Shown here: positions 1-57,929 of the stretch, in pieces
Position numbering within the stretch: position 1 is the first letter of the stretch
Layout: the number at the start of each line of letters is the position of its first letter
Assembly: GCF_018613315.1 (NCBI RefSeq)
Contig: NZ_JAGGQL010000035.1
Coordinates: 1 to 57,929 of the forward strand
Source: Bacillus sp. ISL-37
GTDB lineage: Bacteria > Bacillota > Bacilli > Bacillales > Cytobacillaceae
DNA length: 57,929 bases
Direction: 5' to 3'
The notes under the pieces: model-generated
The model's input: only the letters and a program-made list of their open reading frames with translations
What the model was told of the DNA's origin: nothing
Database searches by the model: none
Program-made: the position numbers and the translations under genes

Positions 1-263
1 GTAAGGAAACCTTCCTCTCCAAACCTTTCATATGAATCCCTCCAACGCTTTAGACAGCGTTTGGGCTGTTCCTTGCCGATCATGTCTAGGTCAAAGCCCT
101 GTTCAATAAAGATTTGTGTGGGTATTTTTCCACTTTTGTAATCCATTACTGCTTTTAGCTTAAACTCAGGACTATAGGAGATAGACCTTTCAGAAGCACT
201 CAAAACATTGGGATTCTTCTCAAGCTCTTTAATTTGGAATTCGTTATAAATATTCTTACTCAT
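1..263 (-). CDS. IS3-family transposase OrfA, N-terminal part (cut by window edge)
   Basis: The 87 visible residues begin MSKNIYNEFQIKELEKNPNV and continue into a helix-turn-helix region containing SYSPEFKLKAVMDYKSGK and QPKRCLKRWRDSYERFGEEG. This is the DNA-binding, IS150-like OrfA type that normally precedes a frameshift-expressed DDE transposase. The start ATG at 263 follows a GGCGGAGG ribosome binding site. The reading frame stays open to base 1, so the gene continues outside the window. The DDE catalytic part is not visible, so activity cannot be judged. Confidence 0.75.
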   Translation of the reverse strand, partial: MSKNIYNEFQIKELEKNPNVLSASERSISYSPEFKLKAVMDYKSGKIPTQIFIEQGFDLDMIGKEQPKRCLKRWRDSYERFGEEGFL

Positions 264-361
264 GATAATCCTCCGCCCATATTCATTAAATCTATTGAAA
301 CACAAAAAAACCCAGATAGGGGCACTTTTTTATCAGTGTCCGCTATCCGGGGTATAGTTCA
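1..361 (-). mobile_element. IS3-family insertion sequence, one end only
   Basis: The window opens inside an insertion sequence. The first 263 bases encode the start of an IS3-type OrfA on the minus strand. About 100 bases before its start codon lies a probable terminal sequence ending in ...TATAGTTCA on the plus strand (337-361), which read outward is TGAACTATACC, in line with the TG...CA ends of the family. The other end is outside the window, so the target duplication cannot be checked. The element stops 8 bp from the stop codon of the next gene, so it did not disrupt it. Confidence 0.65.
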
Positions 362-369
362 GTCATGCT

Positions 370-564
370 TCAATGGTTTTTTTCGTTTTGCTTTTCAGCA
401 TCTTCCTGATGGTTTATAAAATCTTCAACCAGGCATTTACTGCTTATGATAATGCCTGACAAGAAAAATGCAATTGTCAACGTCAAGGGGAAATAAAAGT
501 ACGTTAACATCGTAGTGGCAATCGTCCACAACAGCCAGAAATATTTTTCACGATATTCAGCCAT
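370..564 (-). CDS. small two-helix membrane protein downstream of spoIIP
   Basis: This 64-residue protein has two hydrophobic stretches (about residues 8-23 and 25-42) and a charged, asparagine- and glutamate-rich C-terminus, so it should be a small integral membrane protein. I do not recognise a named family. Its ATG overlaps the last 8 bases of spoIIP in another frame, which suggests translational coupling and co-expression with spoIIP during sporulation. That link is inferred from position only. The IS3 element ends just beyond its stop codon. Confidence 0.55.
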   Translation of the reverse strand: MAEYREKYFWLLWTIATTMLTYFYFPLTLTIAFFLSGIIISSKCLVEDFINHQEDAEKQNEKNH

Positions 565-1687
565 TTACCTCTTCCGCCTTCCAATAAATCTGGCTGATTG
601 CGTCCGCTAACGCTTCTATTGTGTTTTTTAATTCTTTCATATTATTATCAACGCCGCCTACCTCGACGACCAGCGTGTTTGCATGCAAGTCTTGATTATA
701 TATTCCATCAACGCCGATTCCTTTTTTAGGCAAAACTCCCTTACTGATCCCTGGATAATCTTTATTCAGGATCTTATGAAGTTCATTTGCAAACTTCAGG
801 TTCTTCTGGAAGTTCTTATTTTCCTCGCCAATGACAAAAACCAATCTTGCATATGGCTCGTTATTGATTGTGGCTGTAGTCGAATCCTTTCTGACAGAAT
901 CCCTGTGCAGGTCAATAAAGTAATCTAATTTCTCGTTTCCAGCCATTGCGCTTTGAACCAACGAACGTGATATTTCATAAGACTTGTGTGTCATCCAGCC
1001 TTTTTTATCCAACTCCTGGCCAATATTGGTCTTATCCACACTCGCTCCTATACCCCTTTTCTCCAACTCCTTTCCTAGTAATTCACCTACAATCGTAATG
1101 TTGGTTTTGCCATCAACAGCCTCATTTTCATTCTCTGCTCCCTCCAGACCAAGCAATGGTAAGTACGACTCCCAGCTGTGAGTATGATAAATGAATACCG
1201 ATTTTTCTGTTGGTGAAGAACCAGAGTATATTTTGCCGCTGTTCAGCTCCTTCAGTTCATTCGCTGCCATATTTCTTTCCTGCAGTAAAACCTCCATAGG
1301 AGGGGCAGATTCAATCGGGATATCCGTAAAATCAACTCCTTCATCTGCGATGAGGAAGTTTGAATCAAATGCCATGAAACCTGGAATTTCACTCCTTATC
1401 AGACTCCTGATATCATTCATTTCAACGTTTGTAAGTAATTTGAATCCTGTAGAAAGAATTGGCAAATCAGCATTCGATCCTGTCAGTGCATGTCCAATCA
1501 ACGGGTTCTCATAACTAATGATCCTGAGGAATACGTCTGCACCAATTTCTCCGTTTACTTTGAATTTAAAAAAGCTAATGTTCGAAGAAGAAATGAATCC
1601 AGCTATCAGAAAAAAACTGAGTGTACAAACTAATATAATGAAACCTGACAGCATTTTCCTATAAATATTGACTAAAACTCCTGTCAT
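557..1687 (-). CDS. spoIIP: stage II sporulation protein P (SpoIIP-type peptidoglycan amidase/endopeptidase)
   Basis: The 376-residue protein has an N-terminal membrane anchor (about residues 13-33) and a C-terminal SpoIIP domain. Recognisable motifs are the zinc-site stretch VFIYHTHSWESYLP (about 164-177), a second site YFIDLHRDS (about 255-263) and a C-terminal TLVVEVGGVDNN. In Bacillus, SpoIIP works with SpoIID and SpoIIM in the mother cell to thin septal peptidoglycan during engulfment. B. subtilis SpoIIP has about 400 residues, so this copy is slightly short but complete. The neighbour gpr found in B. subtilis is absent here, so it could be a paralogue. Start ATG follows AAAGGGTGATGG. 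Confidence 0.88.
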   Translation of the reverse strand: MTGVLVNIYRKMLSGFIILVCTLSFFLIAGFISSSNISFFKFKVNGEIGADVFLRIISYENPLIGHALTGSNADLPILSTGFKLLTNVEMNDIRSLIRSEIPGFMAFDSNFLIADEGVDFTDIPIESAPPMEVLLQERNMAANELKELNSGKIYSGSSPTEKSVFIYHTHSWESYLPLLGLEGAENENEAVDGKTNITIVGELLGKELEKRGIGASVDKTNIGQELDKKGWMTHKSYEISRSLVQSAMAGNEKLDYFIDLHRDSVRKDSTTATINNEPYARLVFVIGEENKNFQKNLKFANELHKILNKDYPGISKGVLPKKGIGVDGIYNQDLHANTLVVEVGGVDNNMKELKNTIEALADAISQIYWKAEEVNG

Positions 1688-1772
1688 TCCATCACCCTTT
1701 TGCTTGTGATACTAATTTTGAAAGTACTATATCTGTTAATCCATAAATATGTATAAATGCAGAATTTAGACT

Positions 1773-1803
1773 AAAAAACGCCCGGACAGATGTCCAGACG
1801 TTC
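1773..1803 (-). terminator. intrinsic terminator after corA
   Basis: On the minus strand ACGTCTGGACA and TGTCCGGGCGT pair as a stem with one mismatch, followed by a run of T. It lies directly after the corA stop codon. Confidence 0.8.
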
Positions 1804-1805
1804 AG

Positions 1806-2744
1806 TTAGAAATATTTCTTTTTCCAGAAAACAAATGCAGTTAACCCGGCCAATAACACAGCCATACTGATTGCCAGGAAGAAGGCAAACGGATTGTGCT
1901 GAAATGGAAGATCTACGTTCATACCATAGAAGCTTGCCACCATAGTCGGGAACGAAAGAATGATTGTAATGGATGTCAGGAATTTCATTACCATATTTAG
2001 GTTATTTGAAATAATAGAGGCGAAAGCGTCCATCATACCACTTAAAATTGAACTATAAGTCTCAGCCATTTCGATGGCCTGCGTATTTTCGATGATGACA
2101 TCCTCCAGCAAATCCTTGTCTTCATCATACATTTTTAAATAATTGAAGCGCATGATCTTTGCGAGTACCACTTTATTGGATTTTAGTGATGTCGTGAAGT
2201 AAACCAGGCTTTTCTCCAAAGCAAGAAATGCATATAATTCCTTGTTTTTCATCGACTGATGCAGCTCGCGCTCAATCTCATTTGTCTTTTTATTGATTTG
2301 TTTCAGGTAGCGTAAATAATAAATGGAAATAACGTAAAGGATCTGCAGGGCAAATCTTGTTTTCTTATAAGTATAAAATTCCTTGACTCTATTTGACTTG
2401 AATTCATTCAATACAGGAGTCTCTTTTAACGAAACTGTGATGATACAATTCGCAGTCTGAATTATCCCGACTGGTATAGTTTCATAAATCGGAAAGCCAG
2501 AATCATCATGGGTGATGTATGGATAGTCAACGATGATATAGACAATACCATCTTCTTTTTCAATCCTTGGCCTCTCTTCATCATCAAGTGCATCCTTTAT
2601 GAAATCCACTGCAATACCCGTTTCAGTCGCAACCCTTATGATCTCATCTTCAGAAGGATGTACCATATTAACCCAGGAGCCTTTTGAAATTTCTTCTACA
2701 CGTGTTAAATGTCTTTCTTCACTGCTTTTATAGATTTCTAGCAT
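1806..2744 (-). CDS. corA: CorA-family divalent cation (Mg2+) channel
   Basis: The 312-residue protein carries the family signature: two C-terminal membrane helices with the selectivity motif GMN (in SFYGMNVDLP, about residues 273-282) between them, a positively charged C-terminus (FWKKKYF), and a long helical cytoplasmic domain. CorA forms pentameric Mg2+ channels. An in-frame TTG exists 36 bases upstream, but ATG at 2744 has the strong site GAGGAGG 8 bases away and gives the usual length, so I use it. A short ORF occupies the 5' leader (2765-2887) and may control expression. Confidence 0.9.
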   Translation of the reverse strand: MLEIYKSSEERHLTRVEEISKGSWVNMVHPSEDEIIRVATETGIAVDFIKDALDDEERPRIEKEDGIVYIIVDYPYITHDDSGFPIYETIPVGIIQTANCIITVSLKETPVLNEFKSNRVKEFYTYKKTRFALQILYVISIYYLRYLKQINKKTNEIERELHQSMKNKELYAFLALEKSLVYFTTSLKSNKVVLAKIMRFNYLKMYDEDKDLLEDVIIENTQAIEMAETYSSILSGMMDAFASIISNNLNMVMKFLTSITIILSFPTMVASFYGMNVDLPFQHNPFAFFLAISMAVLLAGLTAFVFWKKKYF

Positions 2745-2764
2745 TTGACCAACCTCCTCTTCAA

Positions 2765-2887
2765 TTATTGAGGAAGCCAACTACCTTTTTTCAGAGTTGA
2801 TAGTCTTGCAGAATTCAATTTTATCAAATCTAATAGATTATCGACTTCCCCGCAGCTATCGGGATCAGGTTCTTTTGAATAACCCAA
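2765..2887 (-). CDS. putative corA leader peptide, 40 codons, with EPDPD stretch
   Basis: Between the putative corA promoter and corA lies a 40-codon ORF with a TTG start nine bases after AAAGGAG. The N-terminal part reads (M)GYSKEPDPDSCGEVDNLL and the ORF ends SWLPQ, with its stop 20 bases before the corA ATG. Alternating acidic and proline residues recall E. coli MgtL (MEPDPTPL...), where low Mg2+ destabilises the ribosome on the EPDP codons and switches on the Mg2+ transporter gene. Seen here: ORF, ribosome site, motif, position. Inferred: a sensing role. It may instead be chance, since TTG starts are less certain. Confidence 0.45.
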   Translation of the reverse strand: MGYSKEPDPDSCGEVDNLLDLIKLNSARLSTLKKGSWLPQ

Positions 2888-2920
2888 AGATACCAACTCC
2901 TTTCTGTTTTCAACTCTTAC

Positions 2921-2949
2921 ATCTTACTCCTGAAAGGGTGAAACTACAA
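2921..2949 (-). promoter_or_regulatory. candidate sigma-A promoter of the corA leader transcript
   Basis: On the minus strand TTGTAG (2944-2949) and TAAGAT (2921-2926) are separated by 17 bases. A start near 2914 would give a leader of about 170 nucleotides that includes the short ORF. Confidence 0.45.
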
Positions 2950-2989
2950 TTAGAACTTTAAATGAAAAATAATAATTTTTATAATACAG

Positions 2990-3048
2990 TTGACATTATA
3001 CCTTAGTGGGTATATATTATTTAATATAAATAATACCTCTAAGGGTAT
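2990..3048 (+). promoter_or_regulatory. promoter with two ATACC...GGGTAT operators
   Basis: A near-consensus sigma-A promoter (TTGACA 2990-2995, 17-base spacer, TATATT 3013-3018) carries an imperfect palindrome, ATACCTTAGTGGGTAT, inside the spacer (2998-3013). A second one, ATACCTCTAAGGGTAT, lies just downstream (3033-3048). Their form resembles the operators of CsoR/RcnR-family metal or sulfur sensors. A repressor here would block polymerase at both sites. The regulator identity is inferred; no csoR-like gene is in this window. Confidence 0.6.
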
Positions 3049-3069
3049 TAAAACAGGAGGAATCTTTGA

Positions 3070-3465
3070 ATGAAAAACATGATTACAAAATCTCTCATTG
3101 CTTTTGCGATGATTTTATCATTAGTTGCTGCTGGACTTCCACAGCAAAAAGCTGAAGCTGCAACTACAACCGCTGATGTTTTAGTAACAGTAGGCCAAAT
3201 GGGTGCTGATTCATATTCTCAAACATTGGATGGTGTTCTTTACACAGTTGACCAAATTGGCTTCATGGCTGACAGAATCCTTTGGACTCAAGAACAAATC
3301 GGTTTCATGGCCGACAGGATTGTATATGTAACAGAGTTTTCACAGAATAAAACGGTAAAAGTAATCTACATGGCTACTGCTTTATGGCCAACTGGAACGA
3401 AGGATGGGGGATACACTTATAAAGTATCGCTTATGCCAGTGGCAATGCTGCCAGCTGACTGGTAA
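3070..3465 (+). CDS. secreted protein with repeated QIGFMADRI motif
   Basis: This 131-residue protein has a clear Sec signal peptide (KNMITKS then a hydrophobic core, with AEA-A near residue 30 as a cleavage site). The mature part contains two near-identical copies of QIGFMADRI about 17 residues apart, plus a related upstream DQIG-like segment (VGQMGADSYSQTL). Similar MADRI-repeat exoproteins occur in Bacillaceae, but I know no established function. Ribosome site AGGAGGAATC precedes the ATG. A strong, apparently operator-controlled promoter and a terminator make it a single-gene unit that is probably induced by an environmental signal. Confidence 0.7.
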   Translation: MKNMITKSLIAFAMILSLVAAGLPQQKAEAATTTADVLVTVGQMGADSYSQTLDGVLYTVDQIGFMADRILWTQEQIGFMADRIVYVTEFSQNKTVKVIYMATALWPTGTKDGGYTYKVSLMPVAMLPADW

Positions 3466-3489
3466 AACTATCAGATAAATACATGTAAA

Positions 3490-3520
3490 AGTCTGGCTGT
3501 ACTGTAGGCCAGACTTTCTT
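3490..3520 (+). terminator. intrinsic terminator of the MADRI-repeat gene
   Basis: AGTCTGGC and GCCAGACT form an 8-bp stem followed by TTTCTTT. Confidence 0.8.
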
Positions 3521-3645
3521 TGTATATTGGCTTTTTGGGTTTTTCAGAATAGAAAAGAAAATTGCAGTTAAGTATTTTAAAATTAATTCTAATATAGCCT
3601 TGACTTTCCTTTTTGCGAATATCCCCTCCAAACCCCATTCTAATA

Positions 3646-3685
3646 AATATTAGGGTCTTTTTTCGAATATTAGGGTCTTTTTTCG
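3646..3685. repeat. 20-bp perfect tandem duplication
   Basis: Two adjacent identical copies of a 20-bp unit beginning AATATTAGGG and ending TTTTTCG. It lies in the 280-bp gap between the secreted-protein gene and the DUF421 gene, where I see no convincing coding sequence. Confidence 0.85.
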
Positions 3686-3694
3686 AGAAGCCTT

Positions 3695-3723
3695 TTGACA
3701 AAATACACTAATGGGTGTACATG
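3695..3723 (+). promoter_or_regulatory. orphan promoter/operator resembling the one at 2990
   Basis: TTGACA (3695-3700), a 17-base spacer containing ATACACTAATGGGT, and TACATG (3718-3723) align well over about 30 bp with the promoter/operator at 2990-3018. No plus-strand gene follows; the next gene ends on the minus strand at 3750. It may be the remnant of a duplicated gene or a regulator-binding site only. Confidence 0.35.
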
Positions 3724-3749
3724 TTAAAAAATATTCGATAAGAGTCTTT

Positions 3750-4472
3750 TCAGTGATAAATTGGCGGTATGTTTATGGCTGATTGTTTCCTTAAAGTGAT
3801 ATTCAGGGATTTCCCTTCTGTGATGGAAGCAAAAAATACATCCTTCAAATTATGAACTGACTCCTCTGCTAATTTATCCATCAGCCACTTCTCATCCAAG
3901 TTCAGCTGGAAGAGAATTTTTTTGTACAATTTACCGTCTATAATTAATGGCATTGCCAAATCATCGCCAGTCCTGGTCAAATTCATATCCTCCAGAGTGA
4001 CTGTCGCTTTTTCTGCTTTTTTCATGACCGTTAAATTTCCGTTAGCTTCGAGGATTCCTATTCTTACATCCTGAACATTAAAAATATCTTTCTCTCGCAA
4101 CATTAACAACATATTATCGATTGAGTACTGTGTTTTACGTAAGTTCTCCACAATGAATTTTCCCTCGTGAATGACCGTGATTGGTTCAAAGGTGAGTATA
4201 CGCCCTATTTTCCTGCTTTTAATCTTCAGGTAGGCTACCAGTTTCTGAAGCAACGCTATTAAAACAATGGCAATTCCGGTGTGTATATGAGGAATCTTCG
4301 GGTCGGCAATGTCCGCCCCAACGACCGCACCAAAAGCCAATAAGATTAAAAAGTCAAAAATAGGCAGCTCTCCTATTGAGCGCCTCCCCATAAATAAAGT
4401 CGCAAACAACATCAGCGGCAGAATAGTGACCACCCTGCCTAAGAGAATTAACATTTCTTCTAAGAGTTTCAT
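3750..4472 (-). CDS. DUF421 (YetF/YcaP-type) membrane protein
   Basis: The 240-residue protein has three N-terminal membrane segments (about residues 7-27, 35-52, 60-80) followed by a cytoplasmic domain with the family pattern: an FEPITVIHEGKFIVENLRKTQYSIDNMLLMLR stretch (positions about 100-131) and a second subdomain with EANGNLTVMKK. This is the arrangement of the Bacillus YetF/YrbG/YkjA/YdfR family, several members of which are expressed in spores. Biochemical function is not settled. The ATG follows GGAGGGGCC. The gene stands alone, divergent from the PBP gene. Confidence 0.85.
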   Translation of the reverse strand: MKLLEEMLILLGRVVTILPLMLFATLFMGRRSIGELPIFDFLILLAFGAVVGADIADPKIPHIHTGIAIVLIALLQKLVAYLKIKSRKIGRILTFEPITVIHEGKFIVENLRKTQYSIDNMLLMLREKDIFNVQDVRIGILEANGNLTVMKKAEKATVTLEDMNLTRTGDDLAMPLIIDGKLYKKILFQLNLDEKWLMDKLAEESVHNLKDVFFASITEGKSLNITLRKQSAINIPPIYH

Positions 4473-4775
4473 TTGGCCCCTCCATATGTAAGAATCCTTT
4501 AGTTAGTTTTGATGTATTTATTTTATTTATACAAAGAGCAACAAAATTATAGACAACCCTCTCCCTTTCATAGTACTCATTTTTACATCTTAGTAGACTG
4601 CACTGCTATAGAACCGAAGAACTCAAAATTGTCATTTAGCCCATCTGTGCCTGTTAAACGCCTCCAACTTTCCTGATGGGCAGCAAATCATATATAATGG
4701 AAGGTAAATTAGTGAACACCTCATTCTGGCAGCTTGAATATACACTGAAAAGCTTCAATTAAAAGGAGAAATTAT
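4473..4775. other. intergenic region between the DUF421 gene and the PBP gene
   Basis: This 300-bp divergent region has no ORF that I can support. A TATAAT lies on the plus strand at 4693-4698, but the matching -35 region is poor. That is compatible with a sporulation sigma factor or a weak sigma-A promoter for the PBP gene. Confidence 0.4.
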
Positions 4776-6893
4776 ATGCAATTACTGCAACGATTTTGGG
4801 AGGCTGTTGTTCGATTTTGGAAACGGCGCCACCTGACTCAGATATTTTTATTAATCTTATTGGTTTTCATATTGCTGTCGATTCTCTGGTTCGCCTTCAT
4901 CGCTAGCAGGGCGAATGTCCAAACTCTGAAGGATGGATTGAGCCAGGCAACCACGATTTATGACCGTAATGGTGATGAAGCAAGCAAGCTTGCTTCAAAC
5001 CGCACCGGTGGAGTATCGATAAATGATATGCCAGAGCATGTCCCTAATGCCGTCATTGCTATTGAGGATGAACGTTTCTATGAACATAACGGATTCGATA
5101 TTAAAGGCATCACACGTGCTTTTTTCGGCAACCTTTTAGCTGGAGGCATTACCGGTGGTGGAAGTACCCTCACCCAGCAGCTGACAAAAAACGCCCTGTT
5201 ATCTTCAGAGCGGACATACAAACGTAAAGTAGAAGAATTATTTTTAGCAGTTGAGCTTGAAAAGGTATATGAAAAGGACGAAATCATAGAAATGTACCTG
5301 AACCAGGTGTATTTCGGCAGTGGCGCTTTTGGGATCAACAACGCAAGTAAAAAGTATTTCGCAAAGGATATTCAGGATGTGACAATCAGTGAAGCTGCAA
5401 TGCTTGCCGGTCTGCTGAAAGCACCTTCTGCCCTGGATCCTTATAATAATTACGATGCTGCCATCAAACGCAGAAATGTTGTTTTATCTAAAATGAACGA
5501 GCTAGGGATGATATCGGATTCTGAATATAAACAAGCAAAATCCGAAAAGATTGTCCTGGAAGACGGAGGCGGCTCTCTTGCCGATCGGAAATATCCTTCT
5601 TATGTCGATGCTGTTTTGGATGAAGCGACAAGTAAATACGGGCTTACCCAGGATGAAATCATGACAAGAGGCTATCGCATCTATACTGAACTTAATCAGG
5701 ACATACAATCAGGCCTGGAAAAAGTATACCAACAGGATCATCTATTCCCTGATCGAGCCAGTGATGTTTTAGTACAAAGTGGATCCGTCCTGCTTGATCC
5801 TGGGAATGGCGGCGTCCTTGCATTGGTTGGCGGACGAGGCGAGAAAGTGTTCAGGGGTTTCAACCGCGCTACCCACCTCAGGGCTCAGCCAGGTTCGACA
5901 ATGAAGCCCCTGGCCGTGTACACACCGGCATTAGAAGAAGGCTATAAGTATGATTCCATGCTTGTTGACAAGAAGATGTCTTTTAAAAATTACAGTCCCA
6001 AAAATTTCTCTGATACTTATAAAGGAGAAGTGCCAATGTATGAGGCAGTGGAAAATTCAATTAATATACCTGCTGTTTGGCTTTTAAATGAAATAGGCTT
6101 AAATAAGGGAATTGATGCTGTAAGAAGATTTGGAATTAAAGTAGAAAAAGAAGACCAGAACCTGGCCCTCGCCCTCGGAGGAATGCATAATGGTGTTTCT
6201 CCCTTAAAAATGGCCGAAGCTTATTCTGTCTTCCCAAATGGCGGGAAGCGTCATGATGCCCATGTAATCACGAAAATTGTCGGTCCCACAGGCAAGGTGA
6301 TTACTGAGCATGATGGCTCAACAACACGCGTAACTTCCAAATCAGTGGCAAATGAAATGACGTCTATGTTATTGAATGTTGTAGAAACAGGGACTGGTAA
6401 AGGAACAAATATTGAGGGTGTTGAGATTGCAGGAAAAACAGGGTCTACTCAGCTTCCTTATGCAGATATCAATGGAACAAAGGACCAATGGTTTGTAGGA
6501 TATACACCGAACATCGTCGGGGCAGTATGGCTTGGTTATGATAAAACTGACCGCAAGCATTATTTATCCAGCAGCAGTTCAAAGGATGTAGTGCCGCTGT
6601 TCAGGGCGATCATGGAAGAAACAGTTCCCCACATCGAGCAGGAGGAATTCAGGGTCCAATCAATCAACGAAAGGCAGTCTGGTGCCATCGTTGATTATGA
6701 AGAAACAGAAAAAGCAATCAGGGAAAAAGCAGACGAACTGGAGCAAGAATTAAAAGATCGTGCTGGCCAAGTTGAAGAAAAACTAAAAGAAGAAGCGCCA
6801 AAGTGGAAAAAAGTATTTGAACAAATGCAGGAAGACGCCGGTAAGGTCGGCGACAAAGTGATAGATAAACTTAGAGAGTGGCAAGGAGATTAA
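4776..6893 (+). CDS. pbpG: class A penicillin-binding protein (PbpG/PBP2d-like)
   Basis: The 705-residue protein has a short cytoplasmic tail, one membrane helix (about residues 22-44), a glycosyltransferase domain (IAIEDERFYEHNG with the catalytic Glu near residue 97, then GGGSTLTQQLTKN) and a transpeptidase domain with all three motifs: SxxK in PGSTMKPLA (about 378), SxN in ENSINIP (about 427) and KTGST (about 555). Length and N-terminus match B. subtilis PbpG, which is made in the forespore and polymerises spore-wall peptidoglycan. The last 80 residues form a charged, probably coiled-coil tail rich in Glu and Lys. Ribosome site AAAGGAG. Which class A paralogue it is remains an inference. 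Confidence 0.8.
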   Translation: MQLLQRFWEAVVRFWKRRHLTQIFLLILLVFILLSILWFAFIASRANVQTLKDGLSQATTIYDRNGDEASKLASNRTGGVSINDMPEHVPNAVIAIEDERFYEHNGFDIKGITRAFFGNLLAGGITGGGSTLTQQLTKNALLSSERTYKRKVEELFLAVELEKVYEKDEIIEMYLNQVYFGSGAFGINNASKKYFAKDIQDVTISEAAMLAGLLKAPSALDPYNNYDAAIKRRNVVLSKMNELGMISDSEYKQAKSEKIVLEDGGGSLADRKYPSYVDAVLDEATSKYGLTQDEIMTRGYRIYTELNQDIQSGLEKVYQQDHLFPDRASDVLVQSGSVLLDPGNGGVLALVGGRGEKVFRGFNRATHLRAQPGSTMKPLAVYTPALEEGYKYDSMLVDKKMSFKNYSPKNFSDTYKGEVPMYEAVENSINIPAVWLLNEIGLNKGIDAVRRFGIKVEKEDQNLALALGGMHNGVSPLKMAEAYSVFPNGGKRHDAHVITKIVGPTGKVITEHDGSTTRVTSKSVANEMTSMLLNVVETGTGKGTNIEGVEIAGKTGSTQLPYADINGTKDQWFVGYTPNIVGAVWLGYDKTDRKHYLSSSSSKDVVPLFRAIMEETVPHIEQEEFRVQSINERQSGAIVDYEETEKAIREKADELEQELKDRAGQVEEKLKEEAPKWKKVFEQMQEDAGKVGDKVIDKLREWQGD

Positions 6894-6898
6894 AAGAA

Positions 6899-6935
6899 AT
6901 GTGAGCAGCTTAATAATTGGCTGCTCACTTTTTAT
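6899..6935 (+). terminator. intrinsic terminator of the PBP gene
   Basis: GTGAGCAGC and GCTGCTCAC pair around a 10-base loop and are followed by TTTTTA. Confidence 0.85.
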
Positions 6936-7014
6936 TTGGAAGAAAAAGGCCATTTTCACGGAGGCATGATTGCGAATTATAGGCTGATGTCGTAGAGTTG
7001 TTCGAACTCGGTTT

Positions 7015-7430
7015 GACTTCGGACAAATCCGCAGGGTCACAACACCATTTTGTCCGAACAGGACATGACTTCGGACAAATTCACAGAAGCACATCGTCAC
7101 TTTGTCCGAACCTGGCATAACTTCGGACAAATTCACAAAAGCACATCGCCATTTTGTCCGAACACGACATGACTTCGGACAAATTCACAGAAGCACATCG
7201 CCATTTTGTCCGAACACGGCATGACTTCGGACAAATTCACAAAAGCACATCGTCACTTTGTCCGAACCTGGCATGACTTCGGACAAATTCACAGAAGCAC
7301 ATCGCCATTTTGTCCGAACCTGGCATGACTTCGGACAAATTCACAAAAGCACATCGCCATTTTGTCCGAACCTGGCATGACTTCGGACGAATTCACAGAA
7401 GCACAATTCCATTTTGTCCGAAGACGGCAT
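7015..7430. repeat. tandem array of eight 52-bp hairpin units
   Basis: Units start at exact 52-bp steps (TTCGG at 7018, 7070, 7122, 7174, 7226, 7278, 7330 and 7382). Each unit holds TTCGGACAAA, a variable centre such as TTCACAGAAGCACATCGCCA, then TTTGTCCGAA. The two 10-base arms are perfect inverted repeats, so each unit can fold into a hairpin. Centres alternate between a few variants (CAGAAG/CAAAAG, CGCCAT/CGTCAC), while the arms are almost invariant apart from one G change in the last unit. There is no nearby cas gene and the arms are palindromic, so this is not a CRISPR. Function unknown. Confidence 0.9.
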
Positions 7431-7494
7431 AACTTGTTGTAATGCCCTTAGTAATCAAATACCAAAAGATATTGCCTATTAACAAATTGCATAT

Positions 7495-8055
7495 TTAGAA
7501 TGTTTTAGAATAAATACATGTATCCCTTAGCTCACCGTCAACTGAAACTGAATCATTCTTTAGTATGCCATCGAGATCAAAGCCTAATTTTTCGGGTATT
7601 GCCCTGCTTTTAGTATTCAATGAATCACACCGGATTTCGATCCTGCGCGCTTTAAGCTCCCGCACGGCAAAATCAGTTATTCCCTGGACAGCCTCTGTCA
7701 TATAACCTCGCCCGCTATAGCGAGTATCAATCCAATAACCGATCTCGAATTTAGGCACGTCCCAGTTTATTCTATGTAAACCTGATGAGGCGACAAATTC
7801 CCCGGTGTCTTTCTTAAATATAAGCAACCTCAGGTCTGACCGATTTAAAAAATTTACATACCCTTGTCTGATCACAATTTCCGTTTCTTCAACCGATTGT
7901 TCTTTTTGAGCAAATGGCATCCAAGGCTGGAGTTCTTTTAAAGATGCATTGATTGATTCACAGGTGACAGCACCGTCACCAGGCAGCGGCATCCTGATCA
8001 AAAGCCTGTCTGTTTCAAATTCAGTTGGAAAATCCAATAAAATAGGATTCACCAT
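7495..8055 (-). CDS. GNAT acetyltransferase, RimJ/RimL-like
   Basis: About 186 residues with the RimJ/RimL-type layout: TDRLLIRMPLPGDG near the N-terminus, FEIGYWIDTRYSGRGYMTEAVQ as the acetyl-CoA binding motif (about residues 102-123), and RIEIRCDSLNTKSRAIPEKLGF near the C-terminus, where family members usually have N..S...(A)..(L)GF. Such enzymes acetylate protein N-termini or small amines; the substrate cannot be told from sequence. ATG at 8055 is preferred over an upstream GTG because the GGAAGGTGAG site is correctly spaced from it. Confidence 0.82.
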   Translation of the reverse strand: MVNPILLDFPTEFETDRLLIRMPLPGDGAVTCESINASLKELQPWMPFAQKEQSVEETEIVIRQGYVNFLNRSDLRLLIFKKDTGEFVASSGLHRINWDVPKFEIGYWIDTRYSGRGYMTEAVQGITDFAVRELKARRIEIRCDSLNTKSRAIPEKLGFDLDGILKNDSVSVDGELRDTCIYSKTF

Positions 8056-8083
8056 ACCTCTCACCTTCCAATCTTCAAATTAA

Positions 8084-8112
8084 ATAGAGCGGCCCGAGGA
8101 CCGCTCTTTAAT
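8084..8112. terminator. intrinsic terminator of the ABC operon
   Basis: AGAGCGG and CCGCTCT form a stem between the ABC permease stop and the start region of the GNAT gene. A-rich and T-rich flanks allow termination of the minus-strand ABC transcript. Confidence 0.7.
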
Positions 8113-8121
8113 TTATTCTGC

Positions 8122-9066
8122 TTAAATACTGATATCCCTCTTTTGGAAAAAGAAAAACGTGAGCATCATGAATATTGCGTAATACACAGCGAGTATGGAA
8201 AGCGAAACTGGCAATGTTATATCCTCAAGAATCCTATCCTGAAGAGCATAGACAGTCAAATCCAAATGCGGGAAAATCAATAATTTCGCCCAAGTATACT
8301 TGTCAGCAAGCATTAGGATAATCCCACCTAGTGTCGACGAAAAGAAAAGGACAAAGATACCTATTCCAACTGCAAGAGCCTGGCTTTTAAACAATGTTGA
8401 GAGCATAAAAGCAATCGTCATGATGATGAGAAGGCTAGGAATGAAGTAAACCATTTTTAACAAGAATTGTGTACCGACAATTGCCACTTTTCTTCCTTCC
8501 AGCGTGATTTCAAACATCTTCATATTGAAATCACCACTGCCGAATAGGAGCAATCCAATTATATAGCCAGATACGATTAATGTCAGGACCAATAATAATG
8601 CATAAATAATGACAGCTATGTACTTTGACAGCAGGATTCGCCATCTTTGATGCGGACGGATTAATAGCTGCTTGATCGTTCCATCAGAGAATTCTGCAGC
8701 AACATTGGCACTGCCGACAACTACTACGAACAAAGTGACAAGTGAACTGACACCTACAACAACATCATTCATAAAATGCCAGTTTGTTTTCGCATTCGGA
8801 TTAATGTCCTGATCCAGAAATTGCTGGGTCTGCTCAATTTGGTTTTGAATCATTATCTTTTCGTCACCGGAAGCAGATGCCATCTGGTTTTCAAGCATGG
8901 TAATTTCATTCTGTGTATCCTGTTTCCAATTAGGGTTAGGATCTGCACTGAATTTAGAATAAATAATTCCTGCGATTAAAACTGCCAGTACAATAACGAT
9001 CATGTATATCCAGCTTGCTATTTTTCCGAAAATTTTCATCAATTCATTTTGTATTAAAGGAATCAT
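8122..9066 (-). CDS. ABC-2 type transporter permease (YhcI/BcrB-like)
   Basis: This 314-residue membrane protein has an N-terminal helix (about residues 16-36), a long extracytoplasmic loop rich in Gln and Asn, then five hydrophobic segments. The loop-adjacent sequence AAEFSDGTIKQLLIRPHQRWRILLSKY is typical of ABC-2 permeases of the bacitracin/lantibiotic exporter class. The gene overlaps the ATPase gene by four bases (ATGA), so the two form one translationally coupled exporter. The transported substrate is unknown; drug or peptide efflux is the usual role. Confidence 0.82.
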   Translation of the reverse strand: MIPLIQNELMKIFGKIASWIYMIVIVLAVLIAGIIYSKFSADPNPNWKQDTQNEITMLENQMASASGDEKIMIQNQIEQTQQFLDQDINPNAKTNWHFMNDVVVGVSSLVTLFVVVVGSANVAAEFSDGTIKQLLIRPHQRWRILLSKYIAVIIYALLLVLTLIVSGYIIGLLLFGSGDFNMKMFEITLEGRKVAIVGTQFLLKMVYFIPSLLIIMTIAFMLSTLFKSQALAVGIGIFVLFFSSTLGGIILMLADKYTWAKLLIFPHLDLTVYALQDRILEDITLPVSLSILAVYYAIFMMLTFFFFQKRDISI

Positions 9067-10004
9067 ACCATTTGCTCCTTTTTATCTTTATTAGTGATTT
9101 CCAAGAAGCGGTCTTCCAGCGTTGCTTTCACATTTAAAATTTCAAAAACATCTATATCATTTTCAACAAATAGCTTATTGATCATTGGAATTTGTTCTTT
9201 TCGCACGGATAAGGTCAGACGCGTGCCTTTACTCAAAGTCACTTTCACACCGGTCATGTGTTCTGACAAAAGCTTGGAAGCAAGTGCTGGATTGGATAGT
9301 TCCACTTCTATTGTATTTACCTTTTTCTCCTCAGACGTTTCGTTATCATGCATTGAGGATATATGTATCAATTTTCCCTTCTCGATAATGGCGAACCGGT
9401 CGCACATTAGCTGCATTTCTGATAATAAGTGAGACGAAACTAACACCGATGTTCCCTGGCTTGCGAGCAAGCGTAAATAATCCCGGAATTCACGAATTCC
9501 TTGAGGATCAAGTCCGTTTGTTGGTTCATCAAGTATGAGAATAGAAGGCTTATGTAAAATGGCTTGTGCAACCCCCAGACGCTGGCGCATCCCTAAAGAA
9601 TACGTACGAACTTTATCATTGATTGCATTTTCAAGACCTACCAGCTCAGTCACTTCGTTAATCCGCTCTTCAGAGATATCGTTTAATGCCATTCGAGCAT
9701 AATGCCTTAAATTTTTATATCCACTAAGGTATTTATAAAATTCTGGGTTTTCGACAATAGCACCCAGTTCATTCATTGCTTCTGTAAATGAATCATCCAG
9801 ATCGTGGCCATTGATTAGCACAGTTCCTCCTGTACGATTAATCAGACTGACGATCATCCGGATGATTGTTGTCTTCCCTGCACCATTAGGACCCAGGAGT
9901 CCAAATATTTCACCCCGCTCCACTTGAAAACTCACGTCATCAACAATTGTTTTTTTACCAATTGTCTTGGTTAACGCCTTTACCTCAAGGGCAAATTGCG
10001 ACAT
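9063..10004 (-). CDS. ABC transporter ATP-binding protein (YhcH/BcrA-like)
   Basis: The 313-residue protein has a full ABC ATPase domain: Walker A GPNGAGKTT (about residues 38-46), signature YSLGMRQRLGVAQA (about 133-146), Walker B ILILDEPTNGLDPQG (about 151-165) and the switch histidine in SSHLLSEM. A C-terminal domain of about 90 residues is as in BcrA-type exporters. It should power the permease encoded directly downstream. An open upstream region of 210 bp probably holds its promoter. No adjacent two-component system is present. Confidence 0.88.
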   Translation of the reverse strand: MSQFALEVKALTKTIGKKTIVDDVSFQVERGEIFGLLGPNGAGKTTIIRMIVSLINRTGGTVLINGHDLDDSFTEAMNELGAIVENPEFYKYLSGYKNLRHYARMALNDISEERINEVTELVGLENAINDKVRTYSLGMRQRLGVAQAILHKPSILILDEPTNGLDPQGIREFRDYLRLLASQGTSVLVSSHLLSEMQLMCDRFAIIEKGKLIHISSMHDNETSEEKKVNTIEVELSNPALASKLLSEHMTGVKVTLSKGTRLTLSVRKEQIPMINKLFVENDIDVFEILNVKATLEDRFLEITNKDKKEQMV

Positions 10005-10216
10005 AGAATCTCCTCATTTCATTAAAAGTTAATATACCTAAACGCCTCACAAAGATTAATACGATGAAAATTGTAAAAAGTTACAAAAAAAGAAAAAAAG
10101 ATTTAATTGTTTCACTCAATTTTTCTGATGTATATTGCTATTTGATAATACAAACGCTATTAGTGATGTTCTTACGAATATCAGACGTTTCAAAAATCCA
10201 ATCCTGAGGTGATAGT

Positions 10217-10369
10217 ATGAGTTACAAAGATCATTTGGATCCGCACTCAGAACTTTTCCACCACGCTTGGACAAGGCGGAAGCGATTAAATTCTCAAGTG
10301 AATGGCCAGACACAGGTCACGAAGAATACCATTCTTGCGAGAGGGAACGCGAAAGCCCACCGCTGGTAA
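10217..10369 (+). CDS. small basic protein, 50 residues (possibly YpzG-like)
   Basis: The ORF starts with ATG after GAGGTGATAGT and encodes a soluble, basic, His/Arg/Asn-rich protein beginning MSYKDHLDPHSELFHHAW and containing a QVNGQTQVTKNTILARG segment. That central pattern recalls the short YpzG-type proteins of Bacillus, but I am not certain of the match. It is followed by a good terminator and is the only plus-strand gene between two minus-strand units, so it is probably expressed on its own. Confidence 0.6.
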   Translation: MSYKDHLDPHSELFHHAWTRRKRLNSQVNGQTQVTKNTILARGNAKAHRW

Positions 10370-10388
10370 AGGATATTTGCAAACGTAA

Positions 10389-10422
10389 AAAAGGAAAAGG
10401 CTCTTAATGGCCTTTTCCTTTT
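10389..10422. terminator. bidirectional terminator between the 50-residue gene and uppP
   Basis: AAGGAAAAGG and CCTTTTCCTT form a 10-bp stem flanked by A-rich and T-rich runs, between convergent genes. Confidence 0.8.
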
Positions 10423-10426
10423 CAAA

Positions 10427-11254
10427 TTAAAGAAAAATAAAATAAATCAAAGCTGCCAATACGATTCGATAAATCGCAAAAGGCACCAATTTAATTTTGT
10501 TGATTAATCTCAAAAAGAATTTAATGAATATCAAAGCAAAGACAAACGCACTGAGGAAACCGACGGTGAAAAACGGCAGGACATCCAGTGAAAAATAATC
10601 CCAATTTTTCAGTAGCGAAATGCTGCTGGCGCCAAGCATGATTGGAACCGCCATGATGAACGTGAAATCGGCAGCTGCTCGGTGGCTCATTCCAAGTAGA
10701 ACACCTCCGGCAATTGTGGAGCCGGATCTGGAAAATCCGGGCCATAATCCGAGACACTGGAACAAACCTACTCCCAATGCTTGTTTATAGCTAATTTGAT
10801 CAACATCTTCAGTCTTAAGTTGTTTTGGTTGTAAGCGGTCCGCGAGAATTAATAGAAATGCACCGACTACTAATCCGATTATGACTGTTTCTACCGAAAA
10901 TAGATATTCGTCAATATAGTCTTCAAATAACACACCTGTCAACCCGGCGGGGATCAAACCAACAATCACCTTAGGCAGACTTAGCCTCCCTTTGGAATCT
11001 CCGATTGAAACAACTTTTTTCAGAGCTAATAGGTTAATGAATCTTTCCTTAAACACAATGACCACTGCCAATATAGATCCTAATTGTATGACTACTTTGA
11101 AGGTATTGGCAACTGGTTCTGTAAATAATTGTTTAGAGTGCAATAACAAATCATCCACAATAATCATATGACCAGTTGACGAAACAGGCGCAAATTCAGT
11201 TAATCCTTCTACTAACCCTAGTATAAATGCCACAAATAATTCCCAAATGTTCAT
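10427..11254 (-). CDS. uppP: undecaprenyl-diphosphatase (BacA/UppP)
   Basis: The 275-residue polytopic membrane protein carries both family motifs: GLVEGLTEFAPVSSTGHMII (about residues 13-32) and PGFSRSGSTIAGGVLLGMS (about 163-181), which hold the catalytic Glu, Ser and Arg. It recycles undecaprenyl pyrophosphate to the monophosphate carrier used for peptidoglycan and wall polymers, and can confer bacitracin tolerance. It lies next to the lipid-carrier-dependent glycosylation operon, a fitting but not necessarily functional neighbourhood. Confidence 0.93.
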   Translation of the reverse strand: MNIWELFVAFILGLVEGLTEFAPVSSTGHMIIVDDLLLHSKQLFTEPVANTFKVVIQLGSILAVVIVFKERFINLLALKKVVSIGDSKGRLSLPKVIVGLIPAGLTGVLFEDYIDEYLFSVETVIIGLVVGAFLLILADRLQPKQLKTEDVDQISYKQALGVGLFQCLGLWPGFSRSGSTIAGGVLLGMSHRAAADFTFIMAVPIMLGASSISLLKNWDYFSLDVLPFFTVGFLSAFVFALIFIKFFLRLINKIKLVPFAIYRIVLAALIYFIFL

Positions 11255-11388
11255 GAAGTGGTCTTGCTCCTTTTAAAGTTAAATTTAGATATTGGGTACT
11301 TGCCATGTTCCGAAAACCTTACTAAACAAAAAGAAGAAAAATTAAAACACTCATTCATTTTTATCTCTATTTGGACATTTAGTCAATA

Positions 11389-11415
11389 AAAAAAAGCAGC
11401 CTCAAGAGCTGCTTT
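11389..11415 (-). terminator. intrinsic terminator of the glycosylation operon
   Basis: On the minus strand AAAGCAGC and GCTGCTTT pair around a 7-base loop, followed by eight T. The stem overlaps the last codons of the GtrA gene. Confidence 0.8.
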
Positions 11416-11896
11416 GAATCTGATCCTTAAAAACAAAGGATTTTTGTCCTATATAGTTCGTGATCGTGTATATGATTGATCCAAGTAGTATTGCAATATT
11501 ATCCGAATCTATATAGAAATGCCAAACTGCAATGGAGTTCATGGTCCCGGTTATCACTCGGCTGACCGAGAAGGAAAGGAAATAACATGCCAACACCACT
11601 AAAATAAATTTTGGTCCACCAACCTGAATGGGAACCCTGCTATTAAATGTAAGAGTTCGATTCAATAGATAGCTAACAGCAGCCCCTATAGCATTGCCGG
11701 TGAACGTCGCATACCAAAATGGCCAGTCCAGTCCATTTTTCAGTAACAGCATAAGTCCCATTCCAACAAAGGTATTCAGTACGCCGACAAGCAGAAATTT
11801 CAAAAAAGGAGGAAAGTTTGCAAAACCTACGACTATTCTTTGAGCCAGCTGGTTAGTTATTCTCAGATAGCTTCCGAGTTTCAACGATTGACTCAT
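11402..11896 (-). CDS. GtrA-family flippase-like membrane protein
   Basis: The 164-residue protein has four membrane helices and the GtrA pattern: FLLVGVLNTFVGMGLMLLL near residue 34 and GAAVSYLLNRTLTFNS near residue 71. GtrA/GtcA proteins are thought to flip undecaprenyl-phosphate-sugar across the membrane. The ATG, preceded by AAGGGGCAG, lies 44 bases inside the glycosyltransferase gene, so the two are translationally linked. The partner genes upstream complete a three-component glycosylation system. Confidence 0.87.
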   Translation of the reverse strand: MSQSLKLGSYLRITNQLAQRIVVGFANFPPFLKFLLVGVLNTFVGMGLMLLLKNGLDWPFWYATFTGNAIGAAVSYLLNRTLTFNSRVPIQVGGPKFILVVLACYFLSFSVSRVITGTMNSIAVWHFYIDSDNIAILLGSIIYTITNYIGQKSFVFKDQIQSSS

Positions 11897-12887
11897 AATC
11901 TGCCCCTTCCATGTTCATCAGTTTCCTTGACACCGGCAGGTTAAAGAGGTCGACATCGATAATATACTTGGGCCTCCGCTTAGTTTCTTTATAGATTTTG
12001 CCAATATACTCACCGACTAAACCCAGGGCAATTAGCTGCAGTCCCCCTATCAGCCATATCGATGTGATCAACGAAGTCCATCCAAGTTCTGTGTTACCGA
12101 AAAGCTTCAATGTAAGAAAGTATAGACCGAAAACAAGGCTTACAAAAAATGAGATACACCCTACAAGCATAACGAATCTTATCGGTGTAACGGAAAATGA
12201 AGTGATTCCATCAAAGGCAAACGCCAGCATTTTTCTTAATGGATACTTCGTTTCCCCCGCAAGCCTTTCCTTTCTTTCATAGTAAACAGAGGTTGAATTA
12301 AAGCCGATTAGTGGGACAATCCCACGGAGGAACATGTTGCTTTCAGCAAAATGCACCAACTCTTCAACCGCCCTCTTGCCCATCAAACGAAAATCGGCAT
12401 GGTTGAAGACTAGTTTGACTCCAAGCTTGTCCATTAGCTTGTAAAAACCTTCTGCAGTATAACGTTTGAATAATGTGTCACACTCCCTGCTGCTTCGCAC
12501 TCCATAAACAACTTCATAACCCTCATTGAACTTCATGACCATGTCGTTAATGGCATGAATATCATCCTGCAGATCAGCATCAATGGTAACCATGCAATCA
12601 GAAGCTTCTTTTGCTGAAAAAAGTCCGGCAAGCAGAGCATTTTGATGCCCTGCATTTCTTGATAACTTTAGTCCTTTTACCATTTCGCTATTCAAACTGG
12701 CCTTATAAATCAAGTGCCAAGTCCTATCCTTGCTGCCATCATCGACGAATAAGATTTTGCTTTTTTCTGATACCATTTTATCGGTGACCAGTTCTCTAAG
12801 CTTTGTTGTTAACTGATTAATAGTCTCTTCCAAAACTTCTTCCTCATTAAAACAAGGAACAATAATTGTTAAGATCGGCATATTCAT
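11853..12887 (-). CDS. ykoT: family 2 glycosyltransferase, undecaprenyl-phosphate sugar synthase type (YkoT/CsbB-like)
   Basis: The 344-residue protein has a GT2 catalytic domain (TIIVPCFNEEEVL at 6-18, FVDDGSKDRT at about 49-58, TIDADLQDD at about 98-106) and two C-terminal membrane helices (about 233-255 and 268-292). This is the layout of DPM1/GtrB/CsbB enzymes that load a nucleotide sugar onto undecaprenyl phosphate on the inner membrane face. Gene order with a GtrA flippase and a large polytopic protein matches the B. subtilis ykoT-ykoS and csbB-yfhO themes. Sugar identity is not determined. Confidence 0.85.
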   Translation of the reverse strand: MNMPILTIIVPCFNEEEVLEETINQLTTKLRELVTDKMVSEKSKILFVDDGSKDRTWHLIYKASLNSEMVKGLKLSRNAGHQNALLAGLFSAKEASDCMVTIDADLQDDIHAINDMVMKFNEGYEVVYGVRSSRECDTLFKRYTAEGFYKLMDKLGVKLVFNHADFRLMGKRAVEELVHFAESNMFLRGIVPLIGFNSTSVYYERKERLAGETKYPLRKMLAFAFDGITSFSVTPIRFVMLVGCISFFVSLVFGLYFLTLKLFGNTELGWTSLITSIWLIGGLQLIALGLVGEYIGKIYKETKRRPKYIIDVDLFNLPVSRKLMNMEGADYESIVETRKLSENN

Positions 12888-12905
12888 TGATTAGCCTCCT
12901 TGGTG

Positions 12906-14576
12906 TTATAACGCTTCATAGAGGTAAATTTTCCAGGCGCTTTCCTTTGAGGTAAAGACTTTATCGAGCTTCAGGTTATTTTCCAATGCATTATCAATCG
13001 GAACAGCAGAAAAGATAAATTGCCCCCCCATTTGTTTAAATGGCTCTAGATTTAAATCAATATTTTCGATTCTTCTTTTGGATGTTTTTTTAAATAAATA
13101 ATGCTTTCCCAATTCATCAGTAAAAAGATAACATCGTCCGCCCCACTCATCAAAATAAATTCGGATCCGCTTATTTTTCACTAGTTCTTTTTCGATAATT
13201 TTCCTGAATTGATACTTATAACTCAAAGGATAAAAATTATTGTAGGTATCCAGTGTGTAAAAACCATTAAATTGTGCTACCGCTGGATGTAAGCCTATAC
13301 TAGCAATACGATAGCTATTTTGAGGTTTTCCTATGTGATTTTTAATTGCGTTAAATTGTTCCTCTGCATAAAACTCCCTAACACTTGGCTTTTTGCGATG
13401 CACAATCTCTTCATTTGTAAACAGCAGTAATAAAATTTGCGCAGCTACCAACCAGGGGACTGCTTTTCTCAATATTTTTTCATCCCATAGAATTTTCAGA
13501 CCGATCGCAAACAACAGATACAGGATTAATGGACGCAAAAAGTGATACCTGGCAAAATTAAATGTATCAAGAAAATGGAATTTCCCCGTTAAAGGTAGCC
13601 ACCCTTTATAAAACCAAAAGGCATACCAGGCAGATAAAATGAAATTCAGCACAAATAAGAAAACAAAGAAGCGCTCTTTCCCCCATTTCCTATGCTTCCA
13701 AATAAGAAACAGCGCTGCAAATATGACCGGCAAAATAACAAGTGTATGTACAGTCATTACATGGGTATGTCCAAGCAAGAAATTTTTAAAGGTAAGTCTG
13801 ACAGAATGCCAGAAAGACAGTCGGGCATGAAAATATTCATCCCTGCTATTCGGTTCACCATCAAATAGAAAGGAGTATACCAGTCTGTAATCAGTGATTA
13901 AGTAAACAGCGGTCATATAAGCTATTGCTATGAAGAATCTCCAGTTCCATCCTTTACCGCGAATAACATCACTAAGCCAGAGTAAACCCATTGCACTGAG
14001 GAAAAAGAAAAAACCCAGAACAATGCTTGAGTAAAATGGCAAGAGCGTTAGAACAATATAATGCAACCATTTACCTCTTCCATTCCTTATATGCAATAAA
14101 GCCCAAAGTGCCAGAGGCATACCCAATGTGCTAAGCATCCCTGAAGGCCAAAAAGGGGTTAGGGCAAATGCAAGTGCAGTCCCGATCCGAATCAGGCTTT
14201 TATCTTTTCCCTTAATAAAGTGATCCTTCAAAACCAGGTACATTCCAATGAAGGCAAAAAATCTGGTGATTGCCTGACTTATTCCATAAGCAATCATCGT
14301 CGGGAACCATACATATAACCACACAATCAGGCTGTACTCAGTTCCAAGTGCATTTCTTGGCAGTCCATTAATGATTTGAGGAATCCTGGATTGTAATGAC
14401 CCGGCAATCTGGCCACTCTCAGCAAGTACCTTATACCATGCCAAATTCGAATCAAGATTGTCATGTACCCGGATATGGGCATCGTCTCCTAAAATGAAAT
14501 AGGGGGATAGGAAGAGTGATATCACAATCAGAGAAAACACGATGAATATTCGCTCTTTATCCTGAAAGTAAGACAA
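12906..14576 (-). CDS. ykoS: polytopic membrane protein, DUF6044/YkoS-like GT-C transferase
   Basis: The 556-residue protein has about eleven membrane segments over the first 400 residues and a soluble C-terminal part. Near the N-terminus an acidic loop (GDDAHIRVHDNLDSNLAWYK, about 30-49) fits the catalytic Asp region of GT-C fold transferases. It is most like YkoS, which pairs with YkoT. The likely role is transfer of the lipid-linked sugar to a wall polymer on the outer face. The start is TTG with GAGGTG about 10 bases upstream; no better start is visible. It is the first gene of the operon. Confidence 0.75.
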   Translation of the reverse strand: MSYFQDKERIFIVFSLIVISLFLSPYFILGDDAHIRVHDNLDSNLAWYKVLAESGQIAGSLQSRIPQIINGLPRNALGTEYSLIVWLYVWFPTMIAYGISQAITRFFAFIGMYLVLKDHFIKGKDKSLIRIGTALAFALTPFWPSGMLSTLGMPLALWALLHIRNGRGKWLHYIVLTLLPFYSSIVLGFFFFLSAMGLLWLSDVIRGKGWNWRFFIAIAYMTAVYLITDYRLVYSFLFDGEPNSRDEYFHARLSFWHSVRLTFKNFLLGHTHVMTVHTLVILPVIFAALFLIWKHRKWGKERFFVFLFVLNFILSAWYAFWFYKGWLPLTGKFHFLDTFNFARYHFLRPLILYLLFAIGLKILWDEKILRKAVPWLVAAQILLLLFTNEEIVHRKKPSVREFYAEEQFNAIKNHIGKPQNSYRIASIGLHPAVAQFNGFYTLDTYNNFYPLSYKYQFRKIIEKELVKNKRIRIYFDEWGGRCYLFTDELGKHYLFKKTSKRRIENIDLNLEPFKQMGGQFIFSAVPIDNALENNLKLDKVFTSKESAWKIYLYEAL

Positions 14577-14680
14577 ATCACATTACACCTCAAATTTCAT
14601 ATTTGCTTTAATTAAGGTTTACACATTTTTAGAAAGTATTCTCTTAACTGCCAAACAATCAGCAAGTGATCTATATACCT

Positions 14681-15184
14681 TCAAACAAGTTGGTAGTTAA
14701 AGATCAATAAATAAAAAATGACAAAGAATATGGAAAGAATAAGCGCAATCAAAGGATTCCTATAGTGGAGCCTAAGCATGGGATACATCGTGCTGTAGAA
14801 AAATACTTCCCAGCCCATAGACCAGCCGTGTGCAAATTTGATGGCTCCTATTTTGAGTGCAATCGCCTCTATAATGACCGACAAAGAAATCCACTTAAAG
14901 TAATACCAGAACCTTCTAGTTCTTTCTTCTGGAAAACTGCCTAGGAACAAAACAATCATGCTTGGGTAAAAAATAAACGTATATAGGGTTTCCGTGACGA
15001 ATAGACTGATGAAGTTCTTGGCAAATTCCCACAAGTGTTTATTTCCGATGTAGGAAATATACTCATAGAAACAGCTAAACAAGGCCCAGTAATAAAAAGT
15101 AGGTAAAAACTCTTTCCACTTTTGCCACTTCCCTCTTCCGACCGCCAATGCGACCCCACCTGCGATCACTACAGCATGGAACAA
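14681..15184 (-). CDS. CBO0543-type hypothetical membrane protein
   Basis: The 167-residue protein has five hydrophobic segments and the features of the CBO0543 group: an early GKWQKWKEFLPTFYYW stretch, a PEERTRRFWYYFKWI segment (about 99-113) and a KFAHGWSMGWEVFFYS motif (about 125-140) rich in aromatic residues. The function of this group is unknown. The best start is TTG after GGGAGGGAAGAGC. A related small membrane protein is encoded at 54148. It lies upstream of the glycosylation operon with a 100-bp gap. Confidence 0.65.
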   Translation of the reverse strand: MFHAVVIAGGVALAVGRGKWQKWKEFLPTFYYWALFSCFYEYISYIGNKHLWEFAKNFISLFVTETLYTFIFYPSMIVLFLGSFPEERTRRFWYYFKWISLSVIIEAIALKIGAIKFAHGWSMGWEVFFYSTMYPMLRLHYRNPLIALILSIFFVIFYLLIFNYQLV

Positions 15185-15321
15185 GCTCTTCCCTCCCTTT
15201 GTTACACCTTGTCTAAAATCCTTTGTTATCCTGTATATTCAATCAAATCTATTTTCTGCCAATCACCTTGTTTTATGTATCATCATGTCAGAAGAGTTGA
15301 GGTCCAAAGTTTTCCCTATTA

Positions 15322-15720
15322 GAAAAGCGCAAGCGCCTTGGTCAGCCCCGACAAGCGTTGCCCGACTATAACGCCACATCCTGTGGCAGTCGGGTCTGCA
15401 CGTCCTGTGCCTCAGAGGGCCGACCGGTGAAGTCGCTCTTTGACTTCATCGTGCGGACCGAAATCGAAAAGTATAGCCGACTGCCCAGAAACGCAGAAAC
15501 TGGAGACTCCGACCCTGCCGGCGGAGTTGAAGTTTCGGAGTTTCTAGGAGGCGACACTGGCCAATTCGAAATGCGGAGGCGACTGCTCAACTCCGACAAG
15601 CGCTGGAGGGCCTGACAGTGAAGTCGTTCTTTGACTTCATTGGCAGGACCGAAGCGTCTCGAGGAGTTAGGAGCCGCAGCTAGACAAACGTCTCGAGGGG
15701 CTAGGCGCTGGAGCCAGACA
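15322..15720. repeat. long copy of a dispersed AGCGCAAGCGCC repeat
   Basis: It begins AAAAGCGCAAGCGCC and ends TAGGCGCTGGAGC, with internal modules GTGAAGTCG(C/T)TCTTTGACTTCAT repeated twice (about 15428 and 15617) and several GACTCCGAC/GTCGG-type complementary segments. The same ends and a single module occur at 22000-22158, and the ends alone at 19113-19180. ORFs crossing it are repeat artefacts. It lies between a minus-strand start region and a minus-strand terminator. Confidence 0.8.
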
Positions 15721-15756
15721 CTAATCTAAGTAGATGAATTTATACTTTCTCCAGTA

Positions 15757-15791
15757 AAAAAAGCTGTACTGGATTCCATACCAGTACAGCC
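15757..15791 (-). terminator. intrinsic terminator of the MFS gene
   Basis: GCTGTACTGG and CCAGTACAGC form a 10-bp stem; on the minus strand it is followed by a T-run. Confidence 0.85.
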
Positions 15792-15794
15792 TTA

Positions 15795-17039
15795 CTAACC
15801 CTCTTCTGTTAAATTGTTTTCTGCCTCAAGGATGAAAAGATCTTTCTTTGACTGCAGGAATATGATTGAAGTCAATGCAACAGCCAGCAGCAGCCCCAAT
15901 GCTGAGAATGCGATAGTGACTGTTTGTAGTTTCACTAATTCCGCTAAATAACCTAAAAGTAATGTTAAGACGATCTGAACCATTGCCTGAAAGAAGGCAA
16001 ACGCACTGCTGAACCTGCCCATCAAGTCAACAGGTACATTGTTTTGGAAAAATGTTGTGTAACCGGTAAACGAGAATGGAGAAAAGAACCCAATAATTAT
16101 AAAGCCAATTACAGCTAAAGGTACCGTGGCTGGAGAAGCAAGATAAAACATTAAGTATCCTGTTACAGACAAAAACGACCCCACTCCCAAGAGCATTTTT
16201 ATGGAAAGACGATTCGCCAGAGCTGACACTGCAAATGAGCCAACCACATACCCCGCTCCTGTAAGACTTACCAAAAGTCCGTAATTCTTTTCGGATAAGC
16301 CGACAACCTGCTGAATGAAGGTTACCTCCTGAGAATCAAGTGCAAATGAGATTAAAGTAATGAACTGAAAAATCAGAAAAACCACCATAAAACCTGCTGC
16401 TGTTTTCCCAAAATTGAGGACAGCCTTCCAATCCGCTGCGATCATTTTCATCGTAATTCGATCTCTGTGTTGTTCATTAGTTAACCTTTCATCAACATCT
16501 GGCAGGAAGAAAATTGCTATAGCACATAGAAAGAAAGTTACTGCATTAATATAGATACTTGTACTTATGCTTCCATACATGATCAGCAGTCCAGACACAC
16601 TCGGTCCAACCAGCATAGCCCCGGATGTTGCAAAGGAAAAAATTGAATTGAAGCGTTTTCTCTTTTCAGGAGGAACAAGCTTCGTTATGTAAGTTTCTGA
16701 AGTTGGGCCAAAAAATGCCCCAGCTATATTAGTTAAGAACATAATTATATAAATCGGAACCAGCGAAGTAAATAACGGAATGATCGCTATTAAGATACCA
16801 CGAAGAATATCAATGGAAATCATTAAACTTCTCTTATTGACCCGATCAATGACGCTGCCAGCCCAAGTATTAGTTAGGAGGATCGCCAATGGCCTGATGA
16901 TGAATAATCCTGCAATCGCAGCAGCAGAGCCTGTTAATTTTAATACTAATAAATTAATAGCCACAAAATAAATCCAATTACCAATGTTTGAAATCCCAAT
17001 TCCCAGAACCAATAGCATGGGATTCTTCCAGCCCTTCAA
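15795..17039 (-). CDS. MFS transporter (MFS_3/EntS-like exporter)
   Basis: About 414 residues with twelve predicted membrane segments. The loop between helices 2 and 3 reads WAGSVIDRVNKRSLMI, the usual G-x-x-x-D-R-x-x-(K/R)-(K/R) MFS signature, and the central loop has PPEKRKRFNSIFS. This arrangement fits the MFS_3 exporters for siderophores, macrolides or other drugs. I use TTG at 17039 because AGGAGGGG is 5-7 bases upstream; the in-frame GTG at 17060 lacks such a site. Confidence 0.8.
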   Translation of the reverse strand: MKGWKNPMLLVLGIGISNIGNWIYFVAINLLVLKLTGSAAAIAGLFIIRPLAILLTNTWAGSVIDRVNKRSLMISIDILRGILIAIIPLFTSLVPIYIIMFLTNIAGAFFGPTSETYITKLVPPEKRKRFNSIFSFATSGAMLVGPSVSGLLIMYGSISTSIYINAVTFFLCAIAIFFLPDVDERLTNEQHRDRITMKMIAADWKAVLNFGKTAAGFMVVFLIFQFITLISFALDSQEVTFIQQVVGLSEKNYGLLVSLTGAGYVVGSFAVSALANRLSIKMLLGVGSFLSVTGYLMFYLASPATVPLAVIGFIIIGFFSPFSFTGYTTFFQNNVPVDLMGRFSSAFAFFQAMVQIVLTLLLGYLAELVKLQTVTIAFSALGLLLAVALTSIIFLQSKKDLFILEAENNLTEEG

Positions 17040-17078
17040 ACAGACCCCTCCTGAGTGCACAAAATAAATGTCAGAATA

Positions 17079-17276
17079 TTACTTAAGTATTTCTCTTTCC
17101 ATCCTATCTTTACCTTCCAAAAGTTTCAAGTAGCTATTCAGTTTGGACTTGTATTTTTTTCCATTTACGATTAATGTCACAATTTGTCCATATAAATTTT
17201 CCCAACACCAAATACAAAAAACCTGCTCTATACCCGTATTAGCAACATTTCTAAACATCAAGCCTATTAATTTCAT
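17079..17276 (-). CDS. hypothetical 65-residue protein
   Basis: An ORF upstream of and co-oriented with the MFS gene encodes a protein with two cysteines (FCIWCWENLYG) and a lysine-rich C-terminal helix (KKYKSKLNSYLKLLEGKDR). No ribosome binding site is evident before the ATG and I recognise no family. It may not be expressed. Confidence 0.25.
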   Translation of the reverse strand: MKLIGLMFRNVANTGIEQVFCIWCWENLYGQIVTLIVNGKKYKSKLNSYLKLLEGKDRMEREILK

Positions 17277-17367
17277 TTATTTACCACTGCGAGTCATACA
17301 ATTTACCCATTCATAACGTTGGTATATTACTTATAATGGTATTTAGAATTAATAAGGAGCTGAAACT

Positions 17368-19113
17368 ATGAATTCAAATCCGAAGTTTGTTTCTAAGATC
17401 CTTCCGCTTTTTGCGGCGTTTATGGTTATAATTACGTTAGCAGCGACATTTGTCGTTCAAAATACTACTGATGATAAAGTATCGGTTCCATTTTCTTCGC
17501 TTGTCAAGTCTATTGAGGGCCTAAATGGTGGCGAAGCAACACTTATTGAAAAAATGGATGGAACTCTTGTACTCGAGACAAAAGATTCAACATTTGTTTC
17601 CCAAGTTCCTCCTGGCAGCCAGATGGTTGAGAAATTAGTAGAGAAATATAATATAAACTATGAATATATGAACAACAGCAAGTATGGCGCTTGGATCCTT
17701 GGTGGAGTCTTATTGCTGTTGATGGGTACTGCGTTCGTGATCCAAAAGAAAACAGGAGGTATAGGCACCGGCAATAGAATGAAAAACAGTTTATCAAAGC
17801 CTAACCCCCTGCCTTCCATTACTTTAGCAGATGTAGGTGGATTGCAAGAAGAAATGAAAGAAGAAATCATCCAGACTCTTTCAATCTTGAAAAATCCAGA
17901 TAAATCATCCAAGATGGGCATTAAATCTCCAAAGGGGATTCTGTTATACGGACCTCCAGGCACAGGTAAAACCTTACTTGCACAAGCTATTGCCCGTGAA
18001 TTGAATGCCAATTTCTTCTCAGCCAGTGGATCTGCATTTAATGAAATGTTCATCGGTGTAGGTGCATCGCGTGTCCGCAGCTTATTCCAAAGTGCCCGCA
18101 AGCAAGGCCCTGCTGTAATTTTCATCGATGAAGTCGATGCTCTTGCAGGCAAGCGTAAACCCCATGGCGGTGAAGAAGGTGAAAAGACATTAACAGAGCT
18201 TCTTGTCCAGCTTGACGGAGGACATTCTAACGATGGCATCCTATTCATTGCTGCAACAAACAGAAAAGACATGCTTGATGATGCATTCCTGCGCCCTGGA
18301 CGTATCGATTTCTCATTTAACGTCCCTCTTCCTGATACGAAAGGGAGAAGAGAAATCATCGATATCCATATTAAAGGAAAAAACCTTGCTGACAATGTAG
18401 TCGCATCATTGGATGACCTGGCAGAAAGTACTTCTGGATTCTCAGGCGCAGAGCTGCATTCATTGTTTGAAACTGCAAGTAGACGGGCGTTAAGGAATGG
18501 ACATGATTTCATTTCGAAGAGTGATATAGATTATGCTCTTGACCGAACAATACTAGGTAGCACGTCCCGCGCCCTTCAGGATGCCGATACAAAGCGCAGG
18601 GTAGCAATCCATGAGGCAGGACATGCTCTCGTATCAGCTGTCACTAAACCTGGTTCAGTCCGTAAAGCAACGATTATTCCTCGGGGACAGGCACTCGGTT
18701 ATGTGGCTCCAATTCCTAAAGAGCTTCAATTGTCCACACACAGCGATTTGATCGACCGGATTGCCATGATTCTTGCTGGCGGTGTCGCTGAAAGAATGAT
18801 TCTAGGTGAGCACAGTATCGGGGTAAGCGGTGATGTCCAACAGGCTAAACAGATCATTGAGCAAATGGTAGACACCGGATTGCTTCAGGAAGGTTTCTCA
18901 CTTACATTTAGCAAAGGCTTAAAAGAAACAAAAATGCAGGAGCTTTTCGATGACGCTTTAGAAAAATCCGAAATGATCATAAATGCCCACCAGAATCAAT
19001 TTGAACGACTAGTAGATGAATTGCTAAAGAAAGAAACACTTGATGGTTCCGAGGTTGATGAGATCGTACAGGATAAATCTAGATTTCGTGAAGATCAATA
19101 TATAATGGCTTAA
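17368..19113 (+). CDS. FtsH-like membrane AAA+ zinc protease, divergent paralogue
   Basis: The 581-residue protein has two membrane helices (about residues 10-30 and 107-125), Walker A GPPGTGKT (195-202), Walker B VIFIDEVDAL, pore loop MFIGVG, a zinc site HEAGH (415-419) and a C-terminal SGDVQQA that can supply the third zinc ligand. Housekeeping FtsH has about 640 residues and an SRH ending RPGRFDR. Here the segment reads RPGRIDF, so the last of the known arginine fingers is phenylalanine. Both active sites otherwise look intact. It is probably a specialised second FtsH. It stands alone between a divergent MFS gene and repeats. Confidence 0.85.
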   Translation: MNSNPKFVSKILPLFAAFMVIITLAATFVVQNTTDDKVSVPFSSLVKSIEGLNGGEATLIEKMDGTLVLETKDSTFVSQVPPGSQMVEKLVEKYNINYEYMNNSKYGAWILGGVLLLLMGTAFVIQKKTGGIGTGNRMKNSLSKPNPLPSITLADVGGLQEEMKEEIIQTLSILKNPDKSSKMGIKSPKGILLYGPPGTGKTLLAQAIARELNANFFSASGSAFNEMFIGVGASRVRSLFQSARKQGPAVIFIDEVDALAGKRKPHGGEEGEKTLTELLVQLDGGHSNDGILFIAATNRKDMLDDAFLRPGRIDFSFNVPLPDTKGRREIIDIHIKGKNLADNVVASLDDLAESTSGFSGAELHSLFETASRRALRNGHDFISKSDIDYALDRTILGSTSRALQDADTKRRVAIHEAGHALVSAVTKPGSVRKATIIPRGQALGYVAPIPKELQLSTHSDLIDRIAMILAGGVAERMILGEHSIGVSGDVQQAKQIIEQMVDTGLLQEGFSLTFSKGLKETKMQELFDDALEKSEMIINAHQNQFERLVDELLKKETLDGSEVDEIVQDKSRFREDQYIMA

Positions 19114-19180
19114 GAACAAAAAGCTCCAGCGCCTCGAGGGGCTGGAGCTGGATTAAGAATACTGCATGTAGTTATCCACA
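19113..19180. repeat. minimal copy of the AGCGC repeat, folds as hairpin
   Basis: AGCTCCAGC and GCTGGAGCT pair around GCCTCGAGGG. The flanks (AAGAACAAAAAGC and GGAGCTGGATTAAGAA...TATCCACA) match those of the longer copy at 22000-22158, so this appears to be an internally deleted copy. It directly follows the FtsH-like gene. Confidence 0.7.
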
Positions 19181-19216
19181 ACTAAATAATATTTAATTTA
19201 CTAAACAACAAGAGTA

Positions 19217-19248
19217 AAAGGCTTTCCGCAGTGGAAAGCCTTTTTTAT
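19217..19248 (+). terminator. intrinsic terminator downstream of the FtsH-like gene
   Basis: GGCTTTCC and GGAAAGCC form the stem, followed by six T; it abuts the 189-bp repeat. Confidence 0.8.
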
Positions 19249-19249
19249 T

Positions 19250-19438
19250 GGCTCTTTTCTCAAACTTTGTTGCATTGTATACAAATTAGGATTGAATGAA
19301 CTACGTTTCTTAGCAAAGTTGACTTTTAATAAGAAAAAGAGCATGCAAACTTAATACCGACCTACAAAATGGGTTTATATTACGTTAAAATCGGCTTTAG
19401 GATTTTAACAACAATCTTTACGAAGACAGCCATTTTAT
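19250..19438 (+). repeat. 189-bp dispersed repeat, copy 1
   Basis: It begins GGCTCTTTTCTCAAACTTTG and ends GCCATTTTAT. The reverse complement occurs at 56012-56200 with the same length and long identical blocks, for example ATTACGTTAAAATCGG and GCTTTAGGATTTTAACAA. The terminal TAAAATGGCTG, read on the minus strand, supplies the TAA stop codon of the RsbR-like gene. The other end touches a terminator. Confidence 0.85.
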
Positions 19439-20262
19439 TTTTGCTCAAGAGCCTGGGCCAGGTTTGTACGCACTTCTGTTTCTTTAAAAGAAAGCCCGAG
19501 CTGAACGGCTGTCTGGGCTATTTCAGGCCTGATACCAGAAAGAGTTGTCTTCACGCCTATTAGTTTCAATGCATTTAAAAGCTGGAATAACTGGTGGGCA
19601 ACCATTGTGTCTATCATCGCCACACCGGATAGATCGACAAACAAATGGTGTATACCTCTTTGACTGCAATGTTTCAGTGTGTTTTCAAGGATCATTTTCG
19701 CCCTGGATGTATCAATATCTCCAATAAGAGGCAGCAAGCCTTGGTGGTTGCTTAATGAGATGACAGGTGCACTTAACTCGTTGATTGTGTCCTGCTGGGC
19801 TTTTAAAACGGTTTGCGAGTATTTATATGTAGCTTCAACAAATCGTAAAATGACTTCATCCATTTCTTTAAGGATGACGTCATACCAATCCTCCACTTCT
19901 TTTCTCGTTATCTCTGGATATACCTCCGCAAATTTTCGGACATAGTCAAGATATAGATTCCTGACGTTCTTAAATTCCCTGATCACATAATGGATAGGCG
20001 TATTAATATGTTCAATATCACTGGCAATTTCGATAATCCATGGTTCAAAGTCCTGGAAAAATTCTTTCTCACCTTTTTTGAATAATTCAATAAAATGAAG
20101 ATGGAAATCATGATTTTGCTCTTTTAAGGCTTTTATGACATCAGGTTCTTTTGACGCATAAACACCTGCTGTCTTAGTCTTATCAATATTTTGATACCAT
20201 TCTTCCGTTAAATTGCGGGTGTTTTCTTTTAGATATATATATAAGTTTTGATTTCTGTGCAC
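19435..20262 (-). CDS. RsbR-type stressosome protein (N-terminal globin-like domain plus STAS)
   Basis: About 275 residues. The N-terminal half (about 1-145) is the all-helical non-haem globin-like sensor domain of RsbR paralogues (YIYLKENTRNLTEEWYQ... EVEDWYDVILKEMDEVILRF). The C-terminal STAS domain (about 155-270) has VDLSGVAMIDTMVAHQLF with Ser/Thr positions matching those phosphorylated by RsbT. RsbR paralogues build the stressosome with RsbS and hold RsbT until stress. GTG at 20262 is chosen because GGGGGGAAGCTTA precedes it. The stop codon comes from the adjacent 189-bp repeat. No rsbS or rsbT is adjacent; those lie at 57 kb. Confidence 0.85.
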   Translation of the reverse strand: MHRNQNLYIYLKENTRNLTEEWYQNIDKTKTAGVYASKEPDVIKALKEQNHDFHLHFIELFKKGEKEFFQDFEPWIIEIASDIEHINTPIHYVIREFKNVRNLYLDYVRKFAEVYPEITRKEVEDWYDVILKEMDEVILRFVEATYKYSQTVLKAQQDTINELSAPVISLSNHQGLLPLIGDIDTSRAKMILENTLKHCSQRGIHHLFVDLSGVAMIDTMVAHQLFQLLNALKLIGVKTTLSGIRPEIAQTAVQLGLSFKETEVRTNLAQALEQK

Positions 20263-20410
20263 TAAGCTTCCCCCCATCTGCACCACTGAGACTAAAATAA
20301 AAGTGCAAGATAGTCTTTTTTTTGAATTATATCAAATATCTTCCCTTTTAAGAAATATTAACATGGTGGTCCAATGACTCCATGTATTATTAGATTTATC
20401 TATCTGCCTT

Positions 20411-20686
20411 TTAATCTAGATTATGTTTTTCCTTTAACTCAGGGGGAGCCATTTTTATTATTTGTTGGAAAATGATAAGCAGCACGCCTACATCATCTAC
20501 GATCCCAATCAGGGTTAAGAAGTCTGGGATGATATCGAACGGCAGCAGAAAATAGCCGATGATCAAACCAACTGAAATTATTTTTTGCTTTACTGGAACC
20601 ATTTTAGATGTAAAGAACTCTATTAAAAAAGGGAAAAATCTTTTCACTTTAAATATAAGCCTTATTCTTTTGAAAAACTTTTTCAT
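20411..20686 (-). CDS. DUF1232 (YkvA-like) small membrane protein
   Basis: This 91-residue protein has a basic amphipathic N-terminus and two hydrophobic helices with the family motif LIIGYFLLPFDIIPDFLTLIGIVDDVGVL (about residues 42-70); the conserved P-x-D-x-x-P-D and DD pairs are present. Function of the family is unknown. The ATG follows GGAGGTTTTATT. It is a single gene transcribed on the minus strand. Confidence 0.85.
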   Translation of the reverse strand: MKKFFKRIRLIFKVKRFFPFLIEFFTSKMVPVKQKIISVGLIIGYFLLPFDIIPDFLTLIGIVDDVGVLLIIFQQIIKMAPPELKEKHNLD

Positions 20687-20820
20687 AATAAAACCTCCTT
20701 CATACTAGTATTACCCTCATTCACTTTTATGGAATCTCTAAACATCTAAGCAGACAAAGAACTGTAACGCTATATCTTTATACGTAGGAGATAGAGAATT
20801 GTTTCAATCAGAAACAAATA

Positions 20821-20847
20821 AACAGCCAATATAAATTGGCTGCTTCC
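20821..20847 (-). terminator. terminator of the mta-like gene
   Basis: CAGCCAAT and ATTGGCTG pair and are followed on the minus strand by TTTATTT. Just beyond it lies a separate inverted repeat, TTGTTTC...GAAACAA (20798-20816). Confidence 0.65.
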
Positions 20848-20864
20848 GAGCTTAATAAATTGAT

Positions 20865-21626
20865 TTACTTTTCTTGCTGATCGCAATAGTAATGTATTGC
20901 TTCTTTAAAGAACGCTGCTAGTCCTTGTTGGTATTTGTCTATATTTTTTGTGAACCGTGGGTCATCGACATATAAATCCCCTAGACCCCGAAATATATCC
21001 AGGGTGCAATCATAATAATGATCAGTGATAAACTGGTGCCAATCCGCTACTGCCCGCTGTACTGCCGGGTCTTCTGGACCGTGGTCCATTCCGGCAATGA
21101 TTCGCTTATAAATTTCATCTGTCTTATTCTGGATTTCCCCCCAGTCTTCAGAAGAATATCCAGCGGTCCTCTTCTCTACTTTTTCGACCGTCTCCTTGCC
21201 GTATCTTTCCTTCGCTTCCTCGCTATATTTCTTCTGATGTTCTTCGATTTCCTTCATATCAAAACCTTTGAACATATCCTTATTCTCCATTTGATAACCT
21301 CCTTCTATTGAATCAATTGTCATTTCCACTGTCCGGATGATCTCTTCAAGCCGCTTTTTTTTCGCTAAAATCAATTCTTTATGCTTTTTGAGATTTTCTT
21401 TGCGGTCGAACTCTGGCCGATCAATAAACTCCTTGATTTCCCGAAGAGAAAAATCCATTTCCTTGAAAACTAAAATTTGCTGAAGGCGCTCAAGATTTTC
21501 ATCTGAATAAAGCCTGTACCCAGCAGAGGACACCTCCTCCGGTTTGAGTAAACCAATACGATCATAATGATGCAGAGTACGCACACTTACTCCAGTCGTC
21601 TCCGCAACTTCTTTTACTTTGTACAT
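20865..21626 (-). CDS. mta: MerR-family activator with TipAS domain (Mta-like)
   Basis: The 253-residue protein has a MerR DNA-binding domain (YKVKEVAETTGVSVRTLHHYDRIGLLKP, 2-29), a coiled-coil dimerisation helix (about 75-108) and a TipAS drug-binding domain (from FKGFDMKEIEEHQKKYSEEAKERYG to YYCDQQ). B. subtilis Mta, of similar length, activates multidrug transporter genes. A divergent target, an alpha/beta hydrolase, is broken on this side (21745) but intact at 41121, next to a truncated mta copy. Regulation is likely through the 19-base-spacer promoter at 21650-21680. Confidence 0.85.
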   Translation of the reverse strand: MYKVKEVAETTGVSVRTLHHYDRIGLLKPEEVSSAGYRLYSDENLERLQQILVFKEMDFSLREIKEFIDRPEFDRKENLKKHKELILAKKKRLEEIIRTVEMTIDSIEGGYQMENKDMFKGFDMKEIEEHQKKYSEEAKERYGKETVEKVEKRTAGYSSEDWGEIQNKTDEIYKRIIAGMDHGPEDPAVQRAVADWHQFITDHYYDCTLDIFRGLGDLYVDDPRFTKNIDKYQQGLAAFFKEAIHYYCDQQEK

Positions 21627-21649
21627 ATCTCGATCACCTCCACATTAAG

Positions 21650-21680
21650 ATCGTAAACTATGACGCAGCGTCAGGGTCAA
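21650..21680 (-). promoter_or_regulatory. MerR-type promoter with 19-base spacer and dyad
   Basis: TTGACC (21675-21680) and TACGAT (21650-21655) are separated by 19 bases, as in MerR-activated promoters. The spacer holds TGACGCAGCGTCA (21661-21673), a palindrome around a single central base. The same dyad is kept in the right copy near 41039. It suggests autoregulation by the Mta-like protein. Confidence 0.65.
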
Positions 21681-21744
21681 TATTTTTTTTGATAATTTCA
21701 TATTCTGAAAATTCATCTATAATAGAGAAAACTTTTAAGGAGAC

Positions 21745-21832
21745 ATGAAAATGTACACTTTTATCAAAGATTCTGTCGCCGGTTAAAACAACCAGCCAGT
21801 ACCAGCAAGTCCCCTCGTCGTCATGCTACCCT
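21745..21832 (+). pseudogene. remnant of the alpha/beta hydrolase gene (left copy)
   Basis: An ATG after AAGGAG starts a frame MKMYTFIKDSVAG that stops at codon 14 (GGT TAA, where the right copy has GGT TAC). About 30 bp are then missing, and homology to the intact gene at 41121 ends near 21832. The following 165 bp up to the next repeat show nothing I can support. Confidence 0.8.
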
Positions 21833-21999
21833 GATATAAGAAACGAAGCAAATCACAGTGATGTCAACTCTCCTGGATTAATCCTTTATTGGGGTAACTA
21901 CTAGAGCCTATATTCCTAGTGGTTCATTCATTATGTTCCTTGATAATAAGTTTGGTAAAAAAACAAAGTCTCAGGATTCCATGGAGATTGTTATAAAAG

Positions 22000-22158
22000 A
22001 ACAAAAAGCGCAAGCGCCTCGTCCAGCCCCGACAAGCGCTGGAGGGCCGACCAGTGAAGTCGTTCTTTGACTTCATTGGGCGGACCGAAGCGACTCGAGG
22101 GGTTAGGCGCTGGAGCTGAATTAAGAAAACCCGTATAGGTATCCACATTGAATTTTTT
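22000..22158. repeat. dispersed AGCGCAAGCGCC repeat, medium copy
   Basis: It starts AAAAAGCGCAAGCGCCTCG, has one GTGAAGTCGTTCTTTGACTTC module and ends CGAGGGGTTAGGCGCTGGAGC, followed by a TATCCACA tail shared with the minimal copy at 19113. The ends CGCCTCG and CGAGG...GGCGC are complementary. Confidence 0.8.
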
Positions 22159-22179
22159 TTATAATTTCCTAGTAAATAA

Positions 22180-22212
22180 AAAAACAAGCCGATGATGATC
22201 AGCTTGTTCTAA
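22180..22212 (-). terminator. terminator of the YtcJ-like gene
   Basis: On the minus strand AACAAGCTGAT and ATCGGCTTGTT pair with one mismatch, followed by seven T. Confidence 0.8.
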
Positions 22213-22215
22213 AGT

Positions 22216-23862
22216 CTAACATTCGAATTGATACACTTCCCTTTCAACAACCTTGTTGGAATCATACAGAACTTTCCCATCAATCATGGTTAACTCTACT
22301 TTCATCTCTTTAATTTTACTTTTTTCTATTTTCATTATACTAGAATCCAAGACGACTAAATCTGCCAGTTTGCCAGGTTCAATACTTCCCTTTATATGTT
22401 CCTCAAAGCTGGCGTAAGCACCATTCCACGTGTAGGCCCTGATTGCTTCTAAAACACTGATGCACTGGTTTTTCCCTACTGCTAAACCGTTTATTGATTC
22501 CCTGTTCACTGCCGCATGGATACCTAGTAGTGGGTCGAGAAAAGTAACCGGAGCATCGGAGCCAATTGCGGCTACGATACCCTTATCAATAAAGTCACGA
22601 ATAGAATACATAACGTCTACACGGTTTCCATAGTATTCAAGATATTTATCCCCATTCACAAACATAAACACTGGGTTAGGCGTTACAACCACATCTAGTT
22701 TTCTCATTCTTTCCTGTAAATCAGGACAGGAGATACCTGCATGCTCAATTCGGTGGCGATGGTCCGCTCGAGGACGTTTAGCCAATGCCTCTTCATAACA
22801 GTTCAATAGCATTTCGACGGCTCGGTCCCCCTGAGCATGGGCGGTAAGCTGGAACCCTTTTTCATGAGCCTCTCCCAAAATACGGTTTAACTCCTCCTGG
22901 CTGTAATAGATAATGCCGTTGTCAGAAGGGTTATGCGTATATCCTTCTCTAGTAGCGATTGTAGGTCCTACACTGCTGCCATCTGTGAACAATTTTGCTG
23001 GTCCAATCTTAAAATGCTCATCACCCAGGCCAGAAATTGGCCCTGCATCGACCATTTTTTTCACAAACTCGTGTGAATTGGTCAAAGAACCTACCATAGC
23101 ATAGACACGGGTTTTCACTTCTTCTGCTTTAATGGCCTGCTGCATAATCCGGATGATTTCAGCACCGTCACCATACCCGCCAGCATCATGGATGGAGGTG
23201 ATCCCTGCTTTAATGAATTCCTCAGAAGCAAGCTTCATCCCCTTTCTAATTTCTTCACTCGTATAGCTAGCGTATTGAAAAACTTGCATATGCGCGTTTT
23301 CAATCATCCGACCAGTTAAGCTTCCATCTACATTCCTTTCGATAATTCCCCCATCAGGATCAGATGTATTTTCGTCAATTCCGGCAATCTCCAGAGCTTT
23401 ACTGTTCACCACGCTTGTATGATTACATGTACGGATGATGACAATAGGATGATCCATTGATATGGCATCAAGCTCTTCTTTTGTTGGATAGCGATTTTCC
23501 TTCAGGTTAGATTCTTTGAATCCCCACGCTCTTATCCATTCACCCATAGGAGTACTCTGGACTTTTTTACGAAGGTCCACAAAAAGGTCTTTCAATGATT
23601 GAATATGGTGTTCAATGCAGCTTACACCTAATAGATTCGTACCATAAATAGTTAAATGGATATGAGCATCAATGATACCGGGCATTAACGTCTTGCCTTC
23701 CAGATCCACAATAGTCGTTGTTTTTGCGGTAAATTCTTTCATTTCAGCTGATGTCCCCACCGCTAAAATTCGATTATCTTTAACCGCAACCGCTTCTGCA
23801 ACCCGATTCTCTTCATCAACTGTAATCACTTCACCGTTTATAAAAATAATATCTGCTTTCAT
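22216..23862 (-). CDS. YtcJ-like metal-dependent amidohydrolase
   Basis: The 548-residue protein has the amidohydrolase_3/YtcJ pattern: N-terminal beta-sandwich part, LMPGIIDAHIHLT (metal-binding HxH, about 57-69), HDAGGYGDG, a QLTAHAQGDRAVE segment with a metal-ligand His, HRHRIEHAGIS with another, AAIGSDAPVTFLDP with the catalytic Asp, and a C-terminal GKLADLVVLD. Family members hydrolyse amides, often with unclear substrate. ATG at 23862 is used because GAGAGGAGAAGTA precedes it; the longer frame lacks a site. It lies in the pyrimidine/amide catabolic island after the symporter and is separated from it by repeats and a terminator. Confidence 0.85.
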   Translation of the reverse strand: MKADIIFINGEVITVDEENRVAEAVAVKDNRILAVGTSAEMKEFTAKTTTIVDLEGKTLMPGIIDAHIHLTIYGTNLLGVSCIEHHIQSLKDLFVDLRKKVQSTPMGEWIRAWGFKESNLKENRYPTKEELDAISMDHPIVIIRTCNHTSVVNSKALEIAGIDENTSDPDGGIIERNVDGSLTGRMIENAHMQVFQYASYTSEEIRKGMKLASEEFIKAGITSIHDAGGYGDGAEIIRIMQQAIKAEEVKTRVYAMVGSLTNSHEFVKKMVDAGPISGLGDEHFKIGPAKLFTDGSSVGPTIATREGYTHNPSDNGIIYYSQEELNRILGEAHEKGFQLTAHAQGDRAVEMLLNCYEEALAKRPRADHRHRIEHAGISCPDLQERMRKLDVVVTPNPVFMFVNGDKYLEYYGNRVDVMYSIRDFIDKGIVAAIGSDAPVTFLDPLLGIHAAVNRESINGLAVGKNQCISVLEAIRAYTWNGAYASFEEHIKGSIEPGKLADLVVLDSSIMKIEKSKIKEMKVELTMIDGKVLYDSNKVVEREVYQFEC

Positions 23863-23883
23863 TACTTCTCCTCTCTGTTTGAA

Positions 23884-24287
23884 AAAAAATCGCCAGACCG
23901 AGCAAGGCCACTGAAAAAGTCTTAACAAGGATAGTATTGTTAAATTGGCCGGTTGATTTCCACTCCAGGATGCTTCGCTTTCCGCGGGAAGAATTATGAA
24001 AAAGCCCTACTACCGGCTTTTTCAAAGCGAATTCATCCTCGGGGCGTGCGGTGAGCCTCCTCAGCGCTAAAGCGCCTGCGGGGTCTCACCTGTCCCACTG
24101 ATCCCGCAGGAGTCTCGCACCTTCCGTTCCAATCAACCTAGTGCTGTTAAACCAGTAACATTAACCAAACTACTAAAAAGGCCGAGTCCCTGATTTTTTA
24201 AGGAACTCGACTTTTTTTGTTTAGTCTCAAGAAAATCTAAAAAACTGGCAGATTTTCAGCGGCCTCGACCGAGCCTGACGATTTTCA
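23884..24287. repeat. nested inverted-repeat element (MITE-like) with inner Bacillaceae repeat
   Basis: The left end (AAAATCGCCAGACCGAGCAA then GGCCACTGAAAA) is the imperfect reverse complement of the right end (24245-24287). Nested inside is a 188-bp element, 23951-24138, bounded by GGTTGATT and AATCAACC. It has the sequence CCACTCCAGG...TCGCTTTCCGCGGG and GGGTCTCACC...CCCGCAGGAGTCTCGCACC, common in Bacillaceae intergenic regions. A hairpin GAAAAAGCC...GGCTTTTTC (about 23998-24026) looks inserted in it. The right end reaches almost to the stop codon of the symporter gene. Confidence 0.6.
24176..24220. terminator. terminator downstream of the symporter gene
   Basis: GCCGAGTCCC and GGAACTCGAC pair imperfectly with A- and T-runs on both sides, so it may act in both directions. 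Confidence 0.6.
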
Positions 24288-24289
24288 AA

Positions 24290-25759
24290 TTACGCTACAT
24301 CTACATAACGATTAATATCTTCTTCTGCCTGCTTTTTCGTGAAAAAGCTAACCGTTACCATAATGACAATATTAGAAATTAACCCTAGAATACCGGCATG
24401 GATTTCAAATGGTGTAGACGTTGCCACCAGCTGGAAATAATAGTTTACTAGTGTCCCTACAACCAAACCAGAGATGACCCCCTGGGTTGTTGCCCTTCTC
24501 CAGAATAGGGCACTGTACACTCCAGGTGCAAATTGAACAATCGATCCATATGCACCTAAAAGCAATGCAATCAAGCCTTGTCCTCCAAAAACGGTAATGT
24601 AATAGGCCAACGCGCCAATTACGAACACGCCCACCCTCATAATCAAGAGGGTCGTCTTATCAGAAAGGTTCTTCCAAATCGACTTCACTACCCCATCTGT
24701 CACTTCGAGTGACGCACTGTGCGTAATCGCATCGGCAGTTGACATCGCCGCCGCAAGTGCTCCAGCCCCGACAAGTCCATACAGCCAGCCAGGCAAATTC
24801 ATGACGGTTGTGATTAGATAAGGTAAAATCTGATCAGCACTCTGAAGCTGTCCGGAATCAACGATCCCTTTTGCTGCGAATCCTACTAGCAAAAGCGGAA
24901 CCAAGAACAGTGCGAATATTGGATAGGCCAGAACCGTCTTTTTGATGGTTCTTGGACTTGATGCATACGATTTTGAAAATAAATGCGGCCACATTAAGAA
25001 CCCGATGACCGAAACCAGAATGGTTGTCGTATAAGCAACAGTCCCCATTGACGATCCCTCTTTGCCAATCTGTAGAAACTCAGGTGTATCCCTTGCCATG
25101 GAAGCAAACATCTCCGTCGTCCCGCCATGGAGCTGATAGACGATTGTCAAACCAACAATCCAGGAAATCAGGATCATCAATAACCCTTGGAAAACATCTG
25201 ACCAGGCAGCCGCGCGCAAGCCTCCAGTCGCTACATATACGACAACAATTCCATACGATAAAAGTGCACCTAACCAGAACGGGATTCGTCCCTCGGTCAT
25301 GATTTCAAAAATAATCGCCATCCCGGACATTTGTGTGGCCAGGTATTGGATCGAAGCAAAAAGAGCGATCAAACCAACGATGACTGCCAGTGCAGGGCTG
25401 TTGAATCTGCCTTTCAAGAATCCAGCCACCGTATATAAACGGTGCTTCTTACCGATTTTCCCGATTTTAGGACCAATGATATACCACGGTAAAATAGCAA
25501 AGGCGGTGTAGGTAATAATATATAAAGCCGGTGCTCCTTTAGAATAGGCCCAGCCTGGTGCCCCTAAAAACGAGAAAGCACTGAAGACGGCTCCGCCCAT
25601 CAGGAACCACATCACAAACAATCCAAGCTTGCCGCCTGCTACTGCAAATTCATCAAGCGAGCTGCCATCTCTTCCCCTGCCAGCCATGATCCCGACAAAA
25701 AGGGCAATGACAAGGTACAAAATCATCATAATAAGAGCTATTTGCCAGCCTGGCATCAC
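24290..25759 (-). CDS. yhjB: sodium:solute symporter family protein (YhjB-like)
   Basis: The 489-residue protein has thirteen or so membrane helices and SSS family features: GGAVFSAFSFLGAPGWAYSKG (about 55-75), YVATGGLRAAAWSDVFQGLLM (about 176-196) and AMSTADAITHSASLEVTDG. It should take up an organic anion or amide with Na+. It overlaps the DUF3311 gene by four bases (ATGA), the same pair as yhjC-yhjB in B. subtilis. It follows the M20 hydrolase gene, so the substrate may be a ureido acid or hydantoin-related compound; this is inferred from context. Confidence 0.85.
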   Translation of the reverse strand: MMPGWQIALIMMILYLVIALFVGIMAGRGRDGSSLDEFAVAGGKLGLFVMWFLMGGAVFSAFSFLGAPGWAYSKGAPALYIITYTAFAILPWYIIGPKIGKIGKKHRLYTVAGFLKGRFNSPALAVIVGLIALFASIQYLATQMSGMAIIFEIMTEGRIPFWLGALLSYGIVVVYVATGGLRAAAWSDVFQGLLMILISWIVGLTIVYQLHGGTTEMFASMARDTPEFLQIGKEGSSMGTVAYTTTILVSVIGFLMWPHLFSKSYASSPRTIKKTVLAYPIFALFLVPLLLVGFAAKGIVDSGQLQSADQILPYLITTVMNLPGWLYGLVGAGALAAAMSTADAITHSASLEVTDGVVKSIWKNLSDKTTLLIMRVGVFVIGALAYYITVFGGQGLIALLLGAYGSIVQFAPGVYSALFWRRATTQGVISGLVVGTLVNYYFQLVATSTPFEIHAGILGLISNIVIMVTVSFFTKKQAEEDINRYVDVA

Positions 25760-25977
25760 ACATCTCCCTCCTCATCCTGGTCTGGATCAAACCGGTATAA
25801 AACAACCAATGCCACAAAAGTGATGACAATCCACAAGATCACCCAAAAGAACGAAAAGGGTAAACCAAAAATAATTGGAGTGGCACGGTTCGCAATTTCG
25901 AAAAACGGGAACACGAGCATTAAAAAGGGAATGAATCCTACTGCGATATACAGAGTATTAAATTTCGCTTTGCTCAA
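25756..25977 (-). CDS. yhjC: DUF3311 small membrane subunit (YhjC-like)
   Basis: This 73-residue protein has two hydrophobic helices (about 9-27 and 38-61) and an acidic C-terminus, DPDQDEEGDV. DUF3311 proteins are normally encoded directly before an SSS symporter, as here, and are presumed to be accessory subunits. It begins 21 bases after the stop codon of the M20 hydrolase gene, so the three genes form an operon. Confidence 0.85.
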   Translation of the reverse strand: MSKAKFNTLYIAVGFIPFLMLVFPFFEIANRATPIIFGLPFSFFWVILWIVITFVALVVLYRFDPDQDEEGDV

Positions 25978-25998
25978 CTTGTCTCAGCTCCTCTTTGT

Positions 25999-27252
25999 TT
26001 ATGATTGTTCTGCCATCTTCACTGCAGTTCGATAAAGCAATTCAGCACCTAAAGCAATGTCCTCAAAGGTTGAGAATTCCTTTGGATTGTGGCTGATTCC
26101 GTCCTTGCAGCGGACAAAAATCATCCCATAATCACAAACATATGACATGGCCAGGGAATCATGGAATGGTCCGCTCATCAGTTCCATCGTATCAAGGCCA
26201 ATCTTTTCGCTCTCTTCTCTCATGACGTCCATTATTTCCTTGGCGCAGTACCGCGGCTCACTATTTGTATCCTCGGAGATTCTGCATGTCAGTCCATGCT
26301 GGGCAATAATCTCAGAAATTCTTGCTCTTAATCTTTCCTCGATTCTGTGTCTCCTATCAATATCAATATCTCTTAAATCAATAGTGAATGTTACTTTTTC
26401 AGGGATAATGTTGCGGGAATCCGGGAAGATGCTTACACTTCCAACGGTGCCAACTGTAGGAGCATCAGGGTCTTCACAGACTAGTTCGTTTAAGGCTACA
26501 ATCATCTTCGCAGCCCCTACCAACGCATCCTGCCTCATCTGCATTGGGACAGAGCCAGCGTGTCCCGCAAAGCCCTCTAGCTCGACAGTCAACCATAATG
26601 GACCAGAAATCCCGGTAACAATCCCAACCGGCAAGTTGTTCTTTTCAAGTACAGGTCCTTGTTCAATATGCATTTCAAGAAAAGCAGCGATACTTCCTTC
26701 TGGATATTCAGATTCTTTTAATCTATCTGGATCACATCCAAATTCGATCAAGGCTTGCTTTCTTGTTATTCCATCCTTGTCCGTCCGTTCTAGCTCTCCC
26801 TCTACCAGTTTGCCGAGAATTCCCCTGACGCCAAATAATCCTTTATTGAATCGGCAGCCCTCTTCATCGCTAAAAGCAACCACCTCAATCGGCATTTTAG
26901 GTCTAAGATTGTGCTCCTTCATTGTCTGTGCGACTTCCAAAGCCCCCAGAACGCCGATAACCCCATCAAACCTGCCACCATACGGCTGGGAATCAATATG
27001 CGAGCCCATCATCAAAATGGGGGCCTCAGGATTTGCACCTTCAAGCCGTCCGATCAGATTGCCAAAATGGTCAATCCTCGCTGCCAGGCCGGCTTCTTCC
27101 ATCCAGTTCTTCACCTTCTCGACGCCCTGCCTGTCCTGTTTCGATAAGGTCAGCCGGCATACTCCGGTTTCGCCAATTTTGCCGATTTCCGCCAACTCAT
27201 TGATCCGCTGCTCCAAACGCTGTTTATTGATGGTCATGGTTTGCAAAGTCAT
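25999..27252 (-). CDS. M20-family amidohydrolase (N-carbamoyl-L-amino acid hydrolase / allantoate amidohydrolase / beta-ureidopropionase type)
   Basis: The 417-residue protein has the di-metal M20 pattern: GSHIDSQPYGGRFDGVIGVLGALE (about 83-106, metal His and Asp), AFSDEEGCRFNKGLFG (about 126-141, catalytic and metal Glu), EMHIEQGPVLE (about 192-202) and FHDSLAMSYVCDYGMIFVRC...SHNPKEFS with the C-terminal His residues. It cleaves a carbamoyl or ureido group. With a nitrilase-type ureidopropionase also present (39728), it may act on another carbamoyl compound, such as carbamoyl-beta-aminoisobutyrate or an imported N-carbamoyl amino acid. ATG follows GGAGGCGATG. Confidence 0.88.
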   Translation of the reverse strand: MTLQTMTINKQRLEQRINELAEIGKIGETGVCRLTLSKQDRQGVEKVKNWMEEAGLAARIDHFGNLIGRLEGANPEAPILMMGSHIDSQPYGGRFDGVIGVLGALEVAQTMKEHNLRPKMPIEVVAFSDEEGCRFNKGLFGVRGILGKLVEGELERTDKDGITRKQALIEFGCDPDRLKESEYPEGSIAAFLEMHIEQGPVLEKNNLPVGIVTGISGPLWLTVELEGFAGHAGSVPMQMRQDALVGAAKMIVALNELVCEDPDAPTVGTVGSVSIFPDSRNIIPEKVTFTIDLRDIDIDRRHRIEERLRARISEIIAQHGLTCRISEDTNSEPRYCAKEIMDVMREESEKIGLDTMELMSGPFHDSLAMSYVCDYGMIFVRCKDGISHNPKEFSTFEDIALGAELLYRTAVKMAEQS

Positions 27253-27308
27253 TCACATCGCCTCCATTGTTTCAGAATTCTAAACTCTTTAACTGACGTT
27301 TCTTCAAA

Positions 27309-28403
27309 CTAAATCATCGTCATCTGGTGTGCCTTTGCTACTTCTTCATAGACGATCTTTCCATTCAGGACATTGAGCCCTTTATGTAAGGCATCGTTTT
27401 CTTCAAATGCCCGTTCGTAACCTTTATTGGCGATTTGTAAAATATAAGGAACCGTCACATTGGTAAGAGCGATCGTCGAAGTACGCGGGACTGCACCTGG
27501 CATATTTCCGACTGCGTAGTGGACAACACCATGTTTTACATAGGTTGGATTTGCATGAGTGGTGACATGAGTCGCAGTTTCGAATATTCCTCCCTGATCG
27601 ATCGCCACATCGACAATAACCGATCCTTCCTGCATCATGCATACCATTTCTTCACTTACTAATTTAGGCGCTTTCGCACCCGGGATAAGTACCGCTCCTA
27701 TGACAAGGTCAGATTCAGCAACAGTATCAGCAATCGTGTATGGGCTCGACATTAACGTCGTGATGCTATGGCCAAAAATGTCATCCAGTTCCCTAAGCCG
27801 ATCAGGGCTTACATCAAGAATGGACACTCGTGCCCCAAGTCCAACCGCAATCTTAGCAGCATTCGTACCGACCACGCCTCCTCCAATGATCGTCACCTTC
27901 CCCCTGCTCACACCTGGAACCCCGCCAAGCAAAACACCTTTACCACCGTGTGTTCTTTCAAGGTAGGCGGCCCCAATCTGTGTCGCCATCCTGCCGGCAA
28001 CCTCGCTCATCGGTGTGAGCAGCGGCAATGTCCGATTCGGAAGCTGAACGGTTTCATAGGCGACAGCCACGACATTCTTTTCAATCAAGGCTTCCGTTAA
28101 TGGCCTGTCAGCAGCAAGGTGCAAATACGTGAACAAAATCAGGCCATCGTAAAAGTATTTGTACTCATCTGGCGTTGGCTCCTTTACCTTAATGACCATC
28201 TCGCTTTTCCACACCTCTGAGGCCGTCTCGACAATCACTGCACCAGCTTCTATATAAAGTTCATCGATAAACCCGGAATTAACACCTGCTCCTTTTTCAA
28301 TGACAACCTGATGCTGGCGCTGGGTCAACTGCATCACCCCGGCTGGCGTGAGGCCAACCCTGTTCTCATTGTTCTTGACTTCTTTAGGTACACCTATTCT
28401 CAT
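27309..28403 (-). CDS. ald: alanine dehydrogenase
   Basis: The 364-residue protein begins [20 protein letters not shown] and contains [17 protein letters not shown], the NAD-binding [18 protein letters not shown] (about 170-187) and VDVAIDQGG with the conserved Asp. It oxidatively deaminates L-alanine to pyruvate and ammonia with NAD+. In this island it would recycle the alanine made when the class III aminotransferase uses pyruvate as amino acceptor. ATG at 28403 has AAAGGTAGATGG; an upstream in-frame start does not. A terminator separates it from the aminotransferase gene, and it probably leads the M20-yhjC-yhjB unit. Confidence 0.93.
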
Positions 28404-28438
28404 CGTCCATCTACCTTTCAAGTAAAATAATCATTTGT

Positions 28439-28484
28439 ACAAAACACCCGTAATCCCTCCTTACGTAAACGGATTACGAGTGTC
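28439..28484 (-). terminator. terminator after the aminotransferase gene
   Basis: On the minus strand ACACTCGTAATCC and GGATTACGGGTGT form a 13-bp stem with one mismatch, followed by TTTTGT. Confidence 0.8.
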
Positions 28485-28497
28485 ATAGATGGTGATT

Positions 28498-29853
28498 TTA
28501 CAGAATTCCGTCCAGCTCTTCCGTCAGTGTTTGAATGATAAAATCCAGGTCTTCCATTTCAATGTTCAGCGGCGGAGCAAGGGTCAATACATTGTTGTAG
28601 CCAGCTACAGTGGCCCCGTTCTTGCCAATGATCAATCCCTTTTGTTTACAGCCGCCAATGACTTTATTGACCAGGTCCGCTCCCAAAGGTTCCTTTGTTG
28701 ACTTATCCTTGACCAGTTCAATACCCACAAGCAATCCCTTGCCTCTGACATCACCCACAAAAGGATGATCCTTAAGCTTTGCAGACAAACTTTGTTTTAA
28801 ATAGTCCCCAAGCTCCCTTGAACGATCATAGAGCTGCTCATTTTCCATAATTTCTAGATTCTTCAAGGCGAGGGCACATGCCGCCGGATTTCCTCCAAAA
28901 GTATTGACATGGCGGAAATAATCGTATTCCTCCGACCCTTTAAAAGCCTCGTAGATTTCCTTGCGAACAGCCGTTGCCGACAATGGGAGATAGGCACTCG
29001 TGATTCCCTTGGCCATCGTGATGATATCCGGTTTGACATCGTAATTCATGAAGCCAAAAGGCTTTCCTGTCCGGCCGAATCCGCAAATGACCTCATCTGC
29101 AATCAACAAAGCTCCATGTTTTTCACAAACCTCTTTGACACCCTTCATATATTGATTCGGAGGAATAATGACTCCCCCGCCGGTGATGATCGGCTCCATG
29201 ATGACACCGGCAATCGTCTCGCTCAGTTCCCAGGTCATCATGCGATCGATTTCCTTGACCGACTGCAGTTCAGCACCATCCGTGTCCGCCTGATCGGCAT
29301 CCCTGTACAAATCCGGCGGGGCCACATGCATGAAGCCGGGAGCAAGCGGTTCATATTTGTATTTCCGCTGTGCCTGCCCTGTTGCCGCAAGCGCACCCAT
29401 CGAATTCCCATGGTAAGCCCGATAGCGGGAAATGAATTTGTACCTTCCATGCTCTCCATTTTGCTGATGAAATTGCCTGACCAGCTTAAAGGCTGTTTCG
29501 TTCGCTTCCGACCCACTGTTCGAAAAGAAGATCACATATTCATCGCCTAGAAGTTCGTTCAGTTTTTCCGCGAGCTTAATCGCCGGAAGGTGACTCTGGC
29601 TGAGGGGGAAATAAGCCATTTGCTTCAGCTGCTCATAGGCTGCATCCGCTAGCTCTGTCCTTCCGTAGCCAACATTCACACACCACAGGCCAGCCATCCC
29701 ATCCAGATACTTTTTCCCGTTATGGTCTGTCACCCATGCTCCTTCCGCCTTCTCTGCAATCAAAGTACTCTCAGGACTGTACGGCTTCATGGAATGCCAG
29801 ACATAATCCCGGTCCTTTGTGAGAAAATCCTCACCCTGTTTAATTTTTGTCAT
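28498..29853 (-). CDS. class III omega-aminotransferase (beta-alanine:pyruvate type)
   Basis: The 451-residue protein shows the class III PLP fold: FFSNSGSEANETAFKLVRQF (about 109-128), AYHGNSMGALAATG (about 148-161), GALLIADEVICGFGRTGKPFG (about 249-269) and the cofactor lysine in ITMAKGITSAYLPLSA (about 283-298). Together with downstream-acting mmsA it fits conversion of beta-alanine (or beta-aminoisobutyrate) to malonate (or methylmalonate) semialdehyde. Substrate is inferred from context. Start ATG follows AGGAGGAAGGCTGGT. The mmsA gene ends 63 bases upstream. Confidence 0.88.
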   Translation of the reverse strand: MTKIKQGEDFLTKDRDYVWHSMKPYSPESTLIAEKAEGAWVTDHNGKKYLDGMAGLWCVNVGYGRTELADAAYEQLKQMAYFPLSQSHLPAIKLAEKLNELLGDEYVIFFSNSGSEANETAFKLVRQFHQQNGEHGRYKFISRYRAYHGNSMGALAATGQAQRKYKYEPLAPGFMHVAPPDLYRDADQADTDGAELQSVKEIDRMMTWELSETIAGVIMEPIITGGGVIIPPNQYMKGVKEVCEKHGALLIADEVICGFGRTGKPFGFMNYDVKPDIITMAKGITSAYLPLSATAVRKEIYEAFKGSEEYDYFRHVNTFGGNPAACALALKNLEIMENEQLYDRSRELGDYLKQSLSAKLKDHPFVGDVRGKGLLVGIELVKDKSTKEPLGADLVNKVIGGCKQKGLIIGKNGATVAGYNNVLTLAPPLNIEMEDLDFIIQTLTEELDGIL

Positions 29854-29916
29854 ACCAGCCTTCCTCCTAAGCTCTTTTTCATGCTTAATCTATTTGGAGT
29901 TGCACCGCCCTAAGCT

Positions 29917-31383
29917 TTAATAATCGAAACGGGACGTGATCATTTTTTTACGAGTAAAGAAATTAACCCCATCCTTGCCATTTACATGAAGGTCTCCATA
30001 AAAAGAGTCTTTCCAGCCGGAGAATGGGAAGAAGGCCATGGTTGCCGGAACGCCAACATTGACTCCCAGCATTCCTGCATCTGCTTCTTCTCTGAACTGT
30101 CGTATGGCCCTTGCATCCTTCGAATAAATGGTCGCGCCATTTCCAAAACGGGATTTTCGAAGATACTCAAGTGCTTCATCCAAATCCTCCGCCCTCAGCA
30201 AGCTTAATACCGGTGCAAAAATTTCATCCTTCGCAATCGTCATATCAGGAGTGACATGATCAAAAATCGTCGGACCCAGGAAAGTGCCGTCCTTATGTTG
30301 ATCTAGTTCATTCCGGCCATCCAAAAGAAGGGTCGCACCCTCTTCCACACCTTTATCAATATAGCCCAGCACCTTTTCACGATGGGATTCCCTGATGACC
30401 GGAGTGAGAAGGACCTCATCATCCAGACCATTTCCAATCACAAGCTCGTCTGCCTTTTGTTTTAACGCCTGGACGAACTGCTCACCCTCGCCCACGACAA
30501 CGACGGCACTACACGCCATGCATCGCTGGCCTGCACTACCATAAGCAGAACTGATGATATGCGCTACAGCCTTTTCCATATCCGCATCTGGCATGACAAT
30601 ATGATGATTTTTAGCTCCTGATAACGCCTGGACACGCTTCCCTTCTGCAGCTGCTCTTTCATAGACATATTTTGCAACTGGCTGTGAGCCAACAAAAGAA
30701 ATCGCCTTCACATCCTGATGATCAAGCAGTCCATTAACGACATCATGGGCTCCATGAACGATATTCAATACTCCCTTCGGAGCACCTGCTTCACTTAAAA
30801 GCTCAACCAATTCATTAGCTAAAAGCGGTGTCCGCTCGGATGGCTTAAGCACAAACGTATTTCCGCATGCAATCGCCAGCGGGAACATCCACAGTGGCAC
30901 CATCATTGGGAAGTTGAAAGGAGTAATTCCGCCGACTACGCCAAGAGGATAACGGAACATCTCCGAGTCGATGTCCTCGGCAATATTGGACAGGCTTTCT
31001 CCCATCATCAGCGTAGGCGCGCCAGCCGCAAATTCCACACATTCAATGCCCCTCTGGACTTCTCCATGTGCTTCCTTATAGGCTTTTCCATTCTCCTGGA
31101 CGATCAGCCTTGCCAGCTTTTCATGATTTTCCGTCAGCAAGTGATGGTACTTGTATAAGATTCGCGCCCGTTTTGGCACCGGGGTATTCTTCCATGTTTT
31201 GAAGGCTTCATTCGCAGCGCTTACTGCAAGCTCTACATCTGCTTTTGAAGAAATAGGGACCCTCGCCAGCACTTCCCCTGTTGCCGGGTTTGGCACATCA
31301 AGCGCCTCTGTGCTTTGCGCATCCACCCATTCCCCATTGATATAATTCTTCAAGACAGCTGTTTCATTTTTTATGACAGTCAT
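29917..31383 (-). CDS. mmsA: CoA-acylating (methyl)malonate-semialdehyde dehydrogenase
   Basis: The 488-residue aldehyde dehydrogenase has [23 protein letters not shown] (about 153-175), [31 protein letters not shown] (about 229-259) and the catalytic cysteine in [14 protein letters not shown] (about 282-295), the pattern of MmsA/IolA. These enzymes convert malonate or methylmalonate semialdehyde to acetyl-CoA or propionyl-CoA with loss of CO2. It would complete pyrimidine carbon use here. ATG follows GAGGAGGTTAAGAAGGC. A cre-like site and a dyad over its -10 region lie upstream. Confidence 0.92.
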
Positions 31384-31421
31384 GCCTTCTTAACCTCCTC
31401 GTTTTTTCTAAATTTTTAAAA

Positions 31422-31467
31422 AATTTACCTTATAGTAAAATTATCTTTTATTTGTTACACGCTTTCA
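31422..31467 (-). promoter_or_regulatory. mmsA promoter region with dyad and cre-like site
   Basis: AATTTACCTTATAGTAAAATT (31422-31442) is an imperfect palindrome around a TACTATAAG -10-like sequence on the minus strand. TGAAAGCGTGTAAC (minus strand, 31454-31467) matches the CcpA cre consensus at about 12 of 14 positions. PucR or CcpA control of mmsA is plausible. Confidence 0.4.
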
Positions 31468-31543
31468 TTAGACATTATGTAAAATAACTAGCCAGAAAAA
31501 TTGAACATAATGAAAAAAGCGGGGATCACTCAAAAAATGCGGA

Positions 31544-33163
31544 CTATAATGATTCCTGTTCCATCCCCTTGACATGCTTCGATGAAAGCAAAAACTCATA
31601 GGAATGGAGCATGAATTCGATCGCAAGTCGTTTTTCTTGGTTCATAAAATCACTTCCAAGCAGTTTTTCCAGCTTTTCAATCCGATGATATAAGGTTTGC
31701 CGTACAACATAGAGCCGCTTCGCCGTCTCCTGCTTTGAGCCATTACAGGCTAAATACGTTTTCAACGTTTCCATCAGCTTGCCATTATACTTTTGGTCAT
31801 AGCAGATCACTGGTTCAAGGTATTCCAATACAATTTCATTCAAATCCAAATGACGATTCAAATGCGAAATAAGCCTGTAAATATGAAGGTCATCATAAAA
31901 ATAGCTCATCTCCTGCTGACCGCAGCGATTCTGTATCCGAATCGTTTCAACCGCGGTCTGATAACTGAGGTTGATATTTGTCAAATCCTCTACGTATTTT
32001 CCTATCCCCAGCACCAGCTTGGATTTTTGCTTTCCAACCTTAAAGTCCTGTTGAACCAGTTTTTCAATCCCTTCGCGTATTCGCTGCTTCCAAGTGGTTG
32101 AGTTTCTTTTATTCAAGAAGACAAAAATCAGGGAATCTCTTTTTTCAATCGAAAACAATGTAAAGCCCTGCTGCTCAAAAATCGTCCTTGTGTAGAGCTT
32201 GAAATAAGTTAAATCGACATTCGAATACTGAGATAATGGGTCGAGCTTACAGAGACAGACGAATGCCCCCTTTGGTTTAACAGCCGGAATGTGATAAGCA
32301 AGGTATTCGTTAATCGACTCCTCGCTGTACTCACCCTCAACCCAGCTCATCAGCCATTCCGATTCCTCTGCCTGCTTTTTCTCCTCAACATAATGCTTCC
32401 TTAGAAGAAACTGAGCAAGTGCCGTAGCAGTCCTGTCGAGGATCAGCTGATCAAAATCGGTAATAGCCCTGTCTTTGGAATAGATAATTAGCTCTGCTTT
32501 GCTGTCTCCAAGTAGCTGGATGGGCATGCTAGCAACCGAAGGTGAGGCGAGGCCCCCAGCGTGATCCTCAATCATATTCAATAAGACGCCTTGTTCCTTC
32601 TCATTTACTTTTGGGGTGAACTGTATTTCATTTTGGCTAAAAATGGTGATGACCTGAATTTTTAAATATTGCTGGATAAATTGGAGGATTTCATTATGAT
32701 CTTCAATCGTTAAAAGCTTCTTATTCAACGCCTGGGAATAGCCTTCTAAGTCTGAAATCATTTGATATTGGTGATTGATAAGGAGAGTATGTATATCCTG
32801 GGTTATTTCGACAAATGGAACTTCCTGTTTAAATAGAATGATTGGAAAGTGATGCTGATCAGCTAATGCAATAATTTCTTGTGGCAAAAAGGTTGTATAG
32901 GTTCCGATCTCAATACATAGCCCTGCTGCCTGTGATTCGATCAGCTGCTCCAAAACTGAAAGGAACAATTGCTTGTCCTCCTTCCAGGCAAGCCCTGTCG
33001 ATAAAATCAATTCATTCCCGTTCAGTAAATTCCTGATCTTCGTCACATCGACAACATGAACCCACTTAACCAGTCTGGATAGTCCTTCTTTGCCTGCAAC
33101 GACTTCAATATTTTCAAAATGTTTTCTTTGTAAAAGATCTTTTACAGTGAGATATGAACTCAA
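31544..33163 (-). CDS. pucR: PucR-family transcriptional regulator
   Basis: The 539-residue protein has an N-terminal PucR domain (TVKDLLQRKHFENIEVVAGKEGLSRLVKWVHVVD, about 5-38), a middle GGDEF-like/CdaR region and a C-terminal helix-turn-helix of the PucR type (LKTYLACNGSKQETAKRLYVVRQTLYHRIEKLEKLLG, about 464-500). B. subtilis PucR (531 residues) controls purine catabolism. Here, within a pyrimidine operon, it is the obvious local activator. Start is TTG with AAAGGAGG. It lies between the transporter/small-protein genes and mmsA, separated from the former by a terminator. Confidence 0.87.
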   Translation of the reverse strand: MSSYLTVKDLLQRKHFENIEVVAGKEGLSRLVKWVHVVDVTKIRNLLNGNELILSTGLAWKEDKQLFLSVLEQLIESQAAGLCIEIGTYTTFLPQEIIALADQHHFPIILFKQEVPFVEITQDIHTLLINHQYQMISDLEGYSQALNKKLLTIEDHNEILQFIQQYLKIQVITIFSQNEIQFTPKVNEKEQGVLLNMIEDHAGGLASPSVASMPIQLLGDSKAELIIYSKDRAITDFDQLILDRTATALAQFLLRKHYVEEKKQAEESEWLMSWVEGEYSEESINEYLAYHIPAVKPKGAFVCLCKLDPLSQYSNVDLTYFKLYTRTIFEQQGFTLFSIEKRDSLIFVFLNKRNSTTWKQRIREGIEKLVQQDFKVGKQKSKLVLGIGKYVEDLTNINLSYQTAVETIRIQNRCGQQEMSYFYDDLHIYRLISHLNRHLDLNEIVLEYLEPVICYDQKYNGKLMETLKTYLACNGSKQETAKRLYVVRQTLYHRIEKLEKLLGSDFMNQEKRLAIEFMLHSYEFLLSSKHVKGMEQESL

Positions 33164-33257
33164 AGAATAACCTCCTTTTTCATAGAGTTATCCCCTACTA
33201 TAAAATAATTTCACCAAAAAATGTGTCGTTTTCTGTATTTTCAGTATATTTACCTAT

Positions 33258-33302
33258 AAAAAAACAGCCAATCACCCCGAAACCCGGCTGATTAGCTGTT
33301 TC
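33258..33302 (-). terminator. terminator of the main pyrimidine operon
   Basis: On the minus strand AACAGCTAATCAGCCGG and CGGGGTGATTGGCTGTT pair with mismatches and are followed by seven T. It ends the unit that starts at the nitrilase gene. Confidence 0.75.
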
Positions 33303-33312
33303 TGAAAGAAAT

Positions 33313-33540
33313 TCATACTAGATGTATGTCTTGTAATTCACGAAGCATTTGCTCATACTGTGCCTGATCGTAAAAGTCATCAATCTCCCAGTTGTCTAAA
33401 ATCCAATGGACCGCTTCGGTTGAAGAGTTGAACACCTCGCCGCTTGAATCGGCTTTCTTAATCATATATCGTCCATTGTCTTCATCAATCGTAACTTCGC
33501 AGGGAAAGGCATTACCCCGGCACTTCAATAAATATTCCAC
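33313..33540 (-). CDS. unknown 75-residue acidic protein of the pyrimidine operon
   Basis: The protein starts with GTG after GGAGGAGGGTTGAAC and is soluble and acidic (YLLKCRGNAFPCEVTIDEDN at 3-22, WILDNWEIDDFYDQAQYEQM at 46-65). It contains two cysteines. I recognise no family. It is the last gene of the operon nitrilase-preT-preA-hyd-permease-small-small, so it is very likely made together with pyrimidine-catabolic enzymes. Possible roles are a transporter modulator or an enzyme chaperone, but nothing in the sequence decides. Confidence 0.7.
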   Translation of the reverse strand: MEYLLKCRGNAFPCEVTIDEDNGRYMIKKADSSGEVFNSSTEAVHWILDNWEIDDFYDQAQYEQMLRELQDIHLV

Positions 33541-33558
33541 TGTTCAACCCTCCTCCTT

Positions 33559-33774
33559 TTAAGCACCTGTTTTTTGCTGTTTCAATAAAAGGAACGAAAA
33601 ATACTTCCGCGCATCCGGAGTGAGGATTTGCAAGGTTTCGTTCTCTCCCTCTTGGTTTTCAAATTCTACAAAGGCCCCGCTTAAATTCTCGGTGATATTT
33701 TTGATGGTGTAGCCCTGCTGGATCATAAAATCAAGCCGGTCTCTTTCCTGTAAAAATTCCTGGTACTCTGACAA
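33559..33774 (-). CDS. unknown 71- to 74-residue protein of the pyrimidine operon
   Basis: The protein (LSEYQEFLQERDRLDFMIQQ at its N-terminus, then GYTIKNITENLSGAFVEFEN) is predicted helix followed by strands; the C-terminal part LTPDARKYFSFLLLKQQ is amphipathic. The frame also has a GTG at 33783, but AAGGAG lies only one base before it and is well placed for TTG at 33774, which I prefer. It sits between the NCS1 permease gene (17 bases) and the 75-residue gene (18 bases). No family recognised. Confidence 0.68.
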   Translation of the reverse strand: MSEYQEFLQERDRLDFMIQQGYTIKNITENLSGAFVEFENQEGENETLQILTPDARKYFSFLLLKQQKTGA

Positions 33775-33790
33775 AGATTTCACGCTCCTT

Positions 33791-35266
33791 TTAAGTATTA
33801 ATAGGGTTTGTCGCTTCAGGCACTACAACCGCCTCAACACCTTCTTCGATGCTCCAATCTCGGCCAACTGTGATACCGAGGTACTTTTCATCGCTTGGAT
33901 CCTCGATTTCAGCTTGCCTGTATTTTTCGAACCACCAGTATTTAGCAAGTACATAGTAGGCAATACCGCCGACGGCAAAGCCGACCAGGAACGAGTAGGA
34001 TGGCATCATATAAGCGGCTGCTCCGCCTAAGATCCATGCGATCAATCCTGCCATATTAAATCCATTCAAATATCTGAATTGCCCATGTTCTTCATACAAG
34101 TCCTGGACATTTACACGCCTTTTGCGAAGAACATAATAATCCGTGAACAAGATGCCGACGATGGCGGATAAAATTCCGCCAATGATAAGCAATGCAGGAA
34201 TGATAATCCCGAACAGGCTCCAAGGCTGTACAACGATTCCGACGACACCGGCCATGATAACACCCACCCAGAAAGGAACCTTGGGCCCGCCAACATTGGA
34301 GAAGATGGTTGCAGCCGGGATGACATTGGCAGAAGTATTTGTGGACCATTGAGCCAGCACGATCATTAACAAAAGCACACCTAAAATAAATCCGCTTGCT
34401 GCCTGCTGAAGGCCAACAACAGGATCATAATTCAAGACAGCCACATAAGAAACAGCACCTATAATGACCATGAATGTATTGACAATCGGCATCGCAATAA
34501 TGCTGCCTGCAATCTGCGCTTTATTGCGCTTGAGCCAACTCCGCTCGTGTTTCGGTGCTTTAAAATATCTTGATAACGATGGCATATCAGCAGCCAGCGT
34601 GGCCCAGAAACCCATATTCGCCATGACGACAACCATGAATGCAGTGAACGCTGCTCCGCCAGTTACTGGACTTTCCACCCAAACCCAGATATCCCTGCCC
34701 TCTGCCAACGCTTTATCCGACAGAGACACATACATCCAAGAAGAAATGATGATGATGATTGGAGCAGCCAGATCAGCAAAGCGCTCAACCGCCTTGATTC
34801 CAAGAGCGGTATTCACAAGCTGTACAGTGGCGAATAAAACAAAGCAGATGAACCAGTTGTCAAAGCCGTACAATAAATTTAGGATGCCATTGATGGCAGT
34901 TGCACCAAAGTAGGTGTTAATCCCAAACCAGCAGGATGCGGTAATTCCGCGCACCAGTGAAGGGATATGAGTCCCGAACGTTCCGAACGGTGCCCGCATA
35001 TAGACCGGGAAAGAGAGTCCATGTTCTACTCCGATATCACCAATAATCGTCATGAATATCCCGATAGCGACGGAACCGACAAGAGTAGCGACAATCACCC
35101 AGCCTAAAGGCAAACTTTGAATCCCAGATCCCCCAATTGCAAATGCAGCCAGGACAACGGCCATTCCGACCCAAATGACTGCAAAACCGAATGCACTGAT
35201 CTTCCTGTCACCATGTGAAATTGGCAGTAAATCAGGCGATTTCAGGTAACTTCCTTTTTTACTCAT
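33791..35266 (-). CDS. NCS1-family nucleobase/hydantoin permease
   Basis: The 491-residue protein has twelve membrane helices and the NCS1 pattern: N-terminal SPDLLPISHGDRKISAFGFAVIWVGMAV, GVEHGLSFPVYMRAPFGTFGTHIPSLVRGITASCWFGINTYFGATAI (about 79-125, the substrate-site region with conserved Trp and Gly) and NTSANVIPAATIF (about 308-320). The family includes transporters of uracil, cytosine, allantoin and hydantoins (PucI, Mhp1). With the enzymes around it, uracil/thymine or dihydropyrimidine uptake is most likely. ATG follows GGGGGTGTCTGA. Confidence 0.9.
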   Translation of the reverse strand: MSKKGSYLKSPDLLPISHGDRKISAFGFAVIWVGMAVVLAAFAIGGSGIQSLPLGWVIVATLVGSVAIGIFMTIIGDIGVEHGLSFPVYMRAPFGTFGTHIPSLVRGITASCWFGINTYFGATAINGILNLLYGFDNWFICFVLFATVQLVNTALGIKAVERFADLAAPIIIIISSWMYVSLSDKALAEGRDIWVWVESPVTGGAAFTAFMVVVMANMGFWATLAADMPSLSRYFKAPKHERSWLKRNKAQIAGSIIAMPIVNTFMVIIGAVSYVAVLNYDPVVGLQQAASGFILGVLLLMIVLAQWSTNTSANVIPAATIFSNVGGPKVPFWVGVIMAGVVGIVVQPWSLFGIIIPALLIIGGILSAIVGILFTDYYVLRKRRVNVQDLYEEHGQFRYLNGFNMAGLIAWILGGAAAYMMPSYSFLVGFAVGGIAYYVLAKYWWFEKYRQAEIEDPSDEKYLGITVGRDWSIEEGVEAVVVPEATNPINT

Positions 35267-35390
35267 TCAGACACCCCCAAATAAAATAAACTTAATTTTC
35301 TGAATTTAAAAGACAGAAGGAGACAATAGACATTGGCAAGTTCTTAATACTCACCTCCAAAATTCATTTTAAAAATGATCTAGTATCCGG

Positions 35391-35414
35391 CAGCAAGGGG
35401 TGACCCCCTTGCTG
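35391..35414. other. strong hairpin inside the operon between the dihydropyrimidinase and permease genes
   Basis: CAGCAAGGGG and CCCCTTGCTG form a perfect 10-bp stem with a four-base loop. No T-run follows on the minus strand, so it may stabilise or process the mRNA rather than terminate it. The 204-bp gap around it holds no supported gene. Confidence 0.55.
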
Positions 35415-35470
35415 TGGTAATAGGATTCACTGTCTCGAATTCTTGAAATAGTTTGCAGGGTGTCTTGGAA

Positions 35471-36889
35471 CTATAATGTAAGTGATTCCTTTGTCAGTTT
35501 AGCTTTTACCTCGCCATATTTAGCCCGCTTGAGATACTGGCCTGCGCCTGGTTTACCAACAAAGGTTTTATCGCGAATGACAAACTCTCCGCGAGATAAA
35601 ACGGAAACAGGTTCACCAGTGACCTTCATTCCTTCAAACGCACTATAATCAACCGCCATATGGTGGCTCTCTGCAGAAATCGTTCTTTCGACTGTTGGAT
35701 CAAAAATCACAATATCTGCATCGGCACCGACCGCGATTGTCCCCTTCTTCGGATACAGGCCAAATAACTTCGCAGCTCTCGTGGAAGTAACATCGACAAA
35801 TTGATTAAGAGAAATCCTTCCCTTCATCACTCCCTCAGAGAAAAGAATGGACACACGGTCCTCTACAATTGGGCCTCCATTTGGTATTTTGGAGAAATTG
35901 CCTCGACCAAGCTCCTTTTGCCCTTTAAAATCAAACGAACATTGGTCTGAACCCACCGTTTGCAGCTGGCCAGTCTTTAGGGCATTCCACAAGACATCCT
36001 GATTCCATTTTTCACGGAGTGGAGGTGACCAGACATATTTTGCCCCTTCAAATTCCGGCTTTTCCAGGTAAGATTGGTCTAGCACCAGATACTGAGGGCA
36101 GGTTTCACCCCATACATCAATGCCTTTATTTCGGGCTTCAGCAATTTTCCTTGCAGCATCAGCGCAGGATACGTGGACGACATAAAGCTGGGAATTCGCA
36201 AGTCCTGTAAAAGTCGCTGCCCGTTCAGTCGCTTCTCCTTCGATTTCCGCCGGCCTCGTTAAGGCATGATAAATCGGATCCGTATTCCCCTGAGCCAGTG
36301 CCTGCTTTGTCAAATACTCAATGACATCACCGTTTTCCGCATGAACCATGACAAGAGCGCCAAGATCCTTGGCAGCAATCAGTGTTTTGAATAAGGTTTC
36401 ATCATCCGCCTGCAGGACATTTTTATATGCCATAAAGACCTTGAATGATGTAATCCCCTCCTCATCAATAACCGTTGGAAGCTCGTTCAGTACATCATCA
36501 TTGATTTCACCGATCATCAAATGAAAGCCATAGTCGATTACCGACTTTTCCTTCGACTTTGCGTGCCAGGTGTCGATTGCACTTTTCAACGGAGCCCCTT
36601 TATCCGTTAGGCAAAAATCAATAACGGTTGTCGTGCCGCCAAACGCAGCAGCAATCGTTCCTGTTTCAAAATCGTCCTTCGTAACCGTCCCGCCAAATGG
36701 CATTTCAAAATGGGTATGCGGGTCAACGCCACCAGGGAAAAGATAGCAGCCAGTCGCATCCACGACCTCCGCTCCCTGTGCATTAAGGTTATCTCCGATC
36801 ATGCTGATGACACCATTTTCAACCAACACATCTGCATGGAACGTATCCGTTGCCGTTACGATTGTTCCATTTTTTATCACTTTTTTCAT
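35471..36889 (-). CDS. hydA: dihydropyrimidinase (D-hydantoinase)
   Basis: The 472-residue amidohydrolase has the metal motif GGVDPHTHFEMPFGGT (about 53-68), the carbamylated lysine in TSFKVFMAYKN (about 146-156), YVVHVSCADAARKI with a metal His, and SDQCSFDFKGQKELGRGNFSKIPNG (about 316-340), all typical of dihydropyrimidinase. It opens dihydrouracil or dihydrothymine to the N-carbamoyl-beta-amino acid. ATG follows AAAGGAGGAGAATGC. It is third in gene order after preT and preA. Confidence 0.93.
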   Translation of the reverse strand: MKKVIKNGTIVTATDTFHADVLVENGVISMIGDNLNAQGAEVVDATGCYLFPGGVDPHTHFEMPFGGTVTKDDFETGTIAAAFGGTTTVIDFCLTDKGAPLKSAIDTWHAKSKEKSVIDYGFHLMIGEINDDVLNELPTVIDEEGITSFKVFMAYKNVLQADDETLFKTLIAAKDLGALVMVHAENGDVIEYLTKQALAQGNTDPIYHALTRPAEIEGEATERAATFTGLANSQLYVVHVSCADAARKIAEARNKGIDVWGETCPQYLVLDQSYLEKPEFEGAKYVWSPPLREKWNQDVLWNALKTGQLQTVGSDQCSFDFKGQKELGRGNFSKIPNGGPIVEDRVSILFSEGVMKGRISLNQFVDVTSTRAAKLFGLYPKKGTIAVGADADIVIFDPTVERTISAESHHMAVDYSAFEGMKVTGEPVSVLSRGEFVIRDKTFVGKPGAGQYLKRAKYGEVKAKLTKESLTL

Positions 36890-36961
36890 GCATTCTCCTC
36901 CTTTAAAAAAGCTGAAAGTTTGAGTGCTTTAATTTCTTCAATGGCTTCGCGCGCTTTAAAA

Positions 36962-38248
36962 TCACTTAGCAACCGGATCAACTCCGCAAGCCAGGACTCC
37001 AAGCGCTGCCTGGCGTTCATTCCATGTCATCGGCGGCAGCCCGCTCTTGACCTCTACCATATCGATCGCCCCATCAACCGGGCAGACAATTGAGCAGAGA
37101 TTACAGCCCACGCAATCCTCTTCCCTGACCTTCAAATAAGCCTTTCCGCTATCATCCTTCAGCATGTCAATACACTGATGCGAGGTGTCTTCACAGGCAA
37201 TATGGCATTTATTGCAGTTAATGCAAGTGTCATTATTGATCCGGGCCACAATCTTATAGTTGAGATCAAGGTCGCCCCAGTCAGAGTATTTCTGGACAGA
37301 CTTGCCGACCAGCTCCGAAATCGAAGAAATTCTTTTTCCATCGAGATAGTTGTTCAGTCCCTCAATCATATCCTCGACAATCCGGAAACCATGGTGCATC
37401 GCAGCGGTACATACCTGAACGCCTGTTGCGCCCATCAGCATAAATTCAACAGCATTCTGCCAGTTGGAGATGCCGCCAATGCCGGATATCGGCACATTGA
37501 TCCGCGGATTTCTGGCACACTCGCCGACCATATGCAGGGCGATCGGCTTCACCGCAGGACCACAATAACCGCCGTGCGCGCCTTTACCGCCGACATGCGG
37601 CACGGTATCCCAAGTATTGATATCGACCGCAGCCAGACTGTTAATCGTATTGATCATACTGATGGCATCGGCTCCTCCTTGGACCGCTGCCTCAGCTGTC
37701 ACTGTGATATCCGTGATATTCGGAGTCAGCTTCACGATCACCGGAGTCTTGGCGACTTCTTTTACCCAGTAAGTCTGTTTCTGGACAAGTTCAGGCACCT
37801 GCCCAGATGCCGCCCCCATGCCCCGCTCAGCCATACCGTGAGGACAGCCGAAGTTCAGTTCAAGACCATCTACACCAACATCCTCCACTCGCTTCACAAT
37901 CTCATGCCACTTTTCCTGCTTGGGCTCGACCATTAGGGAAGCGATGATCGCATGATTCGGGAACTTTTTCTTTGTTTCATAAATTTCTTTTAAATTTACC
38001 TCGAGCGGCCGGTCTGTGATCAATTCAATATTATTAAATCCAGCCACTTTCTGGCCGTTGAAACTGACTGCTGCAAAACGAGAAGATACATTCAAAATCG
38101 GATCGCCCAGCGTCTTCCAGACAGCGCCGCCCCAGCCAGCTTCAAAGGCACGCTGAACCTGATAGCCCGAGTTCGTTGGCGGAGCAGAAGCTAGCCAAAA
38201 CGGATTGGGTGACTGGATTCCTGCCAAATTGATACGTAAATCTGCCAT
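36962..38248 (-). CDS. preA: NAD-dependent dihydropyrimidine dehydrogenase subunit PreA
   Basis: The 428-residue protein combines an FMN barrel of the dihydroorotate-dehydrogenase type (residues 1 to about 310; LELNFGCPHGMAERGMGAASGQ, VKLTPNITDI, ISGIGGISNWQNAVEFMLMGATGVQV) with a C-terminal two-cluster ferredoxin domain (CINCNKCHIAC and CVGCNLCSIVCPVDGAI). This matches E. coli PreA, which with PreT reduces uracil and thymine using NADH or runs in reverse. ATG follows AAGGGAGGTAAGTGT. The preT stop codon is 21 bases upstream. Confidence 0.95.
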   Translation of the reverse strand: MADLRINLAGIQSPNPFWLASAPPTNSGYQVQRAFEAGWGGAVWKTLGDPILNVSSRFAAVSFNGQKVAGFNNIELITDRPLEVNLKEIYETKKKFPNHAIIASLMVEPKQEKWHEIVKRVEDVGVDGLELNFGCPHGMAERGMGAASGQVPELVQKQTYWVKEVAKTPVIVKLTPNITDITVTAEAAVQGGADAISMINTINSLAAVDINTWDTVPHVGGKGAHGGYCGPAVKPIALHMVGECARNPRINVPISGIGGISNWQNAVEFMLMGATGVQVCTAAMHHGFRIVEDMIEGLNNYLDGKRISSISELVGKSVQKYSDWGDLDLNYKIVARINNDTCINCNKCHIACEDTSHQCIDMLKDDSGKAYLKVREEDCVGCNLCSIVCPVDGAIDMVEVKSGLPPMTWNERQAALGVLACGVDPVAK

Positions 38249-38269
38249 ACACTTACCTCCCTTTGATTG

Positions 38270-39643
38270 TTAAGCTGTTTCCGGAACCGGCTTAGACAGA
38301 AGCTGATGGATCGCATAGGCCGTGTCCTTGCCTTGCTGGGCCGCTGAAACAACCATTGCTTCGCCCTGTCCTTTGCCAAAAATGACGTCACCACAAGCGA
38401 AAACTTTCTGATTCGAGGTCTGATACGTTTCCGGATCAATTTTCACGACACCGCTCCGGTGCTCCAGCCCGAATGCTTCCAGCAATCCAACATATCTTGA
38501 TTGGCCAATCGCCTTGATGACCGCATCAACTTCCAAAAGGAACTCTGAGCCCTCAAGCCGTACCGGACGCCGGCGTCCATCCTCTCCTGGTTCACCGAGC
38601 ACCATCTTCACACACTCAATCGCCCTCACCTTTCCGTTTTCATCCCCAATAATCCTTACAGGTGCAGTCAGCCAGCGGAACTCTACGCCATCCTGCTTGG
38701 CAAACTCATATTCAAAATCATAGGCCGTCATTTCTTCAACTGTACGGCGATAGAGAATCTTAACGTTTTCCGCCCCCAGCCTTACTGAACATGTCGCACC
38801 ATCAATCGCTGTATTTCCAGCTCCGACGACGACGACTTTTTTGCCTAAGAATTGGTTGTCAATCGGTTTCGTTTTTGTCGCTTTGACGAATTCAATCGCA
38901 TCATAAACTCCATCGAGGTCTTCTCCATCGATTCCGAGCTCCGGAACCTTTGACATTCCGACTGCTAAAATGACGATGTCATGCTGCTCCATGATTTCTT
39001 CAACGGAGATATCGACTCCGACTCTTGTATTGGTACAGATTTTAACATCAAGACTCTCAACCTGCTTTACTTCCCAAAAAGAGATGCTCTGTGGAAGCCT
39101 GAATGAAACAATTCCATAAGTGTTCAGTCCGCCTGCTTTGTCCTCCGCTTCAAAAATCGTTACATCGTAACCGAGCAAAGCAAGCTCTCTAGCTGCTGAT
39201 AAACCAGCAGGCCCGCCGCCGACGATTGCGACTGACTTCCCATTCTTATTTCCGGCCTGGAAAAGCACTTGCTCATTTCTGATCGCCCAGTCCGTCGCAT
39301 AACGCTGCAGATCCCCAATCATAATTGGCTTTGTGGAATGGTTCAGCACACATGCACCCTCACATAGTTCTTCAGTAGGACAGACACGCGAGCAGCTTGC
39401 CCCAATCGGATTCGCAGTCATGATCGTTTTCGCAGAGCCCTTCAGGTTTCCAGAAGCAATCTTCTTTATAAAAGTAGGGATATCGATTCCCGTCGGACAT
39501 GCCTTGATGCATGGCGCATCATAGCAGTACAGACAGCGATTCGATTCTTCGTACGCCTCCTGATTCGTCATTCCTGGATGGACTTCCTGAAAGTTCACTT
39601 GTAAATCTTCATATGATATTTTCGAGACATTCCCTTTACTCAT
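38270..39643 (-). CDS. preT: NAD-dependent dihydropyrimidine dehydrogenase subunit PreT
   Basis: The 457-residue protein has an N-terminal Fe-S domain (CLYCYDAPCIKACPTGIDIPTFI and SCSRVCPTEELCEGACV, about 37-101), an FAD-binding GGGPAGLSAARELALLGY (about 141-158) and an NAD(P)-binding VVVGAGNTAIDGATCSVRLGA (about 269-289), the GltD-like arrangement. It passes electrons from NADH to PreA. ATG follows AGGGGGTTGTTTGC. A hairpin lies between it and the upstream nitrilase gene. Confidence 0.94.
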   Translation of the reverse strand: MSKGNVSKISYEDLQVNFQEVHPGMTNQEAYEESNRCLYCYDAPCIKACPTGIDIPTFIKKIASGNLKGSAKTIMTANPIGASCSRVCPTEELCEGACVLNHSTKPIMIGDLQRYATDWAIRNEQVLFQAGNKNGKSVAIVGGGPAGLSAARELALLGYDVTIFEAEDKAGGLNTYGIVSFRLPQSISFWEVKQVESLDVKICTNTRVGVDISVEEIMEQHDIVILAVGMSKVPELGIDGEDLDGVYDAIEFVKATKTKPIDNQFLGKKVVVVGAGNTAIDGATCSVRLGAENVKILYRRTVEEMTAYDFEYEFAKQDGVEFRWLTAPVRIIGDENGKVRAIECVKMVLGEPGEDGRRRPVRLEGSEFLLEVDAVIKAIGQSRYVGLLEAFGLEHRSGVVKIDPETYQTSNQKVFACGDVIFGKGQGEAMVVSAAQQGKDTAYAIHQLLSKPVPETA

Positions 39644-39679
39644 GCAAACAACCCCCTGTTTAAAAAATCGGACAGAAAG

Positions 39680-39710
39680 AGGGCTTTACGTCCTCCTCCT
39701 GTAAAGCCCT
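39680..39710. other. intra-operon hairpin with an AGGAGGAGG loop
   Basis: AGGGCTTTAC and GTAAAGCCCT form a 10-bp stem. On the mRNA (minus) strand the loop reads AGGAGGAGGAC, a Shine-Dalgarno-like sequence with no start codon at working distance. No T-run follows directly. A processing or stabilising element is possible. Confidence 0.5.
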
Positions 39711-39727
39711 TACTGTTGCCACGATAA

Positions 39728-40618
39728 TTATGGTAAAAGTGCAGTCATATCCTCATACGTTTCCGGACGTCTGTCACGATAGAACTGCCACGTATCACGG
39801 ACTTCCCTGATTAATTTCTTATTCATTTCGCCAATGATTACCTCATCCTGATCACGGCTGCCCATAGCGACAAAATTGCCGCGCGGGTCCACTAGATACG
39901 ACTGGCCATAAAACTCACCCATATTCCACGGGCCTTCCATGCCAACACGGTTAATTGCCCCAACATAGTAGCCATTCGCAACAGCATGGGCAGGCTGCTC
40001 TAGCTTCCATAAGTATTCAGATAAACCGGCAACTGTCGCTGACGGGTTCAATACGACCTCCGCACCCTTTAACCCTAGTAATCTAGCACCCTCAGGGAAA
40101 TGGCGGTCATAGCAAATATAGACTCCGACCTTGGCGAAGGCTGTGTCGAATACTGGATATCCGAGATTGCCAGGCTTGAAATAATATTTCTCCCAGAACC
40201 CGCATCCCTGGTCTCCAACACCCACATGCGGGATATGCTGCTTTCGGTATTTTCCTAGATAAGACCCATCCGCATCAATCACCGCAGCAGTATTATAATA
40301 GGTAGCGATCCCTTCCCTCTCATAAATAGGAAGCACAATTACTACTCCTAATTCCTTTGCCAGATCCTGAAACAGCTTAGTCGTCGGTCCGTTAGGAATC
40401 TCCTCTGCAGCGTCATACCATTTTGAATTTTGCTCCGAGCAGAAATACGGCCCATAGAATATCTCCTGCAGACAGATGATCTGGGCTCCTTTATCCTTCG
40501 CTTCCCTGACCAGCTTGATATGCTTCTCGATTGCCTTCTGCTTATGAACCTCCACAGGCTCATGACCATCTACATCATTTGATGCCTGGATTAGCCCAAT
40601 TTTTACAGTGTCCGACAT
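39728..40618 (-). CDS. nitrilase-superfamily beta-ureidopropionase / N-carbamoyl hydrolase
   Basis: The 296-residue protein has the Glu-Lys-Cys triad of nitrilases: QEIFYGPYFC (about 48-57), YLGKYRKQHIPHVG (about 121-134) and GVYICYDRHFPEGARLLG (about 167-184). It is most like beta-ureidopropionase and N-carbamoylputrescine amidase; the pyrimidine operon favours the former, giving beta-alanine (or beta-aminoisobutyrate), CO2 and NH3. It is the first gene of the operon; a -10 element and a perfect cre site lie upstream. ATG follows GAGGGGGAATCGAGA. Confidence 0.9.
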   Translation of the reverse strand: MSDTVKIGLIQASNDVDGHEPVEVHKQKAIEKHIKLVREAKDKGAQIICLQEIFYGPYFCSEQNSKWYDAAEEIPNGPTTKLFQDLAKELGVVIVLPIYEREGIATYYNTAAVIDADGSYLGKYRKQHIPHVGVGDQGCGFWEKYYFKPGNLGYPVFDTAFAKVGVYICYDRHFPEGARLLGLKGAEVVLNPSATVAGLSEYLWKLEQPAHAVANGYYVGAINRVGMEGPWNMGEFYGQSYLVDPRGNFVAMGSRDQDEVIIGEMNKKLIREVRDTWQFYRDRRPETYEDMTALLP

Positions 40619-40664
40619 TCTCGATTCCCCCTCTTATATAGTTAGGTAGTTATATGTCGTTATT

Positions 40665-40678
40665 TGTAAGCGCTTACA
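40665..40678. promoter_or_regulatory. cre site (CcpA operator) upstream of the pyrimidine operon
   Basis: TGTAAGCGCTTACA is a perfect palindrome that satisfies the cre consensus. It lies about 50 bases downstream of the proposed -10 and 47 bases before the nitrilase start codon, a position suited to repression by CcpA-HPr(Ser-P) when preferred sugars are present. Confidence 0.8.
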
Positions 40679-40727
40679 TAATTCCTTAGTAAACGACAAA
40701 TTCCTTGATGACTGGAATGGTTATGTA

Positions 40728-40733
40728 ATTATA
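40728..40733 (-). promoter_or_regulatory. candidate -10 element of the pyrimidine operon
   Basis: TATAAT on the minus strand within TACTATAATT. At 17 bases upstream the sequence is A-rich (AAAATA) and not a good -35, which suggests dependence on an activator such as PucR. Confidence 0.45.
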
Positions 40734-40846
40734 GTACCCTCCTTTTTTATTATTTTTCTGAATAATTAGAAACTTATGTATATTTTACAGTTTCCCTATT
40801 TTGTTTGCACTATACATAATGTTAAAAGATGTACAGCGTGTACTGT

Positions 40847-41005
40847 TCATTTTGTAAGATACATAAAAAAAGTACCAGAAAGATTAAGTATCTCTCTGGT
40901 AACTGAAGACACCGCGTCCGGTTTGAGTAAACCAATACGATCATAAGGATGCTGAGTACGCACATTTACTACAGTCGTCTCCGCAACTTCTCTAACTTTG
41001 TACAT
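40847..41005 (-). pseudogene. truncated MerR/Mta fragment (right copy), 52 residues
   Basis: The frame begins MYKVREVAETTVVNVRTQHP and continues with YDRIGLLKPDAVSS, matching residues 1-34 of the intact Mta-like protein at 20865. It then runs into unrelated codons and stops. It keeps about half the winged helix and none of the dimerisation or drug-binding parts, and has substitutions in the recognition helix. The MerR-type promoter dyad upstream is retained, and an intrinsic terminator lies inside the frame. Confidence 0.75.
40865..40900 (-). terminator. intrinsic terminator inside the truncated mta frame
   Basis: On the minus strand ACCAGAGAGAT and ATCTTTCTGGT pair with one mismatch around ACTTA, followed by ACTTTTTTT. 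It would stop transcripts from the mta promoter before they enter the pyrimidine operon. Confidence 0.7.
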
Positions 41006-41235
41006 ATTTCAATCACCTCACATTAAGATCGTAAACTGTGACGCAGCGTCAGAGTCAATATATTTTTGTCATTCCATTTTCTGAAAATTCATGTATAATA
41101 GAGAAAACTTTTAAGGAGTCATGAAAATGTACACTTTTACCAAAGGTTCTGTCGCCGGTTACAAGAACCAGCCAGTTCCATTTCAGCTTATCAAACAGAA
41201 TAAACAAGCAAGTTCCCTCGTCGTCATGCTACCTG
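40905..41235. repeat. right direct repeat: mta/hydrolase promoter region
   Basis: Direct-oriented copy of 21526-21832, including GTTTGAGTAAACCAATACGA, the TGACGCAGCGTCA dyad and the CTTTTAAGGAG ribosome site of the hydrolase. In this copy the hydrolase is intact and mta is truncated. Confidence 0.85.
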
Positions 41236-41771
41236 GAAGAGGATATACTGTCCAGGGACCTTTATTTCATTATTCTACTGGAGTCTTTTTAAATAAAGGT
41301 TTTGATGTTCTTCATGTTAACTATGATTACAATACTGTTCAGTCGGAATCTTTAACCTTGGAAGAAGAAATACAGCAAATCACCCAAGACGTAAATTCAG
41401 TACTTGACCAAATTCTTATCGACCAGCCATACGAAACTTATACTTTAATCGGAAAATCACTGGGAACGATCGCGCTATCTTCAATAGTAGACCGAATTTC
41501 ATTAAAAAACGCGAAGGTTATCTGGCTTACTCCGCTTCTGCAATTGGATTATGTTATGGATAAGATGCTTTCATCATCACAAAATGGCCTTTGCATCATT
41601 GGTGATGAAGATCCATGTTTTATATCTGAAAAATTTGAGAAACTGAAAGAAAAGGAAAATATGCAGACACTTTTACTGCCTGGAACAGAGCACAGTCTCA
41701 ACTATGCAGATCGGCCAGTTGATTCGATTGATGTATTGAAAAAGGTAATAACTGAAATTAGCAACTTTTAA
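41121..41771 (+). CDS. small alpha/beta hydrolase, divergent partner of mta
   Basis: The 216-residue protein fits the alpha/beta hydrolase fold: SSLVVMLPGRGYTVQGPLF (about 32-50, oxyanion region), nucleophile elbow LIGKSLGT (about 112-119), acid region IIGDEDPCF (about 153-161) and catalytic His in PGTEHSLNY (about 187-195). The usual G-x-S-x-G reads G-K-S-L-G. The substrate is unknown. It is transcribed away from the mta locus with a TATAAT at 41094-41099. A broken copy lies at 21745, so this is the functional half of a split divergon. It starts at ATG following AAGGAGTC. Confidence 0.82.
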   Translation: MKMYTFTKGSVAGYKNQPVPFQLIKQNKQASSLVVMLPGRGYTVQGPLFHYSTGVFLNKGFDVLHVNYDYNTVQSESLTLEEEIQQITQDVNSVLDQILIDQPYETYTLIGKSLGTIALSSIVDRISLKNAKVIWLTPLLQLDYVMDKMLSSSQNGLCIIGDEDPCFISEKFEKLKEKENMQTLLLPGTEHSLNYADRPVDSIDVLKKVITEISNF

Positions 41772-41788
41772 TGTAATGGGGGATAAGC

Positions 41789-42526
41789 ATGAACAAGCTG
41801 CAGAAATACTACAAGAAAATTGCAAATCTCCCTTTAAAAGAAAATTATAGTCGAGGCGAATTATTAACTTCGGATTTTATGATGGCGAAGGAAAATTACA
41901 TTGAAATTTACTATTGCACTCATAACGAATATATCAATAAAAAGGCCAAAGTGTTCATAATAGGAATTACACCCGGCTTTCAACAAATGAGTAAATCCAT
42001 AGCGGTTGCCCGAAAATGTTTTGAGGAAAACCTTTCACTTGATGAGGTAGCTTATATTTGTAAGCGTGAGGCAAGGTTTTATGGGGTACTTCGCAGTAAC
42101 ATCATTCAAATGCTCAATGATTTAGACCTGAATAACTTTTTGGATTTAAAAAGCTGCGAGGAGCTTTTTAACGATAAAGATTACCTGCTTCATACCACTT
42201 CTCTCATTCCTTATGCAGTCTTTATCAATGAAAAAAACTATACTGGGCACAGTCCGAAAATCAATAAGAATGCATTATTGACTTCTTTTCTGGCAGAATT
42301 CTTCGAGCCCCAGGCTACCTTACTTAAGGATGCTCTGATCATCCCGCTTGGTAAAGGAGTCGAGGAAATCGTAGCAGAATATACTCGAGCAGGCATAATT
42401 AAGGAAAATAATGTCTTATACGGATTCCCACACCCTTCAGGTGCGAATGGCCATCGGCTTCACCAATTTAATAGTAATAAAGAGAAAATGAAGAGAAAGA
42501 TTAATGATTTTTTCCAAGAAGAATAA
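41789..42526 (+). CDS. uracil-DNA-glycosylase-fold protein of unknown role
   Basis: The 245-residue protein contains KVFIIGITPGFQQM (about 55-68), resembling UDG-superfamily motif 1 (G-x-x-P-G), and GFPHPSGANGHRLHQFN (about 213-229), resembling motif 2 (H-P-S-x-x-N). Between them are long helical stretches. This suggests a UDG-like nucleobase-binding fold, but the classical catalytic Asp/Asn after motif 1 is not obvious, so glycosylase activity is uncertain. It lies 18 bases after the hydrolase gene with site GGGGGATAAGC and shares its terminator, so they are an operon. Confidence 0.6.
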   Translation: MNKLQKYYKKIANLPLKENYSRGELLTSDFMMAKENYIEIYYCTHNEYINKKAKVFIIGITPGFQQMSKSIAVARKCFEENLSLDEVAYICKREARFYGVLRSNIIQMLNDLDLNNFLDLKSCEELFNDKDYLLHTTSLIPYAVFINEKNYTGHSPKINKNALLTSFLAEFFEPQATLLKDALIIPLGKGVEEIVAEYTRAGIIKENNVLYGFPHPSGANGHRLHQFNSNKEKMKRKINDFFQEE

Positions 42527-42548
42527 AAGACCAGAATCTTGGTCTTTT
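42525..42548. terminator. bidirectional terminator between UDG-like and anti-sigma genes
   Basis: AAAAGACCA and TGGTCTTTT form a 9-bp stem between convergent genes. Confidence 0.8.
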
Positions 42549-42552
42549 AAAC

Positions 42553-43188
42553 TTACTCAAATGGAATTTCTTCCTGATATACCTTTTTGTATTTTTTCAG
42601 CATTTCTTCTTTATGTGCTTCACTTTCGATCATAATGTCTCCATAAACGGGAACAACTGTATGCCAATTCTGTTCTTCATTCTTCCTGGATACAAATAAA
42701 TAGCTTTCTCCTTCTTTTAGCAGCTGGTCATTTTCCACCATTATCAGGTTTTTTCCTTCATAGCCCCCCTGCTGATTGACTGTTACCTCACCTTGCAATT
42801 CACCCTTGATATTCTCAGCCACCTCCACTATGAATTGTGTTTCAAGCATCCCTCTTTCTTCAGAAGTTCCAGACATCTTTATGACTTTTCCAACGAACAC
42901 ATTGTCAGCCCATCCGACAAGCCTATGAGGGTCAGTAACATCAAAAGCATGACTGGTTTGTACCGTTTGAATCACAGGATTTTCAGGAGGTTTATTTGAA
43001 AGCAATCCAGGACCGGCGATTCCCAAGGCAATGATCGCAGCAATGCCGGGTGTTACAAAGGCGAGCCATTTCTTTTTATTGCTTTTTGCTATCTCCGTTT
43101 TTGCCTTTTCAATCCCTATTCTACTCCGGTCACTCAATTCTTTTGGTATTTCAATTTTATTCATTTCTGATTGGATTTTATTGCTCAT
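42553..43188 (-). CDS. putative anti-sigma factor, single-pass membrane protein
   Basis: About 211 residues: a cytoplasmic part of about 40 residues (NKIQSEMNKIEIPKELSDRS), one membrane helix (about 42-60, WLAFVTPGIAAIIALGIAGPG) and an extracellular beta-rich domain (VGKVIKMSGTSEERG ... VVPVYGDIMIES). It overlaps the end of the ECF sigma gene and is thus the probable membrane anti-sigma factor. No zinc-binding HxxxCxxC motif is seen. ATG at 43188 has better spacing from GGAGGGAG than the one at 43197. Confidence 0.75.
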   Translation of the reverse strand: MSNKIQSEMNKIEIPKELSDRSRIGIEKAKTEIAKSNKKKWLAFVTPGIAAIIALGIAGPGLLSNKPPENPVIQTVQTSHAFDVTDPHRLVGWADNVFVGKVIKMSGTSEERGMLETQFIVEVAENIKGELQGEVTVNQQGGYEGKNLIMVENDQLLKEGESYLFVSRKNEEQNWHTVVPVYGDIMIESEAHKEEMLKKYKKVYQEEIPFE

Positions 43189-43702
43189 TTGCCTCATCTC
43201 CCTCCAAATCTTTGCGAAGCTTCCCCAATCCCCGGTACAATATTGTCTTTGCTGTACCTAGTGGTATATTCAATGTTTCTGAAACTTCTCTTAAAGTCAT
43301 TCCTTGATAAAATCTAAGAAGGATTACACTTTTTTCTTCCTCCTGCAGCTCTGCAATCAATCCCTTTAATGTAATTTCGGAAGTTAAGTCTTCATCAACT
43401 GCTCCGGAAATAAATTCATCAAAATCGGGCTTCAACGGCACAACTTTTTTCCTTTTTCTAAGAATGTCGAGAGAACAGCTGATGGCTATTCTGATCAGCC
43501 ATGACTTAAAGTATTTAGGCTCTTTCAGTTCTTTAATGGATTTAAAAGACTTGTAAGCTGTTTCCTGTACAACATCTAATGCGTCATTCTGGTTTTTCAC
43601 ATATATAAACGCCATCTTGTATAGATCTTGCTCATATTGCTGGAAAAGCTCGAGAAATGCTTTGTCATTTCCCTTCTGTGCTTTTTTAATCAACTTCAGC
43701 AA
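43178..43702 (-). CDS. ECF-type RNA polymerase sigma factor
   Basis: About 174 residues with sigma region 2 (NDKAFLELFQQYEQDLYKMAFIYVKNQNDALDVVQETAYKSFKSI, about 10-54) and region 4 (EEEKSVILLRFYQGMTLREVSETLNIPLGTAKTILYRGLGKLRKDL, about 121-166). The frame extends to 43795, but TTG at 43702 preceded by AAGGGGGTGCACCTA gives the normal ECF length and starts at the family's usual point. Similar factors (SigV, SigY, YlaC type) answer to envelope stress. Its target promoters are unknown. Confidence 0.87.
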   Translation of the reverse strand: MLKLIKKAQKGNDKAFLELFQQYEQDLYKMAFIYVKNQNDALDVVQETAYKSFKSIKELKEPKYFKSWLIRIAISCSLDILRKRKKVVPLKPDFDEFISGAVDEDLTSEITLKGLIAELQEEEKSVILLRFYQGMTLREVSETLNIPLGTAKTILYRGLGKLRKDLEGDEANEQ

Positions 43703-43785
43703 TAGGTGCACCCCCTTGTTACCGTTCTTATTCATTAGACGGAAGATTCGCCGCTTTGGCTTTAAATCCTCTAAAAAAATATAAA

Positions 43786-43818
43786 AGAAAAACATCCTGT
43801 ACTACAAGCAGGATGTTT
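43786..43818 (-). terminator. terminator of the helicase gene
   Basis: AAACATCCTG and CAGGATGTTT form a 10-bp stem followed on the minus strand by TTTCTTTT. Confidence 0.8.
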
Positions 43819-43820
43819 CC

Positions 43821-46106
43821 CTATAAAATCGCATATCTTCTCCATACATCTGGAAACAGGGATTGATATTTTTGCTGTAAATACCGATCATCGATCAATA
43901 TGATCGTTCCTGTATCTTTTTCTGAGCGTATCAATCTGCCACCAGCCTGAAGCACTTTGTTCATGCCAGGATAAACATAGGCGTAATCATATCCATTTTT
44001 CCCTTTGGATGAAAAATGCTGTTTGATCAAATCCCGCTCAAAGCCAATCTGAGGCAGACCAACACCTACTACTATTACTCCATTCAATCGGTCACCCTTT
44101 AAGTCCACTCCTTCTGAAAAAACACCTCCCAAGACGGCAAACCCTACTAATGAACCTGATCCATCTGCCTTAAAGGATTCCAGAAACGCTTCACGTTCGG
44201 CATCTGCCATTCCTGTTCCCTGTACAATTGTAGGTATACCGTGATCGCCAAGATTCCATTCTTCCAATACCGAATTAAGATATAGATAGGAAGGAAAGAA
44301 GACTAAGTAGTTGCCTGGCTTGCTTTGAATGGTTTCGATCAGTGTTTTAACTATTGGTTGTATCGAGTTTTCTCTATCCTTATATCTTGTTGATAAAGGA
44401 TGGATCATTACCTGGTTTTGTTCTTGTGAAAATGGAGAAGGAATTCTGACAACATAATCATCATCATCTCCACCTAACATATCACGGTAATATCCAATAG
44501 GACTCAAAGTCGCCGAAAAGAAAACACGAGCCTTAAAGCTTTTACCTGCTTGCTTGATCAGATAAGAAGGATCAAGGCAAAATTGCTTTACTATAACCTC
44601 ATTCCTTTGAACCTCTGCATATAAAATGAACCTTTCATCAAAGAGCTTGCTGATTCTTTGCCAGTTTTGCGCCGCGAAATAGGTTTCAAGCAAAAGCTCA
44701 GAATCCCCTGGACTCTCTCTTAGCAATTCTTTTTCAGCATAGTCAATGAATTCCAGCACTAACTGATTAAACTCCCAAAGTGGTTCCTCGAACTCAATCG
44801 TTTTAGACGGTTCAGCCTGCTTCCTTATTTTGATAAAGAAGTCGTTTATCTGCTTGCAAATTCCATGGATATCTTCGTTTCTCCCTTTAAACTCCCTTTT
44901 AAGCTGCAAAAATGGAGCTTTTTCCAAAGTGGATGAAAACATATCCCTGCCTCTGTCAACTAGGTTGTGAGCCTCATCAACAAGCAGGACAGTTCCTTTC
45001 TTTTGGTCATCGAATAAACGCTTCAACGAAACTTTCGGGTCAAATATATAATTATAATCACAAATCACTGTGTCAGCCGCGTAAGCAAGGTCCAGAGAAA
45101 ATTCGAATGGGCAAACCCTATGATTGAGGGCGTATTTTTCAATACAAAACCTGTCTAAAGAGTTTTCATTATGCAAAATATCGAGTATTGCTTCGTTTAT
45201 TCTGTCATAATAGCCATCCGCAAACTCACAATGCTCCTTGTTGCATATCCCTTGTTCAGTAAAGCAGACCTTGTCTTTTGCCGTTATCGTTACTACATTC
45301 ATATGAAGACCTTTAGCGAACAGTTGACTGAAAGCTTCCTCTGCTGTTTGCCTGGTCGTTGTTTTGGCAGTCAAGTAGAAAAGCTTTTTCAGGTGATTCT
45401 CGCCAATAGCTTTGACAGAAGGAAAGATTGTGGATATTGTCTTACCGATACCTGTAGGAGCACTAGCGAAAAAAGTCTTTTCTTCCTGGATTGTTTTATA
45501 CACAGAACCAGCAAGCTGCCGCTGCCCTTTACGGTATTGTGCAAAAGGGAAATCCAGATCTTTTATACTCTGGTTCCTTTTCAATTCATGCTCTAAACGC
45601 AATTTCGCATAAGGGGCAAATACAGAAACCATGTTCAATATGGTTTCCTTGAGCTTACTATATGTCCGAGTTCTTATGAATCGTTTCATTTCACCGGAGG
45701 ATTTCTGTACATAAGTAAGCTGGATATCGATACAATCAAGTTCATGTTCCTGCATGTACATATAGGCATAGCATTCTGCCTGGGCCCAGTGAGCAAGATT
45801 AGTATCCTCATTGATAAGGTCAAGGCTTAAAGAAGTTGACTTTATTTCATCAATGGTAGTACGTCCGCCATTTAAAAGAACCCCGTCACATCTTCCTTCT
45901 ATAATAAAATGAAGGTCTTCATACTCTATTTCTGTCTTTAAAAAAACTTCACTTTGATCATGCTCGTTATATGTATTTTGGACTTCACGATGAATTCGTG
46001 AGCCTTCGGTAAAAGATGAAGCAGTCCTGAAGCCAGATACGATACTCCCACTTCTATGTACATACTCAGCCAAAGTTCTTACCGGTATCTTGATTTGATT
46101 CTTCAT
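43821..46106 (-). CDS. DinG/XPD-like ATP-dependent DNA helicase with N-terminal PD-(D/E)XK nuclease domain
   Basis: The 761-residue protein starts with a RecB/Cas4-type domain (about 1-170; LHFIIEGRCDGVL and TTIDEIKSTS give the Asp and E-x-K core). An XPD-type helicase follows: SAPTGIGKTISTIF (Walker A, about 213-226), four cysteines for a Fe-S cluster (CFTEQGICNKEHCEF to CPFEF), DEAH box VLLVDEAHNL (about 373-382), and C-terminal motifs LVGFAVLGGVFSEGVDLKGD and QAGGRLIRSEKDTG. This fusion is known in Firmicutes and implies DNA repair or end processing. Single gene; ATG after GGTGAGTGG. Confidence 0.85.
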   Translation of the reverse strand: MKNQIKIPVRTLAEYVHRSGSIVSGFRTASSFTEGSRIHREVQNTYNEHDQSEVFLKTEIEYEDLHFIIEGRCDGVLLNGGRTTIDEIKSTSLSLDLINEDTNLAHWAQAECYAYMYMQEHELDCIDIQLTYVQKSSGEMKRFIRTRTYSKLKETILNMVSVFAPYAKLRLEHELKRNQSIKDLDFPFAQYRKGQRQLAGSVYKTIQEEKTFFASAPTGIGKTISTIFPSVKAIGENHLKKLFYLTAKTTTRQTAEEAFSQLFAKGLHMNVVTITAKDKVCFTEQGICNKEHCEFADGYYDRINEAILDILHNENSLDRFCIEKYALNHRVCPFEFSLDLAYAADTVICDYNYIFDPKVSLKRLFDDQKKGTVLLVDEAHNLVDRGRDMFSSTLEKAPFLQLKREFKGRNEDIHGICKQINDFFIKIRKQAEPSKTIEFEEPLWEFNQLVLEFIDYAEKELLRESPGDSELLLETYFAAQNWQRISKLFDERFILYAEVQRNEVIVKQFCLDPSYLIKQAGKSFKARVFFSATLSPIGYYRDMLGGDDDDYVVRIPSPFSQEQNQVMIHPLSTRYKDRENSIQPIVKTLIETIQSKPGNYLVFFPSYLYLNSVLEEWNLGDHGIPTIVQGTGMADAEREAFLESFKADGSGSLVGFAVLGGVFSEGVDLKGDRLNGVIVVGVGLPQIGFERDLIKQHFSSKGKNGYDYAYVYPGMNKVLQAGGRLIRSEKDTGTIILIDDRYLQQKYQSLFPDVWRRYAIL

Positions 46107-46180
46107 CCACTCACCTGGCCCATAAGTTAAATTCTTATTTTAATTATAGTACATACGTTCTGATACATCCAATAAAATTA

Positions 46181-46214
46181 AAAAATCCGTCCCAGTGAAT
46201 CCTGGAACGGATTA
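46181..46214 (-). terminator. terminator of the 42-residue gene
   Basis: AATCCGTTCCAGG and CTGGGACGGATT pair on the minus strand and are followed by six T. Confidence 0.75.
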
Positions 46215-46221
46215 ATATCTT

Positions 46222-46350
46222 TTACCAATGGCGTGTATTTTCAAGTAAACGGTCAATTTCAATTTGGTTCAGTGTAAAACTCAGATCAGTTTCAGCAATT
46301 TCCGTTGTCTCATCCAAGAGCTCGTCAATATCCATGCTAATTGTTCCCAT
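46222..46350 (-). CDS. unknown acidic 42-residue protein
   Basis: ATG after GAGGAGGTTCGGT opens a frame encoding an acidic protein (MGTISMDIDELLDETTEIAE at 1-20, then LSFTLNQIEIDRLLENTRHW). It has its own terminator and sits between two terminators, so it is probably a single-gene unit. It has no signal peptide or membrane segment and I recognise no family. The strong ribosome site supports translation. Confidence 0.6.
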   Translation of the reverse strand: MGTISMDIDELLDETTEIAETDLSFTLNQIEIDRLLENTRHW

Positions 46351-46485
46351 ACCGAACCTCCTCATAGTTTTCAGCTGGACAGATAATGTACGTCCGGCTT
46401 CGTGAAAATAGTTCGTATATTATATGAGGGTTCTGGGGGTAATTTAACGCTATTAAAATTTTCCCAAGTTTTCCGGGTAAAAAAA

Positions 46486-46511
46486 CAAAAAGGCCTAAAG
46501 TCGGCCTTTTT
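46486..46511 (-). terminator. terminator after the pro-peptide gene
   Basis: AAAAAGGCC and GGCCTTTTT form the stem; on the minus strand the T-run is TTTTTGTTTTTTT. It sits 11 bases after the stop codon of the pro-peptide. Confidence 0.8.
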
Positions 46512-46521
46512 GCTGCAATTT

Positions 46522-46614
46522 TTATACTGGAGGTTGGATTGGTGGCATGCCTGCTGCTAAAACACCTAAAGCAAATGCACTTGTTGAAAGTAAAGCAAAT
46601 AACTTCTTTTTCAT
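46522..46614 (-). CDS. putative signalling pro-peptide, 30 residues (Phr/NprX/PapR-like)
   Basis: The ORF starts at ATG after GGAGGAATGTAAC, 15 bases past the stop codon of the HTH-TPR regulator. It encodes a positively charged start (MKKKLF), a hydrophobic export core and a short proline-rich tail, GMPPIQPPV. This is the size and layout of RRNPP pheromone precursors, which are exported, trimmed and re-imported to bind the TPR regulator. The likely mature peptide is the last 7-9 residues. Export and processing are inferred; the gene pair and ribosome site are visible. A terminator follows at once. Confidence 0.7.
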   Translation of the reverse strand: MKKKLFALLSTSAFALGVLAAGMPPIQPPV

Positions 46615-46629
46615 GTTACATTCCTCCAT

Positions 46630-47850
46630 TTAATTAATTTTTTGAATATATTTTACTGCTTGATCGAACCTGCCTATTTGTTGATAGTGGTTCGATAGCA
46701 TTTTGTAAAATCCAATTAATTCCTCACTTTTCCCATCACTTTCTTCTAAATACGGAATTACTTTTGATTCAGAGTAAGCAAGTGATTTTTCAGGAGACTC
46801 AAGGTTCATAAGATAATAATTTGATAGTATTTTATACTTGCGATTATCTAACTTCTTGGAGACTTCATGGACCTCTTCAAAAGCCTCTCTTGCCTGATCA
46901 TTATTGCCAAGTTCCAAGTTAATTTCACCTATAGAATACGTGGTTATTATATAGTTTAGATTAATCTGTGTTTGCATTTCCTTACTTTTTTCAAAGAATA
47001 CGAGGGCATCTTGATAATTATTCAGTTTCTTCTGCAAGTAACCCATATTATGATAGATATCAGGTAGCAGTTTGGTTTCTTTTAATAATTCTGCATTCCG
47101 GATCAAGTGCTTAAAACAATCTTGAGCTTCTTCATAAATTTTAGAGTGTGTATAGTTGATTCCTAATAAAATCATTACGTGCAATATCCGCTTAAAGTTA
47201 TGGTCCTCCATAAATTCTTCCAGTGCTAGCTTGCCATAGTATATAGCATAACCTGGTTCTTCAAGTGAACTTTTAGCCAATGCGCGATGATATAGTAATT
47301 CCCCACTAGAAATTTCGATTTTTGATGCTTTCCCTATCGAATCTAAAATGCCATCCGCTTTTTTACAATTCCCCTTCTTTAATAACCATACAGCATGCAG
47401 ATAGGAAAATAAAGCCATTTGAGGTTGGGAAAATATATTCTTTTGCTTATTCAACAGTTCAAATTGCTTACTTGCTTCAGATATCTTACCTTTAAAAATC
47501 AAATACCTATATTTAGCGAGCTCATATGTATGTAGATTTGTTGAAAAAGGGATGATTCCTTCAAACTCTTGCAGCTTCTTCATTACATCATCAGCTTCAT
47601 CGTTTAAGTAATAATCAATTTTCTCATTCAGTTCACCGACCAGCTGCTTAATCTGTCCTTCATTTTCCGTAATTGATGAAAGGTTGACGCCAAGTCTCTC
47701 GAGCAATAGTCCCATTGTTTCTTCATTGGCTTCCTTCGAATTGCTTTCGATTTTGCTTAAATGGGGAACTGAACATATGCCATTAGCCAGTTCCTTTTGT
47801 GTTAACCCTTGCTGGATCCTATAAAATTTAATGAGTGGTCCGAATTGCAT
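46630..47850 (-). CDS. HTH-TPR transcriptional regulator of the RRNPP class (NprR/PlcR-like)
   Basis: The 406-residue protein has an N-terminal XRE helix-turn-helix (FYRIQQGLTQKELANGICSVPHLSKIES, about 9-36) and some eight to nine TPR-like helical pairs to the C-terminus (for example YHNMGYLQKKLNNYQDALVFFEKSKEMQ, about 270-297). PlcR has about 285 residues and NprR about 420, so size favours the NprR group. The adjacent small exported peptide and the co-oriented subtilisin gene upstream recall NprR-NprX control of extracellular protease. It is preceded by a terminator and has its own 120-bp leader with GGTAGGTGAACG before ATG. Confidence 0.82.
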   Translation of the reverse strand: MQFGPLIKFYRIQQGLTQKELANGICSVPHLSKIESNSKEANEETMGLLLERLGVNLSSITENEGQIKQLVGELNEKIDYYLNDEADDVMKKLQEFEGIIPFSTNLHTYELAKYRYLIFKGKISEASKQFELLNKQKNIFSQPQMALFSYLHAVWLLKKGNCKKADGILDSIGKASKIEISSGELLYHRALAKSSLEEPGYAIYYGKLALEEFMEDHNFKRILHVMILLGINYTHSKIYEEAQDCFKHLIRNAELLKETKLLPDIYHNMGYLQKKLNNYQDALVFFEKSKEMQTQINLNYIITTYSIGEINLELGNNDQAREAFEEVHEVSKKLDNRKYKILSNYYLMNLESPEKSLAYSESKVIPYLEESDGKSEELIGFYKMLSNHYQQIGRFDQAVKYIQKIN

Positions 47851-47972
47851 ACGTTCACCTACCGTTTTCTTTTAATCTACCATCTTTTCTAACATTTTAA
47901 ACAGACCAAAAGTACTATTTTTTAAAAATTCTATATTTTATAAATTATTTCTTCATATATTACTATAAATCA

Positions 47973-48010
47973 TTAAATAAAGCCACCCGGATCAATCAAC
48001 CCGGATGGCT
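47973..48010 (-). terminator. terminator of the subtilisin gene
   Basis: AGCCATCCGG and CCGGGTGGCT pair with one mismatch around a 10-base loop, followed by TTTATTT on the minus strand. Confidence 0.8.
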
Positions 48011-48029
48011 GGCATAGTTGTCAGTTTTA

Positions 48030-49313
48030 TTATTTTACGCGTGGGAAACCGAAACCAGATGCATAATCGTCTCCAGTTGCTGCTCCTGTTCCACCTTTGA
48101 TGTCATAAAGCTTAGCACGTCTTTGGATTTCAGAACGAAGCTGTGAGTTGCTCCAGTACTTGTTAGATGACCAAAGCTTCGCTGCAAAACCCGCAATATG
48201 CGGAGTTGCCATTGAAGTACCACTCATTGTCGTATAGTTTCCATCTACTGCAGTTGAGTAAATGCCTCCGCCAGGAGCAGAAACTTCAACATCTTTTTCC
48301 TGGATATAGTAGTCGCCGTCAGTATTAGGGTTTCCGCGAGAAGAGAAGTTGGATACTCTATGAGTTCCGTTGACGAATGCGTTGTCAAGTGATGCAACTG
48401 CGATGGCATTTGTCAATGCGCCAGGGTAGCCAATAGTGTTCGCATATGGACCGCTGTTCCCAGCAGCTGCTACTACAAGCGCACCTTTGCTGTATGCATA
48501 GTCAACAGCGCTCGCGATCATTGAATCTTTTCCACTTGAACCAAGTGACATATTGATGACTACTTTCGTTCCTGTTCGTACTCCTTCATCAGCAGCATGG
48601 CGAATCGCTCCTGCGATGTCATCTGAGTAACCTGAACCGTTATCGCCAAGAACTTTATAGCCCCAAAGTTCAGATTGTGGTGCTACACCATAGATACCTG
48701 CTCCGTCATAACCACCATTGGCGACAGCTGTTCCAGCAACATGTGTTCCGTGTCCCTGACGGTCGGTACATGTTCCGTTAACCAAAGGTGAACTTTGTGT
48801 AAAGTCTTTACATTGTTCGACATTATCAGTTAAGTCGATGTGGTTGCGATTAATACCAGTATCCAGGACAGCTACCTTGATTCCATCGCCGCCGCTTGTA
48901 GATTGGATGTAGTTATCATTATAGATTGCTTGAATGCCCCAAGGAGTTTGGTCAGATGGATAAGATGCCTGAACAGTGTAATCACCCTTGTCTTTTCCTT
49001 TACCATTGCCATTTCCTTCAACACGAGCGTCAATTGTGTGTATCCCAACCTGAGAAACATCGATATTTTTGTTCTTTAACAATGCCTGATATTGCTTGCT
49101 GTTTACTTCTGCTGTAAATCCTTGATTACCAAAGTCCCATCGCTTGCCATACTGTTCTTGTACTTTAGCTTTTTCTGCACTCGGACCCTGAATCAAAACT
49201 CGATAAGTATCCTGGCTTTCTGGTGTTGTAGCACCAAAAGCCCCTGTCGCAAACATGGAAACACCCATTGCCAAACTAAGTACTGCGGATCCGAATATTC
49301 TTTTCTTTTTCAT
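48030..49313 (-). CDS. secreted subtilisin-like serine protease (S8)
   Basis: The 427-residue pre-pro-enzyme has a signal peptide (MKKKRIFGSAVLSLAMGVSM then ...ATGAFGA), an inhibitor-I9-type propeptide (YRVLIQG to about residue 95), a GNGNGKGKDKG linker and the peptidase domain with Asp in VAVLDTGIN (about 147-155), His in GHGTHVAGTA (about 184-193), oxyanion Asn in AAAGNSG and Ser in GTSMATPHIAG (about 363-373). It should be an extracellular alkaline-type protease. ATG at 49313 follows GAGAGGAGCAAAAG. It precedes the HTH-TPR/peptide pair and may be its target. Confidence 0.93.
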   Translation of the reverse strand: MKKKRIFGSAVLSLAMGVSMFATGAFGATTPESQDTYRVLIQGPSAEKAKVQEQYGKRWDFGNQGFTAEVNSKQYQALLKNKNIDVSQVGIHTIDARVEGNGNGKGKDKGDYTVQASYPSDQTPWGIQAIYNDNYIQSTSGGDGIKVAVLDTGINRNHIDLTDNVEQCKDFTQSSPLVNGTCTDRQGHGTHVAGTAVANGGYDGAGIYGVAPQSELWGYKVLGDNGSGYSDDIAGAIRHAADEGVRTGTKVVINMSLGSSGKDSMIASAVDYAYSKGALVVAAAGNSGPYANTIGYPGALTNAIAVASLDNAFVNGTHRVSNFSSRGNPNTDGDYYIQEKDVEVSAPGGGIYSTAVDGNYTTMSGTSMATPHIAGFAAKLWSSNKYWSNSQLRSEIQRRAKLYDIKGGTGAATGDDYASGFGFPRVK

Positions 49314-49367
49314 TCTTTTGCTCCTCTCGCCTTCAAAAAATTTTACAGCTTGCCGGCTGCAGAAATA

Positions 49368-49397
49368 AGTATATTTTAAATTTTCAGCCAATATCAA
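49368..49397 (-). promoter_or_regulatory. candidate promoter of the subtilisin gene
   Basis: On the minus strand TTGATA (49392-49397) and TATACT (49368-49373) are separated by 18 bases; the start would lie about 50 bases upstream of the ATG. Confidence 0.45.
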
Positions 49398-49459
49398 CTG
49401 TTAACCGAGCCTTTCTGTTTGGGAAAAATGAAACACAAAAATACAGTATTGACGCTGTT

Positions 49460-49508
49460 TTGGAAGTGTATTACCATTTGCATTTCCAATTTAAAAACAC
49501 GTTTCCAA
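49460..49508. promoter_or_regulatory. inverted/direct TTGGAA motif cluster upstream of the subtilisin gene
   Basis: TTGGAAGTG (49460-49468) and CATTTCCAA (49481-49489) form a 9-base inverted repeat with one mismatch and a 12-base centre; a third site CGTTTCCAA lies at 49500-49508. They sit 60-110 bases before the -35, as an activator site would. The remaining 200 bp of this gap show nothing else that I can support. Confidence 0.35.
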
Positions 49509-49707
49509 CATGATAGTCAATTTCTGATTAACATGTTTCTTCCTTATATACATTTAAATTTAGAGCGGTATACGATAACAAAATGGCAAAAAAGAACTGG
49601 TAAATCATGATCCAAACATATTGGGAAACCGCTTGCTTTAGAAAGCATTTATAGAAAAAAAGACCCATAAAACATGCTCCAATTCACCTCATTTCTCGAT
49701 ACTAAAT

Positions 49708-49740
49708 AAAAAAACACTCCGATAATTTATCGAAGTGTTC
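49708..49740 (-). terminator. terminator of the frameshifted STAS gene
   Basis: ACACTTCGATAA and TTATCGGAGTGT pair with one mismatch and are followed by seven T on the minus strand. Confidence 0.8.
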
Positions 49741-49756
49741 ATTCTATATTGATTTG

Positions 49757-50470
49757 TTAAATGCTTTGCTGAGAGTATTTAAAAAAGGCACATCAGGGAT
49801 AGTTTTTGAGTTATTAAGGTAAAAGGCATGATTCGGTTTAATGCCAATTATACAGGGCTGAAGCCCCATCAACTGGAGTTCATTAACAAGTGAAACGAAG
49901 ACTTCTACTCCTTCGATTGTTAAATTTCCGACTCCATTAAAATCGAACAGAACCTCTTGATAGTCCCCTTCTTGTGATTTTTAATACCCTCTTTTCATTT
50001 TGGCCAATCAATTCAACATCCAGGTTTCCAAAAAGAGGCACCAATGCCGTGCTTTTAGTTAACTTAATGAATGGGCAAGAAAGACCTTTAATTTCGAAAA
50101 GTGTTTTTTCAACCAACTCTTTTTTTTCAAGCAGTTCCAGATTTGTGTCCGCCAGCCGTTTACGGTGTTTATCAACAATACTTTCTAATTCCATCAGACG
50201 ATGGTCTTTTCCAATACAAATGATATGACCCCTATCTCCACTCCAATTTACACTTATGTCAAACAGGGCATATGGGGATTCTTTGGTTTTCATGGTCAAT
50301 TCGCCTTCTGCCTTGCTTTCCTTATTTCCCAAAATATTTTTTGTTTTGCCATGGCTTTCCCTATCCACCAGGTCAAGAAACTTATCACCTATTGTAAAAG
50401 TCTCTGAGCCTATTTGGGAAAATCCAAGGATATTATAGTCGTCACGATCTAAATAAAAAATGAGCATCAT
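49757..50470 (-). pseudogene. STAS-domain RsbR-like gene with a +1 frameshift
   Basis: The first frame starts at ATG 50470 (after TTTGGAG) with a PAS-like N-terminal part (FYLDRDDYNILGFSQIG...), a coiled-coil linker (RLADTNLELLEKKELVEKTL) and the start of a STAS domain (GLSCPFIKLTKSTALVPLFG). It then reaches KRVLK and stops 14 codons later. The next frame continues the STAS domain: QEGDYQEVLFDFNGVGNLTI, then EGVEVFVSLVNELQLMGLQP to a stop at 49757. The switch falls in a run of five A near 49980. Either it is a real inactivating indel or a sequencing error. Confidence 0.75.
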
Positions 50471-50497
50471 ATTAAATATCTCCAAACAGCTGCTGCC

Positions 50498-50692
50498 ATG
50501 GACGAAGAAAAATACTTTGTTGATTGTGCTCATTGGCTAAATGGAACCCTGACTTCCAGAGGAATGAAGGCAGAACACCTTATTGATAATTTTCAAAGAT
50601 TGAAGAATGCTTATCCTCCTTGCATTTCTGTCTTCCACGTTCCCCATATTTTTCAAGAAGGATTGGATTATCTTTGTAGATTCCGTCGGTAA
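50498..50692 (+). pseudogene. fragment resembling the helical cap of a cobalamin-binding protein
   Basis: The open frame (YFVDCAHWLNGTLTSRGMKA then EHLIDNFQRLKNAYP) resembles the short helical segment found at the ends of B12-binding regulators and methyltransferases (F-x-D/E-Y-x-x-W...L-x-S-R-G). It has no ribosome site and overlaps the start of the STAS gene on the other strand; the frame is open a further 16 codons upstream. Probably the 3' remnant of a lost gene. Confidence 0.3.
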
Positions 50693-50789
50693 CCTCTTCT
50701 ATAATAGCGTTTTCACTATAAAAAAAAGACTTGTATTTTTCTAAGATTTAAAATAATATACTTAAAAGCTTTGAAAGGGAGAAAATGGT

Positions 50790-51575
50790 ATGATTAGAAA
50801 ACTAAAAGCAAGTGATAACGAAATGGTTATGGACTTTTTAAAAGATGAAGCTGCATTGAACCTCTTCATAATTGGTGATATTGAGGCGTATGGTTATGAT
50901 TCTGATTTCCAGGAGCTGTGGGGTTTTTTTGGAGAAGATCATGATTTATCAGCGATTTTACTTCGGTTCCACAACTCTTTCATACCTTATGCTAAAACTG
51001 GTACAGTACCCGTGAAAGAATTTTCCAAGTTTATAAAGTCTTTTCCTGATAAAATTTTCTTATCTGGAAAAAGTGATTTGGTTGAAAAATTCGAGAATAT
51101 ACCGGGGATCGAACTTGGCAAAAAGCAAGTGACATATTTCGCTGAATGTAATACTGATGAGTTTATTGGACAAACAGAGTGTGAAATTAAAAAAGCAAAT
51201 ACTGAAGATGTGGATCGAATAATCGAATTAAGAGCTGGGATTGAAGAATTTCATCCTAATCCAAATGCGCGCAAAATATTAATGCAATCTATGGAAACAG
51301 GTACCGGGAGAACTTATTACCTTGAGCAAGATAGAAAGATGGTTGCTTCAGCTTCCACAGCTGCGGAAAATTCAATGTCTGCTATGATCGTTGGGGTATG
51401 TACTCACATCGATTATCGACGAAAAGGACTTGCAACTGCTGTGATGCAAAAACTTTTCAAAGACGTTATGAATGAAGGAAAGTTATTATGCCTCTTTTAT
51501 GACAACCCTGACGCAGGCCGAATATATAAGCGGTTGGGCTTCGTGGATATCGGGATGTGGACCATGTATCGGTGA
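50790..51575 (+). CDS. GNAT-family acetyltransferase, 261 residues
   Basis: The N-terminal half (1-130) is a divergent domain (IRKLKASDNEMVMDFLKDEA at 2-21) and the C-terminal half a typical GNAT domain: IKKANTEDVDRIIELRAG (about 134-151), SAMIVGVCTHIDYRRKGLATAVMQKLF (acetyl-CoA site, about 196-222) and LFYDNPDAGRIYKRLGF (about 237-253). Two-part proteins like this acetylate small amines or antibiotics; the substrate is unknown. ATG follows AAAGGGAGAAAATGGT. Convergent with the threonine aldolase gene. Confidence 0.82.
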   Translation: MIRKLKASDNEMVMDFLKDEAALNLFIIGDIEAYGYDSDFQELWGFFGEDHDLSAILLRFHNSFIPYAKTGTVPVKEFSKFIKSFPDKIFLSGKSDLVEKFENIPGIELGKKQVTYFAECNTDEFIGQTECEIKKANTEDVDRIIELRAGIEEFHPNPNARKILMQSMETGTGRTYYLEQDRKMVASASTAAENSMSAMIVGVCTHIDYRRKGLATAVMQKLFKDVMNEGKLLCLFYDNPDAGRIYKRLGFVDIGMWTMYR

Positions 51576-51577
51576 TA

Positions 51578-51614
51578 AAAAAGAAAGCTGGATGTGAGCC
51601 ATCCAGCTTTCGTC
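51578..51614. terminator. bidirectional terminator between GNAT and threonine aldolase genes
   Basis: AAAGCTGGATG and CATCCAGCTTT form an 11-bp stem with a short loop between convergent genes. Confidence 0.85.
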
Positions 51615-52640
51615 TTATTGTCTGGCTACCTTGGCGATTGCATCGATTGCCTTCTGGATTTGATCTTCTGTTACATCATAATGGGTTACGAACCTAACAA
51701 AAGTGGGGCCAAATGTACCCGAGATGACTCCTTCAGAACGCAGTCTCTCGACAAAAACATCAGAAGTGATGTTCAAGCCTTCTACATCTGCGACGACTAT
51801 ATTTGTTTCGGGCTGCCTGGCAAGCTTCATTCCAGGGATCGCTTCGATTGCTTCAGCCAAAATCCTCGCATTCCATTGGTCTTCTCCAAGTCTATCTTTC
51901 ATCTTTGTCAGGGCAATCAAACCAGGTGCAGCAATGACACCTGCCTGCCTCATACCGCCACCAAGGCGCTTCCTCCATTTGCGTGCTGTTGTGATAAATT
52001 CAGGATTACCAGCTATGATTGAGCCAACTGGAGCTCCTAGTCCCTTTGAAAGACATATTTGAACAGTATCTGTGTATTTAGCGAATTCCTTCACATCGAC
52101 ACCTGCAGCTGCTGCGGCGTTAAACAATCTTGCACCATCAAGATGAACAGGCACTTTATTGGCTTGCGCAATACTATAGATTGCTTCCATATTTTCGACC
52201 GGAATGACTGCTCCTCCTGCGCGGTTGTGAGTATTCTCTAAACAAATCAGCCCTGTTTCAGGATAATGGATATCCTCAGTTCGAATTGCATTTAAAACAT
52301 CTTCTGGCTCCATTGCTCCTCTGAGACCTGGAATGGTCCTGGTCTGGACTCCGGCAAGGGCAGCTACAGCACCTGATTCATAATAAAAAATATGGGATTC
52401 TTCCTCCAATAGCAATTCCTGTCCTGGTCGACAATGCGTTAGAACCGCTATTTGATTCCCTTGTGTACCACTTGTAACAAACAAGGCTGCTTCCTTGCCT
52501 AATATTTCAGCTGCAGTTTCTTCCAATTCCCTGACTGTTGGGTCTTCTTTATAGACATCATCACCCACCTCAGCAGAGTACATAGCTTTACGCATTTCTT
52601 CAGTAGGTTTCGTGACAGTATCACTTCTTAAATCAATCAT
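51615..52640 (-). CDS. ltaE: low-specificity L-threonine aldolase
   Basis: The 341-residue PLP enzyme starts IDLRSDTVTKPTEEMRKAMY and contains ALFVTSGTQGNQIAVLTH (about 53-70), HLDGARLFNAAAAAG with the PLP-pairing Asp (about 166-180) and the cofactor lysine in ICLSKGLGAPVGSI (about 192-205). It cleaves L-threonine and L-allo-threonine to glycine and acetaldehyde. ATG follows GAGGGGAAAGAA. Single gene, divergent from the CBS-domain gene. Confidence 0.93.
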   Translation of the reverse strand: MIDLRSDTVTKPTEEMRKAMYSAEVGDDVYKEDPTVRELEETAAEILGKEAALFVTSGTQGNQIAVLTHCRPGQELLLEEESHIFYYESGAVAALAGVQTRTIPGLRGAMEPEDVLNAIRTEDIHYPETGLICLENTHNRAGGAVIPVENMEAIYSIAQANKVPVHLDGARLFNAAAAAGVDVKEFAKYTDTVQICLSKGLGAPVGSIIAGNPEFITTARKWRKRLGGGMRQAGVIAAPGLIALTKMKDRLGEDQWNARILAEAIEAIPGMKLARQPETNIVVADVEGLNITSDVFVERLRSEGVISGTFGPTFVRFVTHYDVTEDQIQKAIDAIAKVARQ

Positions 52641-52775
52641 TTCTTTCCCCTCATTCCTATGTAAATTTCTTATTTATTCTTATTTTAACAACTCAACCTG
52701 CAAAAAACTAACAGTTTCTCCTTGATAGCATCCGGGTATTCCTTATATATACAAAAAATAAAGGAGGAATACAGT

Positions 52776-53201
52776 ATGAATATCCAAAAAGTAATGACTA
52801 GAGACGTAGAATATTGCAGTCCTGATACACCAATTCACGAGGTAGCAGCAAAAATGAGAGACCTGGATGTTGGTGTCATGCCAATTTGTGAGGGTGAGCA
52901 ACTGACAGGACTTGCTACCGACAGAGATATTATTCTGAAGGCTGTTGCTGATAACACTTCAATGGAATCACCCATATCTGAGGTAATGACAACTGATCCA
53001 GTGAGGGGTACTGTCAATATGACTGCCGAGGAAGCTGCAGACTTGATGGCAGATGTACAAATTCGCAGGCTCCCAATCGTTGAAGACGGAAAGATGATTG
53101 GAATTGTTTCACTGGGAGATCTTGCCGTAACTCATAAGTTGGATGATGAGGCAGGACAAGCTTTAGAAGAGATCTCCACTCCTTCTGAACCCGAGAAGTA
53201 A
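52776..53201 (+). CDS. tandem CBS-domain protein (YhcV-like)
   Basis: The 141-residue protein consists of two CBS domains (IQKVMTRDVEYCSPDTPIHE at 3-22 and SEVMTTDPVRGTVNMTAEEA at about 68-87) each ending with a typical G-x-x-T/S-D/L-x-D segment (LTGLATDRDI, MIGIVSLGDL). Such stand-alone pairs bind adenine nucleotides and act as energy or stress sensors. ATG at 52776 has AAAGGAGGAATACAGT; the frame open upstream lacks a site. Confidence 0.9.
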   Translation: MNIQKVMTRDVEYCSPDTPIHEVAAKMRDLDVGVMPICEGEQLTGLATDRDIILKAVADNTSMESPISEVMTTDPVRGTVNMTAEEAADLMADVQIRRLPIVEDGKMIGIVSLGDLAVTHKLDDEAGQALEEISTPSEPEK

Positions 53202-53215
53202 AGTATTGTAAAATA

Positions 53216-53248
53216 ACCCGCCAGGAAAAACCTGGCGGGTCATTTTTA
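53216..53248. terminator. bidirectional terminator between the CBS and STAS genes
   Basis: ACCCGCCAGG and CCTGGCGGGT form a 10-bp stem followed by CATTTTTATT; it overlaps the last bases of the convergent STAS gene. Confidence 0.85.
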
Positions 53249-53710
53249 TTCTGAGATTTTTCTAAATTCCATGCCCTTTTGCTTCATCAAATGTTTTAAG
53301 GCTGCTTGAAAGGTTGAAAAAGATTGTGCTTCTAATTTTATTCCATCAAGGACCATCCGCTTGACCAATTCTGGATTCATTCCTACAAATAACGTTTTGA
53401 CACCCATCAACGAGATAGCGGAAGCCATCTCATGAAGCTCCCTGCCTATTTCTTCAAGGCATACATCCTCAATTCTTTCTCCACTTATATCAGTTAAGTC
53501 AATAATTGCCGTTTCAATGTCTTTATTATGGATAAATTTAAGAACTTTTTCACGTATTTTATCAAAACGCTCTGCTCGAATTAACCCTGTAATGGGTATA
53601 AGTATTGTCTGAGGAACAATAGAAGGTATGATTGGCGCGGACATTTCAGAAATAATCGTCTCATATTCTTGAATTTTTCTCTCTAACTCCTCGAGCCTAT
53701 TTGTTTCCAA
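53246..53710 (-). CDS. short STAS-domain protein, RsbR-like without sensor domain
   Basis: The 154-residue protein has an N-terminal helical linker (ETNRLEELERKIQEYETIIS) and one STAS domain (APIIPSIVPQTILIPITGLI, then ETAIIDLTDISGERIEDVCL). Full RsbR paralogues have another 130 or so residues of sensor domain; none is present. In the phospho-acceptor segment the usual D-T/S pair (as in MIDTMVA of the protein at 19435) reads IEDVCL, so one acceptor seems lost. TTG start with a GGGGGG site; single gene. Confidence 0.75.
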   Translation of the reverse strand: METNRLEELERKIQEYETIISEMSAPIIPSIVPQTILIPITGLIRAERFDKIREKVLKFIHNKDIETAIIDLTDISGERIEDVCLEEIGRELHEMASAISLMGVKTLFVGMNPELVKRMVLDGIKLEAQSFSTFQAALKHLMKQKGMEFRKISE

Positions 53711-53784
53711 AATTCCAAAACCCCCCGGTGACGTAGAATTCTCCTTGCTTTTACTATGATACCTTTTCAGGAATTTTTTGTATA

Positions 53785-53815
53785 GAAAAAAACTGCTTCA
53801 ATTAAAGAAGCAGTA
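53785..53815 (-). terminator. terminator downstream of the 45-residue gene
   Basis: ACTGCTTC and GAAGCAGT form the stem, followed on the minus strand by TTTTTTTC. Confidence 0.75.
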
Positions 53816-53839
53816 AGTAAAGGGTCACCCTATTGATTC

Positions 53840-53977
53840 TTAATTTATAACATTAATTAAATGCATGATATCTTCATAAATCTGCTCTTGATATTCGTCA
53901 TCACAACATCTTTTATAATCATCAATCAAACGTCCGAGTTCTTTTAAAAAGATTAACTTTTCTTCTTCATTGATCAT
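53840..53977 (-). CDS. small acidic protein, 45 residues, helical
   Basis: ATG after AAGGAGAATTTTGCC starts a frame encoding MINEEEKLIFLKELGRLIDD and then YKRCCDDEYQEQIYEDIMHL. The heptad-like spacing of Leu and Ile suggests a helical hairpin; a CC pair lies in the turn. This is reminiscent of Spo0E-like short helical regulators, but the S-Q-E-L-D signature is missing, so I do not assign it. It has its own terminator. Confidence 0.6.
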   Translation of the reverse strand: MINEEEKLIFLKELGRLIDDYKRCCDDEYQEQIYEDIMHLINVIN

Positions 53978-54147
53978 GGCAAAATTCTCCTTAACAGGAC
54001 AAAAGTCATGTGTGTGGTCTAACTTATCATAGTTAACTGATTAAATCAATAATAATTTATCCATACTACATTATTATATTTTGTATATGTGGAGAAACTA
54101 TGCATAGTGCAATTAAAAGTTTAGATTTATTTAAGAAAGGAGCAACC

Positions 54148-54600
54148 ATGTTACATAATATCTTCAGGCTGTGTATGCTGCTAATATCTTGGTCCACATT
54201 ATTGTTATACCCCAAACGTGCATTCAAGCGGTTTCTTCCTGTCACGATATTTGTTACCGCTTTAGTTTCGATTTTATTGGTATTATCACACCCATATAAA
54301 CTATGGAAAGTCTCCGGTGGTATTGGAACTCGAATTTTCAATGATCTTAGTTTTACTCTTGGCCCCTTTTTTGTTACAAACCTCTGGGTGTTCCGCCTGG
54401 CCTATGGGAATCTTTGGCAGTATTTAGGGATTAATCTGGTGATTGACTATTTATTAGCATTTCCCATCACAAAGCTTTTTAAGAAAATAAGCATATATCA
54501 ATTAGAGCGACTGAAATCACTGCATTTTTTCAGTATCATTTATTCATTTGCTATTTTCGCTTACGGCTTCCAGTATTTTTTTCAACAGTATAAAAGATAA
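54148..54600 (+). CDS. membrane protein, 150 residues, CBO0543-like
   Basis: The protein has four to five hydrophobic segments and conserved-looking polar motifs LYPKRAFKRFLPVTIF (about 18-33) and RIFNDLSFTLGPFFVTNLWVF (about 70-90). It resembles the small CBO0543-type membrane proteins; a second one is at 14681. Function unknown. ATG at 54148 follows AGAAAGGAGCAACC, better than the in-frame ATG at 54100. Confidence 0.6.
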   Translation: MLHNIFRLCMLLISWSTLLLYPKRAFKRFLPVTIFVTALVSILLVLSHPYKLWKVSGGIGTRIFNDLSFTLGPFFVTNLWVFRLAYGNLWQYLGINLVIDYLLAFPITKLFKKISIYQLERLKSLHFFSIIYSFAIFAYGFQYFFQQYKR

Positions 54601-54636
54601 ATGCCGCTAATTTTATTTCGCCTGAATGATTGAATT

Positions 54637-54676
54637 CAAAAAACCCTTCCGACTAATTGATGGAAGGGTTTTTTCG
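54637..54676. terminator. bidirectional terminator between two membrane-protein genes
   Basis: AACCCTTCC and GGAAGGGTT form the stem with A-run before and T-run after, between convergent genes. Confidence 0.85.
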
Positions 54677-54677
54677 T

Positions 54678-55286
54678 CTATTCTTCATCTATAGTGATAT
54701 TCTCCATGACCAGTTCGACCCCTTTTGCATTCTCGATATAATTGATTATAGGGTCAATTTCGTTTCTAAGTTTAGGAGTCAGCGGCAATTCAATTCTTTT
54801 GTCATCATAAGTGAATATCACTTTATCAGGTGTTAAGGTACCACCCTCTTTTTTGTTGATTTGTTTCATCGCCGTAATTTCATCCCAAGAATATTCGGTT
54901 TGTTCTAATTTCCAGAGCTCATCATAATACAAGCCATTCTTGTCCATATAATAATAATTGTCAATACTCAAGTAACCACCTGCAGCCATGATCACCAGGG
55001 TGAAAGAAGCGGCAATAAAAACATTGAAACTTCTCTTTCTTGATTCATCAGTTTTAAAAAGGTATATGGCCATGAAGATTAGTAACACAGGTATAATCAA
55101 AAACACCGCAACCATCGTTATATAAGATGACATCGGACTGTCAAAAAACCAGTGCGAACGGTCAAGGTAAACTGAATTGTGAATAAAAGATACGATAAAA
55201 ATCCCAATTGGTACAGATGCGAAGAGCAGGATAACAGCGACTGTTATCAGCAAACTCCCGGCACGGTCAGCATTATGTGCACTCAA
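54678..55286 (-). CDS. hypothetical membrane protein with C-terminal soluble domain
   Basis: About 202 residues: three membrane helices (SLLITVAVILLFASVPIGIF, YITMVAVFLIIPVLLIFMAI, FNVFIAASFTLVIMAAGGYL) and a soluble C-terminal region of about 80 residues (YYDELWKLEQTEYSWDEITA, then KVIFTYDDKRIELPLTP) that looks like a PH-like bacterial domain. No family name is certain. Two TTG starts are possible; 55286 has AAAGGGGAAC at good spacing, 55346 has AGCAGG. Single gene bounded by terminators. Confidence 0.6.
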   Translation of the reverse strand: MSAHNADRAGSLLITVAVILLFASVPIGIFIVSFIHNSVYLDRSHWFFDSPMSSYITMVAVFLIIPVLLIFMAIYLFKTDESRKRSFNVFIAASFTLVIMAAGGYLSIDNYYYMDKNGLYYDELWKLEQTEYSWDEITAMKQINKKEGGTLTPDKVIFTYDDKRIELPLTPKLRNEIDPIINYIENAKGVELVMENITIDEE

Positions 55287-55390
55287 GATATTGTTCCCCT
55301 TTTCTAAATCTCTATATTTCCATAATATATATTCAACTACAAGCAAAAAATTTCCTGCTTAAATTGGAAACTTTTTTCCTAGCAGATACG

Positions 55391-55424
55391 AAAAAACAAG
55401 CCGGAATGATCTCCGGCTTGTTTT
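55391..55424. terminator. terminator between the 49-residue gene and the membrane gene
   Basis: AACAAGCCGG and CCGGCTTGTT form a 10-bp stem with A-rich and T-rich flanks. Confidence 0.85.
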
Positions 55425-55428
55425 GTTC

Positions 55429-55578
55429 TTATTTCCTCAAGTTTTCCTGATCCTTTAATCTATTTTGCTGGTCGGGAACTCTTCCTTGATCCTTGAATTC
55501 ATCTATCTTTTTATCTTCACCAAGTTTTTCTCGTTCGTATTCAACCAAGCTTTGCGGGTCTTTTTTTGAATGATCCAT
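55429..55578 (-). CDS. small hydrophilic protein, 49 residues
   Basis: ATG after GGAGGGAAAAGCTTC opens a frame for a very charged, apparently unstructured protein (MDHSKKDPQSLVEYEREKLG at 1-20, ending LKDQENLRK). Such short Lys/Glu/Asp/Gln-rich proteins are often sporulation- or stress-induced in Bacillus, but I recognise no family. Good ribosome site and terminator support it. Confidence 0.6.
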   Translation of the reverse strand: MDHSKKDPQSLVEYEREKLGEDKKIDEFKDQGRVPDQQNRLKDQENLRK

Positions 55579-55876
55579 GAAGCTTTTCCCTCCTTAGCCT
55601 TAGTATTTATGCTATTCCCTTTAAGGAATTTAGCCAAACCCGCAGGCGAGATGTATGTATGATGGTTAAGGATTATTTTCTCTAATGGCTTTGTATTAAA
55701 GCGATTTTCAACACACATTTGATTGACTTTTCATGTGGCTATTTAGCATCCAGACACAAATCATCAACTAAAATATAAACTTCTGCCAGTCCACTAGGTT
55801 TACATAAACCGTTTAGATGGTAATTAGAATAACAAAGGGGTTTAACATCAAGTAAAACAAGAAGAAAGGAAAATGT
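55579..55876. other. intergenic region before the BA3454-like gene
   Basis: A 300-bp divergent region without a supported ORF. GTTTAC (55799-55804), then 14 bases, then TGGTAA is a weak match to a sigma-B promoter on the plus strand; it would fit a stress-inducible downstream gene. Confidence 0.3.
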
Positions 55877-56014
55877 ATGATGAGAGAAATCACAGTAAGC
55901 GTAGACCTAAAAGGAAAAAATTATTTAACCAACGTCATTGCTGACCGTGAAACATCTGAGGAAGAAATCCAAGAGATGGCACGTAAGCAAGTTCAAGAGC
56001 AATGGCTCTTATAA
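55877..56014 (+). CDS. small BA3454-family-like stress protein, 45 residues
   Basis: ATG after AAGGAAAATGT starts a frame reading MMREITVSVDLKGKNYLTNV then IADRETSEEEIQEMARKQVQ. The pattern E-I-T-V-x-V-x-L-K-G-x-x-Y-x-T-N-V-I and the helical E-E-E-I tail ending Q-W match the small BA3454-type stress proteins of Bacillus, as far as I can judge without a search. Its TAA stop codon is the first three bases of the 189-bp repeat copy. Confidence 0.6.
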   Translation: MMREITVSVDLKGKNYLTNVIADRETSEEEIQEMARKQVQEQWLL

Positions 56015-56200
56015 AATGGCTGTTTTCGTTAAGATTATTGTTAAAATCCTAAAGCCGATTTTAACGTAATATAAGGCCATTTTGCAGTTCGGAATTAAGT
56101 TTGCATGCTCTTTTCTCCTAAAAGAGTCAACTTTACGAAGAAAAATGGTTTTAAAATTCTATTTTGCAGTCAAAAAGCAACAAAGTTTGAGAAAAGAGCC
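56012..56200 (-). repeat. 189-bp dispersed repeat, copy 2 (inverted)
   Basis: Reverse-complement copy of 19250-19438. It starts at TAAAATGGCTG, providing the stop codon of the small gene upstream, and ends GAGAAAAGAGCC next to a terminator, the same context as copy 1. Confidence 0.85.
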
Positions 56201-56212
56201 TTTAAAATAACG

Positions 56213-56250
56213 AAAAGGATGTTCAGCTGCTGTCGCTGAACATCCTTTTT
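56213..56250. terminator. terminator after the repeat
   Basis: AAAGGATGTTCAGC and GCTGAACATCCTTT form a 14-bp stem followed by TTTT. Confidence 0.85.
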
Positions 56251-56377
56251 TATTATCTTGGGTGGATTTGACACGAGTATTGCACTTTACTTTTTTGGGA
56301 CATTTAAGTCTGCTCAAACCAATTGTCTAGAGCAACATGCGGTACAAATTTAAGCGTGGAAATCGAGACAGAGGATT

Positions 56378-56770
56378 TTACTTTTCATTTTCATATAATT
56401 CAATTGGTAATCCATCGGGATCGGAAAAGAATGTAAATTGCTTATGAGTTAGTGGATCAATTCTGATCGGTTCCACTTCCACTCCTTGCGTTTCAAGATA
56501 ATTTGCATATGAGGATAGATTTTCCACAGTGAAAGCGAGATGCCTTAGACCAGCAGCCTCAGGGTAACTCGGGCGTGCCGGAACTTCCGGGAAAGAGAAC
56601 AATTCAATTTGATAGTGACTTCCAACACTTAAATCCAATTTATAGGACCTTCGTTCTTCTCTATAGGTCTCTGAGATGACCTTCAAGCCAAGAACTTTTG
56701 TATAAAACTCTTTTGACTTTTCATAATTTGAACAGATAATGGCAACGTGATGTATTTTGTCTAGCTCCAT
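56378..56770 (-). CDS. VOC-superfamily (glyoxalase/dioxygenase-like) metalloprotein
   Basis: The 130-residue protein starts ELDKIHHVAIICSNYEKSKE (metal His at HHVA), then KFTYKVLGL-type KEFYTKVLGLKVISETYR, IELFSF with a metal Glu, LRHLAFTVENL (second His) and FFSDPDGLPIELYEN (last Glu). This is the YaeR/SMU1112c type of VOC protein; the substrate is unknown. ATG at 56770 has AAAGGGGATTGGC. It starts 11 bases after the rsbT stop codon, so it is co-transcribed with rsbST, an unusual partner. Confidence 0.87.
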   Translation of the reverse strand: MELDKIHHVAIICSNYEKSKEFYTKVLGLKVISETYREERRSYKLDLSVGSHYQIELFSFPEVPARPSYPEAAGLRHLAFTVENLSSYANYLETQGVEVEPIRIDPLTHKQFTFFSDPDGLPIELYENEK

Positions 56771-56781
56771 GCCAATCCCCT

Positions 56782-57183
56782 TTATCTCGCCCATTTGGTA
56801 ATTGTAATTTTTGTGCCAGTTCCCGGCATAGAATCAATATCAAAACTGTCCATTAACCTTTTAACTCCTGGAAGTCCTGCACCAAGACCGCCTGAAGTAG
56901 AAAAACCATCCTGCAAGACCATTCTTATATCATTTATCCCTGGTCCATTATCAGCAGCAGAAATCTGAATCCCTTTTCTTCCATTCTCTTCTAAAACGTC
57001 AATAGTAATCTGGCCGCTGCCCGCATATAAATAAATATTTCTTGCGAGCTCAGAAATCGCTGTCGTTATTCTTGCCTGGTCAACGCCACCAAATTGGAGA
57101 TTTTTTGAAACCTCTCTCCCTTTCTGACGAGCAAGCACTATATCAAATTCATTATTAATATTAATAATAATCGGTTCTGTCAT
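56782..57183 (-). CDS. rsbT: serine/threonine-protein kinase RsbT
   Basis: The 133-residue GHKL kinase has an N box ISELARNIYLYAGSG (about 44-58), DNGPGI (about 77-82) and GLGAGLPGVKRLMDSFDI (about 97-114), the usual RsbT features. RsbT phosphorylates STAS proteins RsbR and RsbS of the stressosome, then leaves to activate the phosphatase RsbU. It lies four bases after the rsbS stop codon. In B. subtilis rsbU follows; here a VOC gene does. Confidence 0.9.
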   Translation of the reverse strand: MTEPIIININNEFDIVLARQKGREVSKNLQFGGVDQARITTAISELARNIYLYAGSGQITIDVLEENGRKGIQISAADNGPGINDIRMVLQDGFSTSGGLGAGLPGVKRLMDSFDIDSMPGTGTKITITKWAR

Positions 57184-57187
57184 TTGG

Positions 57188-57544
57188 CTAACCCTCTAAC
57201 AATTGGCTTAATATCGTAATTCCTTGCTCAAGATCCAGTGCAGTATGGACATTTTCCAATGTTATGCCAAGCTCTATTAAAGTAATGGCGACTGCAGGCT
57301 GGATACCTGTAAGGACTGCTTTCGTGCCCATCAGGCTTGTCATTACTATTACGTCGCCCAATACTTTTGCAATGAATGAATCAATCATATCGACTGAAGT
57401 TAAATCGATTACAACACCTTTTGCTCCCGTATCTTTAATTTTATTCAACAAGTCCTCTTGAAAAGTCAATACCGTCTGGTCATCAAGTTCTACTTGAATT
57501 GAAACTAATAAATAATCTTTTAACTTTAATATAGGAATTCTCAC
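57188..57544 (-). CDS. rsbS: stressosome STAS protein RsbS
   Basis: The 118-residue single STAS domain protein starts [20 protein letters not shown] and has [20 protein letters not shown] (about 45-64) with the acceptor serine after ID, as in B. subtilis RsbS. It holds RsbT in the stressosome. GTG start after GGAGGCATAAAAA. It is normally preceded by rsbR, but no rsbR lies in the 385 bp upstream; RsbR-like proteins in this window are at 19435, 49757 (frameshifted) and 53246. Confidence 0.9.
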
Positions 57545-57657
57545 TTTTTATGCCTCCAAATCATTAAACTCACCAGAATTCACTATGTACAAATAATTTT
57601 AATCCAAAGTGGTCTACATCCAAACACTTGCACGTTAGCAAATAAGATTTTAATTGG

Positions 57658-57687
57658 ATTATACGCTATATATAAAGTGGTTTACAA
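57658..57687 (-). promoter_or_regulatory. candidate promoter of rsbS-rsbT
   Basis: On the minus strand TTGTAA (57682-57687), 18-base spacer, TATAAT (57658-57663). Start of transcription would be about 110 bases before the rsbS GTG. Confidence 0.55.
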
Positions 57688-57744
57688 ATTAAAAGCTGTG
57701 CTTTATAAATGAAATGCTAAAAAGTTACGAATAAGATAAAAAGA

Positions 57745-57770
57745 TAAAAAAACCTCCATTTAGGAGGTTT
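57745..57770 (-). terminator. terminator hairpin 1 at right edge
   Basis: AAACCTCC and GGAGGTTT form the stem; on the minus strand seven T follow. Confidence 0.65.
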
Positions 57771-57772
57771 AC

Positions 57773-57819
57773 AGCTTGTGGAGAAAGGGTACTATTTTTT
57801 CTTCCACAAGCTTTTTTAT
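57773..57819 (+). terminator. terminator hairpin 2 at right edge
   Basis: AGCTTGTGGA and TCCACAAGCT form a 10-bp stem with a 20-base loop, followed by TTTTTTATT on the plus strand. Confidence 0.6.
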
Positions 57820-57865
57820 TTGGTTTAATCCCTCTTTTTAAACTGACTTTTTTCATAAAAAACAC

Positions 57866-57916
57866 AGATCGCCACCATTATCCTAGCTTGGCTAGGTGTG
57901 TGGCGATCTTTTTTAT
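57866..57916. terminator. terminator hairpin 3 at right edge
   Basis: AGATCGCCAC and GTGGCGATCT form the outer stem and CCTAGC/GCTAGG an inner one; T-runs flank both sides. It probably ends a gene lying to the right of the window. Confidence 0.65.
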
Positions 57917-57929
57917 ATTCTGACACGCT

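What the first reader, a model, noticed from the sequence alone, without database searches (positions are those of the whole stretch)
46522..49313. Possible new RRNPP-type quorum-sensing cassette beside a subtilisin gene
Seen: a 406-residue HTH-TPR regulator; 15 bp after its stop codon a 30-residue ORF with a strong ribosome site, an export-type N-terminus and a proline-rich end GMPPIQPPV; then a terminator. A secreted subtilisin gene lies directly upstream on the same strand. Known: NprR-NprX and PlcR-PapR have this layout and control secreted proteases or virulence factors by a re-imported short peptide. Inferred: the last 7-9 residues are the pheromone and the subtilisin is a target. A mature peptide with four prolines in eight residues is unlike the known SKPDIVG and ADLPFEF types.
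Basis: partly seen in the sequence, partly recalled or inferred. Interest (0 to 1): 0.82.

Follow-up and report, generated by a model that had tools for sequence, protein, structure and literature searches.

The report
Proline-rich pheromone switch for secreted proteases
A soil bacterium and many of its relatives carry a conserved, apparently undescribed pair of genes, a tiny proline-rich signal peptide and its likely receptor, that comparative evidence ties to control of protein-digesting enzymes released by the cell.

Summary
The regulator occurs in 21 of 21 genomes of the genus (Mesobacillus) and in other genera and families. Every complete orthologous locus examined (99 of 99 in the family, 7 of 7 at 37-43% identity outside it) has a small downstream ORF with P-I-x-P-P at or near its C-terminus; one copy is frame-disrupted. 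The motif is conserved (0.77 pairwise identity), the residues before it are not (0.12). A subtilisin gene lies upstream in 69 of 100 loci. I also found a candidate operator, TTTCCCAA: in 69 of 69 adjacent subtilisin promoters, 9 of 9 non-adjacent ones of regulator-bearing genomes, 0 of 2 of regulator-less genomes; upstream of the regulator in 28 of 31 loci lacking adjacent subtilisin; and inside the regulator's coding sequence in 91 of 100, at the gene's peak of synonymous-codon conservation. In the window's genome it also precedes two more S8 proteases, an M4 protease, an FtsH-like protease and an OppA-type protein. This is a new RRNPP-type subfamily, related to NprR but without its peptide code and Spo0F-contact residues.

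The parts
46522..46614 (-). pheromone propeptide gene, 30 aa MKKKLFALLSTSAFALGVLAAGMPPIQPPV, stop included
   Evidence: orthologous small ORF with PI.PP in 99 of 99 complete loci
46525..46551 (-). inferred mature pheromone region GMPPIQPPV (core PIQPP); exact ends unknown
   Evidence: motif hexamer 0.77 mean pairwise identity against 0.12 for residues just upstream
46622..46627 (-). ribosome-binding site GGAGGA of the propeptide gene
   Evidence: sequence
46484..46514 (-). terminator-like hairpin after the propeptide gene
46630..47850 (-). HTH-TPR receptor/regulator, 406 aa
   Evidence: 21 of 21 genus genomes
47425..47432 (-). intragenic candidate operator TTTCCCAA at codons 140-142 of the regulator
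   Evidence: same codons TTT TCC CAA in 91 of 100 loci
47380..47445 (-). extended intragenic DNA-level element, codons 136-157 (consensus TTTCCCAAC..., TATTTATTT, TAtnnT)
   Evidence: peak of synonymous conservation, consensus
48030..49313 (-). secreted subtilisin (Peptidase_S8), inferred target and possible maturation protease
   Evidence: conserved upstream neighbour
49419..49426 (-). candidate operator TTTCCCAA in the subtilisin promoter
   Evidence: 69 of 69 adjacent subtilisin promoters
49368..49397 (-). sigma-A-like promoter TTGATA-N18-TATACT of the subtilisin gene
   Evidence: 10 of 12 consensus matches (6 promoter-like sites in the region, mean 11.1 in shuffles, so weak on its own)
17194..17206 (+). 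candidate operator AAATTTTCCCAAC upstream of an FtsH-like gene
17368..19113 (+). FtsH-like AAA+ metalloprotease (AAA + Peptidase_M41), candidate regulon member
   Evidence: Pfam; site kept in the 7 other genus genomes looked at, which were picked because they had a site

Best explanation
This is a peptide quorum-sensing cassette of the RRNPP type, of a subfamily with a proline-rich pheromone code (x-P-I-x-P-P-V/I/L/A). Shown by comparison: the receptor gene, the small ORF with an invariant PIxPP end, the subtilisin gene in most genomes, and an 8-bp promoter motif (TTTCCCAA) travel together across many genera. Inferred: the propeptide is exported and trimmed, perhaps by the secreted proteases themselves; the 7-9 residue pheromone is re-imported through an oligopeptide permease, binds the TPR groove, and lets the HTH domain bind TTTCCCAA and activate the subtilisin, two other S8 proteases, an M4 protease, an OppA-type binding protein and others. 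A further copy of the site inside the regulator's own coding sequence probably works as a regulator-dependent element (internal promoter or autoregulatory site) that adjusts transcription of the 3' part of the regulator and the pheromone gene, closing a feedback loop. Likelihood: pheromone-receptor pair about 0.9; TTTCCCAA its operator about 0.8; intragenic site a functional DNA element about 0.75, an internal promoter for the pheromone about 0.4.
For: Regulator in 21 of 21 genus genomes and 112 of 193 family genomes at E<=1e-25, weaker paralogues included. PI.PP ORF in 99 of 99 complete loci, one frame-disrupted, and in 7 of 7 orthologues outside the family at 37-43% identity; in 0 of 20 distant paralogues. 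Leader-like N-terminus in 94 of 99. Two to five tandem copies in 8 loci. Subtilisin upstream on the same strand in 69 of 100 loci while other flanks change; in 76 of 99 regulator-bearing genomes against 2 of 45 tested regulator-less ones. TTTCCCAA in 69 of 69 adjacent promoters, 9 of 9 non-adjacent subtilisin genes of regulator-bearing genomes, 0 of 2 of regulator-less ones; upstream of the regulator in 28 of 31 loci without adjacent subtilisin; inside the regulator in 91 of 100, at the peak of synonymous conservation. 13-mer AAWTTTTCCCAAC: 3.1 per regulator-bearing genome, the cassette's own sites included (control 1.7), 0.7 per genome without a close regulator (control 2.3). In the own genome, of 10 further genes with a co-directional intergenic site within 300 bp, 3 are S8/M4 proteases, out of 17 other S8/M4 matches and an assumed 4,700 genes, p about 5e-6. 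M4 promoter site in 8 of 9 genus orthologues searched at 79-95% identity; Vpr-like S8 promoter site in 11 of 11 orthologues at 86-100%, own genome included.
Against: No expression, binding or peptide data. WTTTTCCCAAH is not enriched genome-wide (57 against 53 for the reversed control), so sites outside conserved promoters may be chance; 35 of 57 lie in called ORFs. M4 genes outside the genus are mixed: site in 3 of 4 regulator-bearing genomes (not G162) and 1 of 2 regulator-less ones (G129); in the genus G012 and a second M4 gene of G008 lack it. The Vpr-like gene of G012 (53%) lacks it. 3 of 31 loci without adjacent subtilisin have no site upstream of the regulator. The g8 clade (8 loci), the paralogue L142 and 3 g48 orthologues lack the intragenic site. 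The -10-like hexamer of the intragenic element is weak. 23 of 99 regulator-bearing genomes have no close subtilisin. G162's peptide frame is disrupted and G011's regulator is split over two frames. A relative outside the PIxPP group also has the intragenic site (Geobacillus plasmid gene), so the site is not tied to this pheromone code.
Confidence: 0.8

Rival explanations
1. The peptide is an intracellular co-activator that need not leave the cell; the leader is dispensable and the system senses its own expression, not cell density.
For: Leaderless forms: MEKRRASNPPIQPPV (G012), MTQFFQTVVSRSASLGPIWPPI (G099), MNKTIQTAMVPIQPPI (G098), and ORFs of only 10-12 residues such as MKRKAPILPPIV in three g48 genomes (start codons not checked further); shortened, less hydrophobic leader in G017. 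In the tree G098 and G099 are sisters, so at least two losses in the family.
Against: 94 of 99 family loci keep a basic-plus-hydrophobic leader by a simple hydropathy rule; tandem copies in 8 loci suit proteolytic release; an OppA-type gene carries the site in the two genomes looked at, which were picked from site hits. Leaderless exported signals are known (LCP class, PMC10518010, abstract and outline seen).
Confidence: 0.12
2. TTTCCCAA is the site of some other stationary-phase regulator that happens to control both the protease genes and this cassette; the HTH-TPR protein acts elsewhere.
For: The motif also occurs at an M4 gene of one regulator-less genome; no binding data; no genome-wide enrichment.
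Against: Present at 9 of 9 non-adjacent subtilisins with the regulator and 0 of 2 without; 13-mer count falls to 0.7 per genome without a close regulator, also within genus g18 (3.0 in 50 genomes against 0.9 in 11); sites cluster at the cassette itself. Much of the HTH recognition region (G24, C26, S27, H30-E35) is invariant in 56 rows, as the motif is.
Confidence: 0.15
3. The intragenic TTTTCCCAA is only a protein-level constraint (Phe-Ser-Gln of a TPR helix).
For: F140 and S141 are invariant residues in the alignment of 56 rows.
Against: Ser codon TCC in 90 of 96 although TCC is 19% of Ser codons in these genes; L147 TTA in 85 of 96, L156 TTA in 86 of 95; best 9-codon window of synonymous conservation starts at codon 139. 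In the g8 clade the Gln and the codons are lost together. The same nine bases sit at the same offset in a Geobacillus plasmid relative at 27% identity, though with Phe-Ser-Gln given, chance is about 9% from the codon shares.
Confidence: 0.12
4. The cassette is simply NprR-NprX in other genera.
For: NprR is the best PDB relative (E 1.9e-23; 92 of 330 aligned residues identical); an M4 protease is among the candidate targets, as NprA is for NprR (PMC4147580, passages seen).
Against: NprX code absent; in the window 5 of 6 alignable NprR peptide-contact or closure residues and 4 of 4 Spo0F-contact residues are changed; the NprR TPR domain falls outside the PIxPP group in a quick tree, with long branches and weak support (55).
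Confidence: 0.1

Closest known systems
NprR-NprX (Bacillus cereus group)
   Same: HTH-TPR receptor followed by a small propeptide gene, beside a secreted protease gene; M4 protease and other degradative enzymes as targets; nearest solved relative (4gpk; 28% identity); tetramer residue F225 kept as F219 in 96 of 96 and N306 kept in the window.
   Different: Pheromone PIxPP instead of SKPDIVG; R126, Y165, W167, H201, D309 (peptide contact or closure), D107, Y118, E188, Y223 (Spo0F), and H205, H206, N407, Y410 (dimer) are changed in the window, though position 167 is Y or F in 80 of 96 family rows (roles from PMC4970707, passages). PMC4147580 (passages) says nprR is not autoregulated and its DNA site was not precisely determined; here sites lie at or inside the regulator gene.
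PlcR-PapR
   Same: HTH-TPR plus small propeptide; regulon of secreted enzymes.
   Different: No exact PlcR box in the window with the recalled form TATGNANNNNTNCATA (one base differs from the form printed in PMC4147580); 6 one-mismatch matches, none at these promoters, mean 2.9 in shuffles. PapR code ADLPFEF (abstract line of PMC6568020) is unlike PIxPP.
Rap-Phr / Rap105
   Same: TPR relatives by sequence (E 1.7e-6 to 8e-4); tandem pheromone copies in the propeptide occur in both (PMC11343458, passages).
   Different: Rap proteins lack the HTH (PMC4970707, passages); here an HTH is present and strongly conserved.
Leaderless communication peptides (RopB-LCP)
   Same: Short leaderless signal ORFs paired with an RRNPP-type receptor (PMC10518010, outline and abstract seen).
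   Different: Receptor of another subfamily; here leaderless and leadered forms share one code within one family.

Membership tests
RRNPP (Rap-Rgg-NprR-PlcR-PrgX) quorum sensing | N-terminal HTH plus C-terminal TPR receptor | tested here: met
   HTH_3 E 1.1e-9, TPR families to 4e-14
RRNPP (Rap-Rgg-NprR-PlcR-PrgX) quorum sensing | adjacent small propeptide gene with conserved C-terminal code | tested here: met
   99 of 99 complete loci
RRNPP (Rap-Rgg-NprR-PlcR-PrgX) quorum sensing | export-type leader on the propeptide | tested here: met
   in the window and in 94 of 99 family loci by a simple hydropathy rule; not in G012, G017, G098, G099 or the disrupted G162; absent in three g48 genomes. No signal-peptide predictor was run
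RRNPP (Rap-Rgg-NprR-PlcR-PrgX) quorum sensing | re-import and direct binding of the peptide by the receptor | not testable with these tools
NprR-NprX | SKPDIVG-type pheromone | tested here: not met
   PIxPP in 99 of 99
NprR-NprX | NprR peptide-contact and closure residues R126, Y165, W167, H201, N306, D309 | tested here: not met
   G121, G160, C162, S195, N299, I302 in the window; only N306 kept there; R343 not alignable
NprR-NprX | Rap-like Spo0F-contact residues D107, Y118, E188, Y223 | tested here: not met
   P101, K113, S182, H217
NprR-NprX | protease gene beside the regulator and protease regulon | tested here: inconclusive
   adjacency met, with a subtilisin instead of an M4 gene; M4 and S8 targets are candidates from promoter motifs only
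PlcR-PapR | PlcR box TATGNANNNNTNCATA in target promoters | tested here: not met
   no exact match in the window

The most novel reading that the evidence does not exclude
A widespread RRNPP subfamily whose receptor gene carries, hidden in its own codons, a conserved operator or internal promoter for the downstream pheromone gene, so that pheromone, pheromone-trimming proteases and peptide importer are all switched on through one 8-bp site; and in which the pheromone repeatedly evolved from an exported propeptide to a leaderless mini-ORF hardly longer than the mature signal.
Probability: 0.45. Interest if true: 0.85.

Novelty: new variant of a known kind. Interest (0 to 1): 0.74.

Why it matters
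It gives, from sequence alone, a pheromone code, a receptor family, a candidate operator and a candidate regulon in one system, all directly testable with a synthetic 8-mer and one reporter. Passages of PMC4147580 (2014) state that the DNA sequence bound by NprR still had to be determined precisely; a strictly conserved site in a related branch offers a handle. The intragenic, codon-conserved site and the repeated loss of the leader within one pheromone family are unusual and let one ask how secreted signals become leaderless.

Tried and rejected
Rejected: chance ORF (motif invariant in 99 of 99); plain NprR or PlcR membership; a large regulon read off the 11-mer alone (57 sites against 53 control); a plasmid or phage origin (plasmid relatives only at 25-27% identity in 11 records, no phage match at E 1e-10; two plasmid systems looked at have propeptides ending STVVIKG and DYPNP). 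A CodY-box-like stretch near the subtilisin promoter (49379-49393) has 3 mismatches to a consensus that I recalled and is at chance level in the window. At Rfam's gathering thresholds nothing was found in the finding's region.

Literature. A full-text search for PIQPP, HPIQPP, HPILPP, PIYPPL, PILPPV, HPIHPP gave 4 papers, unrelated by title. The listings (14 papers; 10 of 75; none) showed no such system by title or abstract. Term searches inside PMC10075063, PMC9765709, PMC11343458 and PMC12700828 found none of the motif strings tried. Only open-licence papers are held, and the supplementary cluster tables of RRNPP_detector (PMC10075063; passages and section 7 seen) could not be opened, so this may be one of its unnamed clusters. 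The search for TTTTCCCAA or TTGGGAAAA in papers gave 546, of which the 20 listed were unrelated by title.

Notes on counts. The Fisher test was typed with 22 instead of 23 regulator-bearing genomes without subtilisin; I quote the counts, not its p. Adjacency was scored at tblastn E<=1e-5, other genomes at E<=1e-60. 'Regulator-less' genomes include some with only 25-30% paralogues. The listing of matches was cut off, its per-genome counts were not.
Full report
Observation.

Is the small ORF real? The regulator was searched first and the peptide only then looked for. The regulator is present in 21 of 21 genus genomes and, at E<=1e-25, in 112 of 193 genomes of the family, weaker paralogues included. 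I fetched 100 loci from 99 genomes, one of them a second, 29% copy in G041. One locus (L116) ends at a contig edge; the other 99 all contain a small ORF with P-I-x-P-P at or near its C-terminus after the regulator. x is Q 35, L 33, Y 15, H 11, W 4, R 1; the preceding residue is H 41, P 28, D 12 and others; the next is V, I, L or A in 96 of 99. Mean pairwise identity is 0.77 in the motif hexamer and 0.12 in the hexamer just upstream (98 loci). In one locus (L064, G162) the motif is out of frame with its leader. Of 11 matches outside the family at E<=1e-45 among 397 genomes of the order, the 7 at 37-43% identity have the motif and the 4 at 29-32% do not. Twenty distant paralogues of the family (25-31%) have no PI.PP within 700 bases downstream, and no TTTCCCAA in the gene or within 900 bases upstream; two have copies just downstream.

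Variants. Eight loci carry two to five tandem copies of the motif, for example three copies of TPIYPPL in L132. A simple hydropathy rule finds a leader-like stretch in 94 of 99; the exceptions are G012 (15 aa), G098 (16 aa), G099 (22 aa), G017 (24 aa, shortened) and the disrupted G162. Three g48 genomes of another family have ORFs of only 10-12 residues such as MKRKAPILPPIV. G098 and G099 are sisters in the tree, so the leader was lost at least twice in this family and probably again outside it.

The neighbour. A subtilisin relative lies upstream on the same strand in 69 of 100 loci, in 67 of them 130-250 bp away, while the other neighbours change between genera. Of 30 regulator-bearing genomes without adjacency, 7 have it elsewhere. 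Of 94 genomes without a close regulator I tested 45, and 2 have it.

A candidate operator. All 69 adjacent subtilisin promoters contain TTTCCCAA. The best -10-like hexamer found by script lies 43-45 bases after it in 40 of 69, 40 bases in 19, and 25-39 in 10; by eye L061 has the promoter about one helical turn closer. All 9 non-adjacent subtilisin genes in 7 regulator-bearing genomes have the motif 119-136 bases upstream of the matched region; the two in regulator-less genomes do not. In 28 of 31 loci lacking adjacent subtilisin it lies 60-300 bases upstream of the regulator. The 13-mer AAWTTTTCCCAAC averages 3.1 per regulator-bearing genome (99 genomes, cassette sites included; control 1.7) and 0.7 otherwise (94 genomes; control 2.3); within genus g18 the averages are 3.0 (50) and 0.9 (11).

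The intragenic site. In 91 of 100 regulator genes the nine bases TTTTCCCAA fall at codons 140-142. A synonymous-conservation profile over 96 genes has its best 9-codon window starting at codon 139; the strongest single codons are L156 (TTA) and S141 (TCC), z 5.3 each, then L147 and V154. TCC is 19% of serine codons in these genes. The consensus extends to TTTCCCAACaTgA....taTTTATTT...TA.t...ATGC..TAt..TTA.T, with a weak -10-like TAtnnT 34 bases after the motif. Four of the seven orthologues outside the family have it; the three leaderless g48 genomes do not. A Geobacillus plasmid relative at 27% identity, whose propeptide ends DYPNP, has TTT TCC CAA at the same offset; three other plasmid relatives do not. 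The element may therefore be older than the PIxPP code. The g8 clade, which carries the tandem pheromones, lacks it and shows two or more sites upstream of its subtilisin. I read this as a DNA-level regulatory element; an internal promoter feeding the pheromone gene is the most attractive reading, but a roadblock or looping site would also fit.

Candidate regulon. The own genome has 57 WTTTTCCCAAH sites (control 53). 22 are intergenic by a simple gene call. Co-directional genes within 300 bases are 11: the window's subtilisin, two other S8 proteases, an M4 protease, the FtsH-like protease of this window (17368-19113), a SinR-like regulator, a STAS-domain protein, a small secreted protein, a carbon-nitrogen hydrolase, and two others. 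An OppA-type binding protein (SBP_bac_5) starts 295 bases after a further site that the simple call had placed inside an opposing ORF. The genome has 16 S8 and 2 M4 matches; 4 of these 18 have the motif upstream, and a fifth (L274) only in reverse orientation. Leaving out the subtilisin from which the motif came, 3 of 10 being S8/M4 has p about 5e-6 for an assumed 4,700 genes. The M4 site is kept in 8 of 9 genus orthologues found in the 11 genus genomes searched (not in G012); outside the genus it is present in 3 of 4 regulator-bearing and 1 of 2 regulator-less genomes. The Vpr-like S8 site is kept in 11 of 11 orthologues at 86-100%, own included, and not in a 53% relative in G012. The FtsH-like and OppA-type sites were seen in genomes chosen because they had a hit there.

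Relation to known systems. The nearest solved relative is NprR (E 1.9e-23; 92 of 330 aligned residues identical). With that alignment and the residue roles given in passages of PMC4970707, 5 of 6 alignable peptide-contact or closure residues and all 4 Spo0F-contact residues are changed in the window, as are dimer residues H205, H206, N407 and Y410, while tetramer residue F225 is kept as F in 96 of 96; position 167 is still aromatic (Y or F) in 80 of 96. In a quick tree the 98 family rows form one group (support only 55, long branches) with NprR outside. So it works like NprR as a transcription factor but is not NprR by its pheromone or Rap-like residues. In B. subtilis, subtilisin-type proteases mature some Phr pheromones (PMC11343458 and PMC4147580, passages), so the subtilisin may be both target and maturation enzyme; this is inference.

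Limits. No structure could be predicted. Mature peptide ends, export, import, binding and direction of regulation are inferred. Novelty is judged against open-licence papers only.

Noticed in passing
window 46458-46468 (+) and the same place in several genus loci: ATTTTCCCAAG just beyond the peptide's terminator, before a conserved 47-aa ORF (46222-46365, minus; no Pfam match), but in reverse orientation to that ORF.
   Followed up: partly
window 50414-50421 and 49621-49628 (-): Two more TTTCCCAA copies near the subtilisin, one inside a 198-aa ORF; the window holds 10 copies against a mean of 5.6 in shuffles (3 of 100 shuffles reach 10).
   Followed up: no
L205 (Geobacillus stearothermophilus plasmid pBSO1), gene 894-2114: An HTH-TPR gene at 27% identity with a propeptide ending DYPNP carries TTT TCC CAA at the same offset (418) as the PIxPP family, and TTGGGAAA 26 bases upstream of its start.
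   Followed up: partly
L164 (G000:C24:39614): A site 133 bases upstream of a SinR-like gene with a SinI domain, which would link the pheromone to biofilm control if real; not tested in relatives.
   Followed up: no
L222/L226, L221/L230, L223/L224/L231: AAWTTTTCCCAAC sites that look conserved between Mesobacillus genomes next to genes that I did not assign as targets.
   Followed up: partly
L062 (G011): The regulator is split over two overlapping frames although the pheromone ORF (ending GMPPILPPY) is intact; lesion or sequencing error not decided.
   Followed up: no
window 15350-15411 (+): Bacillaceae-1 RNA (RF01690), 37.1 bits, just above its gathering score of 35.
   Followed up: no
L191 (G069): A distant HTH-TPR paralogue followed by a 51-residue ORF ending with the tandem repeat YGEELPEYGEELPEY, possibly another pheromone family.
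   Followed up: no
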